Part shown: piece after piece, positions 1 to 42,455 of the stretch | Position numbering within the stretch: position 1 is the first letter of the stretch | Layout of the letters: every line of letters begins with the position of its first letter | DNA from: a virus | IMG/VR virus record: IMGVR_UViG_3300043570_002681 | Location: 1-42,455 of that record | Direction: 5' to 3' (one strand) | Length of the DNA: 42,455 bases | Made by a program: the position numbers and the translations under genes | The notes under the pieces: model-generated | Seen by the model: the letters and a program-made list of their open reading frames with translations, nothing else | Told to the model about the DNA's origin: nothing | Databases searched by the model: none

Positions 1-2
1 AA

Positions 3-413
3 AAACATTATTTTGAATTAGACAAAGTAGACTCAATTACTTTAACACACGAAACCGAAACAAGTTATAGATGGTTTCCTTCCATTCCACCAAGTCCTAA
101 AACATTTTTAGGAATTAAATATGGTATGAAACCTGGAATTATCGCCGGTTGGAACAATAATGTTGATGACAATGGAAGGGAACACCAGTACAAAACATGG
201 GATAGAAAACAATCCTCGTACTTTAAGGACTATCAATGGTATAGAGTTGATGAACTTCTTTGTAGAGTTTACAACAAAGCCCGTGTAGAAATCCGTTTCG
301 GGTACAAACAATCATTCGGAGTACAATTCGAATCAAACGAAGATGCTCAAGCCTACGTAGATGACCTAATCCTAGGCACAGACAAAGAATTCCACGTAAT
401 CATTAACAAATAA
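3..413 (+). CDS. Hypothetical protein, 5' partial
   Basis: The reading frame is open to the left edge of the window, so the gene starts upstream; at least 136 residues are encoded here. An internal Met at 126 is unlikely to be the start, because the 41 codons before it are open and protein-like (a Trp-Phe-Pro and Pro-rich stretch). The product is soluble, rich in aromatic and charged residues, with no motif I recognise. It ends 5 nt before the next gene, so the two are probably co-transcribed. Confidence 0.75.
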   Translation, partial: KHYFELDKVDSITLTHETETSYRWFPSIPPSPKTFLGIKYGMKPGIIAGWNNNVDDNGREHQYKTWDRKQSSYFKDYQWYRVDELLCRVYNKARVEIRFGYKQSFGVQFESNEDAQAYVDDLILGTDKEFHVIINK

Positions 414-418
414 AAATA

Positions 419-853
419 ATGAACGCAAACGAAACACTTAAGCAAGGATTAGAATACATGAAGAGTCCTGAAGGACAAAAGTCAATGGAAGACTATTTTA
501 ATAAATTGGCCCAACGAGATGCTATCGAGCAAGCAAGAGCCAAAAAACTTTTAGAAATGTACGGAGTCTGTGACGATTCAACCTTTGATTATTTAATGCT
601 GGACATTTTAGTGAAGCAAGAGAAATATGACAAGAGGCATTACGCAACGTATGCTGAAAGACCCTTACACCTTATGAATTTAATGTGGGAAATTGCATCA
701 AAGGAAGGTGTTGAAATCGACCCAATCGATGGACTAACTGAGAACTTCTCTTCAATGGTTTATGATTATTATGGGTACCAATTTGCAATCACGCATGGAC
801 AAGGTTCAGTGTTAAGTGTTTATCGTCAAAATGATTTAAGATACCGTAGCTAA
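419..853 (+). CDS. Hypothetical protein (144 aa)
   Basis: Complete gene starting 5 nt after the preceding stop. The product is soluble and mostly helical, with a charged N-terminal half (Lys/Glu/Arg) and a Tyr-rich C-terminus. No signal peptide, membrane segment or known motif is visible. I cannot assign a function. Confidence 0.75.
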   Translation: MNANETLKQGLEYMKSPEGQKSMEDYFNKLAQRDAIEQARAKKLLEMYGVCDDSTFDYLMLDILVKQEKYDKRHYATYAERPLHLMNLMWEIASKEGVEIDPIDGLTENFSSMVYDYYGYQFAITHGQGSVLSVYRQNDLRYRS

Positions 854-854
854 T

Positions 855-995
855 ATGAAACATTTATCAATTGCACTAATTTACATAGCATTCTTTGGAT
901 TAATCGGAGGTGCATGTTATCTTACCCAATCAGCAACTCCTTTATGGGCACTATTATTAACTCCACAATATAGTACTAAAAGCGATGAAGATTAA
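855..995 (+). CDS. Small membrane protein (46 aa)
   Basis: Short gene beginning 1 nt after the preceding stop and overlapping the next gene by 11 nt. Residues 5-24 form one hydrophobic segment, followed by a weaker hydrophobic stretch and a charged tail ending KSDED. This suggests a single- or double-pass inner-membrane microprotein. The tight coupling on both sides supports a real gene despite its size. Confidence 0.6.
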   Translation: MKHLSIALIYIAFFGLIGGACYLTQSATPLWALLLTPQYSTKSDED

Positions 996-1365
996 AGAAC
1001 TATTAAATAAAGAAATTGAACCAAAAACAATATTTGAAGTATTTGAAGTATTTTTAGGTGGACCTTTAAGAGCAATCTACAATACGTTTAATCGTAAGGT
1101 TGTTAAAGAATCGACCAATACAAATATTGTATATGATGTTCGTCAAAGTCAACCTATTGTTATTCGTTCTGAGAAATACATGTCTGATTATTTTAGTAAG
1201 AGTAATCTTAGTTCGGGAATTGCAATAGATTCTGTTAAGTATGGAATGAAACGTGAGATTTGCGATGAGATTATGCGAAGTGACCTATTTGAATGGGCAA
1301 TCGATGAAACAGTAACAGGCACCCGAATTGCCGCAAGATTAATTGTTAATAAGTTTCAAAAATAA
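985..1365 (+). CDS. Hypothetical protein (126 aa)
   Basis: Starts inside the end of the upstream membrane microprotein gene (11-nt overlap), suggesting translational coupling. The product is basic and soluble with no recognisable motif. It is the last gene before a promoter-bearing gap, so it probably ends a transcription unit. Confidence 0.75.
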   Translation: MKIKELLNKEIEPKTIFEVFEVFLGGPLRAIYNTFNRKVVKESTNTNIVYDVRQSQPIVIRSEKYMSDYFSKSNLSSGIAIDSVKYGMKREICDEIMRSDLFEWAIDETVTGTRIAARLIVNKFQK

Positions 1366-1368
1366 ATT

Positions 1369-1422
1369 GGTAAAAGTTTTACCGATTAAAAACTTTTGTT
1401 TATATTTACATATAATTAAAAA
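1369..1422 (+). promoter_or_regulatory. Promoter module copy 1
   Basis: TTTTACCG (1377-1384), exactly 16 bp, then TATATTTACA (1401-1410) and an A/T-rich leader to the ATG at 1434. The upstream box lies in a palindrome, GGTAAAAGTTTTACC (1369-1383). This copy lacks clear TTAACA repeats. It resembles the Bacteroidetes promoter pattern (upstream T-rich box, TAnnTTT near -7) and would drive the PRPP-synthetase-like gene. Confidence 0.75.
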
Positions 1423-1433
1423 CAACATATCAG

Positions 1434-2309
1434 ATGATACAGAAATTAAACTTAGTTAATGCAGAGAATTCGGACATTAAGTACAAGGTCTCAAAATATC
1501 CAGACGGCCAACAATCAATCACACTGGACCTACCTGACACTGACCTCCATGAAAAAATCACAGTAAGTATTACTAGTAGGTTAAATTCATTCAGGGACTT
1601 AGAGGTTATTATTGCAGCCAATCAGGCACTTAGAGAATTCTCATACGTTGAGAATGTTAAGTTAAATGTTCCATATTTCTTAGGAGCCCGTTCAGACCGT
1701 AAATTCGAGGCTGGTACAAGTAACTATCTTAAAACTGTTATTTGCCCGATTATTAACTCTCAGAATTTCTCAAGAGTAACCGTACTTGACCCACACTCTG
1801 ATGTATTAGAAGCCTGTTTAAATAATTATCATAAGCACAACAATCACCGCTTGGTTAAAGATGCATTATCAAAGATTGATAATCGTGACGGAGCTCAAGA
1901 CAGAATTTGTTTAGTCAGCCCAGATGCTGGAGCCTACAAAAAAATCTTTGATGTTGCCAAAGAATTTAATATTGATAGAATCATTACTGCAAGTAAAGTG
2001 AGAGACATTAAAACTGGTAAGATTCTTCGAACTGAGATCCCAACACTGGACCAGCATGCCGACCTTAAATATGTAATCATTGACGATATTTGCGATGGTG
2101 GCCGAACTTTTATTGAATTGGCAAAAGCCATTAAAGGAAGTCGACCATCTGCCAAAGTCTACCTGGTAGTAACTCATGGTATTTTTAGTGCTGGATTTGC
2201 AGAATTAAACCAATACTTTGAAGGTATCTATACAACAAATAGTTACCGAGAAATTGCAGACAATGAATACGAACAAAAAACAAACACAACCTCATTTAAT
2301 ATATTTTAA
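1434..2309 (+). CDS. prs: Ribose-phosphate pyrophosphokinase-like protein (PRPP or ADP-ribose pyrophosphate synthetase)
   Basis: Member of the PRPP synthetase family at 291 residues, slightly shorter than the usual ~310. Visible landmarks are the flexible-loop region FLGARSDRKFEAG (about 82-94), VLDPHSD (about 121-127, equivalent to the DLH catalytic region) and the phosphoribosyl-binding loop VIIDDICDGGRTF (about 212-224). Family members transfer pyrophosphate from ATP to ribose-5-phosphate. In phage NARP1 systems the homologue (Adps) instead uses ADP-ribose to make ADPR-pyrophosphate. A NAMPT-like partner lies 1.8 kb downstream, making an Adps role plausible. Sequence alone does not decide the substrate. 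The gene is first in its operon, behind a clear promoter. Confidence 0.9.
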   Translation: MIQKLNLVNAENSDIKYKVSKYPDGQQSITLDLPDTDLHEKITVSITSRLNSFRDLEVIIAANQALREFSYVENVKLNVPYFLGARSDRKFEAGTSNYLKTVICPIINSQNFSRVTVLDPHSDVLEACLNNYHKHNNHRLVKDALSKIDNRDGAQDRICLVSPDAGAYKKIFDVAKEFNIDRIITASKVRDIKTGKILRTEIPTLDQHADLKYVIIDDICDGGRTFIELAKAIKGSRPSAKVYLVVTHGIFSAGFAELNQYFEGIYTTNSYREIADNEYEQKTNTTSFNIF

Positions 2310-2310
2310 C

Positions 2311-2496
2311 ATGTCAAAAAAACCAAACACAATATTTGTAGAGCAACTAGTATTAGTACAAGACCCAATTTTAGGCTCTAAATATGAACTACAACTGGTA
2401 GAAGTAGAAGCTATCGATGTAGTTACTGAACTATCAGAAACATTAACTAAAGAGGTTAAAAAAGCAACTAAAAAGGCAGCCAAAAATGAACAATAG
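2311..2496 (+). CDS. Hypothetical protein (61 aa)
   Basis: I chose the ATG at 2311, directly after the upstream stop, instead of a start inside the prs-like gene. The product has an acidic middle and a Lys/Ala-rich C-terminal tail (KKATKKAAK). It overlaps the next gene by 11 nt. No recognisable domain; the basic tail could bind nucleic acid, but that is only a guess. Confidence 0.6.
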   Translation: MSKKPNTIFVEQLVLVQDPILGSKYELQLVEVEAIDVVTELSETLTKEVKKATKKAAKNEQ

Positions 2497-2980
2497 AGAC
2501 AATAGAGAATTTAGAATGTACGGACTGGTTCCTTACAATATTAGTCCAATTCAGCAAGGCATCCAGTTCGGTCATGCTGTAGTTGAATATGGACTTGAAT
2601 TTTCAGAGACTCCAGAGTATCAGACATGGGCCAAAAGGGACAAGACTTTTATAATCCTAAATGGAGGTACTACCAACAATACGGCTTTTATCAAAGGAAC
2701 CCTTAACAATCATTACTTTACACTAACCGACAGATGCATTCGTATTGGAGAATTCCACGAACCAGATTTGGGAGACCAATTAACTGCCGTAGTTTTCCTT
2801 GTTGATGATAGAGTATACGATAAAGTTGCTTGGCCTGACTATGATGGAGTATTCTATTTAGATGGAAAACCAGAAGCAACACAATATTATGAATGGAAGA
2901 TGAAGTTTGCCGAAACTGAAGTTGAAGCAGACCAAATCGTATTCTTAAGAGATTTCTTAAAACAATTTAGATTAGCATAA
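2486..2980 (+). CDS. Hypothetical protein with a weak resemblance to PTH2-fold proteins (164 aa)
   Basis: Complete soluble protein. The N-terminal stretch RMYGLVPYNISPIQQGIQFG followed by a His-Ala-Val-Val helix recalls the start of peptidyl-tRNA hydrolase 2 family proteins (strand, then a Q-x2-Q-x-x-H helix). The rest is not convincing by eye, so I do not assign activity. It overlaps the macro-domain gene by 1 nt and lies in the putative NAD+ operon. A tRNA-linked role would fit the RNA-repair genes further on. Confidence 0.7.
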   Translation: MNNRDNREFRMYGLVPYNISPIQQGIQFGHAVVEYGLEFSETPEYQTWAKRDKTFIILNGGTTNNTAFIKGTLNNHYFTLTDRCIRIGEFHEPDLGDQLTAVVFLVDDRVYDKVAWPDYDGVFYLDGKPEATQYYEWKMKFAETEVEADQIVFLRDFLKQFRLA

Positions 2981-3546
2981 TGAAAAGAGAAATTAACAAT
3001 TTTGTAAAAGAAGTGATAGAAGTTAACTATCAAGAAATAGAAGGTGACCTGATTCAACTAGCAAAAGAGGGTACATTTGATGTAATTACGCACGGTTGTA
3101 ATTGTCTTGCCAATATGGGTGCCGGAATAGCGCCACAAATGGCAAAAGCATTCGGAGCCGATGAATTTGAAATGGAAAAATGGGGTCCAACCATTGAAAA
3201 GTTAGGATGTATAGATTGGCAAACTATAGTTCTTGCCCGGAATAAAAAATGGTTCTTAAAAGCTTATAAAGACACTGAAGACGATATTGAATTAACCGTA
3301 GTAAATTCATATACGCAATTTCGTTATGGCAAGAATCATGATGATGGAGTTTCAAAACCATTAGACTATGAGGCACTTACCTTATGCTTACGTAAAATCA
3401 ATACCTTATTTGGAGGTAAACATATTGGACTTCCAAAAATTGGAGCCGGACTGGCAGGTGGAGATTGGAACAGGATTAAAAACATTATTCAAACAGAATT
3501 AAGGGACATGAAAGTGTCTGTAGTAATTTATAAACCTAAGAAATGA
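2980..3546 (+). CDS. Macro domain protein (ADP-ribose binding or processing)
   Basis: A single macro domain fills the protein (188 aa). Visible features are the start QEIEGDLIQLAKEG, the loop ITHGCNCLANMGAGIAPQMA (about 37-56), which matches the ADP-ribose-binding N-x-x-x-x-G-x-G-I-A pattern, and LPKIGAGLAGGDWN (about 157-170), the second binding loop. This variant resembles Poa1p-type macro domains, some of which remove the phosphate from ADP-ribose-1''-phosphate. It lies between the PRPP-synthetase-like and NAMPT-like genes, so recycling or capturing ADP-ribose species is a coherent role. The substrate is inferred. Confidence 0.88.
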   Translation: MKREINNFVKEVIEVNYQEIEGDLIQLAKEGTFDVITHGCNCLANMGAGIAPQMAKAFGADEFEMEKWGPTIEKLGCIDWQTIVLARNKKWFLKAYKDTEDDIELTVVNSYTQFRYGKNHDDGVSKPLDYEALTLCLRKINTLFGGKHIGLPKIGAGLAGGDWNRIKNIIQTELRDMKVSVVIYKPKK

Positions 3547-3740
3547 GAAAATACAGAGTAGAATGTAGAATTGAAGGGAATTACACCCGAAAAGAAATTG
3601 AATGTCGAGAAATGACCATTATTCATAGTTCTTATTGTTTTTGGGAAGGAGAAATTGGATCAACTAATAGATTAGTATATGCCTTTCCAATTATGTTTAC
3701 AATTGTACAAGGATTGCCGGACGACCAGACCTTGAATTAG
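3543..3740 (+). CDS. Hypothetical protein (65 aa)
   Basis: Overlaps the macro-domain gene by 4 nt (ATGA), indicating translational coupling. Small, mixed beta-type sequence containing two or three Cys and several aromatic residues. No known motif. It is the last gene before promoter copy 2. Confidence 0.65.
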   Translation: MRKYRVECRIEGNYTRKEIECREMTIIHSSYCFWEGEIGSTNRLVYAFPIMFTIVQGLPDDQTLN

Positions 3741-3748
3741 AATAAAAA

Positions 3749-3824
3749 TTAACATAAATTTAACACACCCGGTTTTCGAGATTCAAAAACATTGATTATA
3801 TTTACATTATAATTAAAACAGATA
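3749..3824 (+). promoter_or_regulatory. Promoter module copy 2 (full form)
   Basis: TTAACA at 3749-3754 and 3760-3765 (11 bp apart), 7 bp, TTTTCGAG (3773-3780), 16 bp, TATATTTACA (3797-3806), then TTATAATTAAAACA. It drives the small gene at 3829 and the NAMPT-like gene. Confidence 0.8.
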
Positions 3825-3828
3825 TACT

Positions 3829-4071
3829 ATGACAGAATTAGAAAAATGGCAACTGGTTAATCAATGTGAAACTCCATTGGAACTAGAAAATGCAATCACA
3901 AAATTTGCCGATCCTGAAGGAATGATAAAAGGTCGTCAAAGAAAATTTGATGCTGGTAAAATGATTATTGGATTACACTTCTTTATGGAAAGTGAAGCAC
4001 CTGCTAATGTTCTTACAAGAGAATATGGCATTAGACAACAAGCGATCTATTTAAAAACATTTAACAAATAA
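3829..4071 (+). CDS. Hypothetical protein (80 aa)
   Basis: First gene after promoter copy 2 and 4 nt upstream of the NAMPT-like gene. A small, probably helical protein; the C-terminal half (VLTREYGIRQQAIYLKTF) could form a helix-turn-helix-like unit, but this is weak. Its place between promoter and NAMPT gene makes a regulatory role possible, not shown. Confidence 0.7.
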   Translation: MTELEKWQLVNQCETPLELENAITKFADPEGMIKGRQRKFDAGKMIIGLHFFMESEAPANVLTREYGIRQQAIYLKTFNK

Positions 4072-4075
4072 TTAT

Positions 4076-5545
4076 ATGAATCCATTATTTTTAACCGACG
4101 GTTACAAAACAGGACATCACCAACAATATCCAAAAGGAACAACGTTGGTCTATTCTAACTTTACTCCTCGTAGTAATAAATATGCTCCTAAAGGATGCGA
4201 CCAACTGGTAAGTTTCGGCCAACAAATGGTAATGAAACAAATCAACGAGGCTTTTAACAAAGATTTCTTTAGCAAACCAAAAGATGAGGTTTGTGGAGAA
4301 ATGAAACGCGAATTGTCGATGTACTTAAACACTGACTACGATGTAAGCCACTTTGAAGCCCTACACGATTTGGGTTACCTACCAATCGAAGTTAAATCAA
4401 TTGAGGAAGGGTCTACCGTACCAATGAGAGTACCTGTCTTGACAATTTACAACACACATCCAGATTTTTATTGGATTACCAATTACTTGGAGACAGTAAT
4501 ATCTAACTTGTTATGGAAACCAATGACCAGTGCTACTATTTCCCGTGCCTACCGTAAATTATTTACAGAATGGCAAGAAAAAACTGATGCTGAAAAAGGT
4601 TGGTTTGTAGATTGGCAAGCCCATGATTTCTCAATGAGAGGTATGGACTCTATAGATGCTACAATCTCTTCAGGTTTGGGTCACTTAACAAGTTTCTCTG
4701 GTTCTGATAGTTTACCTGCAATCTTTGGAGCCCGTAAATTCTACAACGAAGAGGGATTTGTGTCCGGTTCGGTAAATGCAACAGAGCACTCAGTAATGTG
4801 CGCTGGAAGTAAAGACGATGAGATTGGAACATTCCGTAGATTATTGGAGACATATCCAACAGGAATACTTTCAGTAGTCTCTGATACTTGGGACTTATGG
4901 AAAGTTTGTACTGAACATATTGTTACCTTAAAAGAGGAAATTCTTGCAAGAGAAGGTAAATTGGTTATTCGTCCTGATAGTGGAGACCCAGTCGAAATTA
5001 TCTGTGGTAAAAGATGGAATGATGAACAAAATCCATACGATGAAAATGTAGATGCTATTGAGAAAGGAGTTATTGAATTACTTTGGGACGTATTTGGTGG
5101 AGAAATCAATGAACAAGGTTACAAAGTCTTAGACCCTCATATTGGAGCAATCTATGGAGACAGTATTACATTAGACCGTGCTGAACAAATCTTCCAAAGA
5201 TTAGAAGCAAAAGGTTTTGCAAGTACAAACATTGTATTAGGTGTTGGAAGTTTCACATACCAATATAACACTAGAGATACGTTTGGTTTTGCAATGAAAG
5301 CCACTTATGTTGAAATTGATGGAATTGGTCGTGAAATCTTCAAAGACCCAATCACTGATGACGGTGTTAAAAAATCTGCAAAAGGTTTATTAAGAGTTGC
5401 TGGAGACGAAACATGTTTCTTATTAGAAGACCAATGTACTTGGGAAGATGAAGCAACTGGTAAATTAAAAACTATCTATTTGAATGGTCAATTTGAAAAC
5501 CAAACAACTCTTACAGAGATCAGAGAACGTTTAAAAAGAGCATAA
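4076..5545 (+). CDS. nampt: Nicotinamide phosphoribosyltransferase-like protein (NAMPT / Namat)
   Basis: Full-length NAMPT family protein (489 aa; family about 470-500). The N-terminus has TDGYKTGHHQQYP and YSNFTPRSNKYAP. The core has FSMRGM, the FSGSDSLPA loop and NATEHSVM, which carries the catalytic His. The phosphate-binding segment VIRPDSGDPV and the C-terminal GVGSFTYQYNTRDTFGFAMK follow. Known members make NMN from nicotinamide and PRPP. The phage NARP1 variant (Namat) joins nicotinamide to ADPR-pyrophosphate to give NAD+ directly. No NMN adenylyltransferase gene is visible in this window, which favours the NARP1 reading, although one could lie elsewhere in the genome. Confidence 0.93.
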   Translation: MNPLFLTDGYKTGHHQQYPKGTTLVYSNFTPRSNKYAPKGCDQLVSFGQQMVMKQINEAFNKDFFSKPKDEVCGEMKRELSMYLNTDYDVSHFEALHDLGYLPIEVKSIEEGSTVPMRVPVLTIYNTHPDFYWITNYLETVISNLLWKPMTSATISRAYRKLFTEWQEKTDAEKGWFVDWQAHDFSMRGMDSIDATISSGLGHLTSFSGSDSLPAIFGARKFYNEEGFVSGSVNATEHSVMCAGSKDDEIGTFRRLLETYPTGILSVVSDTWDLWKVCTEHIVTLKEEILAREGKLVIRPDSGDPVEIICGKRWNDEQNPYDENVDAIEKGVIELLWDVFGGEINEQGYKVLDPHIGAIYGDSITLDRAEQIFQRLEAKGFASTNIVLGVGSFTYQYNTRDTFGFAMKATYVEIDGIGREIFKDPITDDGVKKSAKGLLRVAGDETCFLLEDQCTWEDEATGKLKTIYLNGQFENQTTLTEIRERLKRA

Positions 5546-5787
5546 TGATATTTTTAGCAATTTATATTATAGGTTATTTTGCATCGCTTTGGGCGATGCA
5601 TTCCTATAAAAAACAATTAGGTATTGATGATTATGAGCCGCCACATGATGAATATTATGACGATTATGAGTCAAATGCAGAAGCTTATGTAATTATAAGC
5701 TTTATATGGCCACTATTCTGGTTTGCAATGATTTTAAAACTGGTTTGGAATGGTCTTATATTCATCTCAAAAAAATTAGAAAAATGA
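5545..5787 (+). CDS. Membrane protein (80 aa)
   Basis: Shares one base with the NAMPT stop. Two hydrophobic segments (about residues 1-18 and 48-75) flank a strongly acidic, Tyr/Asp/Glu-rich loop containing DEYYDDYES. It is probably a two-pass inner-membrane protein with an acidic loop. Function unknown. Confidence 0.7.
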   Translation: MIFLAIYIIGYFASLWAMHSYKKQLGIDDYEPPHDEYYDDYESNAEAYVIISFIWPLFWFAMILKLVWNGLIFISKKLEK

Positions 5788-6068
5788 ATAGACAAAACTC
5801 ACCAGTACCTTTAATAATAATAATTTTGGCTGCCCTAGTAATCTTCATGGTTACTAGTTGCAAGCCAGATAATTATAAAGACCCACACCGAGATACAAGT
5901 GTCCATTGTTACGAATTAGATAACACTGTAGAAAACTTTGAAAAAAACTATAAAGTATTTACACTCGAAGGTTGTGAATATATTTTAGTTGGAGTGGGTA
6001 CTAATCGATGGGGTTCTCACAAAGGAAATTGTAAAAATCAAATACACAAAGAAAATGCAAGTAATTAA
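5784..6068 (+). CDS. Putative lipoprotein (94 aa)
   Basis: The ATG at 5784 overlaps the upstream TGA (ATGA). It is followed by a basic start, a hydrophobic core (PLIIIILAALVIFM) and VTSC, a plausible lipobox with Cys near residue 26. The mature part is short, with three more Cys that could form disulphides. An outer- or inner-membrane lipoprotein acting at the infected cell envelope, for example in exclusion of other phages, would fit, but there is no direct evidence. Confidence 0.7.
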   Translation: MNRQNSPVPLIIIILAALVIFMVTSCKPDNYKDPHRDTSVHCYELDNTVENFEKNYKVFTLEGCEYILVGVGTNRWGSHKGNCKNQIHKENASN

Positions 6069-6522
6069 ACCAAATAGCAAGTTTCAAAAACAGGAACATA
6101 ATTGTTCAGTCTTTCTAGCAGGTTCTATAGAAATGGGAAAGGCAGAAGATTGGCAGAAGAGAATCGAGAACAATTACATTAATACCAATGTAACACTTTA
6201 CAATCCAAGACGTGATGATTGGGATACGGGCTGGACTCAAGAACAATCAAATCCTCAATTCAACCAACAAGTAAACTGGGAAATGAATAGTCTTGAAAGG
6301 GCAGATATAATCTTCATGTACTTCTCTCCAGAAACTAAGAGCCCAATTAGTCTCTTAGAATTAGGTTTGCATGTTAGAGATAATATTATTGTATGTTGTC
6401 CTAAAGGTTTTTGGCGAAAGGGAAATGTCGATATTGTTTGTACTCGTTATGACATTCCAATCTTTGAAAATTTAGACGATGCGATTGGCGCCCTAACCAC
6501 AAAGATTAATCAAAAAAATTAA
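6055..6522 (+). CDS. Nucleoside 2-deoxyribosyltransferase-like protein
   Basis: I prefer the ATG at 6055 (155 aa), overlapping the lipoprotein gene by 14 nt, because homologous sequence begins just after it. The start VFLAGSIEMGKAEDWQ is the nucleotide-binding glycine loop of the nucleoside deoxyribosyltransferase-like (DRHyd) fold. It is followed by LYNPRRDDWD, the QVNWEMNSLERADIIFMYF segment with its conserved Glu/Asp, and SLLELGLHV with the catalytic-type Glu. Known relatives cleave or exchange N-glycosidic bonds of nucleosides or nucleotides. It closes the NAMPT operon, so a role in nucleotide or signal-nucleotide turnover is plausible. Confidence 0.82.
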   Translation: MQVIKPNSKFQKQEHNCSVFLAGSIEMGKAEDWQKRIENNYINTNVTLYNPRRDDWDTGWTQEQSNPQFNQQVNWEMNSLERADIIFMYFSPETKSPISLLELGLHVRDNIIVCCPKGFWRKGNVDIVCTRYDIPIFENLDDAIGALTTKINQKN

Positions 6523-6597
6523 CATAATTTTAACACTCCAGATTTTACCGTCTGGAGTTTTTTGTTTATATTTACATTATAATTAAAACAGATATAA
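6519..6597 (+). promoter_or_regulatory. Promoter module copy 3 (full form)
   Basis: TTAACA at 6519-6524 (overlapping the upstream stop) and 6530-6535, 7 bp, TTTTACCG (6543-6550), 16 bp, TATATTTACA (6567-6576). The TTTTACCG box is the loop of the terminator hairpin at 6536-6557. It drives the CCA-adding-enzyme unit. Confidence 0.85.
6536..6563 (+). terminator. Rho-independent terminator nested in promoter copy 3
   Basis: CTCCAGA (6536-6542) pairs with TCTGGAG (6551-6557), 7 perfect pairs, followed by TTTTTT. It ends the NAD+/deoxyribosyltransferase transcript 14 nt after the stop codon. Confidence 0.85.
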
Positions 6598-6599
6598 AA

Positions 6600-7340
6600 A
6601 TGGCAAAAATATTTAAAGTTGGAGGTTGTATCAGGGATAAATTCCTTGGACTGGACTCTAAAGATATAGATTTCACATTCGTATTGGAAGATACTAAAGG
6701 TTTTACGGTTGAGGATGGTTTTCAAAACATGACCAATTGGATGACTGACCAAGGGTTTGAAATCTTCTTAAGTACTCCAGATTGTTTCACTATTCGTGCC
6801 AAGTTTCCAAAAGACCATCAGTTCGCCGGACTGGTTGCAGACTTTGTAATGGCCCGTAAAGAGGTCGGATACGTTGAAGGAACCCGTAGACCAATCCTAG
6901 AACTTGGAACACTGGAAGACGATTTACTTCGTAGAGACTTTACGGTTAATGCGCTTGCAGAGGACATTGATGGTAATCTTATTGACCTATTCGGAGGTGT
7001 AGAGGACCTAAAGTCTGGAATCCTAAGAACTCCACTTGATGCTAGAGTTACAATGATGGATGACCCATTGAGAATCTTAAGAGCTCTTAGATTTACCATT
7101 ACTAAAGATTTTCAAATGCATGCTGATATTTGGAATGCGATGAAACAACCTAAAATTCTAGAGAAACTGGAACAAACCGTAAGTGGAGAGAGAATCAGAG
7201 AGGAAATCATAAAAATGATGAAACATGATACTCCAAGAAGTTTTAGATTACTTTCTGACGTTGACCAAGATATTCCAGGATTCTTAGATTTAATCTTTAA
7301 AAATGGAATGTGGTTAAAACCAACCTTTGAAAAAATATAA
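6600..7340 (+). CDS. cca: CCA-adding enzyme / tRNA nucleotidyltransferase, short form
   Basis: Class II nucleotidyltransferase head: VGGCIRDKFLG (about 7-17), KDIDF with the metal-binding Asp pair (about 22-26), LLRRDFTVNALAEDIDG (about 110-126), DDPLRILRALRF (about 158-169) and the SGERIREEI neck helix. Such enzymes add or repair the CCA end of tRNAs. At 246 residues it has the catalytic head and neck but little of the body and tail of bacterial enzymes (about 400). It may therefore be a reduced phage version acting on damaged tRNA ends. It leads an operon that also has a cyclic-phosphate receiver domain and an RNA-repair-type HAD protein. Confidence 0.88.
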   Translation: MAKIFKVGGCIRDKFLGLDSKDIDFTFVLEDTKGFTVEDGFQNMTNWMTDQGFEIFLSTPDCFTIRAKFPKDHQFAGLVADFVMARKEVGYVEGTRRPILELGTLEDDLLRRDFTVNALAEDIDGNLIDLFGGVEDLKSGILRTPLDARVTMMDDPLRILRALRFTITKDFQMHADIWNAMKQPKILEKLEQTVSGERIREEIIKMMKHDTPRSFRLLSDVDQDIPGFLDLIFKNGMWLKPTFEKI

Positions 7341-7342
7341 TT

Positions 7343-7585
7343 ATGGAAAAGTTTTTAGAATTTATTTGGGAATTGGTTGGACCATTAGTAACACATATTT
7401 TTATGTTTGTTTTTGGAATGGTAATGTTTGGATGGGTCCTTAGTCTATTTGGATTACTTGTATTTTTTACACCAAGTCCCCTATGGCTAAGATGTGTTAT
7501 AGGAGTTTTTGACTCTTTCTGTGCAATTATGATAATTTATGGATGGATTTATAGAGCTTACGAACGGGTTTATAAACAAAACTAG
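7343..7585 (+). CDS. Membrane protein (80 aa)
   Basis: Begins 2 nt after the cca-like stop. Three hydrophobic stretches are visible (about 9-24, 26-45 and 50-68) with a short charged tail. A small multi-pass inner-membrane protein of unknown role. Confidence 0.7.
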   Translation: MEKFLEFIWELVGPLVTHIFMFVFGMVMFGWVLSLFGLLVFFTPSPLWLRCVIGVFDSFCAIMIIYGWIYRAYERVYKQN

Positions 7586-7604
7586 TTTTTTAAATATAAT
7601 ACTT

Positions 7605-7895
7605 ATGAAACAACTTGAAGACAAAGAAATTTTAATATGTGCCTGCCACTCGACCGACCATCAACTTATTATCTTATACGATGAGGATGAGGTTGAAGGA
7701 CACAAATATCCGACATGTTACTTTCATATACATTTAAAGAAAATACCATTTTGGCAACGCGTTAAGTATGGAATCCAATACATTTTTGGAAGACAATGCA
7801 ACTACGGGGCATTTGATGAATTTATATTTAATCCAAAAGATGCCGACAAATTACAAGAACTTGTTAACTATTTAAAAGATTTAAGAAATGATTAG
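7605..7895 (+). CDS. Hypothetical protein (96 aa)
   Basis: The frame is open from 7539, but I place the start at the ATG at 7605, which follows an A/T-rich leader and avoids overlap with the upstream membrane gene. The product is soluble, begins MKQLEDKEILICACHSTDHQ, and ends in a helical NYLKDLRND. It overlaps the next gene by 8 nt. Function unknown. Confidence 0.65.
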   Translation: MKQLEDKEILICACHSTDHQLIILYDEDEVEGHKYPTCYFHIHLKKIPFWQRVKYGIQYIFGRQCNYGAFDEFIFNPKDADKLQELVNYLKDLRND

Positions 7896-8292
7896 AGTAT
7901 ATTTAGATGACGTAAGAACACCGGTTGAAAAAGACTGGGTTGTTGTTAGAAGTTACGATGAATTTGTAGAGAAAGTTACCCAAATTGGACTTGAGAACAT
8001 TGACTTGATTTCATTAGACCATGACTTGGGAGACACTGCAATGGCCGAATGGCATAAAAATGTTTACCACAATTACGAATTGAACTATGATAATATTACG
8101 GAAAAGACTGGAATGGATTGCACTAAATGGTTGGTTAATCAATGGTTGGATGGAGCTACTGTTGTTCCTGTTGTAATACACTCGGCAAACGCAGTAGGTA
8201 GTGCAAATATGATGGGTTACATTAATAACTATAGACATATTCATAGATTGCCACAGAATTGCATCCGTGTAAGAATCGAACACACTGTATAG
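7888..8292 (+). CDS. Cyclic-phosphate processing receiver-domain protein (cREC type)
   Basis: Receiver-like fold of 134 aa. The start VYLDDVRTP gives the acidic pair, LISLDHDLGD (about 41-50) is diagnostic of this family, and VVIHSANAVGSANM (about 92-105) follows. The cREC family was predicted from comparative genomics to process cyclic phosphates at RNA ends in RNA-repair operons. Its neighbours here (a CCA-adding enzyme upstream and an RNA-repair-type HAD gene 640 nt downstream) fit that prediction. Biochemical activity is inferred. Confidence 0.8.
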   Translation: MIRVYLDDVRTPVEKDWVVVRSYDEFVEKVTQIGLENIDLISLDHDLGDTAMAEWHKNVYHNYELNYDNITEKTGMDCTKWLVNQWLDGATVVPVVIHSANAVGSANMMGYINNYRHIHRLPQNCIRVRIEHTV

Positions 8293-8294
8293 CT

Positions 8295-8501
8295 ATGGCA
8301 TATTATAATGGCCCTCGTAGAAAAAAGAAAGTTGACCCAAGTACGGTAAGACAGAGAACATCCCAAGAGGACTTTGAAAACGTACTTGGAAAACTTAAGA
8401 AAGAGGATATTAATATAGACCCTTATTCACAAATTAGAACTATTAACGGAATCCCACATAAGTATAAAGACGGACAGTGGGTACCACTAACAAAATTATA
8501 A
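8295..8501 (+). CDS. Hypothetical basic protein (68 aa)
   Basis: Start placed at the ATG at 8295, 2 nt after the upstream stop. The N-terminus is basic (GPRRKKKVDPSTVRQR). The C-terminus NGIPHKYKDGQWVPL looks like the short beta motif of many phage proteins of unknown role. No domain assigned. Confidence 0.65.
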   Translation: MAYYNGPRRKKKVDPSTVRQRTSQEDFENVLGKLKKEDINIDPYSQIRTINGIPHKYKDGQWVPLTKL

Positions 8502-8502
8502 A

Positions 8503-8733
8503 ATGGCAGCAGAAGGAAATACACTAATGGAAATCGAGGAATGGATTGTTAAGACTATTAATTCATGTACTACAATTCAACAGATAATTCGTTCCAGAAA
8601 CTTAATAGATTTGTACTATAAAAAACTTTCGAACGAAACTAACCTGTCTTGGGAAATAAAAAGACATCTTAAAGATAATCTAGTAGAGCACTACAAGAAT
8701 ACAAAATTAGAATTAATTCAAAATAAAGCATGA
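8503..8733 (+). CDS. Hypothetical protein (76 aa)
   Basis: Starts 1 nt after the upstream stop and overlaps the next gene by 4 nt (ATGA). All-helical, soluble, charged. No known motif. Confidence 0.65.
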   Translation: MAAEGNTLMEIEEWIVKTINSCTTIQQIIRSRNLIDLYYKKLSNETNLSWEIKRHLKDNLVEHYKNTKLELIQNKA

Positions 8734-8930
8734 AACAGAGAGAACTCTTAATAAGAATTGGAATTGCAGCATTTTTCCTTTTGATTGCATATTCACTTGC
8801 ATCATTTGTAATGCTATCCTTTAATATTGCTAAATGGTCCGAAAATGCCAGAGTAATTACTGCCCTATGCGGGTCAGGATTATCACTAGCAGCTGCTACA
8901 TATCCAGGTTATAAATTTGAAGAAGAATAG
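8730..8930 (+). CDS. Membrane protein (66 aa)
   Basis: Coupled to the upstream gene by ATGA. Two hydrophobic helices (about 7-31 and 40-58). Function unknown. Confidence 0.65.
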   Translation: MKQRELLIRIGIAAFFLLIAYSLASFVMLSFNIAKWSENARVITALCGSGLSLAAATYPGYKFEEE

Positions 8931-8931
8931 G

Positions 8932-9507
8932 ATGAAAGTAATATTTTTAGATAACGATGGAGTAATCTGCCTCTATAATAACTGGGGAGGTAGAGCAAAG
9001 AAATGGAGCAAGTATACCAAACTTAATCCAGGTCAGACCAGTCTAGCACTTGCACCAGTAGATATTCGTTTTGATGACTTTGACAAGAAAGCTGTTAAGG
9101 TATTAAACCAAATCTTGGAAGAGACTGGAGCTGAAATTGTAGTAAGTTCTGACTGGAGGCTACATGCTAACCTTGAGGAAATCGGAGAATATTACTTGGC
9201 AAAAGGAATCTTGAAGGCTCCAATAGCATTTACTAAAAGATATATTGGTTGCGATAAACCAGACGAATTTGAATGGAAGCGTAGTACGATGTACGAACAA
9301 CAGAGATGTATCGAAGTTCGACAATACCTAACTGACCATCCAGAAATTACCAACTGGGTTTGTATTGATGACTTAGAACTTGGAGAGAGGGACAAATACC
9401 ATCACGCTCAAGAATGGGGACTATCTAATTTTGTACATACCCCAAACGAAAAAGAGGGAATTAAACAACAAGGGGTTAAAGATAAAGTTTTACAATTTTT
9501 AAAATAA
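8932..9507 (+). CDS. HAD-fold phosphatase-like protein of the RNA-repair 'Swiss Army Knife' type
   Basis: The ATG at 8932 (191 aa) directly follows the upstream stop and opens on the HAD motif VIFLDNDGVI. VVSSDWRLHANLEEIGEYYL (about 67-86) matches the S-S-D-W-R signature of HAD_SAK proteins. The MYEQQRCIEVRQYL helix and NWVCIDDLELG (about 142-152) supply the final acidic motif. The middle Asp of the usual DxD is replaced by Asn-Asp. Relatives are fused to or encoded beside RNA ligases and kinases. Here it lies in the same operon as cREC and a CCA-adding enzyme, suggesting end-healing of broken RNA. Confidence 0.8.
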   Translation: MKVIFLDNDGVICLYNNWGGRAKKWSKYTKLNPGQTSLALAPVDIRFDDFDKKAVKVLNQILEETGAEIVVSSDWRLHANLEEIGEYYLAKGILKAPIAFTKRYIGCDKPDEFEWKRSTMYEQQRCIEVRQYLTDHPEITNWVCIDDLELGERDKYHHAQEWGLSNFVHTPNEKEGIKQQGVKDKVLQFLK

Positions 9508-9513
9508 AAGGTT

Positions 9514-9885
9514 ATGTTTAGAAGAACTAAGATTAAATTTGCTAAAAAATTTAGACAAGAATTATCTTCGGAAGACTTAAGAGGCTACCGAAATATCTTA
9601 AAGTTGTTGTATCACCCTAAGGCTGAAACACCTCTTAAAGATCCGGATGTTGCAAAATTTTATATTCAAGTACCATCACTTCACCTAGACCTAATTATCG
9701 ATGCCGAAAAGGCAGAAATTGTTAACACAAAACAAATCTATCCATTAAATCTAAATGTAAAAGTAACGGAGAGAGCCGTTAAAAGAATTATACAAGAAGT
9801 TGCTAAACAGCGAGCAGACCTTGAAGAGGTAATCCGTGGTAAAAAAGAGACAATATTAATCAAACTTTATAGCCAAATAAAATAA
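9514..9885 (+). CDS. Hypothetical protein (123 aa)
   Basis: Soluble, basic N-terminus (MFRRTKIKFAKKFRQ), then alternating beta and helical segments. Ends one base into the next gene. No recognisable domain. Confidence 0.68.
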   Translation: MFRRTKIKFAKKFRQELSSEDLRGYRNILKLLYHPKAETPLKDPDVAKFYIQVPSLHLDLIIDAEKAEIVNTKQIYPLNLNVKVTERAVKRIIQEVAKQRADLEEVIRGKKETILIKLYSQIK

Positions 9886-10289
9886 TGAAGAACAATAACT
9901 ATATGACCGATGAGGACTTTGAAGCTTTTTTAAAAAGTATCGGAGGACTTGAAAATGGTTACTACACTGGAAGGGATCCTATTACGGCTAGAGGTTACTT
10001 TGCCGTAGATAATGGTTGGCTAGGAATCTTACAGAGACTTATTGTAGACCTTATTGAACTTGGATGGGACAAACAAATTTGCCAAGTTAAAGAAAAGTTC
10101 GGAGGACTCCGATTCTATACCAATGGAGTCTCTGAAGACGTTTACAGTCGAATCCGTTTGGCTGAAGATGCTTCTTATATCACTTGCGAAAAGTGTGGAG
10201 AGCTAGGAGAACTGCGAGGCGGTGGTTGGATGGCAACCTTATGTGATGAACATTCCGAAGGCCGAGAAACTTACAAAGACCCTTTTTAA
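9885..10289 (+). CDS. Hypothetical protein with a putative zinc site (134 aa)
   Basis: Overlaps its neighbours by 1 nt at both ends. Contains QVKEKFGGLRFY (about 64-75), a phrase that recurs in small phage and bacterial proteins of unknown role. It is followed by CEKC and CDEH near the C-terminus, a likely Cys3His zinc site. Biochemical function unknown. Confidence 0.7.
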   Translation: MKNNNYMTDEDFEAFLKSIGGLENGYYTGRDPITARGYFAVDNGWLGILQRLIVDLIELGWDKQICQVKEKFGGLRFYTNGVSEDVYSRIRLAEDASYITCEKCGELGELRGGGWMATLCDEHSEGRETYKDPF

Positions 10290-10879
10290 TGATTAAATCA
10301 CCTAAAGTATTAGTGGCTCCACCTTATGGAGAACTTGAAAAGCAGATGTATCGAGAATGGCTCATTGAGTATGGATTCAAACCATATTTTCTTGGAGCTG
10401 AATGTAAAATCATTGATGCACCATTAATACTTTGTGGAGGTGGAGATATTGGTAAAAGTCCAAAGAGAGATGCTAGAGAAACCGAATGGATTCGGAGCGC
10501 TCTTGAAAATGGACAACCAATAATTGGAATCTGTCGAGGAATGCAACTCTTAAACCACTACTTTGGTGGAGAGGTTGAAAATATACCCGAAAGGCTCCAA
10601 GAAAACCATCTCAATGATGTATTCGATGATGATGAAGACCATTCATTCCGACTATCCGAGTTTCATCAAGTTTATGATAGTGATGGTGATTCAAGAGAGG
10701 TCAATTCAAGACACCACCAACACTGCCGTTGGGTTCCATTGAACTTTGAAATTACCCACAGGGCATTAGATGGTACTGTTGAAGGATTTCAAGATGTAGA
10801 GAAGAGGATTTGGGCAGTTCAATGGCACCCAGAACGGGAAGAATGCGAGAACAATGAATATCCACTCAATAAACTTTAA
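10289..10879 (+). CDS. Class I glutamine amidotransferase-like / C26 peptidase-like protein
   Basis: 196 aa with the whole class I amidotransferase triad. The nucleophile elbow is PIIGICRGMQLLN (about 75-87, Cys81). The His-Glu pair is in WAVQWHPERE near the C-terminus. LCGGGDIG and SRHHQ match gamma-glutamyl-GABA hydrolase (PuuD-like) members. Such enzymes hydrolyse gamma-glutamyl amides. In a phage the substrate could be a nucleotide or peptide amide, which I cannot tell. It ends the RNA-repair operon, with its stop codon inside the next promoter module. Confidence 0.85.
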   Translation: MIKSPKVLVAPPYGELEKQMYREWLIEYGFKPYFLGAECKIIDAPLILCGGGDIGKSPKRDARETEWIRSALENGQPIIGICRGMQLLNHYFGGEVENIPERLQENHLNDVFDDDEDHSFRLSEFHQVYDSDGDSREVNSRHHQHCRWVPLNFEITHRALDGTVEGFQDVEKRIWAVQWHPEREECENNEYPLNKL

Positions 10880-10950
10880 CATAATTTTAACATTCTGGAT
10901 TTTCCGGAATGATACTTATTGATTATATTTACATTATAATTAAAACAACA
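10876..10950 (+). promoter_or_regulatory. Promoter module copy 4 (full form)
   Basis: TTAACA at 10876-10881 and 10887-10892, 7 bp, TTTTCCGG (10900-10907), 16 bp, TATATTTACA (10924-10933). A hairpin CATTCTGGA/TCCGGAATG (10891-10911) covers the TTTTCCGG box but has no T-tract after it, so it is at best a weak terminator. It drives the unit starting at 10968. Confidence 0.82.
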
Positions 10951-10967
10951 ATTTAAAAACAAATCAC

Positions 10968-11162
10968 ATGAAAACAGTAATTGGAAGTATTTTGGTAGAA
11001 TTAAGTGTAGACACGATCATGATTAAAGATGCTAAGACATTAGACTTGATTAGAGCAAAAACAGTTAATGCAAACGACGCGGTCGACACCTACAAAGAAT
11101 TAGTAGTGACACTTACTGAGAAACATAGAAATTTAATGGCAAAAGAACAAGAAAATGATTAA
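10968..11162 (+). CDS. Hypothetical protein (64 aa)
   Basis: First gene after promoter copy 4. Short acidic beta-alpha protein with a C-terminal charged helix. Overlaps the next gene by 8 nt. No known motif. Confidence 0.68.
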   Translation: MKTVIGSILVELSVDTIMIKDAKTLDLIRAKTVNANDAVDTYKELVVTLTEKHRNLMAKEQEND

Positions 11163-11376
11163 AACACAAACAAACATTTATGATTCGTCCACGATTAAAG
11201 CATCGACATACGAGTATGAGAGTAAAAACCTTTATGTGGTTTTTGGCCATGCGACTTACAGATACATTGATGTACCTGCAGCAGTCTATCAAGAATTTGC
11301 GAACGCCGAATCGCAAGGAATTGCCCTAAACAGTTTGATTAAGGGTACATATGAATTTGTAAAACTAGAGGAATAA
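11155..11376 (+). CDS. KTSC-domain-like protein (73 aa)
   Basis: The order SSTIKASTYEYESKNLYVVF, then TYRYIDVPAAVYQEF, then a terminal I-K-G-T-Y matches the small KTSC domain, which occurs alone or at the ends of larger proteins. The domain is thought to bind nucleic acid or protein but its role is not established. Confidence 0.72.
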   Translation: MIKTQTNIYDSSTIKASTYEYESKNLYVVFGHATYRYIDVPAAVYQEFANAESQGIALNSLIKGTYEFVKLEE

Positions 11377-11377
11377 G

Positions 11378-11743
11378 ATGGGAAATTTCATAGTACATAA
11401 AGACCTTAAAACGGTAGAAATCTTAATGAGCTACCAGCGGTTAGAAGATGGTAAGGAACTTCCTAGTGTAATTGCTCTTGGAGCATCAACCCAACGAGCA
11501 TATACTTCAAGTACTCGATTTGGAGCAGTTGGAGAAGTAACATACAAAACTTCTTACAATAAGAGAAATGGTCAAAAGGTATGGAACTATTATTTGATTT
11601 GGGGAGTTGATGACCGATTCGAAGAGTCAGGATTCCAACTACTAACTACCAGAACAGGTAGAAAGGTAAGCCTTAAAAATGCATTAAAAATATTCAATGA
11701 TGCTAGAAAGGCTACCGAATTTGTAAACTTTTCAAGGATTTAA
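11378..11743 (+). CDS. Hypothetical protein (121 aa)
   Basis: Starts 1 nt after the upstream stop. Basic, mainly beta protein with a C-terminal helix. No motif recognised. Confidence 0.68.
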   Translation: MGNFIVHKDLKTVEILMSYQRLEDGKELPSVIALGASTQRAYTSSTRFGAVGEVTYKTSYNKRNGQKVWNYYLIWGVDDRFEESGFQLLTTRTGRKVSLKNALKIFNDARKATEFVNFSRI

Positions 11744-11752
11744 GATATAATT

Positions 11753-11995
11753 ATGACACTAAGAGATAAATTCCAACAATGGTTTATCAATGATGTTGAA
11801 GAGCATTATGAAGGTACTGTAGAGGAAGTTGCTATCGAACATGAAAAGGTAGCAGATGAATTTGCTATTGGATTTGCATTTTACTTGTCTGATAATTACA
11901 CATCAAGAACATTAGATACTTGGGATGATGCAGTTGGAATTAGGTTTACAACAAAAGAACTATTAGAAATCTATAAAAAAGAAAAAGGACTATGA
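11753..11995 (+). CDS. Hypothetical protein (80 aa)
   Basis: Acidic, helical. The segment FAIGFAFYLSDNY followed by a TTKELLEIYKKEKGL tail is common in small phage proteins of unknown role. It overlaps the exonuclease gene by 4 nt (ATGA), so the two are probably translated together. Confidence 0.68.
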   Translation: MTLRDKFQQWFINDVEEHYEGTVEEVAIEHEKVADEFAIGFAFYLSDNYTSRTLDTWDDAVGIRFTTKELLEIYKKEKGL

Positions 11996-12672
11996 AATAC
12001 ATTAGTATCGATATCGAAACAACAGGATTAGACCCTGAAAACTGTCAAATCCTTTCAATAGGTGCGGTTATTGAAGACACACATCTTTCAATTCCATTCG
12101 AAGACCTACCAAAATTCCATGCGGTTATTAAACGTGAGAATGTTTCAGGAAGTATTTTTGCCCTGAATATGAATAGAGACCTAATTCAGGCGATGAAGGA
12201 CCATTCTGAAGCCCGAACCGATGAGGCAAAGAAGCTGGTTGAGGAATCATTTGGAGCCAGTTTTTATCATGAAGATGAGGTTGTTGAGGCACTTTACCAA
12301 TTTTGTTATAGAAATGGTTTGGTTGATTTAGACCCTAACTTTTTATATAAACAAATGAAAGTTGTCGACGGTATTGCATATCCAATTTTAGGTTCAAATA
12401 TGGTAAAAACCTATCTGAACTGTGCTGGTAAAAACTTTGCAGGATTTGACAAGAAATTCTTAGAGAAGTTGCCAAGATGGAAACAAGTCTTTTCAATTCG
12501 CAGTCGAGTATTGGACCCAGGAATCTTATTTGTTGATTGGATTAATGATGAAAGTGTTCCAGGATTGGACGAATGTAAAAAACGTGCAGGAATCGATGGT
12601 GTAGTAACTCACAATGCAGTCGAAGATGCAATGGATGTTGTAATGTTACTTAGACAGTGTTATCAAGCATAA
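11992..12672 (+). CDS. DnaQ-like 3'-5' exonuclease
   Basis: 226 aa RNase-H-fold exonuclease. Exo I is SIDIETTGLDP (Asp and Glu about 6 and 8). The Exo II region is GKNFAGFDKKFL (about 142-153). Exo III is VTHNAVEDAMDV (about 204-215), with the His-x4-Asp arrangement of DEDDh enzymes. The size suggests a stand-alone proofreading- or oligoribonuclease-like enzyme. A 60-residue insert between Exo I and Exo II distinguishes it from compact forms. Substrate (DNA or RNA) cannot be told from sequence. Confidence 0.85.
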   Translation: MKYISIDIETTGLDPENCQILSIGAVIEDTHLSIPFEDLPKFHAVIKRENVSGSIFALNMNRDLIQAMKDHSEARTDEAKKLVEESFGASFYHEDEVVEALYQFCYRNGLVDLDPNFLYKQMKVVDGIAYPILGSNMVKTYLNCAGKNFAGFDKKFLEKLPRWKQVFSIRSRVLDPGILFVDWINDESVPGLDECKKRAGIDGVVTHNAVEDAMDVVMLLRQCYQA

Positions 12673-12675
12673 ATT

Positions 12676-12870
12676 ATGGCAACAAGTTTTACATTAACCG
12701 AAAGACAGGAGGCGGAACTCAAAGAATGGCAAGCAAAGATTAAAGAACTCTTTGGAGAGTACGGTCACTATGATTATACATTTACCCCATACGGAATGGG
12801 AATGGGATTAATGGTTAAGAGCCATAAAACTGGAACAACACTAGATTTAAGTTTTGTAGAAGATTGGTAA
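12676..12870 (+). CDS. Hypothetical protein (64 aa)
   Basis: Follows the exonuclease gene by 3 nt. N-terminal charged helix, then a Gly/Met-rich beta stretch (TPYGMGMGLMVKS). No known domain. Confidence 0.65.
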   Translation: MATSFTLTERQEAELKEWQAKIKELFGEYGHYDYTFTPYGMGMGLMVKSHKTGTTLDLSFVEDW

Positions 12871-12871
12871 T

Positions 12872-13300
12872 ATGGAAGAAAAATATATAACATTTGAAAC
12901 AGCTAAATTATCTAAAGAAAAGGGATTTAATGTACCCGTTAATAATGCTTATGATTTAAAAGGAGAATTTGGCAATTATTATGATATTGTTAATGAGTCT
13001 CCATTTGATTATGAAGATGACCATATTGATTATGATTCTTTAAGATATTCTGCACCAACACAGGCCCTTCTGCAAAAATGGTTGCGAAAAGTACATCAAA
13101 TCTATGTAGACGTAGATATTGACCAGACTACCGCCCCTAAATTTTGCTATATGATTAGTAGATTTATTGGAAATCCACTTGATTTAACGGCTGAGGAATG
13201 GGGTTGGGAGAACCTTCCTAATGGAGTTGATTGGGGACTACACAGAAGTTGGGAAGACGCTCTTGAAGAAGGATTATTTGAAGCACTAAAATTAATATAG
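12872..13300 (+). CDS. Hypothetical protein (142 aa)
   Basis: Acidic and Tyr/Asp-rich; the order 'Y-x3-E', ALLQKWLRKVHQIYVDVDID and a Trp-rich C-terminus resembles a family of phage proteins of unknown role that begin by describing 'ETAKL...KEKGF'. No catalytic motif seen. Confidence 0.68.
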   Translation: MEEKYITFETAKLSKEKGFNVPVNNAYDLKGEFGNYYDIVNESPFDYEDDHIDYDSLRYSAPTQALLQKWLRKVHQIYVDVDIDQTTAPKFCYMISRFIGNPLDLTAEEWGWENLPNGVDWGLHRSWEDALEEGLFEALKLI

Positions 13301-13301
13301 A

Positions 13302-13937
13302 ATGGAACCAGAATTAGACATATTTGACGAATGGGCTGAAGAGCGAGCCAAAAAACCCTGGATTGTAAGAAAACTACAATACATTCCAGCATGGTGGAAT
13401 CATGATGGAAAGTACATGCATACCACTTTCAAGAGAGGTATCAAAAGCGTTTGGTATTGGTTACCTATCATTTGGAAAGACCGACACTGGGATTCTCACT
13501 ACATCTTTGAGATAATGAAGCATAAATTAACTGCTCAAGCCGATTATATTGGTCGTAGAGATTTACATACCCGGGCACAAGAGGATGCCCGTATCATGAG
13601 ATTATGTGTAAAGTTGATGGGACTGGTTCAAGATGAGTTTTATAGTTCTGAGTACTCTGATTATCACAAGACAAAACATTGGTTTGAGCCCGTTCCGGAT
13701 AAACCAACTCTATCTTCATGGGAGAGCAAGTTACTTGAAGAGAACTTTGATGACTACTTTAAGAAATATCCACTGATTTATAAAAGAGTCCTGGCTGGAG
13801 AAGGAGTTTTTGGTAGAGAAGGCCGCGAAGAGGACAAACAAATCATTGCAATGAACATCGGACATATTAATCATGACCGTGCAAGAAAATTGTTATTCAA
13901 ATTAATGGAACAAAACATTGAAAGATGGTGGGACTAG
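13302..13937 (+). CDS. Hypothetical protein (211 aa)
   Basis: Soluble, very Trp/Tyr/His-rich. It contains several Asp/His pairs (DSHYIFEIMKHKL, DYHKTKHWFEP) that could bind metal or nucleic acid. No recognised family. It overlaps the next small membrane gene by 13 nt. Confidence 0.7.
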   Translation: MEPELDIFDEWAEERAKKPWIVRKLQYIPAWWNHDGKYMHTTFKRGIKSVWYWLPIIWKDRHWDSHYIFEIMKHKLTAQADYIGRRDLHTRAQEDARIMRLCVKLMGLVQDEFYSSEYSDYHKTKHWFEPVPDKPTLSSWESKLLEENFDDYFKKYPLIYKRVLAGEGVFGREGREEDKQIIAMNIGHINHDRARKLLFKLMEQNIERWWD

Positions 13938-14089
13938 CTGTTATAATTTATTTTGTAGTAGTAGGAGCATGGGCTGCCTACGAATTATATACAGCTCCTC
14001 ATTTAGATGACAATGGGAATGAGATTAAAAAAGAAACAAAGACGGATAATCTTCTAGATTTTGATGAAGATGAAGAATTTTTATGTTAA
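13925..14089 (+). CDS. Small membrane protein (54 aa)
   Basis: Start at the ATG within the end of the upstream gene. One N-terminal membrane helix (VGLAVIIYFVVVGAWAAY) precedes an acidic cytoplasmic-type tail ending DEDEEFLC. The stop lies inside the TTAACA repeat of promoter copy 5. Confidence 0.65.
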   Translation: MVGLAVIIYFVVVGAWAAYELYTAPHLDDNGNEIKKETKTDNLLDFDEDEEFLC

Positions 14090-14159
14090 CAAAACTTTAA
14101 CACTCCAGATTTTACCGTCTGGGGTTTTTTGATTATATTTACATATCAAATTTAAAACT
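14086..14159 (+). promoter_or_regulatory. Promoter module copy 5 (full form)
   Basis: TTAACA at 14086-14091 and 14097-14102, 7 bp, TTTTACCG (14110-14117), 16 bp, TATATTTACA (14134-14143), leader straight into the denV ATG at 14160. The upstream box is the loop of the terminator hairpin at 14103-14124. Confidence 0.85.
14103..14130 (+). terminator. Rho-independent terminator nested in promoter copy 5
   Basis: CTCCAGA (14103-14109) pairs with TCTGGGG (14118-14124) including one G-T pair, followed by TTTTTT. Confidence 0.8.
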
Positions 14160-14600
14160 ATGACCCGAATCAATGCGCACATCCGGCCAATAAAACTATG
14201 TGACCAACATCTTGTTGCAGAATACCGAGAAATCTTAAGAACTAATGCACTTGCAATTAAGAGGGCCAGGAAAGAGGGAAAGCCGATGTTAGGTAACATT
14301 CAACAATCCTTTACACTTGGAGGTGGACACGTTACATTCTTTTATGACAAATTGTTGTATATCCATCTCAGGTTTAATGCTCTTAGAAGTGAACTGGTGA
14401 ATCGAGGAATGAATCCCACTATTGAATGGAAGTTAGATGAGCTTGAAGAGTTCAAGTGGTTATACAACGACTGGCCGGAAGACCCAAGAGCAAATCAATT
14501 AATTGTCGAAAGAATCCTGGAGCGGGCCAGAGAGATGAAAAAGATTTCACACAATTCTAAGAATATTGACTACGAAACATATTGTGAAATTTTAACATAA
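14160..14600 (+). CDS. denV: Pyrimidine-dimer DNA glycosylase / endonuclease V (DenV)
   Basis: Clear homologue of T4 endonuclease V (146 aa against 138). The start MTRIN gives the catalytic Thr2, whose alpha-amino group attacks the damaged nucleotide. DQHLVAEYREILR supplies the catalytic Glu (24 here, 23 in T4) and the flanking Arg residues. FTLGGGHVTFFYDKL matches the DNA-contact region. The enzyme cuts the glycosidic bond of cyclobutane dimers and nicks the abasic site. The start is fixed because Thr must follow the initiator Met. It is the only gene of its unit, lying between two promoter modules. Confidence 0.95.
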   Translation: MTRINAHIRPIKLCDQHLVAEYREILRTNALAIKRARKEGKPMLGNIQQSFTLGGGHVTFFYDKLLYIHLRFNALRSELVNRGMNPTIEWKLDELEEFKWLYNDWPEDPRANQLIVERILERAREMKKISHNSKNIDYETYCEILT

Positions 14601-14665
14601 ATTTAACACAAAAAAGTTTCCGGATTCCATAATATTGATTATATTTACATATCTAATTAAAACAA
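14592..14665 (+). promoter_or_regulatory. Promoter module copy 6
   Basis: TTAACA at 14592-14597 (inside the end of denV) and 14603-14608, 7 bp, GTTTCCGG (14616-14623), 16 bp, TATATTTACA (14640-14649). No terminator hairpin in this copy. It drives the three-gene unit from 14673. Confidence 0.82.
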
Positions 14666-14672
14666 AGAAATC

Positions 14673-15020
14673 ATGACAAAAACACAAACAATCGGGCTAA
14701 TTGAATTAACAACCCAAAGACAGGCAAATAATGGAACTCAATGTTTTCATGACCCAATGACTGGGTGTGATTATCTTAGCTACGAAAGTGGTTATGTGCG
14801 CCGTAAATATTCTGGTTTAAGTTATCGTGGATATGTACAAAGCACGATTTACCAATTAAATAAAACCAAAAGAGTCCTAAGAGAATCAACATACACTCCT
14901 GGTAGATTTTATGATTGTGTTGAACGTATTATGGAAATGAACTTAGAGAACAGAATCGATATAATTGTTAGAGCAACTACAAATTTCCGAAAATATTTAA
15001 GAAAATACACCCAAAAATAA
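14673..15020 (+). CDS. Hypothetical protein (115 aa)
   Basis: First gene after promoter copy 6. Basic, Tyr/Arg/Thr-rich, probably nucleic-acid-associated by charge, but without a known motif. Confidence 0.68.
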   Translation: MTKTQTIGLIELTTQRQANNGTQCFHDPMTGCDYLSYESGYVRRKYSGLSYRGYVQSTIYQLNKTKRVLRESTYTPGRFYDCVERIMEMNLENRIDIIVRATTNFRKYLRKYTQK

Positions 15021-15021
15021 T

Positions 15022-15603
15022 ATGAAACTATACACAGAACCACAGGTTAAAAAGCTTTTACAAACACAGAGAGGTAATTGTTACGTTGCAGTCCTTGGAG
15101 AAACTAAAGATGAAAAAATTGCAAGTTTAGCAGTCTCTGCACCCCTTCCAGGAGGAGATGATTTTGAAAAGTATTATGGAATCGACCCAGAGGCCCTATT
15201 CAAAGAGGACCAGGAGGATGGAGAATTACAAGGAAACTTTGAAGGGTTTCAGCGGGCAAGAGAATCTGCAAAGACCTCTTTTAATGCAACAGTTCCGACC
15301 CTTAATTCAATGGTTGATAAAATCGTTAATCTTAAGGAATTGATAGTAACCTTAGCAGTACAGGGTCTTCCAACCGAAAAGGTGGTAAAACGTCTTGCAA
15401 AACTGGATAATAGTTTTACGGCTCTTGCAAAAAAATCTGATGCATATAAACAAGAATTGGACAGACAGGACACATTGATTAAGAACTATAAAGACTGGAA
15501 TGAACGCAAATTGTTTATGCATTGGAAATATTTAACTCACTTCGGAGTAACCTCTGAACCTTGGTTAGATTGGAAGAAACAATTTGCTGATGTGATGATA
15601 TAA
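15022..15603 (+). CDS. Hypothetical coiled-coil-type protein (193 aa)
   Basis: Starts 1 nt after the upstream stop. The N-terminal third is mixed. Residues about 85-160 are a long helical, Lys/Leu/Asp-rich stretch that could form a coiled coil. The C-terminus is Trp-rich. No family recognised. Confidence 0.7.
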   Translation: MKLYTEPQVKKLLQTQRGNCYVAVLGETKDEKIASLAVSAPLPGGDDFEKYYGIDPEALFKEDQEDGELQGNFEGFQRARESAKTSFNATVPTLNSMVDKIVNLKELIVTLAVQGLPTEKVVKRLAKLDNSFTALAKKSDAYKQELDRQDTLIKNYKDWNERKLFMHWKYLTHFGVTSEPWLDWKKQFADVMI

Positions 15604-15613
15604 TATTAAAGAT

Positions 15614-15829
15614 ATGAAAAAAATCGAAATAAAAGAAATTACCGATAGATTAGATACAATAGGAGTCAATTACACGGTAAATAACAATCCAACACCTGAA
15701 CAACTTGAAAAACTAAGAAAAGGTGTTGAATCGAGAGATTTAAGAATTCAACAAATGGTAGAAGATTATAACTCAGGTAAATACGATGAGTTAATTAAAT
15801 CCATAGATAATGAAGAACCTGCTACATAA
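15614..15829 (+). CDS. Hypothetical protein (71 aa)
   Basis: Short, charged, probably two helices. Last gene before the 405-nt non-coding stretch that holds a structured RNA. Confidence 0.65.
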   Translation: MKKIEIKEITDRLDTIGVNYTVNNNPTPEQLEKLRKGVESRDLRIQQMVEDYNSGKYDELIKSIDNEEPAT

Positions 15830-16140
15830 CACGGCGCCAAATTAATTGTGACATGTACTATCTGGAAGGTCAGGTCAGGTTCTTTAGATTTACCAATGCT
15901 TGCTGTTAATTGAGAGGTAGAGCGCATAATTTCTGAACAAGGGTTAACAGTAGGAAGACGTCGCCCATTGCACTCAATCAGTAACCCTGCTCTTGTAAAA
16001 GCTCCGTAACTGATAACTCGGTAAGCTACAAGAAAGACCCAGATTGGTAAATTGGAGTCAAGTAATACGTAATGGCAAAGAGGTTTATGTCACCCTAAAT
16101 TAGGTCGTATTGTCGCAGGTTCGAATCCTGTCTTGACTAC
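15830..16140 (+). ncRNA. Candidate structured RNA with a potential pseudoknot and tRNA-like 3' end
   Basis: No credible gene lies in this stretch. Base-pairing is dense. CTGTTAA (15903-15909) pairs with TTAACAG (15944-15950). AGGGTTA (15940-15946) can instead pair with TAACCCT (15982-15988). A long hairpin is built from CTTGTA (15992-15997), GCT and CCG against CGG, AGC and TACAAG (16019-16032). Its loop ACTGAT (16009-16014) complements ATCAGT (15977-15982), giving a pseudoknot. The 3' end is the tRNA-like piece described separately. The layout recalls tmRNA, but no tag frame or usual 5' sequence is visible. No promoter module precedes it, so it may be processed from the upstream transcript. 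Confidence 0.6.
16056..16139 (+). ncRNA. tRNA-like element without a normal D-arm
   Basis: AGTCAAG (16056-16062) and CTTGACT (16132-16138) form a perfect 7-bp acceptor-type stem. GCAGG/TTCGAAT/CCTGT (16115-16131) is an ideal T-arm, followed by a discriminator A with no encoded CCA. Between them, AATACG near 16064 pairs with CGTATT near 16106-16111. This stem encloses about 36 nt, including a D-loop-like TAATGGCAAAG, instead of a normal D-arm plus anticodon arm. I could not fit a standard 7-nt anticodon loop. It may be a degenerate tRNA, an interrupted tRNA, or the tRNA-like domain of the larger RNA. Confidence 0.55.
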
Positions 16141-16178
16141 AAATTGTTAATAACTTTTTTAAAATACTCAATAAAAAG

Positions 16179-16230
16179 TTTTCAGGATTCAAATAAATTG
16201 ATTATATTTACATTATAATTAAAACAAACA
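16179..16230 (+). promoter_or_regulatory. Promoter module copy 7
   Basis: TTTTCAGG (16179-16186), 16 bp, TATATTTACA (16203-16212), then TTATAATTAAAACA. The TTAACA repeats are degenerate here. An A/T hairpin (ACTTTTT with AAAAAGT, about 16152-16179) lies just upstream. It drives the DNA ligase gene. Confidence 0.78.
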
Positions 16231-16234
16231 AATT

Positions 16235-17527
16235 ATGACAGATTTAGAACAAATACAAGAATTCGTAGATGCACAAAATGCTACAAACTCAAACACTGAC
16301 AAATTAAACGTACTTAAAAAGTATGCCAAAAATGAAGCAGTTCGTAACGCTCTAGAATATACTTACAATACCTTTAAACAATATGGAGTAACTTCAGCTA
16401 ATTGCAAAAAGAATTCCAACTTAATTAAGTATGGTTATTCTGACCTTTTTAAATTGTTGGATGATTTATCAATAAGATTTATTACGGGACATACTGCAAT
16501 TAGTTTGGTAAATGGATTCGTAGAAGCAAATAAGAAACACGAGGACTTAATTTTCTCTATTATTGATAGAAACCTTAAGACCCGTTCGACAACCTCTATG
16601 ATTAACAAGGTGATTCCAGGGTTGATTCCTACATTCGATGTTGCATTGGCTAATTCTTACGATGAGAAAATGGCAAAGAAGGTAGACTTTAATGATACTT
16701 GGTTTGTTAGTCGCAAACTGGACGGATGTCGTTGTATTTGTATCATTAATGAATATGGAGAACCTACATATTTCTCTAGAGCTGGAAATGAATTCCTAAC
16801 TCTTAAGAACTTGGATGCTGAGATTATCTCATTAGGCCTAAAGAATATGGTTATTGATGGTGAAATTTGTATGTTGGATGCTAATGGAAATGAGAATTTT
16901 CAAGGTATCATTAAGGAAATTAAACGTAAAGACCATACAATTGAAAACCCTTTCTTTTATATGTTTGACCTCTTAACAATGGAGGAATTCATTAACAAAG
17001 AAGGTACAACAACATTTGGAGTCCGAAACGTTCTATTGGATAACCTTTTCTTTCAGAAAGAATTTAAGAACATCGACTACTTGCCACAAACAATTCTAAT
17101 AGATGAGCAAATGTTAATGATTCATGTTACAACTGCTAAAGAGAATGGATGGGAAGGACTTATGTTGCGTAAAGATGCTCCATACCAGGGAAAACGTAGT
17201 AATGATGTACTTAAGGTAAAACAATTCTACGATGCAGAATATGTTGTAGTTGACATCGAGAATGCAGTCAATCGGGTTATCGTTGATGGTAAGGAGGTTG
17301 AAGAGTTGATGATGAGAAACGTTGTAATTGAGCACAAAGGTTATAGAGTTCAAGTTGGTAGTGGATTCTCTCACGAACAAAAGCGTTATTACTTCGAAAA
17401 TCCTAGTGAAATTATTGGAAAACAAATAACAGTTCAGTATTTCGAGGAATCACACAATCAGAATGGCGGAATCTCTTTAAGATTTCCAACAGTAAAAGCA
17501 ATTTACGAAACAAAAAGAAACTTTTAA
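16235..17527 (+). CDS. ATP-dependent DNA ligase
   Basis: 430 aa, close to T4 ligase in size. An N-terminal helical region is followed by the adenylation domain: motif I SRKLDGCRCI (about 152-161, Lys as AMP acceptor), FSRAGNEF, motif IIIa/IV region MVIDGEICM, and motif IV/V WEGLMLRKDAPYQGKRSNDV with LKVKQFYDAE. A C-terminal OB domain ends in ISLRFPTV. It seals nicks using ATP and would serve replication and repair alongside DenV. It could also in principle act on RNA ends, but motif order and length point to DNA. Confidence 0.92.
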   Translation: MTDLEQIQEFVDAQNATNSNTDKLNVLKKYAKNEAVRNALEYTYNTFKQYGVTSANCKKNSNLIKYGYSDLFKLLDDLSIRFITGHTAISLVNGFVEANKKHEDLIFSIIDRNLKTRSTTSMINKVIPGLIPTFDVALANSYDEKMAKKVDFNDTWFVSRKLDGCRCICIINEYGEPTYFSRAGNEFLTLKNLDAEIISLGLKNMVIDGEICMLDANGNENFQGIIKEIKRKDHTIENPFFYMFDLLTMEEFINKEGTTTFGVRNVLLDNLFFQKEFKNIDYLPQTILIDEQMLMIHVTTAKENGWEGLMLRKDAPYQGKRSNDVLKVKQFYDAEYVVVDIENAVNRVIVDGKEVEELMMRNVVIEHKGYRVQVGSGFSHEQKRYYFENPSEIIGKQITVQYFEESHNQNGGISLRFPTVKAIYETKRNF

Positions 17528-17532
17528 ATAAT

Positions 17533-17748
17533 ATGGCAAGAGAAGTATCACTTACAATATGCACAAATTGCTTAGATGATTTTCCTAGCAAAGACTTATA
17601 CACAGTTTCAAGGAAAGCCCATCGAGGTGTAGAAACAAACCATGACGAGTATTATGCACCTTATTGTACAGGGTGTCTAAAAGACAAGGCATCTTACATA
17701 AAAATTATTAGTGAGCCTAAAAGCATGAAATTAAAACAAAAAAAATAG
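17533..17748 (+). CDS. Small zinc-ribbon-like protein (71 aa)
   Basis: Contains CTNC near residues 10-13 and CTGC near 48-51, a pair of CxxC knuckles about 35 apart that likely bind one zinc. The tail is Lys-rich. Such small ribbon proteins often bind nucleic acid or partner proteins; the role here is unknown. Confidence 0.72.
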   Translation: MAREVSLTICTNCLDDFPSKDLYTVSRKAHRGVETNHDEYYAPYCTGCLKDKASYIKIISEPKSMKLKQKK

Positions 17749-17749
17749 A

Positions 17750-17995
17750 ATGGAAGAGCAAGGATTAATATTAGAAGAGGCATCATTCAGATTTTCACAA
17801 GATGGTAATTGTATATCCGACCCGGATGAGTGTGAATTCCTAGAAATCGAAGCACGCTCAAGTCTTGGAATCGATAGAGATAACGATTGCTTCTTTGTCC
17901 TTAAGACCGAAAAATGGTCAGTAGATTCCATAGAAGACCTTGAAAAATTATTTAACAGAATTAGAAAAGTAGTACTAAATGAAAAAACATTTTAG
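17750..17995 (+). CDS. Hypothetical acidic protein (81 aa)
   Basis: Starts 1 nt after the upstream stop and overlaps the next gene by 17 nt. Acidic, with a beta-rich N-terminus and helical C-terminus. No known motif. Confidence 0.65.
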   Translation: MEEQGLILEEASFRFSQDGNCISDPDECEFLEIEARSSLGIDRDNDCFFVLKTEKWSVDSIEDLEKLFNRIRKVVLNEKTF

Positions 17996-18311
17996 AAAAA
18001 CGGAGTATTATACATCGCATAACGCAAACACTCCAGTAGAATTAGATAGCGAGAAGTTTCCTGACTTTAAAGGAGAAACAGAAGAAGAATTTTTGGAATA
18101 TATCTATGACAACCTAGATGGATGGGCTGATGAATCCCCATTCGATGAAGAAACACAAGAAGCCCTATATGAACTACAATATGGAGAAATGACCGAATAT
18201 TGGGGTTCTTACCTAAGCTATTTTGAAGGTGACCTTCAAATAGGTGAAGTAACTCCTGCTGATAATTACAAAAATGCAAATTTTAAAGAAGTACATTCAA
18301 TTTCAATATAA
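17979..18311 (+). CDS. Hypothetical acidic protein (110 aa)
   Basis: The ATG lies in the end of the upstream gene. After a basic start the product is strongly acidic and aromatic. DNA-mimic-like composition is notable (many Asp/Glu/Tyr), but no family is recognised. Confidence 0.65.
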   Translation: MKKHFRKTEYYTSHNANTPVELDSEKFPDFKGETEEEFLEYIYDNLDGWADESPFDEETQEALYELQYGEMTEYWGSYLSYFEGDLQIGEVTPADNYKNANFKEVHSISI

Positions 18312-18316
18312 TACAA

Positions 18317-18529
18317 ATGGAAAAAAATAAAGTATTCGTCGGACAAGAATTCCGAACCAACCCACTATCAGAGGTTCCGGGTGGAAGTGTAGTTGAGGTT
18401 CATTATGCAACTAGGATTAAAGTGTATGATAACATTAAGAACCCAAAGGCCTATGTTAAATACATAACATCAAATAGCGATGAGCAAGTTGTTTCAATAT
18501 TAGTTGATGGAAAACCATTCAATTCTTGA
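18317..18529 (+). CDS. Hypothetical protein (70 aa)
   Basis: Small beta-rich protein. Its stop codon TGA is embedded in the GAAAC box of the next late-type promoter. Function unknown. Confidence 0.65.
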   Translation: MEKNKVFVGQEFRTNPLSEVPGGSVVEVHYATRIKVYDNIKNPKAYVKYITSNSDEQVVSILVDGKPFNS

Positions 18530-18554
18530 AACTTTATTTAAAACCCATATATAA
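18528..18554 (+). promoter_or_regulatory. Late-type promoter (GAAAC-N15-TATATAA)
   Basis: GAAAC (18528-18532), 15 bp, TATATAA (18548-18554), 25 bp before the Hc1-like gene. It matches other copies at 24044, 24460 and 33992 with identical spacing. Confidence 0.65.
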
Positions 18555-18579
18555 ATTACAAATTTAAAAAACTATAACA

Positions 18580-18756
18580 ATGGAAGATTTATTAAATCAA
18601 ATCGTAGAGGCTGTTGATTCTATTAGAGTAGACGCTGCTAAATTTGAAGAAAAACAAAATGGCGCTGCAGGAACAAGAGTTCGTAAAGCAATGCAAACTA
18701 TTAAGACCTTGGCGCAAGATGTGAGAACTCATATCTCTGAAGCTAAGAACGCTTAA
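18580..18756 (+). CDS. Histone H1-like (Hc1 family) protein
   Basis: 58 aa. The pattern FEEKQNGAAGTRVRKAMQTI (about 24-43) matches the conserved A-A-G-T-R-x-R-K core of Bacteroidetes Hc1-type nucleoid proteins, flanked by a helical N-terminus (MEDLLNQIVEAVDSI) and a short basic C-terminal helix. Host relatives are similarly small DNA-condensing proteins. A late-type promoter lies just upstream, so it may help condense phage DNA late in infection, compete with the host nucleoid protein, or be packaged. Earlier stages of infection cannot be excluded. Confidence 0.8.
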   Translation: MEDLLNQIVEAVDSIRVDAAKFEEKQNGAAGTRVRKAMQTIKTLAQDVRTHISEAKNA

Positions 18757-18793
18757 AAATATTTTAAAGGATACGTTCAGCAAACTAACAAAC

Positions 18794-18834
18794 TTGACTT
18801 TTATTCAAACAACTAGTTATCCTGTAAATTTACA
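18794..18834 (+). promoter_or_regulatory. Possible promoter for the structured RNA
   Basis: TTGAC at 18794-18798 with TATCCTG (18818) or TAAATTTAC (18825) downstream loosely fits a host-type promoter. Spacing to the better -7 candidate (28 bp) is long, so this is tentative. Confidence 0.35.
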
Positions 18835-18835
18835 A

Positions 18836-19096
18836 GCTTAAAACCGATTCGCGTTAAGGTATCAAGTAGCGGCGTGCGGAGACGATGAAACAGTCGTTGA
18901 GTCTTTCAGAACAAGACATTAAAGAATTCAAAACCTCCATACTCTGGAAAGCTACCATTGAAGGTGCTGTCGGTGACCTTCTAAAAACTAAAGTGTGTCT
19001 TGGTACGCTCTGAAGCAATTCAACGACAAGGTCTCGGTAGGCAGAAGGCCTCTGACCTACCCAAACTAAAGGGACTCTGTAAAGGGTCCCTTTTTT
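18836..19096 (+). ncRNA. Structured non-coding RNA ending in a terminator
   Basis: This fills the 389-nt gap after the Hc1-like gene. A closing helix is formed by GAGAC (18879-18883) with GTCTC (19031-19035) and GTCGTTGA (18893-18900) with TCAACGAC (19020-19027). Inside are three hairpins: GTCTT/AAGAC (18901-18917, 7-nt loop), TCCA/TGGA (18936-18948) and GAAGGT/ACCTTC (18960-18981). After it comes the hairpin GGTAGG-CAGA/TCTG-A-CCTACC (19036-19061), then the terminator. This is a compact multi-branched RNA of roughly 230-260 nt. A 42-codon frame (18885-19013) runs through it, but its pairing pattern favours RNA. I do not recognise the family. Confidence 0.7.
19068..19096 (+). terminator. Rho-independent terminator of the structured RNA
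   Basis: AAAGGGAC (19068-19075) pairs with GTCCCTTT (19086-19093), 8 perfect pairs, running into a T6 tract. Confidence 0.88.
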
Positions 19097-19101
19097 AATT
19101 G

Positions 19102-19128
19102 GAAACAAATCTAAAAAATAGAATATAA
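19102..19128 (+). promoter_or_regulatory. Late-type promoter, imperfect copy
   Basis: GAAAC (19102-19106), 15 bp, AATATAA (19122-19128; 6 of 7 match). It directly follows the terminator and precedes the gene at 19146. Confidence 0.5.
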
Positions 19129-19145
19129 ATATAAAAATTAGCACT

Positions 19146-19568
19146 ATGAAAAATGCACTATTATATTGGCCTCGATTCTTTAAAGAGGCATGGATTACCC
19201 GTAAATATTACAAAGCAGTTAAGGCCGTCGAGCCAGAACTAACCGCTGCCGGACTTAGAGTTGACATGATTGGTCGAATTTATGGTGTTGTAGAAATTCA
19301 AAATGAATTTTTAGGTCAACCTGATTTGGTACAACAATCGATAGTGTTTCAACAATTAGGACCAATCAATGATATTTTAATCAAATACGGACTTTCAGAC
19401 CTTTCATATCCTGAAATAAGTAAAATTCCAGGAAGTACTCAATACCTTGTAGTACTCTATCCTGATAATGATTACTTTACATGGACTGCCGTTGTCAGAA
19501 ATATATTATTTGCCGGAATCCTAACTGGAGTTGGATATTTTATCAATTGGATAATTTCCATGTTTTAA
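19146..19568 (+). CDS. Tail-anchored membrane protein (140 aa)
   Basis: Soluble N-terminal part with a C-terminal membrane helix (ILFAGILTGVGYFINWIISMF). The stop overlaps the next start by 1 nt. Tail-anchored topology suggests a cytoplasmic domain held at the inner membrane. No family recognised. Confidence 0.7.
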   Translation: MKNALLYWPRFFKEAWITRKYYKAVKAVEPELTAAGLRVDMIGRIYGVVEIQNEFLGQPDLVQQSIVFQQLGPINDILIKYGLSDLSYPEISKIPGSTQYLVVLYPDNDYFTWTAVVRNILFAGILTGVGYFINWIISMF

Positions 19569-20329
19569 TGGAATCTATTGAACGGGTAGAAATCAATGGT
19601 CGTAGATATTACAGAGTAACCTCAAATGGTCTTGTGCTTGGAACCTATCCAAGTATGACAACAATCCTTGGAAATACAAAGGACCAAAGCGGATTGGACG
19701 AATGGCGAGACAAGATTGGACATGAAGAGGCAGATAGAATCTCAAATCTATCGATGAATCGAGGAACTATAATGCACCGTCTCCTAGAATTGTATAAAGG
19801 ACTCGAAGGTACACCGAATCAACGACTATCCCAATTGATATTCATATCAAAGACGGATGTAGAAGTCAACCAGTTCAATGAGGATCCCTCAGGAGAGACA
19901 TGGTTGAAGGCTGGTTGGGAATTCTTTCTGAAGTTCTGGACACACCATCCGGATTTCTTTGATAGAGTGGTTAAGGTCTTAGCGGCTGAGAAATTTATAT
20001 GGTCCGGAAGGGGTTATGCAGGAACTCTTGATAATGCTTCCGAAATGGTTGGAAACAAAATCTTAATTATAGACTATAAGAATAGTCGAAAGCCCAAACG
20101 GGACGAGTGGATAGAAGATTATTTTTGTCAAGTCGCCGGATATGCAATCGCATTTTGGGAACGTACTGGAAATGTTCCAACTGGAGGAGAGATTTGGATA
20201 GCAAATGAACTGGAAGACAAGCCACAAATATTTACATTAACACAAAGTGACATAAAACATTACTTTAAAGAATTTATGAAACGATTAAATCAATATAATG
20301 AAGAAAACAAAACAATTGAAGAAAAATAA
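19568..20329 (+). CDS. PD-(D/E)XK exonuclease, RecB/MGME1-like
   Basis: The start at 19568 (253 aa) shares a base with the upstream stop; a longer frame from 19481 is an artefact of overlap. YPSMTTILGNTKDQSGLDEW (about 25-44) and NRGTIMHRLLE (about 61-71) are typical of the MGME1-like group. The nuclease core is WSGRGYAGTLDNASEM followed by ILIIDYKNSRKP (D-x(n)-D-Y-K), then the QVAGYAIAFWERTG helix with the conserved Gln-x3-Tyr. Relatives degrade single-stranded or flapped DNA. The gene overlaps the M42 peptidase gene by 32 nt. Confidence 0.85.
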   Translation: MESIERVEINGRRYYRVTSNGLVLGTYPSMTTILGNTKDQSGLDEWRDKIGHEEADRISNLSMNRGTIMHRLLELYKGLEGTPNQRLSQLIFISKTDVEVNQFNEDPSGETWLKAGWEFFLKFWTHHPDFFDRVVKVLAAEKFIWSGRGYAGTLDNASEMVGNKILIIDYKNSRKPKRDEWIEDYFCQVAGYAIAFWERTGNVPTGGEIWIANELEDKPQIFTLTQSDIKHYFKEFMKRLNQYNEENKTIEEK

Positions 20330-21404
20330 GGAGTTCTTATATAACTACCTTAACGCATACGCTCCAGTTGCCCAGGAAACAGAGGGTCAAAAAGTATGGT
20401 TGGATTATGTTAGACCACTAGTAGATGGAAATGTAAAAATCGATGCTTATGGTACGGCCTATGCAGTCTTCCGCGGTAAAACAAAATCTGGACAAGGTTT
20501 AGAACCATGGACTCCTAAGGTTGTAATTGAAGCACATTGTGATGAAATTGCATGGATTATTACAAACATTGACAGTGATGGAATGATCCGGGTAAAAAGA
20601 CACGGTGGAAGCGACAATATGATTGCACCTTCCAAGACGGTAATGATTCACACGCATGAAGGCAAGAAATTGCGGGGACTTTTTGGATGGCCAGCAATTC
20701 ATACCCGAAAGGAATACACTTCGATGGGATATAATCCAGAAGAACTATGGGTTGATATGGGTCTTAAAGACAAGGAGTCTGTTGTAAAAGCTGGAGTTGA
20801 AATTGGAAACTTAATCACATTTGACACTCAATTAGAAGAGATTGGAAACTATTATGTAGGACGATCACTAGACAATAAGATTGGTGGTTATATTATTGCT
20901 GAAGCCCTAAGAAAACTTGTAGAAGAGGATGCACATTTACCTTATGACCTATATGTAGTGAATTCTGTACAAGAGGAGGTAGGACTTCACGGAGCCACCC
21001 TAATTGCAAAAACACTTAAAGCAGACCTTGCCCTAGTGCATGATGTTTGTCACGCAACCGATACTCCTAAAATTGACAAGGCAAAAGACGGAGATAATAA
21101 AGGTGGAGATGGTCCATGTCTAGAGTACACTGCACAGAACCACCGAAAAATTAACAAAATGTTGAGAGAGGTTGCAAAAGAGGCTAAGATTCCGGTACAA
21201 TTAACAGTCGGTTCAATGGGTAATGATACTATGTCTTTCTTTTTAGAGGGTACACCAACGGCAATCTTGGCAACTCCACTGCGATACATGCATACCACTG
21301 TAGAAATGGCCCACAAAGAGGATGTTAAAAACTGTATTAAATTATATGTTGAATTTTTAAAGGCCCTAACACCTGCAAAAATAAAAGAGATAAATAATAA
21401 ATAA
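20298..21404 (+). CDS. M42-family metallo-aminopeptidase
   Basis: 368 aa, full length for M42 (about 340-360). The metal and catalytic set is visible: EAHCDEIAW (His and Asp of the first site), GRSLDNKIG (bridging Asp), VQEEVG (catalytic Glu-Glu), LVHDVCH (Asp ligand) and the C-terminal MHTTVEMAHKED (His ligand). Known members form large TET-type oligomers that trim peptides in the cytoplasm. A complete copy in a phage is unusual. It might recycle peptides after host protein breakdown. The start inside the previous gene is the only good one. Confidence 0.9.
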   Translation: MKKTKQLKKNKEFLYNYLNAYAPVAQETEGQKVWLDYVRPLVDGNVKIDAYGTAYAVFRGKTKSGQGLEPWTPKVVIEAHCDEIAWIITNIDSDGMIRVKRHGGSDNMIAPSKTVMIHTHEGKKLRGLFGWPAIHTRKEYTSMGYNPEELWVDMGLKDKESVVKAGVEIGNLITFDTQLEEIGNYYVGRSLDNKIGGYIIAEALRKLVEEDAHLPYDLYVVNSVQEEVGLHGATLIAKTLKADLALVHDVCHATDTPKIDKAKDGDNKGGDGPCLEYTAQNHRKINKMLREVAKEAKIPVQLTVGSMGNDTMSFFLEGTPTAILATPLRYMHTTVEMAHKEDVKNCIKLYVEFLKALTPAKIKEINNK

Positions 21405-21418
21405 TAAAACTAACAATT

Positions 21419-21709
21419 ATGAACAAAATTAATCAATTTTTTGCAACGCATGGTCTTAAAGTTATTGCGGTACTACTAGTGCTTGTATATTTTAAATCAT
21501 GCAGTATTGACTCTGAGGTTACAACCTTAAAGAAAATTAATAAGGCAAACACTGAAATTATTAATCAACTTCCAACATCAAAAGATGTTAAGATTGAAGG
21601 ATTAAATGCTGAGAAGCGAATGATTCAAGCAACAGACAGAAAAATTCTAGACGTTCAAAGACAAAATCAAATCGAAGCAGAAATAGAAGTATTGAAGAAG
21701 TCTAAGTAA
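21419..21709 (+). CDS. Membrane-anchored coiled-coil protein (96 aa)
   Basis: N-terminal membrane helix (LKVIAVLLVLVYF, about 14-26), then a periplasmic-type charged coiled coil (Lys/Glu/Gln heptads) to the end. This layout is that of an inner-membrane spanin. No outer-membrane partner is obvious next door, and the endolysin is 1.4 kb further on, so the lysis role is only possible. Confidence 0.65.
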   Translation: MNKINQFFATHGLKVIAVLLVLVYFKSCSIDSEVTTLKKINKANTEIINQLPTSKDVKIEGLNAEKRMIQATDRKILDVQRQNQIEAEIEVLKKSK

Positions 21710-21933
21710 TGGCTATTGAGAAAAGAACCCAAGGATTTGGTAGCGATCTAGCGAAAGCTGCCAGATTTGTTAGAGCCGACATTGCAGCCGATAGGATTGC
21801 AAAGGCCTTGGGTTATGAAGATTGTGGATGTGCTGGTCGAGCCGAGGCCCTAGATAATCCGGATCTACTAGTTAATAAGATTTTTTATAAAAAACAAGAA
21901 GATGATGAAATCAACAAAGAGCAAGGCAGTTAA
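21709..21933 (+). CDS. Hypothetical protein (74 aa)
   Basis: Overlaps the upstream stop by 1 nt. Ala-rich helical start, then a Cys-Gly-Cys-Ala-Gly-Arg (CGCAGR) knot, then an acidic tail. A short Cys motif of this kind can sit at the end of a structural or assembly protein. Function unknown. Confidence 0.62.
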   Translation: MAIEKRTQGFGSDLAKAARFVRADIAADRIAKALGYEDCGCAGRAEALDNPDLLVNKIFYKKQEDDEINKEQGS

Positions 21934-22723
21934 TAGATTTATAATTGGAACATTCGTTTCACTTTACCTATTGGTGAGTATCATATCAACAATTCACGTG
22001 GTTGACTTTTTTAGGTTATCAAATCCAGAATGGTTAGCAATATCATTAGCAATTGGATTTGAATTAGGAGCTGCTGCTTCCCTAGCTGCACTAATTACTC
22101 TAGAAAAAATGAATAAAAACATAGTATGGGGTCTATTTATTTTAATCACTGGAATGCAAATGCAAGGAAACATGTACTATGCATATACAAACATTAAAGA
22201 TTACCAAGGATGGGTAGAATTATTTAACCTGGTAGAATGGGAACCTATAGCACAAAAAAGACTTCTTGCAGGTGTTTCAGGAGCAATCTTACCACTTGTA
22301 GCACTTGGGTTTATTAAATCATTGGTAGATTATATTAAACCAGAGAGTGATGTAAAACCAACCCAGGTTGAAGACTTAGAAGTAGTAGGTGAAGAGATTG
22401 GTGTAGAAGATCAGGTTGAATCAATGAGAAAGGTTGTTGATTCATACGATTCTTTACAAGAGGAGATGGATGATTGGGAAAGGGCTTCTCTAGAAGATTT
22501 TATTGATGAAGAGGATTTAATTGAAGAACTTCCAAAATTTGAAATTGACGTTATAAATGTTAAAGATGAAGAAGTTTTAGAAGGACCTACAGGAAATAAT
22601 GGTCCTGATGATTCTGGATTAATAAATAAAACTGGAGAAACTCGAACTGTAGATGATTCCGATAATATGATGGTCTACGACAACATATATACTCATAGTT
22701 GGATTCCTGCTAAAAAACAATAA
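21902..22723 (+). CDS. Multi-pass membrane protein with acidic tail (273 aa)
   Basis: Four hydrophobic helices in the first 160 residues (about 12-32, 44-66, 72-92 and 120-140), followed by a strongly acidic, disordered tail to residue 273. A second Met one codon later (21905) could be the start. It may be an inner-membrane assembly or lysis-region protein. No family assigned. Confidence 0.72.
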   Translation: MMKSTKSKAVNRFIIGTFVSLYLLVSIISTIHVVDFFRLSNPEWLAISLAIGFELGAAASLAALITLEKMNKNIVWGLFILITGMQMQGNMYYAYTNIKDYQGWVELFNLVEWEPIAQKRLLAGVSGAILPLVALGFIKSLVDYIKPESDVKPTQVEDLEVVGEEIGVEDQVESMRKVVDSYDSLQEEMDDWERASLEDFIDEEDLIEELPKFEIDVINVKDEEVLEGPTGNNGPDDSGLINKTGETRTVDDSDNMMVYDNIYTHSWIPAKKQ

Positions 22724-22724
22724 A

Positions 22725-23147
22725 ATGGTTGAAGTCTTATTTGAAAAGGTAAAACTACCAAAACCATATATTAGTAAGAAAATAGAGGCAAAAGCGCTCA
22801 GAGCAGTTCTTGATTCAACCTATCAAACTGCGTATAGACTCTATTTAATTGCAAATGGTATTAAAGAACTTCAGAAATTTGCTTCAATAGAAAGCAATGA
22901 GTATTTACTAACCGCAAACGTTGTAACTGAATGCGGATTTATTGGAGAGGCCAAGAGTCAAATTTGGAATGTAATACATTTTCAGCCTCTTCAGCTTAAA
23001 AAACCAAAGTTTATTGTGAGATGCGAATTGATTCATTTGATGTCAAATAAAACCATTTATAGATGTATTTTTGAACATAAGAATCCTGAAGCAATCTATA
23101 ACCAAGTACAAGAATGTATAGATAATTTAAAAAACATATTAGAATGA
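22725..23147 (+). CDS. Hypothetical protein (140 aa)
   Basis: Starts 1 nt after the membrane-protein stop and overlaps the endolysin gene by 4 nt. Soluble, mixed alpha/beta, basic. Its coupling to the endolysin gene suggests a lysis- or late-stage role, but nothing in the sequence proves it. Confidence 0.68.
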   Translation: MVEVLFEKVKLPKPYISKKIEAKALRAVLDSTYQTAYRLYLIANGIKELQKFASIESNEYLLTANVVTECGFIGEAKSQIWNVIHFQPLQLKKPKFIVRCELIHLMSNKTIYRCIFEHKNPEAIYNQVQECIDNLKNILE

Positions 23148-24040
23148 GAAATTTATTAAAAAGAGGTGACAACGGAGAAGACGTTAAATTGTTACAAAAA
23201 GCCTTAGGGGTTAAAGTTGATGGAACTTTTGGACCTGCAACAGAATTGGCAGTTAAGAATTTTCAAGGGAGTCATGGTTTGTCAATTGATGGACTTGTTG
23301 GTCCTACAACACAGAGATTAATTTTTGGTGCTGAACTTGAGAAACATTTGGACAGTGAAATTACATTAAACCCATTTGAGATTTATTATCTTGAAAAAGA
23401 TGAGTACCACGCCGGACCTAATAATCCAGAGTACTTATTCTTGCATCATACCGCCGGAGGTGACAACCCGCTTGCAGTAGTAGACCAATGGAATGATGAT
23501 ACCAGGGGTAAGATTGGAACAGAGTTCTTAATTGGAGGACCTTCAGTTAATGGTAAAAGTACAAAATATGATGGCGTTATTGTAAAATGCATGCCAGATG
23601 GCGGATTTGGTGCTCATTTAGGAGATAATGGTTCTCAAAGCATGCATAATAATTCAGTTGGAATTGAAGTATGTAACTTTGGACCCTTAACAAAGGTTGG
23701 AAATGTATTTAAAACTTACGTTGGAACAATAGTTCATCCAAGTCAAGTATGCGACCTTGGATTCAAATTCAGAGGTGCACAATATTACCATAAATATTCA
23801 GAGGCTCAAATCGAAGCACTTAGAGAACTTATTCTATTCATTAAAGAACGAGATGGTATTAATATCAAAAAAGGACTTGTTGAATGGTTAACCACTAAAA
23901 CACCAGCCGAAGCATTTGAATTTAGTAAAGATGCATGGGCCGGAAAGGTAAAAGGTATGCTAAGTCACACTTCAACTAGAAAAGATAAAAGTGACATGTC
24001 ACCTCAACCAGACCTAATTAAAATGTTAAAATCACTATAG
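23144..24040 (+). CDS. Endolysin: N-acetylmuramoyl-L-alanine amidase with peptidoglycan-binding domain
   Basis: 298 aa. Residues about 5-65 are a peptidoglycan-binding-1 repeat (LLKRGDNGEDVKLLQKALG, then DGTFGPATELAVKNFQ and DGLVGPTTQ). The amidase-2 domain follows: YLFLHHTAGG (first zinc His), FLIGG, and HNNSVGIEVCNFG with the catalytic Glu. It cuts the bond between muramic acid and the stem peptide during lysis. No signal peptide is seen, so release would need a holin. Confidence 0.92.
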   Translation: MRNLLKRGDNGEDVKLLQKALGVKVDGTFGPATELAVKNFQGSHGLSIDGLVGPTTQRLIFGAELEKHLDSEITLNPFEIYYLEKDEYHAGPNNPEYLFLHHTAGGDNPLAVVDQWNDDTRGKIGTEFLIGGPSVNGKSTKYDGVIVKCMPDGGFGAHLGDNGSQSMHNNSVGIEVCNFGPLTKVGNVFKTYVGTIVHPSQVCDLGFKFRGAQYYHKYSEAQIEALRELILFIKERDGINIKKGLVEWLTTKTPAEAFEFSKDAWAGKVKGMLSHTSTRKDKSDMSPQPDLIKMLKSL

Positions 24041-24043
24041 GTT

Positions 24044-24070
24044 GAAACAAACCTTAAAAATATTATATAA
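24044..24070 (+). promoter_or_regulatory. Late-type promoter (GAAAC-N15-TATATAA)
   Basis: GAAAC (24044-24048), 15 bp, TATATAA (24064-24070), 26 bp before the gene at 24097. Confidence 0.65.
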
Positions 24071-24096
24071 TAATTTTAAATCAAAAACAAATTAAA

Positions 24097-24381
24097 ATGG
24101 CAAAAACAAGCGTATTAGATCAGAATCCAGAATCTGAAAGAGTATTTACACAAGATTCAGTTCTTGGAAATGAAGGACCTCAAGCTACAACTCCAACAAA
24201 TGAATCCGGTGCTGAAGAAATCACACCGATCTTCGATCAAATTGAAGATATGAATCCTGGTGGTGCAGTAAATGTATTAATCCAAGCTGCTCAAATGGCG
24301 CAATCTACTGGAGCTCTTACTGTAAGAGACTCGGTTATGGTTGCTAAAGCAATTTCAGTACTACAGCCTGGTTCTATATAA
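24097..24381 (+). CDS. Hypothetical protein, possibly structural (94 aa)
   Basis: A single-gene unit between a late-type promoter and a strong terminator, implying high expression. The first 45 residues look disordered (Asn/Thr/Glu/Pro-rich). The rest forms Ala/Val/Met-rich helices. This profile fits a small virion protein or head decoration, without proof. Confidence 0.68.
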   Translation: MAKTSVLDQNPESERVFTQDSVLGNEGPQATTPTNESGAEEITPIFDQIEDMNPGGAVNVLIQAAQMAQSTGALTVRDSVMVAKAISVLQPGSI

Positions 24382-24403
24382 GAATCAGACCGGATTAGAT
24401 TTT

Positions 24404-24438
24404 AAAAAGACCTTAAGCAATTAAGGTCTTTTTGTTTT
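24404..24438 (+). terminator. Strong rho-independent terminator
   Basis: AAAAAGACCTTAA (24404-24416) pairs perfectly with TTAAGGTCTTTTT (24421-24433) over a GCAA tetraloop, followed by GTTTTT. Confidence 0.93.
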
Positions 24439-24459
24439 TAAATTGTTAATAAATATAAT

Positions 24460-24486
24460 GAAACAAATAGGACCAACCCTATATAA
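24460..24486 (+). promoter_or_regulatory. Late-type promoter (GAAAC-N15-TATATAA)
   Basis: GAAAC (24460-24464), 15 bp, TATATAA (24480-24486), right after the strong terminator and 16 bp before the gene at 24503. Confidence 0.65.
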
Positions 24487-24502
24487 ATTATAAATCTAAC
24501 GA

Positions 24503-24817
24503 ATGGGAACAATTAAAACCTCCGTCAAAGAATTCTTAAGTTGCTTTAAACAATTTACATTTAATGTAATTAATAAAGAAAAAAATGCTGAGAATATTAA
24601 AGTCCCTAGGGACATTGACACAGAATCGTATAAGCAATCAGATTCCCATTTGTATAGAATGTTACAATCCGCAAAAAAAGAACTCGCCGCTGCAAGAAAA
24701 CTATGTAAACATGGTAAGATTACTACGGATGAACTTTTTGATTATGAATGGAGAGTAACTGAGTTACAACAAGAAATTAAAGACCTAAAAGATTTCACAG
24801 ATAACGAGAACGTTTAA
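24503..24817 (+). CDS. Hypothetical coiled-coil protein (104 aa)
   Basis: The C-terminal half (about 50-100) is a continuous charged helix with heptad-like Leu/Val spacing. Function unknown. First gene of a late-type unit followed by membrane and secreted proteins. Confidence 0.68.
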   Translation: MGTIKTSVKEFLSCFKQFTFNVINKEKNAENIKVPRDIDTESYKQSDSHLYRMLQSAKKELAAARKLCKHGKITTDELFDYEWRVTELQQEIKDLKDFTDNENV

Positions 24818-24833
24818 TTTAAAACTTTATATA

Positions 24834-25049
24834 ATGATTAACAAAATCAAGGCATGTTTTGCCGCAATCGGATCTATTGGAGTACTGATGCTAACAGTTA
24901 GCGCAATGTTATGGGTTTTTACAAATTACCCAGGAGGTGTATTAGAGATTCTTATAATCTCATGGTTCTCATTTATTGGGTACAACGCGTATACATTCTT
25001 TCTAAAGAGATTTGACAAGGAGTCTAAAGATGAACAAATCAATAGCTAA
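24834..25049 (+). CDS. Membrane protein (71 aa)
   Basis: Two hydrophobic helices (about 9-28 and 32-52) and a charged tail. The size and topology are compatible with a holin, and the endolysin is nearby (0.8 kb upstream), but many phage membrane proteins look like this. Confidence 0.65.
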   Translation: MINKIKACFAAIGSIGVLMLTVSAMLWVFTNYPGGVLEILIISWFSFIGYNAYTFFLKRFDKESKDEQINS

Positions 25050-25274
25050 ATGAAAAAACTAATCATATTGATACTCTTACCTATACTATCTGCATGTACA
25101 ATAGAAGAAAATTGTGATTGCAGTAGGGTTCAAAATGTACAATATAACAACTACAGTATCAATTATCCTGCAGGTCGATATGAACTTCGAAATGTATGTA
25201 CTGGTCAAATAATACAACAATACTTTAAAGGAACACCTCCGGTACAAGGAACAATAATCTGCAATACTTATTAA
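25050..25274 (+). CDS. Lipoprotein (74 aa)
   Basis: Signal peptide MKKLIILILLPILSAC with a textbook lipobox (L-S-A-C, Cys16). The short mature part has three further Cys and a GRYELRN beta motif. It could be an outer-membrane spanin or a surface-exclusion lipoprotein. It starts directly at the upstream stop. Confidence 0.75.
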   Translation: MKKLIILILLPILSACTIEENCDCSRVQNVQYNNYSINYPAGRYELRNVCTGQIIQQYFKGTPPVQGTIICNTY

Positions 25275-25294
25275 TCTAAATTAAAATAAACACA

Positions 25295-25687
25295 ATGAAA
25301 AAATTATTATTAGTAGCAGCCCTATTCGTCACAATGATGGTGAGTTCTCAAACATTTGTAAGATATTATGATCGCGTTGCCAAAAAAGACAGAATTACCC
25401 ATACGATAGGTGAATCCGAACTAACCGATTTAACAGTGGTATTTAGTGGAAATGACAAAGGCGACATTATTGTTTTCTTTAATTCAGGAATGTCAACGCA
25501 CGTAGACAGGTATTACAAAACTGGAAAGATATACAATGGAACATCTAAAGATGGTTTTAAATACAGATACATTGAAACCCGAAATGAACAAAAAGAAAAA
25601 ATAATCATGCAGCTTTTTGATGATATTGGTATATTCAGGGTACATACACAAGATGCTACATTTGAATATAAAGAAACCACTGACTAA
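25295..25687 (+). CDS. Secreted or periplasmic protein (130 aa)
   Basis: N-terminal signal peptide (MKKLLLVAALFVTMMVSSQ, cleavage likely after Ser18 or Ser-Gln). The mature domain is all-beta with no Cys. No family recognised. Confidence 0.7.
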   Translation: MKKLLLVAALFVTMMVSSQTFVRYYDRVAKKDRITHTIGESELTDLTVVFSGNDKGDIIVFFNSGMSTHVDRYYKTGKIYNGTSKDGFKYRYIETRNEQKEKIIMQLFDDIGIFRVHTQDATFEYKETTD

Positions 25688-26239
25688 ATGGGACTTTATG
25701 TACTAGGTGCATTTATTGTAGCATCATGGATTTTTGTAATATACTCAGTAGTAACTTGTCCAGAAGTAAAAGATACACAACAGCGAGGAGTAACAAACAA
25801 ATATGTAGACTTTATTCTTGATAACATTATTCAAGATTCTATTACAGTACAACTTTACAAACCAATGGAAGACGGTGCTAGAATGTATGTTAAGTTAGGT
25901 GCTGTAGTACATTGTAAAGTTCAAATTGAAGTAATTGAAAAATACACTCGATCTGCTAAACTTAAATTAACTTTTGATAAGTATGTTCATGAAGACATCT
26001 TTTTTTTACCTTTCAGTTCATCTCCTGAATCAATTGAAATAAAAACACGTCGAAAAATTGAAACTATTGTTAATAAGACTTTTATTGACGATAATAGAAC
26101 TGAAGACATTAAACAAATGTATGCTGCCAAATATAGAAATTTTGCCGAGTCATTATCGAAATTTATAAGTGAGAAAAAAGATGAAAAAGAAGTTACAAGT
26201 GATAGCGCTAGTTTGGAAACTATTGATAGAGAAATTTAA
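25688..26239 (+). CDS. Membrane-anchored protein (183 aa)
   Basis: Single N-terminal membrane helix (about 2-24), then a soluble alpha/beta domain and a charged helical C-terminus. Probably a bitopic protein of the envelope. Function unknown. It starts right at the upstream stop. Confidence 0.68.
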   Translation: MGLYVLGAFIVASWIFVIYSVVTCPEVKDTQQRGVTNKYVDFILDNIIQDSITVQLYKPMEDGARMYVKLGAVVHCKVQIEVIEKYTRSAKLKLTFDKYVHEDIFFLPFSSSPESIEIKTRRKIETIVNKTFIDDNRTEDIKQMYAAKYRNFAESLSKFISEKKDEKEVTSDSASLETIDREI

Positions 26240-26257
26240 ACGTAAAAGAAAAAGTAT

Positions 26258-27340
26258 ATGGGACTTATAAACCAATTAGATAAACAATACACCGGCTTAC
26301 TTCAAGATATATTAAACAATGGATTTGTTAAAGGTGACCGAACAGGTACAGGTACAATCTCAGTATTCGGAAGACAAATACGTCACAATATGAAAGATGG
26401 GTTTCCGCTTCTTACAACAAAGCGGATGCCATTCAATATAATTGTAACAGAACTACTTTGGTTCCTTCGAGGTGATACCAATATTAAGTACCTTGTCGAT
26501 AATGGATGTAACATTTGGAATGGAGATGCTTATAAGAGGTATTCAATTACAACGGGGATGACTGGTCAAGTAGAATCATTAACACAAGAAGAATTCATCG
26601 ACAAAATCAAAACAGATGACACATTTGCTAAAGAGTGGGGTGACTTAGGTCCAATTTACGGCAAGCAATGGAGAAATTGGAATACTCATAAAACTGTAGT
26701 AGTAGGGCATAATGGAAATCATAATGAATTTGGGACAGTTGTTATAGACCAAATCCAAAACCTAATCAACGACCTTAAAGGGAATCCAGATAGTAGACGA
26801 TTAATGGTCAATGCTTGGAATGTTGGAGAGCTGGACCAAATGGTTCTTCCACCTTGCCATTATGGATTTCAAGTTTATACAAGAGAATTAAGCGAGAAAG
26901 AGAGAATAGACATTCTCCATACCAGACATGGAAATAAAGGACATCATATAGAGGCAGGTTTTAATATGTTAGACGAATATGATATTCCAACCAGAGCAAT
27001 CTCTCTAATGTGGAATCAAAGAAGTGTAGATACGTTTTTAGGCCTTCCTTTTAACATTGCAAGTTATGGACTTCTACTAGAAATCCTGGCAAAAGAGGTC
27101 AATATGGTTCCAGATGAACTAATTGGTAACTTAGGCGATACTCATTTATATTCAAACCATATTGAACAGGCCAAAGAACAAATTCAGAGAGAAGGATTTG
27201 AATTACCGGTTGTTAAAATGAGTTCTGGACATAATCTTAGAGCCGCTCTTAAAGGTAATTTTAATGAAATTGACACTAATGACATTATGTTGATAGGTTA
27301 CCAATCGCATCCAACTATTAAAGCACCTTTAAGTAACTAA
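26258..27340 (+). CDS. thyA: Thymidylate synthase (ThyA type), enlarged
   Basis: All ThyA landmarks are present: DRTGTGTISVFGRQIRHNM, PLLTTKRMPFN, ELLWFLRGDTN, GPIYGKQWRNW, DSRRLMVNAWN, the catalytic Cys in LPPCHYGFQVY, and LGLPFNIASYG. In the last of these, the Asn that selects dUMP is kept, so it is not a dCMP hydroxymethylase. It makes dTMP with methylene-tetrahydrofolate. At 360 aa it is about 95 longer than the bacterial enzyme. Extra segments lie around residues 85-125 and 210-235, as in other large-phage versions. Confidence 0.95.
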   Translation: MGLINQLDKQYTGLLQDILNNGFVKGDRTGTGTISVFGRQIRHNMKDGFPLLTTKRMPFNIIVTELLWFLRGDTNIKYLVDNGCNIWNGDAYKRYSITTGMTGQVESLTQEEFIDKIKTDDTFAKEWGDLGPIYGKQWRNWNTHKTVVVGHNGNHNEFGTVVIDQIQNLINDLKGNPDSRRLMVNAWNVGELDQMVLPPCHYGFQVYTRELSEKERIDILHTRHGNKGHHIEAGFNMLDEYDIPTRAISLMWNQRSVDTFLGLPFNIASYGLLLEILAKEVNMVPDELIGNLGDTHLYSNHIEQAKEQIQREGFELPVVKMSSGHNLRAALKGNFNEIDTNDIMLIGYQSHPTIKAPLSN

Positions 27341-27342
27341 TT

Positions 27343-27492
27343 ATGTGGGATATTGTAGTAATAAAACAGGATGGAGATAATTATATTGTAATGACTCCTA
27401 ACGGAGATGTACACTGTGTATCAAAAGAAACTTTTCAAAGGTTTAAAAAGTTTGGTAGGGTAAGTTATAACCCTGAACATAAAAAAATGTAG
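27343..27492 (+). CDS. Hypothetical protein (49 aa)
   Basis: Short gene 2 nt after thyA, with an A/T leader and clean ATG and TAG. Mainly beta, basic C-terminus. Too short to recognise. Confidence 0.6.
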   Translation: MWDIVVIKQDGDNYIVMTPNGDVHCVSKETFQRFKKFGRVSYNPEHKKM

Positions 27493-27494
27493 TC

Positions 27495-27833
27495 ATGCAT
27501 AATCCAATACCAAATTTAAGTAAGAAGCACAAAATAAAGGTGAGGAAAATTGTAAGAGATTACAATTCAGCATCTAAAAAAGAAATTTGGGAAGGGGTCC
27601 GAGATAACTTCATATTTGCTTTTATTGGAGCTACTCTAGTTGTATTTATATCAACAAAAACTGACATCGCGGTCTTAATAGGTTATTTGACATATTACTT
27701 CTATATGGGTAGAATTTTAAATAGACCAAAGTATGTTACCGATCTGGGAAAACTAATAGTATTTCCAGTGCCATCTGCAATTGGAGCATTTTTAGGATAT
27801 AAATTGAGTTATTTTATATTAAATCACCTGTAG
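27495..27833 (+). CDS. Membrane protein (112 aa)
   Basis: Basic N-terminus (NLSKKHKIKVRKIVRDYN), then three hydrophobic segments between about 36 and 110. A multi-pass inner-membrane protein of unknown role that precedes the glycan cassette. Confidence 0.68.
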   Translation: MHNPIPNLSKKHKIKVRKIVRDYNSASKKEIWEGVRDNFIFAFIGATLVVFISTKTDIAVLIGYLTYYFYMGRILNRPKYVTDLGKLIVFPVPSAIGAFLGYKLSYFILNHL

Positions 27834-27872
27834 GGTTGAAACATTTCGATAATATATAATAAAATATTAGTA

Positions 27873-28721
27873 ATGAAATTATTAAATAAAAAGGTTGTAA
27901 TAACTGGACATACTGGATTTATTGGCAAGAATCTTATAGAAAGATTTGAAAATTCTGAGTTTTTACTTATTGGTAGAGACCTTTCTCTTATAGAGAAAAT
28001 TAAAGAATTTAATCCAGACTACATATTTCACTTTGGAGCAGAAATCTACGATGAATCTAAAATGTTTGAATCTAATCTAGAGCTTACCTACAAATTACTA
28101 GAAGTGACAAAAAACTTAGAATTCGAAGCTTTTATATATTGCGGATCATCATCGGAGTACGGCAGAAAACCAGAAAAAATGAAAGAAACCGACATATTAG
28201 AACCTCGAAACATGTACGAGGCTACCAAAGGAGCATGCACTCTATTGTGTCAATCATATGCAAAAACTTACAATAAACCAATTGCTATAGTTAGACCATT
28301 TTCAGTATATGGCAGATATGAAAAGGAGCATAGATTTATACCTACACTATTCCGAAAATTTGATGCAAAAGAGAGAATTAAAATCTCTCCAGGAAATCAT
28401 GACTTTATACATATTGATGATTTTATTGATGGTGTACTTCTTGTAGCCACTTTAGATTCTGAAAAAATTAAAGCACAAATAATAAATTTAGGAACTGGAG
28501 TTCAATATACAAATCAAGAAGTACATGACACTTTTAAATTAATTTATGGATATGATATTGAAGTTGAAAAATCTAAAGACTTAATGAGAACTTTTGATAG
28601 TGAAAATTGGGTTGCCGATATTACAAAAGCCAAAACAGAATATGGATTTAATCCTAAATATAATTTACTAACAGGTTTAAAACAAATCTACAATGAACGT
28701 AACTCTAGAGAAGTTAAATAA
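27873..28721 (+). CDS. NAD-dependent sugar epimerase/dehydratase (SDR)
   Basis: 282 aa extended SDR. VVITGHTGFIGKNLIE (G-x2-G-x2-G, about 9-24) binds NAD. The active-site Ser is in YCGSSSEYG and the Tyr-x3-Lys is YEATK (about 115-119). IVRPFSVYGRYE is the usual nucleotide-sugar segment. Relatives rework UDP-, GDP- or dTDP-sugars. It opens a cassette that also has split transketolase, methyltransferase and glycosyltransferase genes, so the product is probably a modified sugar for glycosylation or a surface glycan. Confidence 0.9.
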   Translation: MKLLNKKVVITGHTGFIGKNLIERFENSEFLLIGRDLSLIEKIKEFNPDYIFHFGAEIYDESKMFESNLELTYKLLEVTKNLEFEAFIYCGSSSEYGRKPEKMKETDILEPRNMYEATKGACTLLCQSYAKTYNKPIAIVRPFSVYGRYEKEHRFIPTLFRKFDAKERIKISPGNHDFIHIDDFIDGVLLVATLDSEKIKAQIINLGTGVQYTNQEVHDTFKLIYGYDIEVEKSKDLMRTFDSENWVADITKAKTEYGFNPKYNLLTGLKQIYNERNSREVK

Positions 28722-29319
28722 AAGAATACTTGAACTAAGTATTAAACACAATCTATCACATTTAGGAAGTTGCTTTACTACCCTGCCAATTATCCTTGAA
28801 ATTTTTGAAAAGAAAAGAAAAGAGGATAGGTTTGTTCTATCTAATGGACATGCAGGATTAGCATACTATGTTATACTAGAACATTTTACCGGAGTCGATG
28901 CTGAAATGCTTTTAGTTAAGCATGGAATCCATCCCGAAAGAGACATTGAGAATGGAATTGAAGTTTCTACTGGAAGTCTTGGATTAGGATTAACTATAGC
29001 AACTGGTATGGCATTAGCAAATCCAAATGTAACTGTATATTGTATAATCTCTGATGGAGAATCTGCAGAGGGTTCAATATGGGAATCTCTTAGATTTATA
29101 GAAGAAAGCAATCTAACAAATATAGAGGTTTATGTGAATATTAATGGATGGGCTGCATATAAACCGGTAGATTCAGAAAAACTATCAAATAGACTAAAGG
29201 CATTTTTGCCCACTATTAATTTAAGATATATGGATGTTAATGGAACTATCGAATTTGAAACTCCATTAGCTGCCCACTATACAATGGCAAATAATAATAT
29301 GAAAATAAAATCAACATGA
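28693..29319 (+). CDS. Transketolase-like N-terminal subunit (thiamine diphosphate)
   Basis: 208 aa. LSNGHAGLAYYVILE and STGSLGLGLTIATGMALANP (about 96-115) and CIISDGESAEGSIWE (about 116-130) match the pyrophosphate-binding Gly-Asp-Gly region of transketolase, here with Ser-Asp-Gly. Only the N-terminal domain is encoded; the matching second domain is the gene at 30695. It overlaps the SDR gene by 29 nt. Two-gene transketolases of this kind can transfer two-carbon units to sugars. Confidence 0.82.
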   Translation: MNVTLEKLNKRILELSIKHNLSHLGSCFTTLPIILEIFEKKRKEDRFVLSNGHAGLAYYVILEHFTGVDAEMLLVKHGIHPERDIENGIEVSTGSLGLGLTIATGMALANPNVTVYCIISDGESAEGSIWESLRFIEESNLTNIEVYVNINGWAAYKPVDSEKLSNRLKAFLPTINLRYMDVNGTIEFETPLAAHYTMANNNMKIKST

Positions 29320-30683
29320 CAAATTCACTAGGACCTCATTTATATGATAAAATTATTTCAATGTCAACCGAGATTGAAGGTAATTATTTAGAAATTGGAA
29401 CATATAACGGTTCCGGAGTATCAACTATAGCAAAAAAATTGCTAGAAAAGAAAATTTATGTTATCGATCCATTTATAGAAGATGGAAATACCCAGAGGTT
29501 GTCAAATACCCCTTTATATGAAAAGATGAATTCAGTTAAAAATGAATTTTTAAACAATACGAAAGGTCTAGACAACATCCATCATTTTGAGAATACTACT
29601 GAAGAGGTGTCAACCACTCTAACGCCAGAAGAAATATTAAATATGAACGTTAGTATGATACTTATTGACGGAGATCATCATACGGACTTTGTAACTATAG
29701 ATTATGAATTTGCAATGAATTTAATAGGTGAAAAATCAGGATTTATTATATTTGATGATTTACATGTACCTGATGTTATGTTAGCATATGAAAATTTTAT
29801 CGAAAAATATAAAAATAGGATAGAGTTTATTGATAAATTCTATATGGCGGCTAACCTTGTAAAAATAAAAAAAAGTAAAACACCGAAAACTGTATTCTTT
29901 ACAATTATTAGCGATAGTCATTATCACGGATGTAGAACTGACGATTTTATTAAAAGTTTTAAGAAATTTCATCCAGACGTCGACTTAGTTGTTTTTGGTC
30001 AGGATGATATTGATGAAATGTTTGCATCTCGTCCTGAATTAAATTTTTATAATTCAAAAGCATCTTTTGCTAAAAAACTATATAATGACTACGATTTAGT
30101 TGTTAATATTGACGCTGATCACTTGATTTTTGGAAGACTTGATGAAATCTTAGAAGGTGACTACGACGTAGCAGCACCAACAAACTTTAATGTATACGCA
30201 AATTCTTCATTAGAAACATCTACGTTATGTAATGGATATGTGGTACCTCCTTCAGTTTTATCTAGTGGAAACACAGATACAATATTAGTGCCTCAGCATA
30301 AGTATTTACAGGCAGGATTAATTGCTAGTACTTCTAAGCTTTTTTGGGATCAATATGAAAATGCATGCATTAAGTTCTCACATTTTTTTGGACATTATGA
30401 AAATGATGTACTTAATATAATATGTCACATGCTTCCATATAAATTAAAAGTACTTGAAGGAGATTTTGTATTTACCAGTCCTAATTTTACATGTTATTAT
30501 GGATGTGCATCATTAGGAAGAGAAAATCAAGTTGTTGTAAATAATAATAGATTAGAGTTAGATGGTAGGCCTTTTAAAGCATATCACTTTGCTAGAGGTG
30601 GAAGTAATAAACCTCTAGTTTCTGAACTATTTACACAAGAAGTCGATGAATTTGTAAAAAGAAATGTATTAGACATAAATTAA
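29316..30683 (+). CDS. Methyltransferase-glycosyltransferase fusion
   Basis: 455 aa in two parts. Residues about 1-190 are a class I methyltransferase of the Methyltransf_24 type (YLEIGTYNGSGVSTIAKKL for SAM binding, MILIDGDHHTDFV for the second loop). Residues about 195-450 resemble a GT-A nucleotide-diphospho-sugar transferase: VFFTIISDSHYHGCRTDD, then VVNIDADHLIFGRLDEIL with a D-x-D metal motif, and FGHYENDVLN. Fusing the two steps suggests modification and transfer of the same sugar. It overlaps the transketolase-N gene by 4 nt. Confidence 0.75.
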   Translation: MTNSLGPHLYDKIISMSTEIEGNYLEIGTYNGSGVSTIAKKLLEKKIYVIDPFIEDGNTQRLSNTPLYEKMNSVKNEFLNNTKGLDNIHHFENTTEEVSTTLTPEEILNMNVSMILIDGDHHTDFVTIDYEFAMNLIGEKSGFIIFDDLHVPDVMLAYENFIEKYKNRIEFIDKFYMAANLVKIKKSKTPKTVFFTIISDSHYHGCRTDDFIKSFKKFHPDVDLVVFGQDDIDEMFASRPELNFYNSKASFAKKLYNDYDLVVNIDADHLIFGRLDEILEGDYDVAAPTNFNVYANSSLETSTLCNGYVVPPSVLSSGNTDTILVPQHKYLQAGLIASTSKLFWDQYENACIKFSHFFGHYENDVLNIICHMLPYKLKVLEGDFVFTSPNFTCYYGCASLGRENQVVVNNNRLELDGRPFKAYHFARGGSNKPLVSELFTQEVDEFVKRNVLDIN

Positions 30684-30694
30684 ATAATAACCCT

Positions 30695-31168
30695 ATGAGA
30701 AGAACATTTGCCGCATATCTAGAAAAAAAGATAGAACAGGATCCCTCGATTATATTAATAACAGCAGATCTGGGTTATGGAATGTTTGATCGCATTCGAG
30801 ATAGATTCCCAAATAATTTTATTAATTGTGGAGCATCCGAACAGTTGATGATTGGTTTATGTATTGGTGCTGCGTATGAAGGTAAAAAACCTATAGCGTA
30901 TTCAATTACACCTTTTTTAATATATCGACCTTTTGAATTACTAAGAAATTATGTAAACAAAGAACAATTAAATATTAAACTAATCGGATCTGGTAGAGGC
31001 CGAGATTATGCACACGATGGATTCAGCCACTGGGCTGAAGAAGACGAACAAGTCATGTCAACATTTACTAACATAGAATCTAGATGGCCTACATTAGAAA
31101 ATATAGAAGCTCAATTAGATGAATGCTTTAATTCAAACAAACCTTATTATATAAATTTAAAACGTTAA
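30695..31168 (+). CDS. Transketolase-like pyrimidine-binding subunit
   Basis: 157 aa matching the middle domain of transketolase/DXS: ITADLGYGMFDRIRDRFPNN, NCGASEQLMIGLCIGAAYEG with the catalytic-type Glu, and GRDYAHDGFSHWAEED with the conserved His. The final domain is lacking, as in other split forms. Together with the gene at 28693 it would form a complete active site at their interface. It is separated from its partner by the fusion gene, which is an unusual arrangement. Confidence 0.8.
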   Translation: MRRTFAAYLEKKIEQDPSIILITADLGYGMFDRIRDRFPNNFINCGASEQLMIGLCIGAAYEGKKPIAYSITPFLIYRPFELLRNYVNKEQLNIKLIGSGRGRDYAHDGFSHWAEEDEQVMSTFTNIESRWPTLENIEAQLDECFNSNKPYYINLKR

Positions 31169-31171
31169 AAC

Positions 31172-31855
31172 ATGGAAAACCCAACAATTAGATTAGTGGA
31201 TAATACAATTCACGAACTTGCATTAAACAATTATGAGTTAAAAGAGCATTTTGGTAATTGGCAAAATTATACAGGTGCTATTCTTGAACAATTCAATGAT
31301 CGTAATTATTACGAAGATTTCGTTGATAAAAATGATAAAGTTATCTTAGACCTAGGTGCTAATATTGGTTTATTTGCAATTCACGTAGCTCCCTTTGCTG
31401 AAAGAATAGTGTGTTTTGAACCTACACCAACCCATTTTAAATTACTTACTCAGTTAACTGAAGAGTTTAAAAACATTGAAGTAGTAGAAGCAGCAGTAGC
31501 ACCAACTACAGGTCCTATAACTTTTTATACAAATCCAAGTAACACTACAACAAATTCATTGGCGTATCGTGAAGGATTTGCATTTGAAGTTAAAGGATAT
31601 TCTTTGAAAGATATTGCAGAAAGTTTTAATTTGCAGAAAATAGACTTCTTGAAAATGGACATTGAAGGTTCTGAAGATTATGTACTTAATGACGAAACTG
31701 TTAATTACATGTTACAAAACATTCCAAAGGTTTTAATTGAATTTCATCATAATTATCAAGTAGACACTGAAAGATACAAAACAATCTTTGAAAACGCAGG
31801 GTTTACAGTTAATAAATTTATGCATGATTCAATTATGTGTATAAAACAAAAATAG
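31172..31855 (+). CDS. FkbM-family methyltransferase
   Basis: 227 aa. VILDLGANIGLFAIHVAPFA (about 54-73) is the SAM-binding loop. VCFEPTPTHFKLL and LKMDIEGSEDYVL, which carries the family's acidic signature, follow. FkbM enzymes usually O-methylate sugars or polyketide-type products. It fits the glycan cassette. Confidence 0.88.
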   Translation: MENPTIRLVDNTIHELALNNYELKEHFGNWQNYTGAILEQFNDRNYYEDFVDKNDKVILDLGANIGLFAIHVAPFAERIVCFEPTPTHFKLLTQLTEEFKNIEVVEAAVAPTTGPITFYTNPSNTTTNSLAYREGFAFEVKGYSLKDIAESFNLQKIDFLKMDIEGSEDYVLNDETVNYMLQNIPKVLIEFHHNYQVDTERYKTIFENAGFTVNKFMHDSIMCIKQK

Positions 31856-31856
31856 T

Positions 31857-32690
31857 ATGAACTTTGTAATCTGGTCACCTGATTATAATGAGAATTCCGG
31901 AGGAATTATAGCATTACATGTATTAGCTAATTTAATAGCTGAACAAGGTGAGAATTGTTACATATATTCTACTAAAACATTTGAAGGATCCTCTGCAAAA
32001 TTAATACAGAATGAAAATGTATTTAATTTTGATAAAAACAATACAATGTACATCTACCCTGAGGTTATTTGTGGAAATCCATTCGGCGGTAAATTTGTAA
32101 CTAGATGGTTACTTAATACACCAGGTGTATTAGGAGGAGACGGAATATATGAACCTACTGATTTGGTTTATAAATATTATGATTATTTTGATGCTCCTGA
32201 TGAATCTAAAGTTTTAGGTGAACTAAGAACTTTTAAACTTAAATTAGATAAATTTGTTAATAAAGGACTAGAAAGAAACGGAGAATGTTATATTGTTAGG
32301 AAAGGTAGCAATAAAGTCTTAGATAAACATAGATCAGATTCATTAAATATTGACGAGTATATAAATGATGATTATTTAATAGATGTATTTAATAGCAAAG
32401 ATTTTTTTGTTTCTTATGATTCTATGTGTTTTCATTTACAGCAAGCTGCCTTATGTGGATGTGTTCCTGTAGTTATTCCGGATGAAGGAGTTTCAAAAGA
32501 AGTTTTTATTGAAAAGGCTCCAGTTAATAAATATGGAGTTGCTTATGGATTTGATGACATTCCACACGCAAGAGAAACCATGCATTTATTAAAAGAATAT
32601 TTAGAAGGCATGGAATCTGAATCAATTGAATTAGTTAAAAAGTACATCAACAATTGTTATGATAAAATGGACATAATAAAAAGTCGATGA
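31857..32690 (+). CDS. Glycosyltransferase-like protein (277 aa)
   Basis: The first residues IWSPDYNENSGGIIALHVLA resemble the start of GT-B transferases of the GT4 type that open with a G-G-x-x pattern. DFFVSYDSMCFHLQQAALCG followed by a Val-Pro-Val-Val-Ile strand resembles the donor-site region (acidic residue, then Ala-Leu-x-Gly-Cys-x-Pro-Val). It is somewhat short for a full GT-B fold. It probably attaches the sugar made by the upstream enzymes. Confidence 0.7.
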   Translation: MNFVIWSPDYNENSGGIIALHVLANLIAEQGENCYIYSTKTFEGSSAKLIQNENVFNFDKNNTMYIYPEVICGNPFGGKFVTRWLLNTPGVLGGDGIYEPTDLVYKYYDYFDAPDESKVLGELRTFKLKLDKFVNKGLERNGECYIVRKGSNKVLDKHRSDSLNIDEYINDDYLIDVFNSKDFFVSYDSMCFHLQQAALCGCVPVVIPDEGVSKEVFIEKAPVNKYGVAYGFDDIPHARETMHLLKEYLEGMESESIELVKKYINNCYDKMDIIKSR

Positions 32691-32700
32691 TATATACTTA

Positions 32701-32895
32701 ATGAAGACATTTAAAGAATTTATGGTTGATGAGGCCAAAACAATCGGCCTAGAAGAGATCCAACCTAACCAAGAAATTAATCCAGTCGAACCTGGAGATG
32801 GAGAAGACCACAGATTGGTAAAAATACGCCAATTCAAAGGAACTGTCCAAGATTACGCAAGTTACTGGGAAGACCGAATTAAAGAGAATATATAA
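32701..32895 (+). CDS. Small protein with capsid-targeting-like leader (64 aa)
   Basis: Starts MKTFKEFMVDEAKT, very like the T4 internal-protein leader (MKTYQEFI-x-E-A). A prohead-protease-like site would fall after VDE. The mature part is short, charged and probably helical. It is the first of seven such proteins up to 39450. Function of the mature part unknown. Confidence 0.72.
   Translation: MKTFKEFMVDEAKTIGLEEIQPNQEINPVEPGDGEDHRLVKIRQFKGTVQDYASYWEDRIKENI
32869..32895 (+). promoter_or_regulatory. Late-type promoter, variant upstream box
   Basis: GAAGA (32869-32873), 15 bp, TATATAA (32889-32895), lying within the end of the preceding gene and about 33 bp before the ATG at 32928. Confidence 0.5.
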
Positions 32896-32927
32896 ATTAG
32901 TACTAATACTAAAAATATTTTAATACA

Positions 32928-33095
32928 ATGGAGTTTATCAAAGAAGAAGCCACTTTGATAGACATTCCAAGGGTTAAAGAAAAGATTAACGAGGATCAAA
33001 TTAATGAAGTAGTCCAATTTGACTATGATTTTTTTGATTTAGATTACTATGAATCGGAAGACTTGGTAATGTTTGGAGTTGGCGGTCCGGGTTAA
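32928..33095 (+). CDS. Small acidic protein with short leader (55 aa)
   Basis: Begins MEFIKEEATLID, a shortened form of the leader seen in neighbouring genes (I-K-E, then E-A). The body is acidic and Tyr/Phe/Asp-rich, ending FGVGGPG. It is closed off by a strong terminator directly after it. Confidence 0.6.
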   Translation: MEFIKEEATLIDIPRVKEKINEDQINEVVQFDYDFFDLDYYESEDLVMFGVGGPG

Positions 33096-33102
33096 AAGAA
33101 TT

Positions 33103-33130
33103 AAAGCGTATCTTATGGTACGCTTTTTTT
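33103..33130 (+). terminator. Rho-independent terminator
   Basis: AAAGCGTA (33103-33110) pairs perfectly with TACGCTTT (33119-33126), running into a T7 tract. Confidence 0.92.
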
Positions 33131-33137
33131 GTGTAGT

Positions 33138-33215
33138 TTAACAAAAATTTAACACTTATTATTTTACCGATTCAAACTTATTGATTATATTTACATATCT
33201 AATTTTAACAAAGAA
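33138..33215 (+). promoter_or_regulatory. Promoter module copy 8 (full form)
   Basis: TTAACA at 33138-33143 and 33149-33154, 7 bp, TTTTACCG (33162-33169), 16 bp, TATATTTACA (33186-33195). The terminator is separate and upstream here. It drives the unit from 33221. Confidence 0.83.
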
Positions 33216-33220
33216 TCATT

Positions 33221-33427
33221 ATGGAAATTTCAAAAGTATTAGAAGCTATCTCAAACGATAATTCAAAACTAATAGGACAGGGTGAATGGTATAAAGATAG
33301 TTGTTATCAAGTTCATGAAGTTGAAGGATCGTTTTATGCAATTGTAGTTACAGATCAATGTAGCATGTGGTTGGTGAATGAGACTTTGGAAAAAATTAAA
33401 GAAGAAGACATTAACGATTATATTTAA
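33221..33427 (+). CDS. Hypothetical protein (68 aa)
   Basis: First gene after promoter copy 8. Small beta-rich protein with a helical C-terminus (ETLEKIKEEDIND). No known motif. Confidence 0.66.
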   Translation: MEISKVLEAISNDNSKLIGQGEWYKDSCYQVHEVEGSFYAIVVTDQCSMWLVNETLEKIKEEDINDYI

Positions 33428-33437
33428 ACCCTAAATT

Positions 33438-34007
33438 ATGATTTACACTTATTGTAGCGATTCTTTAGTATTTAAAAGAATTAAAGCGTCTATTTATTTA
33501 AAGATCGGAACCATCTTTTTAATTATGTTTATTAGTGCAAGTTTTATTGCATATGAAATTGGACTCCGGAATTCCATTCAAAATTTAACAAGTGAGGAGA
33601 GAATCACCCTAATTAATGAGAAGGACTCCTTTAGTAGGGAGAAAATGGCAACTATGTTACATGACTTAAATGTAAAGTTTCCATGGATTCCTATGGCACA
33701 ATCGATGATAGAAACCGGCCAATGGAAGAGTGAAGTTTTCCTTGAGAACAATAATCTCTTTGGTATGCGAGAGGCTAAGTCCAGGATAACGACTTCAATC
33801 GGCACCAACCTTAATCATGCAGAATATAATTCATGGAGGGAGAGTGTATATGATTATGCATTCTACCAGAGCCGATACTTAGGTAACATCAAAACCGAGG
33901 CAGAGTACTATCAATACTTAGATGCAAGCTATGCCGAAGACCCAGGATATATTAAAAAAGTCAAACAAATCGTTGAAAGTTCCCATCTAAAGAAACTTTT
34001 TAATTAA
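33438..34007 (+). CDS. Membrane-anchored glucosaminidase-like protein
   Basis: 189 aa. An N-terminal membrane helix (IGTIFLIMFISASFIAYEI, about 23-41) is followed by a glucosaminidase (LysM-associated/FlgJ-like) fold. WIPMAQSMIETGQWKSEVFL carries the catalytic-type Glu, and NNLFGMRE and YNSWRESVYDYAFYQSRY are family segments. Such enzymes cut glycan strands of peptidoglycan. Anchoring in the membrane suggests action on the host wall from the periplasmic face, for lysis or assembly. Confidence 0.82.
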   Translation: MIYTYCSDSLVFKRIKASIYLKIGTIFLIMFISASFIAYEIGLRNSIQNLTSEERITLINEKDSFSREKMATMLHDLNVKFPWIPMAQSMIETGQWKSEVFLENNNLFGMREAKSRITTSIGTNLNHAEYNSWRESVYDYAFYQSRYLGNIKTEAEYYQYLDASYAEDPGYIKKVKQIVESSHLKKLFN

Positions 34008-34018
34008 TGGATATATAA
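33992..34018 (+). promoter_or_regulatory. Late-type promoter (GAAAC-N15-TATATAA)
   Basis: GAAAC (33992-33996), 15 bp, TATATAA (34012-34018), 23 bp before the ferritin-like gene. The upstream box lies within the end of the glucosaminidase gene. Confidence 0.65.
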
Positions 34019-34041
34019 CCTATAAAAAAAATAATTAATTT

Positions 34042-34539
34042 ATGGTAAATCCAATGACTCTTAGTGATGTAGTAGTTAGTACACTTAATGCCAGAATTGG
34101 TGATGAGTATACTGCACACTATTTTTACAACGCTGCATACAACTGGTGCTTAGATAAAAACTACAAAAATGCATCCGCTTTCTTTGCTGCAGAATCAATG
34201 GCAGAATTAGAACATGCCCAAAAACTACAAAAGTATTTAGTAGATTGGAATTGTGCTCCAATATTGCCTTCGGTTGAAACAAACTTTAAATTCTCTACTC
34301 TACCTGATATTGTTGAAAAAGCGTATCAATTAGAACTGGACCTTTTTAATAAGTACTTAAAAGATTCTCAATCTATTTTTGGAATTGACTTGGCAACCTT
34401 TGATTTCTTACAAGGTTATAGACAAAAACAAACGGATTCAGTCATTGAATATTCTGACCTATTAGCAGCGCTGGAATTAATCAATATAAATAATAAGTTA
34501 GATGTTCTTCACTTTGAAGAAATCTATTTTAAAGCATAA
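34042..34539 (+). CDS. Ferritin-like diiron protein
   Basis: 165 aa, the size of a bacterial ferritin. Helix A has LNARIGDEYTAHYFYNAAY with a conserved Glu. Helix B has AAESMAELEHAQKLQKYL, giving the Glu-x2-His metal pair. A further Glu-rich helix (KAYQLELDLFNKYL) follows a long loop, and the C-terminal helix is DSVIEYSDLLAALELI. Ferritins store iron as a 24-mer cage; smaller relatives protect DNA. A late-type promoter precedes it. A phage-encoded ferritin is uncommon. Confidence 0.85.
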   Translation: MVNPMTLSDVVVSTLNARIGDEYTAHYFYNAAYNWCLDKNYKNASAFFAAESMAELEHAQKLQKYLVDWNCAPILPSVETNFKFSTLPDIVEKAYQLELDLFNKYLKDSQSIFGIDLATFDFLQGYRQKQTDSVIEYSDLLAALELININNKLDVLHFEEIYFKA

Positions 34540-34549
34540 TCTGAATAAT

Positions 34550-34771
34550 ATGGACCCTGATAGTGAAACTTATACAAAAAATAAAAATAACCAAATCAAA
34601 CCTGGCGACATGGTGTATGATGTTAGCCCTGTTTTTCAACCCTTTGGGGTTCGACGCCGTCCAATATTGGCTGATAGGGATGACTGGAAGTTTGTTATGG
34701 GCGAATTTCGCTTTGTATTGTATTGCGGGATTATTCTTTGGGCTCTCTATGGTTTTTCGAAGTTTGTATAA
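34550..34771 (+). CDS. Possible small protein in alternative frame (73 aa)
   Basis: Has the best start (ATG 10 nt after the ferritin stop, A/T-rich context). It encodes a polar N-terminus (DPDSETYTKNKNNQIKPGDM) and a C-terminal hydrophobic helix. It shares almost all its length with the frame at 34563. One of the two may be a shadow, or both may be translated. Confidence 0.4.
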   Translation: MDPDSETYTKNKNNQIKPGDMVYDVSPVFQPFGVRRRPILADRDDWKFVMGEFRFVLYCGIILWALYGFSKFV

Positions 34772-34805
34772 AAGAGACGAAAGAAGACGTAACGATAAAT
34801 ACTGA
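34563..34805 (+). CDS. Two-helix membrane protein in overlapping frame (80 aa)
   Basis: Starts at GTG (34563); no ATG is well placed. The product looks very protein-like: a basic N-terminus, two strong membrane helices (about 17-35 and 39-64) with NPLGFDAVQYWLIG between them, and a basic tail KRDERRRNDKY. GC-rich third positions are unusual for this genome and fit overprinting with the frame at 34550. Confidence 0.55.
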   Translation: MKLIQKIKITKSNLATWCMMLALFFNPLGFDAVQYWLIGMTGSLLWANFALYCIAGLFFGLSMVFRSLYKRDERRRNDKY

Positions 34806-34809
34806 AACT

Positions 34810-34880
34810 TTAACAAAAATAATCAACCTGACATTTTACCGTGTCAGGTTTTTTGTTTATATTTACACTATAATTAAAAC
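34810..34880 (+). promoter_or_regulatory. Promoter module copy 9
   Basis: TTAACA at 34810-34815, degenerate second repeat at 34821, TTTTACCG (34834-34841), 16 bp, TATATTTACA (34858-34867). The upstream box is the loop of the terminator hairpin at 34825-34850. It drives the nucleotidase gene. Confidence 0.82.
34825..34854 (+). terminator. Rho-independent terminator nested in promoter copy 9
   Basis: AACCTGACA (34825-34833) pairs perfectly with TGTCAGGTT (34842-34850), running into further T residues. Confidence 0.88.
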
Positions 34881-34883
34881 ACT

Positions 34884-35339
34884 ATGAAAAAAATACTTTA
34901 CATTGACCTTGATGGAGTAATGGTAGACTTAGAGAGTCATGCAATCAAGAGACACGGACCCAATGCGGTTGAAAAACTTGGGAGGTTAACGTCAATTGAC
35001 AAAGAACTTTTTGAAGAGCCAGAGCCGATGCCAGGTGCTATTGAAGCAGTCAAATATCTATGGGATAAATTTGACATCTATTTCCTTACAACTGCCCCTT
35101 GGAGCAATGCAACTAGTTTCTCTTCAAAGAGGAGATGGGTACAAAAGAACCTTGGCAAATATGCCCACAAGAGGTTAATTATTTCACATCGCAAAGACCT
35201 TTGTATTGGAGACTTCTTAATCGATGACCGTCCAAATAATGGAGCTGCCGAATTCCGTGGAGAATGGATTCAATTTGGACAACCAGGATTTGAAAATTGG
35301 GCCCAGATTATAAACTATCTTGAAAATCTGGATATATAA
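34884..35339 (+). CDS. 5'(3')-deoxyribonucleotidase-like HAD protein
   Basis: 151 aa of the NT5C type. YIDLDGVMVDLE (about 6-17) gives the nucleophile Asp and acid Asp. FLTTAPWSNATSFSSKRRWV (about 71-90) is the nucleotide-site loop. KDLCIGDFLIDDRPNNGAAEF (the Lys, then Asp-Asp) closes the active site. Relatives dephosphorylate deoxynucleoside monophosphates. It would tune dNTP pools alongside thymidylate synthase. The stop codon lies in a TATATAA box. Confidence 0.88.
   Translation: MKKILYIDLDGVMVDLESHAIKRHGPNAVEKLGRLTSIDKELFEEPEPMPGAIEAVKYLWDKFDIYFLTTAPWSNATSFSSKRRWVQKNLGKYAHKRLIISHRKDLCIGDFLIDDRPNNGAAEFRGEWIQFGQPGFENWAQIINYLENLDI
35313..35339 (+). promoter_or_regulatory. Possible late-type promoter
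   Basis: TATATAA (35333-35339) with AAAC at 35312-35315 near the expected upstream position. The match is partial. It lies 24 bp before the first large leader-bearing gene at 35363. Confidence 0.4.
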
Positions 35340-35362
35340 ACAAAATATAATATATTAATACT

Positions 35363-36058
35363 ATGAAACATTTACAACTTTTTGAAGAGTTCATTAATGA
35401 AGGAAAATCATTCGAATTCTCTTTTAATTACAATACTGATGAGGATGATGTAGAATACATCCAAAATATTCTAATGAATGCTGGAGTTGATGCGATTGCA
35501 GAGCCAGGACTAGATTCTGAAGAGATGGTTGTTAAAGCCAAAAATGCAGTTGAATTACGTAAGGCTAAAAAAGCCATTCAGGCAGATGGATTTGAAATCA
35601 ATGAGTCAGTTGTTAATGAAGGTGATATGACTAAATTCTATGATGGATTTATTGTACTAGATTCAAAAACAAAAAAGACATATAAGTTTAAGTACGTTAA
35701 AGGAACTAAAAACACACAAGTTGAATCTAATGCTATTTCAAAATTAGCAAGCTCTACTAATCAACCTAGCTCAAATTTTATGGTTCATGGATTTATACAA
35801 AAAGGTGAATGGAATAATTCTAAAGAAAAAACCATCGACGAATCAGTTGTTAATGAATCTGTCAACGTTAAAGACATTAAAGTTGGTACTATCCTAAACT
35901 TTAAAGATGGTGAAACATGGAAAGTTACTAAAACTTCAGGAATCTCTTCCGGAAAGATTTTTGCAGCCCCTTATGGAGATACAAAAAAGAGCTACGTTTC
36001 AGTTGCTATTGAATTTTCAACTGAAAACTTAGAGAAAGACTTAACATCAATAGAATAA
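35363..36058 (+). CDS. Candidate internal-head polyprotein A (231 aa)
   Basis: Leader MKHLQLFEEFINE, then Gly14: a T4-type prohead-protease site (I-x-E before a small residue). The motif ESVVNE recurs at 81-86 and 160-165, each followed by Gly or Ser. These would divide the chain into three modules of about 73, 79 and 66 residues. All are small alpha/beta units without known motifs. The leader is shared with the genes at 36061, 37347, 38013 and 39106. By analogy with T4 internal proteins it may be packed in the head and injected with DNA. Confidence 0.75.
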   Translation: MKHLQLFEEFINEGKSFEFSFNYNTDEDDVEYIQNILMNAGVDAIAEPGLDSEEMVVKAKNAVELRKAKKAIQADGFEINESVVNEGDMTKFYDGFIVLDSKTKKTYKFKYVKGTKNTQVESNAISKLASSTNQPSSNFMVHGFIQKGEWNNSKEKTIDESVVNESVNVKDIKVGTILNFKDGETWKVTKTSGISSGKIFAAPYGDTKKSYVSVAIEFSTENLEKDLTSIE

Positions 36059-36060
36059 TC

Positions 36061-37344
36061 ATGAAAAAAGTAAAACTATTTGAAGAGTTCATAGTAGAGT
36101 CTCAAGCACGTACGTATGAATCCAAAATTGGAGACATTCATATTATGGCGGGGGAGGCAGATTCTTTTACTGCATTCCGAAAGGAATTCATGGACGAATA
36201 TGGCAAACCAAAATCAGTTAAAGAACTTAAACAATTAGAGGCTTGGTTACAAACTATTTGGAACGAGAGAGGTACAAATGAAGCACTATCTATGGATGCT
36301 GTTTACATTCACCAAATCACTGGTTCAGGTCAGGACTCTGCACAAAACTTTATTGATGACAATAATATAGATTCTGCTAAATTGGTTGCCTATCTTAAAC
36401 AACATAAAGACTCTAAAGAGAAATATGATGTTAGAGACATGATTAATGGAACTAACAAGAACAAAAGATTCATAAAGCAATTCGTTAATGAATCTAAAGA
36501 GGTCTTTCCAAACGAAATTGTCGGAAACGATCAAATTCTTTTCAAAAAGGAATGGGAAAAAATGAATGGCGGCAAACTTGCTGCTAAATATAACCAATAC
36601 TACAAGGGATATGATATTGATGCAGGTGGACGTATATTTAATAGCGTTGACCAACTAGAAAAATATATTAAGGCTACAGAGCTTTCAAACAATCAATACA
36701 ATAAATACAAATACATGCCAGAAAAACCTATTGGAGAATCTGTAGTTAATGAAGAATTTGATATATCTAAGCTAAAAGCAAAAGATACTATAGAACTAAC
36801 AAATACAAGGACGGGTGATGTAGGAAAGTACACGGTAAAAAGAATCTTTGGTTCAAGTAATATTAAAGAAATTGAGGTACTAACACGCAATAAACAACTA
36901 TTAACTTTATATTATAGTAAAGAACGTGGACTTCAAAACTTTAAAGGCGATGTCTACGAATATATGTCAGAAAGTAAACTTGGAGAATCTGTAGTTAATG
37001 AAGATGTACCATATAGTGTAACTAAGAATACCTTCAGAGACTATGATTCTTTAAATATTACACAGTATGATAGTATTCAATTTAAAGAGGATGGTAAAAA
37101 ATGGATTGTTAGAGCTGTAACTGCGCATGATAACATAGATAAAAGTGCCCTACAAAAACTAGGATTTGGCAATTCAGGTTCTACGAGATATGCCGGAATC
37201 AATACATATACTAAAAATGCTAATTGGAATGATTTAGAATTAACTAAGAAACAATTTGATGAATTAGTTAAAATAGTAGACGCTGGTTGGGCTTCTCATG
37301 CCAAGGCTTTTGCTGATTTTTATAAAGATAGACAGGCAGATTAA
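36061..37344 (+). CDS. Candidate internal-head polyprotein B (427 aa)
   Basis: Leader MKKVKLFEEFIVE, then Ser14. Further candidate cleavage sites are FVNE (141-144), then Ser; ESVVNE (226-231); and ESVVNE (309-314). This gives four modules of roughly 80-130 residues. The first includes a helical DUF-like stretch (SMDAVYIHQITGSGQDSAQN). The last two are small beta-rich units. It starts 2 nt after polyprotein A and appears translationally linked to it. Confidence 0.75.
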   Translation: MKKVKLFEEFIVESQARTYESKIGDIHIMAGEADSFTAFRKEFMDEYGKPKSVKELKQLEAWLQTIWNERGTNEALSMDAVYIHQITGSGQDSAQNFIDDNNIDSAKLVAYLKQHKDSKEKYDVRDMINGTNKNKRFIKQFVNESKEVFPNEIVGNDQILFKKEWEKMNGGKLAAKYNQYYKGYDIDAGGRIFNSVDQLEKYIKATELSNNQYNKYKYMPEKPIGESVVNEEFDISKLKAKDTIELTNTRTGDVGKYTVKRIFGSSNIKEIEVLTRNKQLLTLYYSKERGLQNFKGDVYEYMSESKLGESVVNEDVPYSVTKNTFRDYDSLNITQYDSIQFKEDGKKWIVRAVTAHDNIDKSALQKLGFGNSGSTRYAGINTYTKNANWNDLELTKKQFDELVKIVDAGWASHAKAFADFYKDRQAD

Positions 37345-37346
37345 TT

Positions 37347-37571
37347 ATGAAACACATAAAATTATACGAACAATTTATTACTGAGTCTACCAACATAAAA
37401 GATTTCTTTAAAGACCCAATGAATCTAGCCGATGCTAAGGGTTGGGTAAGAAACCTAAAACTTTCTGATGATGAGATAAAAACCAAGATAAAATCAGTAA
37501 TGAAAGATCCGTCTAAATTTAATGACCTAATGGATGCAATGACTGACGAATTAAACTTAAAGTGGAAATGA
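37347..37571 (+). CDS. Small leader-bearing protein (74 aa)
   Basis: Leader MKHIKLYEQFITE, then Ser14. The mature part (61 aa) is helical and basic, with no internal cleavage motif. The ATGA at its end couples it to the oxygenase gene. Confidence 0.72.
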   Translation: MKHIKLYEQFITESTNIKDFFKDPMNLADAKGWVRNLKLSDDEIKTKIKSVMKDPSKFNDLMDAMTDELNLKWK

Positions 37572-37993
37572 GAACTTTAATCAAAAACGTTATTAATAGA
37601 GAAGACCATGGAATCTTACCTCAAGTAACTGATGGTTTTATTCCAATCTTAGGTGAAACTAATCCAACAATTCTAAAAATTGTTAGTACTCTTAAAGAGC
37701 ATTTTGATTTTGTAATTAAGCCAGAATCTTATTGGAGAATAGAACATAAACCAACCGGACATGAGTGGCATATTGATACTGGAAGTAATAATCACATGAT
37801 GTGGTGTCAAGTAGGATGTTCAATATTACTAACGTCTAATATGCAATTTAATGGTGGTGAAACATTCTACAATAAAGAGGAACCGATCAAAGTAGAAAGA
37901 GATCTTTATGATATTGCAGCTCATTCATCAGATGAATGGCATATGGTAACTCCACACTCTGGAAATAGAGTAGTACTGTTACTTTTTATTTAA
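37568..37993 (+). CDS. 2-oxoglutarate/Fe(II) dioxygenase-like protein
   Basis: The ATG at 37568 overlaps the upstream stop (ATGA); 141 aa. The double-stranded beta-helix motif is complete: HEWHIDTG gives His-x-Asp, and DEWHMVTPHSGNRVVLLLFI gives the distal His and the 2-oxoglutarate-binding Arg. Relatives hydroxylate prolyl or other residues of proteins, or bases. It lacks the leader found in the genes around it. Possible substrates are virion proteins such as the collagen-like fibre, or DNA bases. Confidence 0.85.
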   Translation: MRTLIKNVINREDHGILPQVTDGFIPILGETNPTILKIVSTLKEHFDFVIKPESYWRIEHKPTGHEWHIDTGSNNHMMWCQVGCSILLTSNMQFNGGETFYNKEEPIKVERDLYDIAAHSSDEWHMVTPHSGNRVVLLLFI

Positions 37994-38012
37994 TATATAA
38001 TAAAACAAAGAT

Positions 38013-39098
38013 ATGAAAAAAGTAAAATTATTTGAACAATTTATCGAAGAAGCTACAACTTCTTGGGGTAAAATGATGAAAGGCGTTAGAGCCGGATCGG
38101 GTGGACCATGGTCTATTGTAGCAATTCAAGACAAAAAAGTTGTTGGACAGTCAAACGATATTAAAATTCAAGACTTGATTCCTGCAAAATATGAAGCCCT
38201 AAAAGCAGAGTTTCCTAAAGCTAAACTTCACATTGAAGATGCTGGAGGTGGAGTAGTTTGGAATGAATCCCTTAATGAGGCCCTAGCGGCGGCATCTCAA
38301 GATAAACTGACCAATCGTGATTCTTTAACAGCAAAAGTAAATGCTACACTTATTAGTAATGCTAGAAATGGAATTTTGAAAAAAATGGCAGAACCTGGTG
38401 GTAAAACCCATTATTGGAATCCTAAGACTGGAGAATATGTAGCAAAAACTATTACCTACAATGGCAAAGGAGAATATCTTTATTCAGATGTTCTAGATGC
38501 AGATGGTAATCTTACAGAATCATACGTTACTGAGGGTATAGATTCTATGGTTAAAAACCTGGAGACCATTGTTAGAAAGCAATTTAATGTTATTGAGTTT
38601 AAGGCTCCAGCAAAAAGACCATTGATCCATGAAGAATTCTTAATGATTAAAGTAAGTGATGACAAATACGGAGGACCTCAATCAGGTCTGGGTAAATTTA
38701 TTAAAAAATCAACAGGTGTCGAAGCCAGTTTTGTAGATAGTTTAGGTTCTAATAAGACATATTGGATTTCATTAGAAAAACTTGAAGATGCTAATATTAA
38801 AGAGTCTCTTAACGAGGCAAAGGATGCTACCCGAGATGAATTGATGGACCTAATGGAAACTAAATACAAAATCAAAACTGTTAGACCTTCTGAAGATTTT
38901 AATGGTCAAACAGGAGGTATTTGGATCGCAGCAGATAATGAGGAAATAATGGGCGGTAATAAAATATTTGACTACTATAATAGAAGCTCTAAATATTCAA
39001 ATGGAGTCTTAACACAACTACGAACTGCTGTAGAGAAAAAAGGTTGGTGGTTTGAATGGAACGATCCAGGAACAATCATATGCTGGCCAAAAAATTAA
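38013..39098 (+). CDS. Candidate internal-head polyprotein C (361 aa)
   Basis: Leader MKKVKLFEQFIEE, then Ala14. Candidate sites ESLNE (85-89) before Ala, ESYVTE (169-174) before Gly and ESLNE (264-268) before Ala give four modules. The first and last contain small Trp/Gly-rich alpha/beta units. The spacing (about 75-95 residues) is similar to polyproteins A and B. A possible late-type TATATAA box (37994-38000) lies 13 bp upstream. Confidence 0.75.
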   Translation: MKKVKLFEQFIEEATTSWGKMMKGVRAGSGGPWSIVAIQDKKVVGQSNDIKIQDLIPAKYEALKAEFPKAKLHIEDAGGGVVWNESLNEALAAASQDKLTNRDSLTAKVNATLISNARNGILKKMAEPGGKTHYWNPKTGEYVAKTITYNGKGEYLYSDVLDADGNLTESYVTEGIDSMVKNLETIVRKQFNVIEFKAPAKRPLIHEEFLMIKVSDDKYGGPQSGLGKFIKKSTGVEASFVDSLGSNKTYWISLEKLEDANIKESLNEAKDATRDELMDLMETKYKIKTVRPSEDFNGQTGGIWIAADNEEIMGGNKIFDYYNRSSKYSNGVLTQLRTAVEKKGWWFEWNDPGTIICWPKN

Positions 39099-39105
39099 AA
39101 GAATT

Positions 39106-39450
39106 ATGAAAAAAGTAAAACTATTTGAAGAGTTCATTGATGAAGCTGTTGCGACAGTCCTTCATGAATATGATTTCTTAGGAATGCAGGCTCAAGCCGC
39201 AAATATGTCTAGAGAGGAATGGATTGCCCACTACGGTACTCCTGAAATTGGCTCTGGAATTGATGAAGCAAAGAAAAGTATCTACACTGTCTTTTTTGAT
39301 GATAAAAATGGAATGGACTGGGATTGGGAAATTGAAGCCAGTTCACCTGAAGAGGCTATTGACCTTGTAAAAAATGGAAAGGCCCTAGGACCATACGACC
39401 AAACGCTTCCAAGAGGAGCCCATAACTTTACCGCGAAGTTATATAAATAA
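39106..39450 (+). CDS. Leader-bearing protein D (114 aa)
   Basis: Start at the ATG at 39106, identified by the leader MKKVKLFEEFIDE, then Ala14. A second candidate site, GIDE (51-54) before Ala, would release a C-terminal unit of about 60 residues with an SIYTVFFDDKNG beta start. Last of the leader family. Confidence 0.72.
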   Translation: MKKVKLFEEFIDEAVATVLHEYDFLGMQAQAANMSREEWIAHYGTPEIGSGIDEAKKSIYTVFFDDKNGMDWDWEIEASSPEEAIDLVKNGKALGPYDQTLPRGAHNFTAKLYK

Positions 39451-39476
39451 CACCACAAATACATAGTAATACTCAC

Positions 39477-39524
39477 ATTGGGTCTTTTTAGTCTGATATA
39501 TAATATAGACTAAAAAGACCCAAT
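39477..39524. repeat. 18-bp perfect inverted repeat around a TATATAA box
   Basis: Arms at 39477-39494 and 39507-39524 are perfect complements, separated by a 12-bp spacer that contains TATATAA (39497-39503). The repeat ends 8 bp before the ATG at 39533. In a read-through RNA it would form a long hairpin close to the start codon. A transcript starting downstream of the box would not contain it. It has no T-tract after it, so it is not a normal terminator. Confidence 0.85.
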
Positions 39525-39532
39525 TGTTATAA

Positions 39533-39916
39533 ATGAGCCAAGACCGAAGCCCACAAGAGATGATTCTCGAACTATATGACCTGTTTTCATCGTTTAAAAG
39601 ACGAATTGAAGACCCTAACTATATTCACATTGAAAATAGTTTAGAAAAATTGATAGAGAATCAAAATGAAATGAAAGATGAGATCCGAGGGTTGAAAAAA
39701 CAGCTCCTGAATCCCTTTGATGGTGTGATTGTCGAGAATAAAAAGAATTCAGAATTCAGAATGGAACAAGAGGCATGGATAGTTGAAAGAGATAAACTAA
39801 TTGAACAGCATAAAGCCCTTGTAAGATGGAAAAATGGGGTTGTTAAGGTGCTTATTGCCTTAGTAACTGCAAGTGGAGCCGTAATTACATTCCTCCTAAG
39901 AACATACCTTAAATAA
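39533..39916 (+). CDS. Coiled-coil protein with C-terminal membrane helix (127 aa)
   Basis: Charged helical N-terminal two-thirds, then a membrane segment (VVKVLIALVTASGAVITFLL) and a short basic tail. It could be a tail-anchored assembly or lysis protein. Its expression is probably governed by the inverted repeat just upstream. Confidence 0.7.
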   Translation: MSQDRSPQEMILELYDLFSSFKRRIEDPNYIHIENSLEKLIENQNEMKDEIRGLKKQLLNPFDGVIVENKKNSEFRMEQEAWIVERDKLIEQHKALVRWKNGVVKVLIALVTASGAVITFLLRTYLK

Positions 39917-40426
39917 ATGATAGTAGATAGAATATCTCTTAATATTGCCCTAAAATATCTGGACCAAATTCAACAGAATGAGGGTCCGGTTTTTAATATG
40001 CTATTTTCAGTAAGAGAACACCATAACAATAATAATAAAACCGTTAAATTCGAGAGCATTGATGTCCTAAAGGCATTTATTAAAAAATATGCAAGTCCTT
40101 CTGGGTTTGAAAATTTAGATTGTAAGTCTCTTAATCTTTTTGAATTAAAATCATTTAGTTTTAATAAAAATCTCACCGGTAAAAATCTAGTCTATAATTC
40201 AGGAGAAAAGTTTGTAACAAAAACTTTAAATATTAATAAAATTTCAATTTTAAATCTAAATAATGGATATTTAGTTGACATGATTGAAGTTAAAGAACTT
40301 TTTAATAGCTTTAAACTAGATGAATATATTTTACTACAATATAACTATCTTGATTGTGGTTATATTTCAATCTATTTTCAAAGTTCTGTAGAAAAATTAA
40401 AAAACCTATATAATAAATATAAATAA
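39917..40426 (+). CDS. Hypothetical protein (169 aa)
   Basis: Starts directly at the upstream stop. Very Asn/Lys/Leu/Phe-rich, A/T-biased codons, probably mostly helical with short strands. No motif. It precedes the fibre gene by 6 nt and might be a chaperone or connector for it, which is conjecture from position only. Confidence 0.65.
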   Translation: MIVDRISLNIALKYLDQIQQNEGPVFNMLFSVREHHNNNNKTVKFESIDVLKAFIKKYASPSGFENLDCKSLNLFELKSFSFNKNLTGKNLVYNSGEKFVTKTLNINKISILNLNNGYLVDMIEVKELFNSFKLDEYILLQYNYLDCGYISIYFQSSVEKLKNLYNKYK

Positions 40427-40432
40427 AAACAG

Positions 40433-42455
40433 ATGCCACAAGATAATTTACAAAATTCCGGAGAACGCGGAGCCCAGGGTAAATACAACCCTTTATATCC
40501 TGGTGAAATAGGAAGATCCTTATTTCACCCAGAAATGGATTATAACTTGGACTTAATTGGACAGGTTGTCCATGGGTTCAGGGTAATGGGAACAGGGGTT
40601 GATGGAAGTATCAGTCCAACAAACGATGTTAATAAAGTACTTAAATTATATGTTGTAACATCAGGAGATACCTCTTTAATAGCTGCTGGCGCATTAGTCG
40701 GCGACCGAGTATGGATTCCTACAACAGTTGCAACAACACAGGGAGACCAAGGTGCTCAAGGACGACAAGGAGACCGAGGTCCTCAAGGTCGACAAGGAGA
40801 CCGGGGTTTTCAAGGTGCTCAAGGTGCTCAAGGTTTTCAAGGAACACAAGGACCTTCTGCTGTAGGTACACCCGGACAGACTGGAGGAACTGGTCAACAA
40901 GGATTCCAAGGTGCTCAAGGAGTTCAAGGTTTTCAAGGAGTTCAAGGAGTTCAAGGTTCCGTTGGAAATTATGGTGGAGATAGTTTAAGATTTATAGTAG
41001 GAAATTACGATGGTAATACAGCATCAACCTCTGCTATTACATTTAGTAATATATCGACTCTTCCTAGTCCAACTTTAACTATTATTGTAAGTAATACTGA
41101 TGCTGATGGCGGAAATGTATCAGCATGGTTTGGATCAATGATTGCTTTAGGAGGAAGTTTAAGAATTACCCGACCAGGTAGAACAACACAATATTTAGAT
41201 TATAAAGTAACTAGTGGAACCACGGGATCTGTCAATAATATTTTATTAGAATATGTCGGAGGAACAGTATCCGCTATTGGAACAACATGGGCGGTAGGTA
41301 CTGAACTTATAGTATCATACGCAAAGACAGGACCTCAAGGACTTGATGGTGCATCAGCAAACATAGGTTACCAAGGATATCAGGGATATCAAGGATTAGG
41401 CGCTCAAGGTTTTCAAGGTGTTCAAGGTTTTCAAGGCCAACAAGGCGCTCGAGGTTTTAAAGGAGAGCAAGGTTTTCAAGGAGACCAAGGTTTTCAAGGT
41501 GCTCTAGGTTACCAAGGTTACCAAGGTTACCAAGGAAATCAGGGAATTCCAGGTTCATTTAATGCTATAGGCGATCAAGGTTACCAAGGTTATCAAGGTC
41601 AACAAGGTACTAATGGAATATTAGGAGGTGCTGGTGCTCAAGGTTACCAAGGAGACCAAGGTTTTCAAGGATTAAGAGGTGCATATGACGCTATAGGTTA
41701 CCAAGGTTATCAAGGTGCTCAAGGTGCTTTAGGTTTTCAAGGTTTTCAAGGAAAGGGAGATCAAGGATTCCAAGGTAATACAGGATCTACCGGTAATATT
41801 GCTGGAGATTGGGCTCCATACAATTTTACAGCAACTAATACCGCAACCCCCGGTCCCAGCGGATCTATAGTTACTACCGGAGGAAATGCGTTTTCTGACA
41901 TTACTCAAATGATTATAAGTCTTAATGATAAAAACAATATAGATCAAACCTCTTGGTTAACATCATTTGGGGCTAGCACAAATGTAATTAAAGGTAGTAT
42001 TTTGCTTCGTAAACAAACCGCCGGCTCTATATTTGGAAATTATCGAATTACAGGTGTTACAATAACTGGAACCCAAGGAGCTGGAGGGTATGCAACCGTA
42101 TCTGTTCAATATGTTAGTTCTAGTGGCTCGATGAGCGGTGGAGCTTTCCTCGGCACAGAAATAATGGTAGCTTTCACTAGAGCAGGAGACCAAGGATTCC
42201 AAGGAAATGATGGCCAATCTTACAACCGAGGTTTTCAAGGGTTTCAAGGTTACCAAGGTTACCAAGGAAATCAGGGAACTCCGGGAACTGCAGTTGAAAG
42301 AGGAGACCAAGGTTTTCAAGGTTTTCAAGGACTGAGAGGTCTTAGAGGAGAGCAAGGATTCCAAGGAATACTAGGTTTCCAAGGTCTACTAGGAGACCAA
42401 GGATTTCAAGGTATTGATGGCCAATCAGCAAACATAGGTTACCAAGGTTTTCAAG
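40433..42455 (+). CDS. Collagen-like fibre protein, 3' partial
   Basis: Open from the ATG at 40433 to the window edge (674 codons). After an N-terminal domain of about 100 residues come three collagen-like tracts of Gly-x-Gln triplets (about 104-176, 299-455 and 584 onward), dominated by GFQ, GYQ, GDQ and GAQ. Two beta-rich globular domains (about 180-298 and 456-583) separate them. They look like copies of one unit: both end in a strand, then G-T-E-x-I/L-V, then a short link. Probably a tail fibre or head fibre. Aromatic X residues are unlike vertebrate collagen. Confidence 0.88.
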   Translation, partial: MPQDNLQNSGERGAQGKYNPLYPGEIGRSLFHPEMDYNLDLIGQVVHGFRVMGTGVDGSISPTNDVNKVLKLYVVTSGDTSLIAAGALVGDRVWIPTTVATTQGDQGAQGRQGDRGPQGRQGDRGFQGAQGAQGFQGTQGPSAVGTPGQTGGTGQQGFQGAQGVQGFQGVQGVQGSVGNYGGDSLRFIVGNYDGNTASTSAITFSNISTLPSPTLTIIVSNTDADGGNVSAWFGSMIALGGSLRITRPGRTTQYLDYKVTSGTTGSVNNILLEYVGGTVSAIGTTWAVGTELIVSYAKTGPQGLDGASANIGYQGYQGYQGLGAQGFQGVQGFQGQQGARGFKGEQGFQGDQGFQGALGYQGYQGYQGNQGIPGSFNAIGDQGYQGYQGQQGTNGILGGAGAQGYQGDQGFQGLRGAYDAIGYQGYQGAQGALGFQGFQGKGDQGFQGNTGSTGNIAGDWAPYNFTATNTATPGPSGSIVTTGGNAFSDITQMIISLNDKNNIDQTSWLTSFGASTNVIKGSILLRKQTAGSIFGNYRITGVTITGTQGAGGYATVSVQYVSSSGSMSGGAFLGTEIMVAFTRAGDQGFQGNDGQSYNRGFQGFQGYQGYQGNQGTPGTAVERGDQGFQGFQGLRGLRGEQGFQGILGFQGLLGDQGFQGIDGQSANIGYQGFQ

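Follow-up and report, generated by a model that had tools for sequence, protein, structure and literature searches.

Three proteins, here called A, B and C, probably serve a T4-like jumbo phage as head-cargo polyproteins that are loaded by a tag, cut by an S77 protease, ejected and reshuffled by recombination. They are encoded in an IMG/VR virus record of 42,455 bases (the window, which spans positions 1 to 42,455 of the record), which is a fragment from a jumbo, T4-like phage group. Each protein starts with a short leader and continues as a string of modules joined at a recurrent motif that ends in Glu (Table 1). The motif, the modular build, the exact residue register at the joins and the swapping of modules between proteins were all observed in the sequences. 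A sequence-only reading of the window had already taken A, B and C for polyproteins, and comparison with related phages gives strong support to that proposal, of a comparative and not a biochemical kind.

Table 1. Positions of the proteins, leaders and Glu sites in the window. Site numbers are residues of the protein, a slash marks the predicted cut, and names starting with G are related records.
Feature	Positions	Strand	Description
Short ORF, 64 aa	32701..32895	+	start MKTFKEFMVDEA, like T4 IPI (MKTFKEF); conserved in G001-G004
Protein A, 231 aa	35363..36058	+	leader, predicted modules A1 (14-86), A2 (87-165), A3 (166-231)
Leader of A, MKHLQLFEEFINE	35363..35401	+	predicted cut after Glu13; one of 207 such leaders
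Site A 81-86, ESVVNE/G	35603..35620	+	downstream module behind FINESIINE/ in G011_35324
Site A 160-165, ESVVNE/S	35840..35857	+	downstream module behind ENFLNE/ in G009_1833 and G010_167853
Protein B, 427 aa	36061..37344	+	leader, predicted modules B1-B5
Leader of B, MKKVKLFEEFIVE	36061..36099	+	leader pattern
Site B 70-74, RGTNE/A	36268..36282	+	B2 directly behind leader in G002, G004, G005, G007
Site B 141-144, FVNE/S	36481..36492	+	B3 behind LFEQYITE/ (G001, G003) and KKFINE/ (G002)
Site B 226-231, ESVVNE/E	36736..36753	+	B4 after MEGVNE/ in G010_175113
Site B 309-314, ESVVNE/D	36985..37002	+	B4 homology ends here in G010_175113
Protein S, 74 aa, single module	37347..37571	+	MKHIKLYEQFITE/STNIKDFF
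Protein C, 361 aa	38013..39098	+	leader, predicted modules C1-C4
Leader of C, MKKVKLFEQFIEE	38013..38051	+	leader pattern
Site C 85-89, ESLNE/A	38265..38279	+	C2 behind FVNEPVLNE/ in G011_36071
Site C 169-174, ESYVTE/G	38517..38534	+	ESFMNE/ at same position before C4 in G003_27723
Site C 264-268, ESLNE/A	38802..38816	+	C4 alone behind LFEQFVNE/ in G004_69140
Protein D, 114 aa, single module	39106..39450	+	leader MKKVKLFEEFIDE/A

The phage group and its leader genes

Searches with A, B and C identified relatives of the window among metagenomic phage contigs of up to 319 kb. In G001 to G004 the genes that flank the cargo locus were found in the same order and mostly with 85-97% identity, which allowed a position-by-position comparison; the cargo locus has a mosaic make-up between these conserved flanking genes. 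With tblastn, A, B and C gave no match in 50,697 phage records, and C had no relatives among 84,980 bacterial and archaeal genomes, which left no annotated isolate to work with. The head region of the relatives is T4-like. It has a portal, a small protein that resembles gp68, a fusion of a Peptidase_S77 protease with a long scaffold-like part, a gp23-like major capsid protein and a terminase. The portal, capsid and terminase were named from gene order and sequence inspection, and the capsid gene also from a comparison of capsid proteins. The S77 (gp21-type) prohead protease was detected beside T4-like portal and capsid genes in 8 of 18 records, and is also present in PTm1, PAU, pT24, Lak-A2 and LR756500; in the named relative Tenacibaculum phage PTm1 the same fused gene is annotated as 'prohead core scaffolding protein and protease'. 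Neither the protease gene nor the capsid gene was found in the 42-kb fragment that forms the window. Based on the capsid protein, the closest named records are those of an uncultured 462-kb phage (52% identity), Lak phages of Prevotella, Sphingomonas phage PAU and the Tenacibaculum phages PTm1 and pT24. The hosts of the nearest named relatives of the group are Bacteroidota.

In total 207 ORFs across 16 records start with the leader MK-x-x-x-x-F/Y-x-x-F-[I/L/V]-x-E, with up to 35 genes per record carrying this T4-like capsid-targeting leader that ends in Glu. At ORF starts the pattern gave 186 matches, as compared to 1.35 expected from shuffled sequence. The pattern demands the final Glu and leaves P2 and the residue after Glu free; an aromatic P4 and I, L or V at P3 (M in one case) are likewise required by it, and P2 was mostly Asn. 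The residue after the leader Glu was Ser, Ala or Gly in 65%, and this preference for a small P1' fits a predicted cut after the Glu. In T4 the first ten residues form the targeting sequence. Targeting depends on positions 4 and 7 and processing on positions 8 and 10; the cut is made after Glu, and an Asp in place of residue 10 prevents it (PMC9026906). IPII and IPIII of T4 start with MKTYQEFIAE/A, the form found in the window is MKKVKLFEEFINE/A, and Sphingomonas phage PAU has the variant MKTLSKLYESKLNE/S.

Besides A, B and C, the 74-aa ORF at 37347 (S) and the 114-aa ORF at 39106 (D) in the window have a leader, and the 64-aa ORF at 32701 may, judged by its start, be another cargo protein. The huge phage LR756500 has many leaders and very few internal sites, and the isolate PTm1 has no clear leader array; multi-unit strings therefore seem limited to the group of the window.

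Internal sites and the modules between them

On translation of A, B and C all eight internal motifs proposed earlier were located at the expected residues. Seven of them fit the form ES-x(1,2)-[NT]-E, the eighth being FVNE at B 141-144, and the junction RGTNE/A at B 70-74 had been missed. The spacing had been given as 75-130 residues, and the predicted pieces are 61-113 residues long. A following Gly, Ser or Ala, described as frequent, was confirmed at six of the eight listed sites, with the exception of two sites in B where P1' is acidic (Glu after 226-231 and Asp after 309-314).

The motifs in A, B and C are not due to chance: seven were observed, whereas 5,000 rounds of shuffling gave 0.11 per round on average and at most 2. 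Across the 16 records the density of ES-x(1,2)-N-E was 1.01 per 1000 residues in leader proteins and 0.125 in other ORFs, a difference of eight times. The motif pattern leaves P1' unspecified, and Ala, Gly or Ser was found there at 84% of 67 internal sites as compared to a background of 20% (p about 3e-28). A second set of loci, taken from two further scans, showed the same at 95% of 41 further internal sites; some of its proteins are homologous to the earlier ones, and the set is a confirmation in new sequences, not fully independent evolution. In single-site ORFs without a leader, a set which probably includes unrecognised cargo, the value was 57%.

BLAST segments between cargo proteins start and stop at the motifs. 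For the 67 internal sites, 45% of the overlapping segments ended within 10 residues of a site, whereas random positions in the same proteins gave a mean of 0.149 and a maximum of 0.229 in 500 trials; in the second set of loci the fraction was 0.37 against a control mean of 0.104 and a maximum of 0.170. For 28 internal sites, the module downstream of the site was also located directly after the N-terminal leader of another protein. Next to this, the modules of the window were used as queries and the residue preceding each homologous module was read, with no selection for Glu. Glu was located exactly before the start of the module in 38 of 46 homologues (20 of 24 in an internal context), and in several of the eight cases without Glu a site is displaced by one or two residues.

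Homologues of each of the A modules were found separately, and the junctions can be followed to the residue. The stretch ESVVNE/GDMTKFYDGF of A matches a separate 92-aa protein of G011, FINESIINE/GDMTKFYDGF. Similarly, ESLNE/AKDATRDEL of C matches a separate 106-aa protein of G004, LFEQFVNE/AKDATRDEL, with the join at the same residue, and C4 is 79% identical to G004_69140 over 99 aa. The 74-aa protein of the window, LYEQFITE/STNIKDFF, recurs as the last unit of a 255-aa protein of G003, HESTVNE/STNIKDFF, and its module closes longer proteins in G001, G002 and G003, where ESTVNE/ or ESVVSE/ precedes it, and in G004, where it follows FMNE/. After the B4 homology in G010_175113, the next site of that protein is its own ESFLNE/. 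One 242-aa protein of G006 combines modules from B, A and C of the window, and longer strings were found in a 1,029-aa protein of G003 (eight sites) and a 570-aa protein of G009 (five sites). Module swapping between sites, which the sequence-only reading had named as a check, was clearly positive, as modules occur alone behind a leader elsewhere and the residue register is kept. The swapped modules point to a mix-and-match system that would load proteins into the head.

No usable family for A, B, C or the neighbouring leader ORFs came out of scans against Pfam and PHROGs, and no peptidase domain was matched in A, B or C. The modules of A, B and C differ from one another in sequence and had no Pfam matches, and most modules have no recognisable domain. 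As the modules repeat in different orders, initial alignments of A and C were out of register, and these were left out of the folding. The AlphaFold models of B (pLDDT 57.3, pTM 0.26) and C (pLDDT 53.5, pTM 0.28) were made from shallow alignments and are poor. In these poor models the confidence is below 50 at residues 71-75, 146-196, 207-231 and 302-344 of B, the first of them at the B 70-74 junction, and at 88-103, 167-180 and 189-270 of C; these stretches cover or touch sites, and most motifs lie in such breaks. More confident stretches of the same models are at about B 23-70 and 76-135 and C 31-87, and a low-confidence helix passes through C 169-174. Poor as they are, the models are compatible with breaks at the sites. 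In a Foldseek comparison of the B and C models with the PDB nothing reached E<=0.001; for the B model there were weak Tudor/SH3-like hits (probability of 0.95 at most, E of 0.07 or higher), which were not relied on.

Proposed loading and release of the cargo, and other explanations

From these patterns we infer the identity of the protease, cleavage, packaging, ejection and a host function of the A, B and C modules. The N-terminal leader MKxxxLFEEFIxE would act like the T4 capsid-targeting sequence and take the chain into the prohead core. The S77 prohead protease of the phage would then cut after Glu, both at the leader and at internal ES(x)[V/L][N/T]E/(A,G,S) sites, and would free three compact proteins from A, five from B and four from C, with sizes of 7-13 kDa. 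The freed proteins would remain with the DNA and probably be ejected into the host, where they would probably serve as fast-evolving take-over or anti-defence factors. As any module fits behind any Glu junction, recombination could reshuffle the cargo while the packaging tag and the protease stay unchanged. We also lean towards a wider, combinatorial form of this proposal, in which interchangeable small effectors, each placed after a common Glu cut site, form strings of one to about nine units, with one tag and release by the head protease, and in which recombination at the sites would give new effector sets without new targeting signals.

It is unlikely that A, B and C are packaged whole as multidomain cargo, with only the leader removed and the motif acting as a conserved hinge or exchange point. 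A hinge needs neither a Glu in exact register nor a small next residue, and both features match the leader cut site; moreover, close relatives have the modules as separate leader proteins, so joining is not needed. However, internal proteins of T4 are known to lose just short end pieces (PMC9026906, PMC5694885), and Glu is missing at some homologous junctions (C3 in G001 and G003, B2 in G006), so that some modules may stay joined or some sites be dispensable, and joined modules appear to be tolerated. Still less probable is that the chains belong to the core or scaffold, as gp22, gp67 and gp68 of T4 do, and that their cut pieces leave the head without delivery to a host. T4 gp21 does cut core proteins to short fragments that exit the capsid (PMC5694885), and ES.NE-type motifs are also present in the protease-scaffold protein of the group. 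However, the core genes (protease-scaffold and the small gp68-like protein) are located outside the cargo locus and are conserved, the cargo of relatives includes cytidylyltransferase-like and PAP2 enzyme domains, and the diversity and rapid exchange of the modules, together with the large number of genes in each phage, are more in keeping with T4-like internal proteins than with a conserved core.

We give very little weight to the possibility that the motifs are relics of in-frame fusions of neighbouring leader genes, or DNA recombination sites, without a present role for a protease. The internal sites retain the cut half of the leader (ES.VNE followed by A, G or S) without its targeting half (MKxxxLFE), as would be expected for cut sites and not for relic leaders. 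The junction KRFIKQFVNE in B, which resembles a whole leader, is an exception among the internal sites and speaks for relics, as do the leader genes in tandem with short spacing. Where alignments cross sites, however, the P1 Glu is the best-kept position of the site (0.71 identity as compared to 0.38 in the flanks). In addition, the two ESLNE copies in C have just one of five codons in common, and synonymous differences separate the ESVVNE copies, so that selection on the peptide is favoured over a repeated DNA sequence, and the motif as a DNA recombination sequence was rejected on these differences. The register and the P1' residues are less well accounted for by any of the three alternatives than by head-cargo polyproteins.

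Relation to known systems

Among known systems the single-unit internal proteins of T4, which have one tag, are cut by gp21 after Glu and are ejected (PMC9026906), are the closest match to the head-cargo polyproteins proposed here. IPI, IPII, IPIII and Alt of T4 have, like the present proteins, a short N-terminal leader and small, diverse cargo (PMC9026906, PMC3012670). The cut after Glu is made by gp21 in the T4 internal proteins and Alt, and here it would be expected from the Peptidase_S77 protease. In T4 one leader brings one protein, whereas here one leader is followed by up to five modules with sites of the same type, swapped between proteins. The single-unit S and D fit the T4 trait of one mature protein per leader, whereas A, B and C, with three, five and four predicted units, depart from it. 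One tag for several predicted proteins is what is new relative to the T4 system.

Head proteins of phiKZ and SPN3US have several protease sites per protein, all after Glu (PMC10052503, PMC9026906). In those phages the repeated cuts clear a propeptide and the motif is S/A-X-E, whereas here P3 is hydrophobic and P2 mostly Asn; P3 was I, L or V in 193 of 194 distinct leaders, under a search pattern that favours such residues. Unlike propeptides, the pieces between the sites are conserved modules, which are encoded by separate genes as well. The concept nearest to joined injected domains is that of the polyvalent proteins of phages and conjugative elements (Iyer et al. 2017, PMC5512222), which have several different domains per chain and are thought to be injected with the DNA. 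Proteolytic release has been suggested for them, and an embedded peptidase, mostly zincin-like, is their most common hub domain (about 36%; PMC5512222). Whereas polyvalent proteins often have their own peptidase and recognised enzymes, A, B and C consist of small, mostly unknown units with a dedicated packaging tag and predicted sites for a head protease acting in trans. A search of open-access papers turned up no description of head-cargo polyproteins, and polyproteins go unmentioned in a jumbo-phage survey and a 2026 review.

If the proposal is true, the T4 internal-protein system would be extended from one protein per tag to many, which would explain the large and quickly changing sets of injected proteins in giant phages. 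The combinatorial form would be a polyprotein system of prokaryotic viruses for delivered effectors, not for structural proteins. It would further suggest that several proteins can be loaded into T4-type capsids with a single tag and in a fixed ratio. The leader together with the Glu sites would then give a simple rule for listing likely injected phage proteins among unknown genes, and genomes rich in such genes are where anti-defence factors are sought.

Leader variants and the motif in phage PAU

Many leaders carry a second predicted cut-site motif immediately after the first, FVNE|SIINE|G (bars mark predicted cuts after Glu), in several related records (e.g. at 175113 in G010 and 37659 in G011). 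Compared with the propeptides of phiKZ, where backup cuts were proposed, the doubled motif is perhaps a built-in backup of the same kind. In the cultured relative Sphingomonas phage PAU, several proteins (at 9332, 101031 and 106521) start with MKTLSKLYESKLNE, MKTISKLYESRLNE or MKSLTKLYESKLNE, and thus the ES.LNE motif itself lies within the leader.

Features of the window and its relatives
Feature	Record	Position	Details
Phosphoribosyltransferase/PRPP-synthetase-like protein	window	1434-2309	PF00156, PF14572
Nicotinamide phosphoribosyltransferase	window	4076-5545	PF04095, PF18127
Putative sugar-gene island	window	27873-32690	epimerase, transketolase-like, methyltransferase-like and glycosyltransferase-like genes
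ORF without leader	window	37568-37993	141 aa; among cargo genes
Cytidylyltransferase-like protein (L055)	G003	155773-157644	623 aa
Ten tandem paralogous leader proteins	G007	39510-48400	231-315 aa; MKRI.NYKTFINE
Short Peptidase_S77-like ORF (L044)	G001	37116	132 aa
Short Peptidase_S77-like ORF (L046)	G003	36115	132 aa

Putative cargo proteins, a leaderless ORF and a second S77-like ORF

The C-terminus of the cytidylyltransferase-like protein, ESVTNEIMTFEQFINK, consists of a predicted cut-site motif and, after it, a tail resembling a leader; this arrangement recalls the C-terminal propeptide of T4 Alt. In the G007 tandem array, the one paralogue scanned of the ten matched leucine-rich-repeat models. 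The leaderless 141-aa ORF had no Pfam match and has counterparts in G002 and G004; its HxD...H pattern suggests a putative 2-oxoglutarate/iron oxygenase. Two relatives, G001 and G003, each have a short Peptidase_S77-like ORF in addition to, and apart from, the main protease-scaffold gene; it sits upstream of the cargo locus at a distance of a few kilobases, and the window lacks such an ORF.

Putative sugar-gene island and predicted NAD+ salvage genes

Locus comparison found the island nearly without matches in the four syntenic relatives (G001-G004), and the genes on both its flanks are conserved in syntenic relatives. It looks like an exchanged surface-sugar island. The window also holds the PRPP-synthetase-like gene near the nicotinamide phosphoribosyltransferase gene, and this pair is the gene content of a phage NAD+ salvage pathway.
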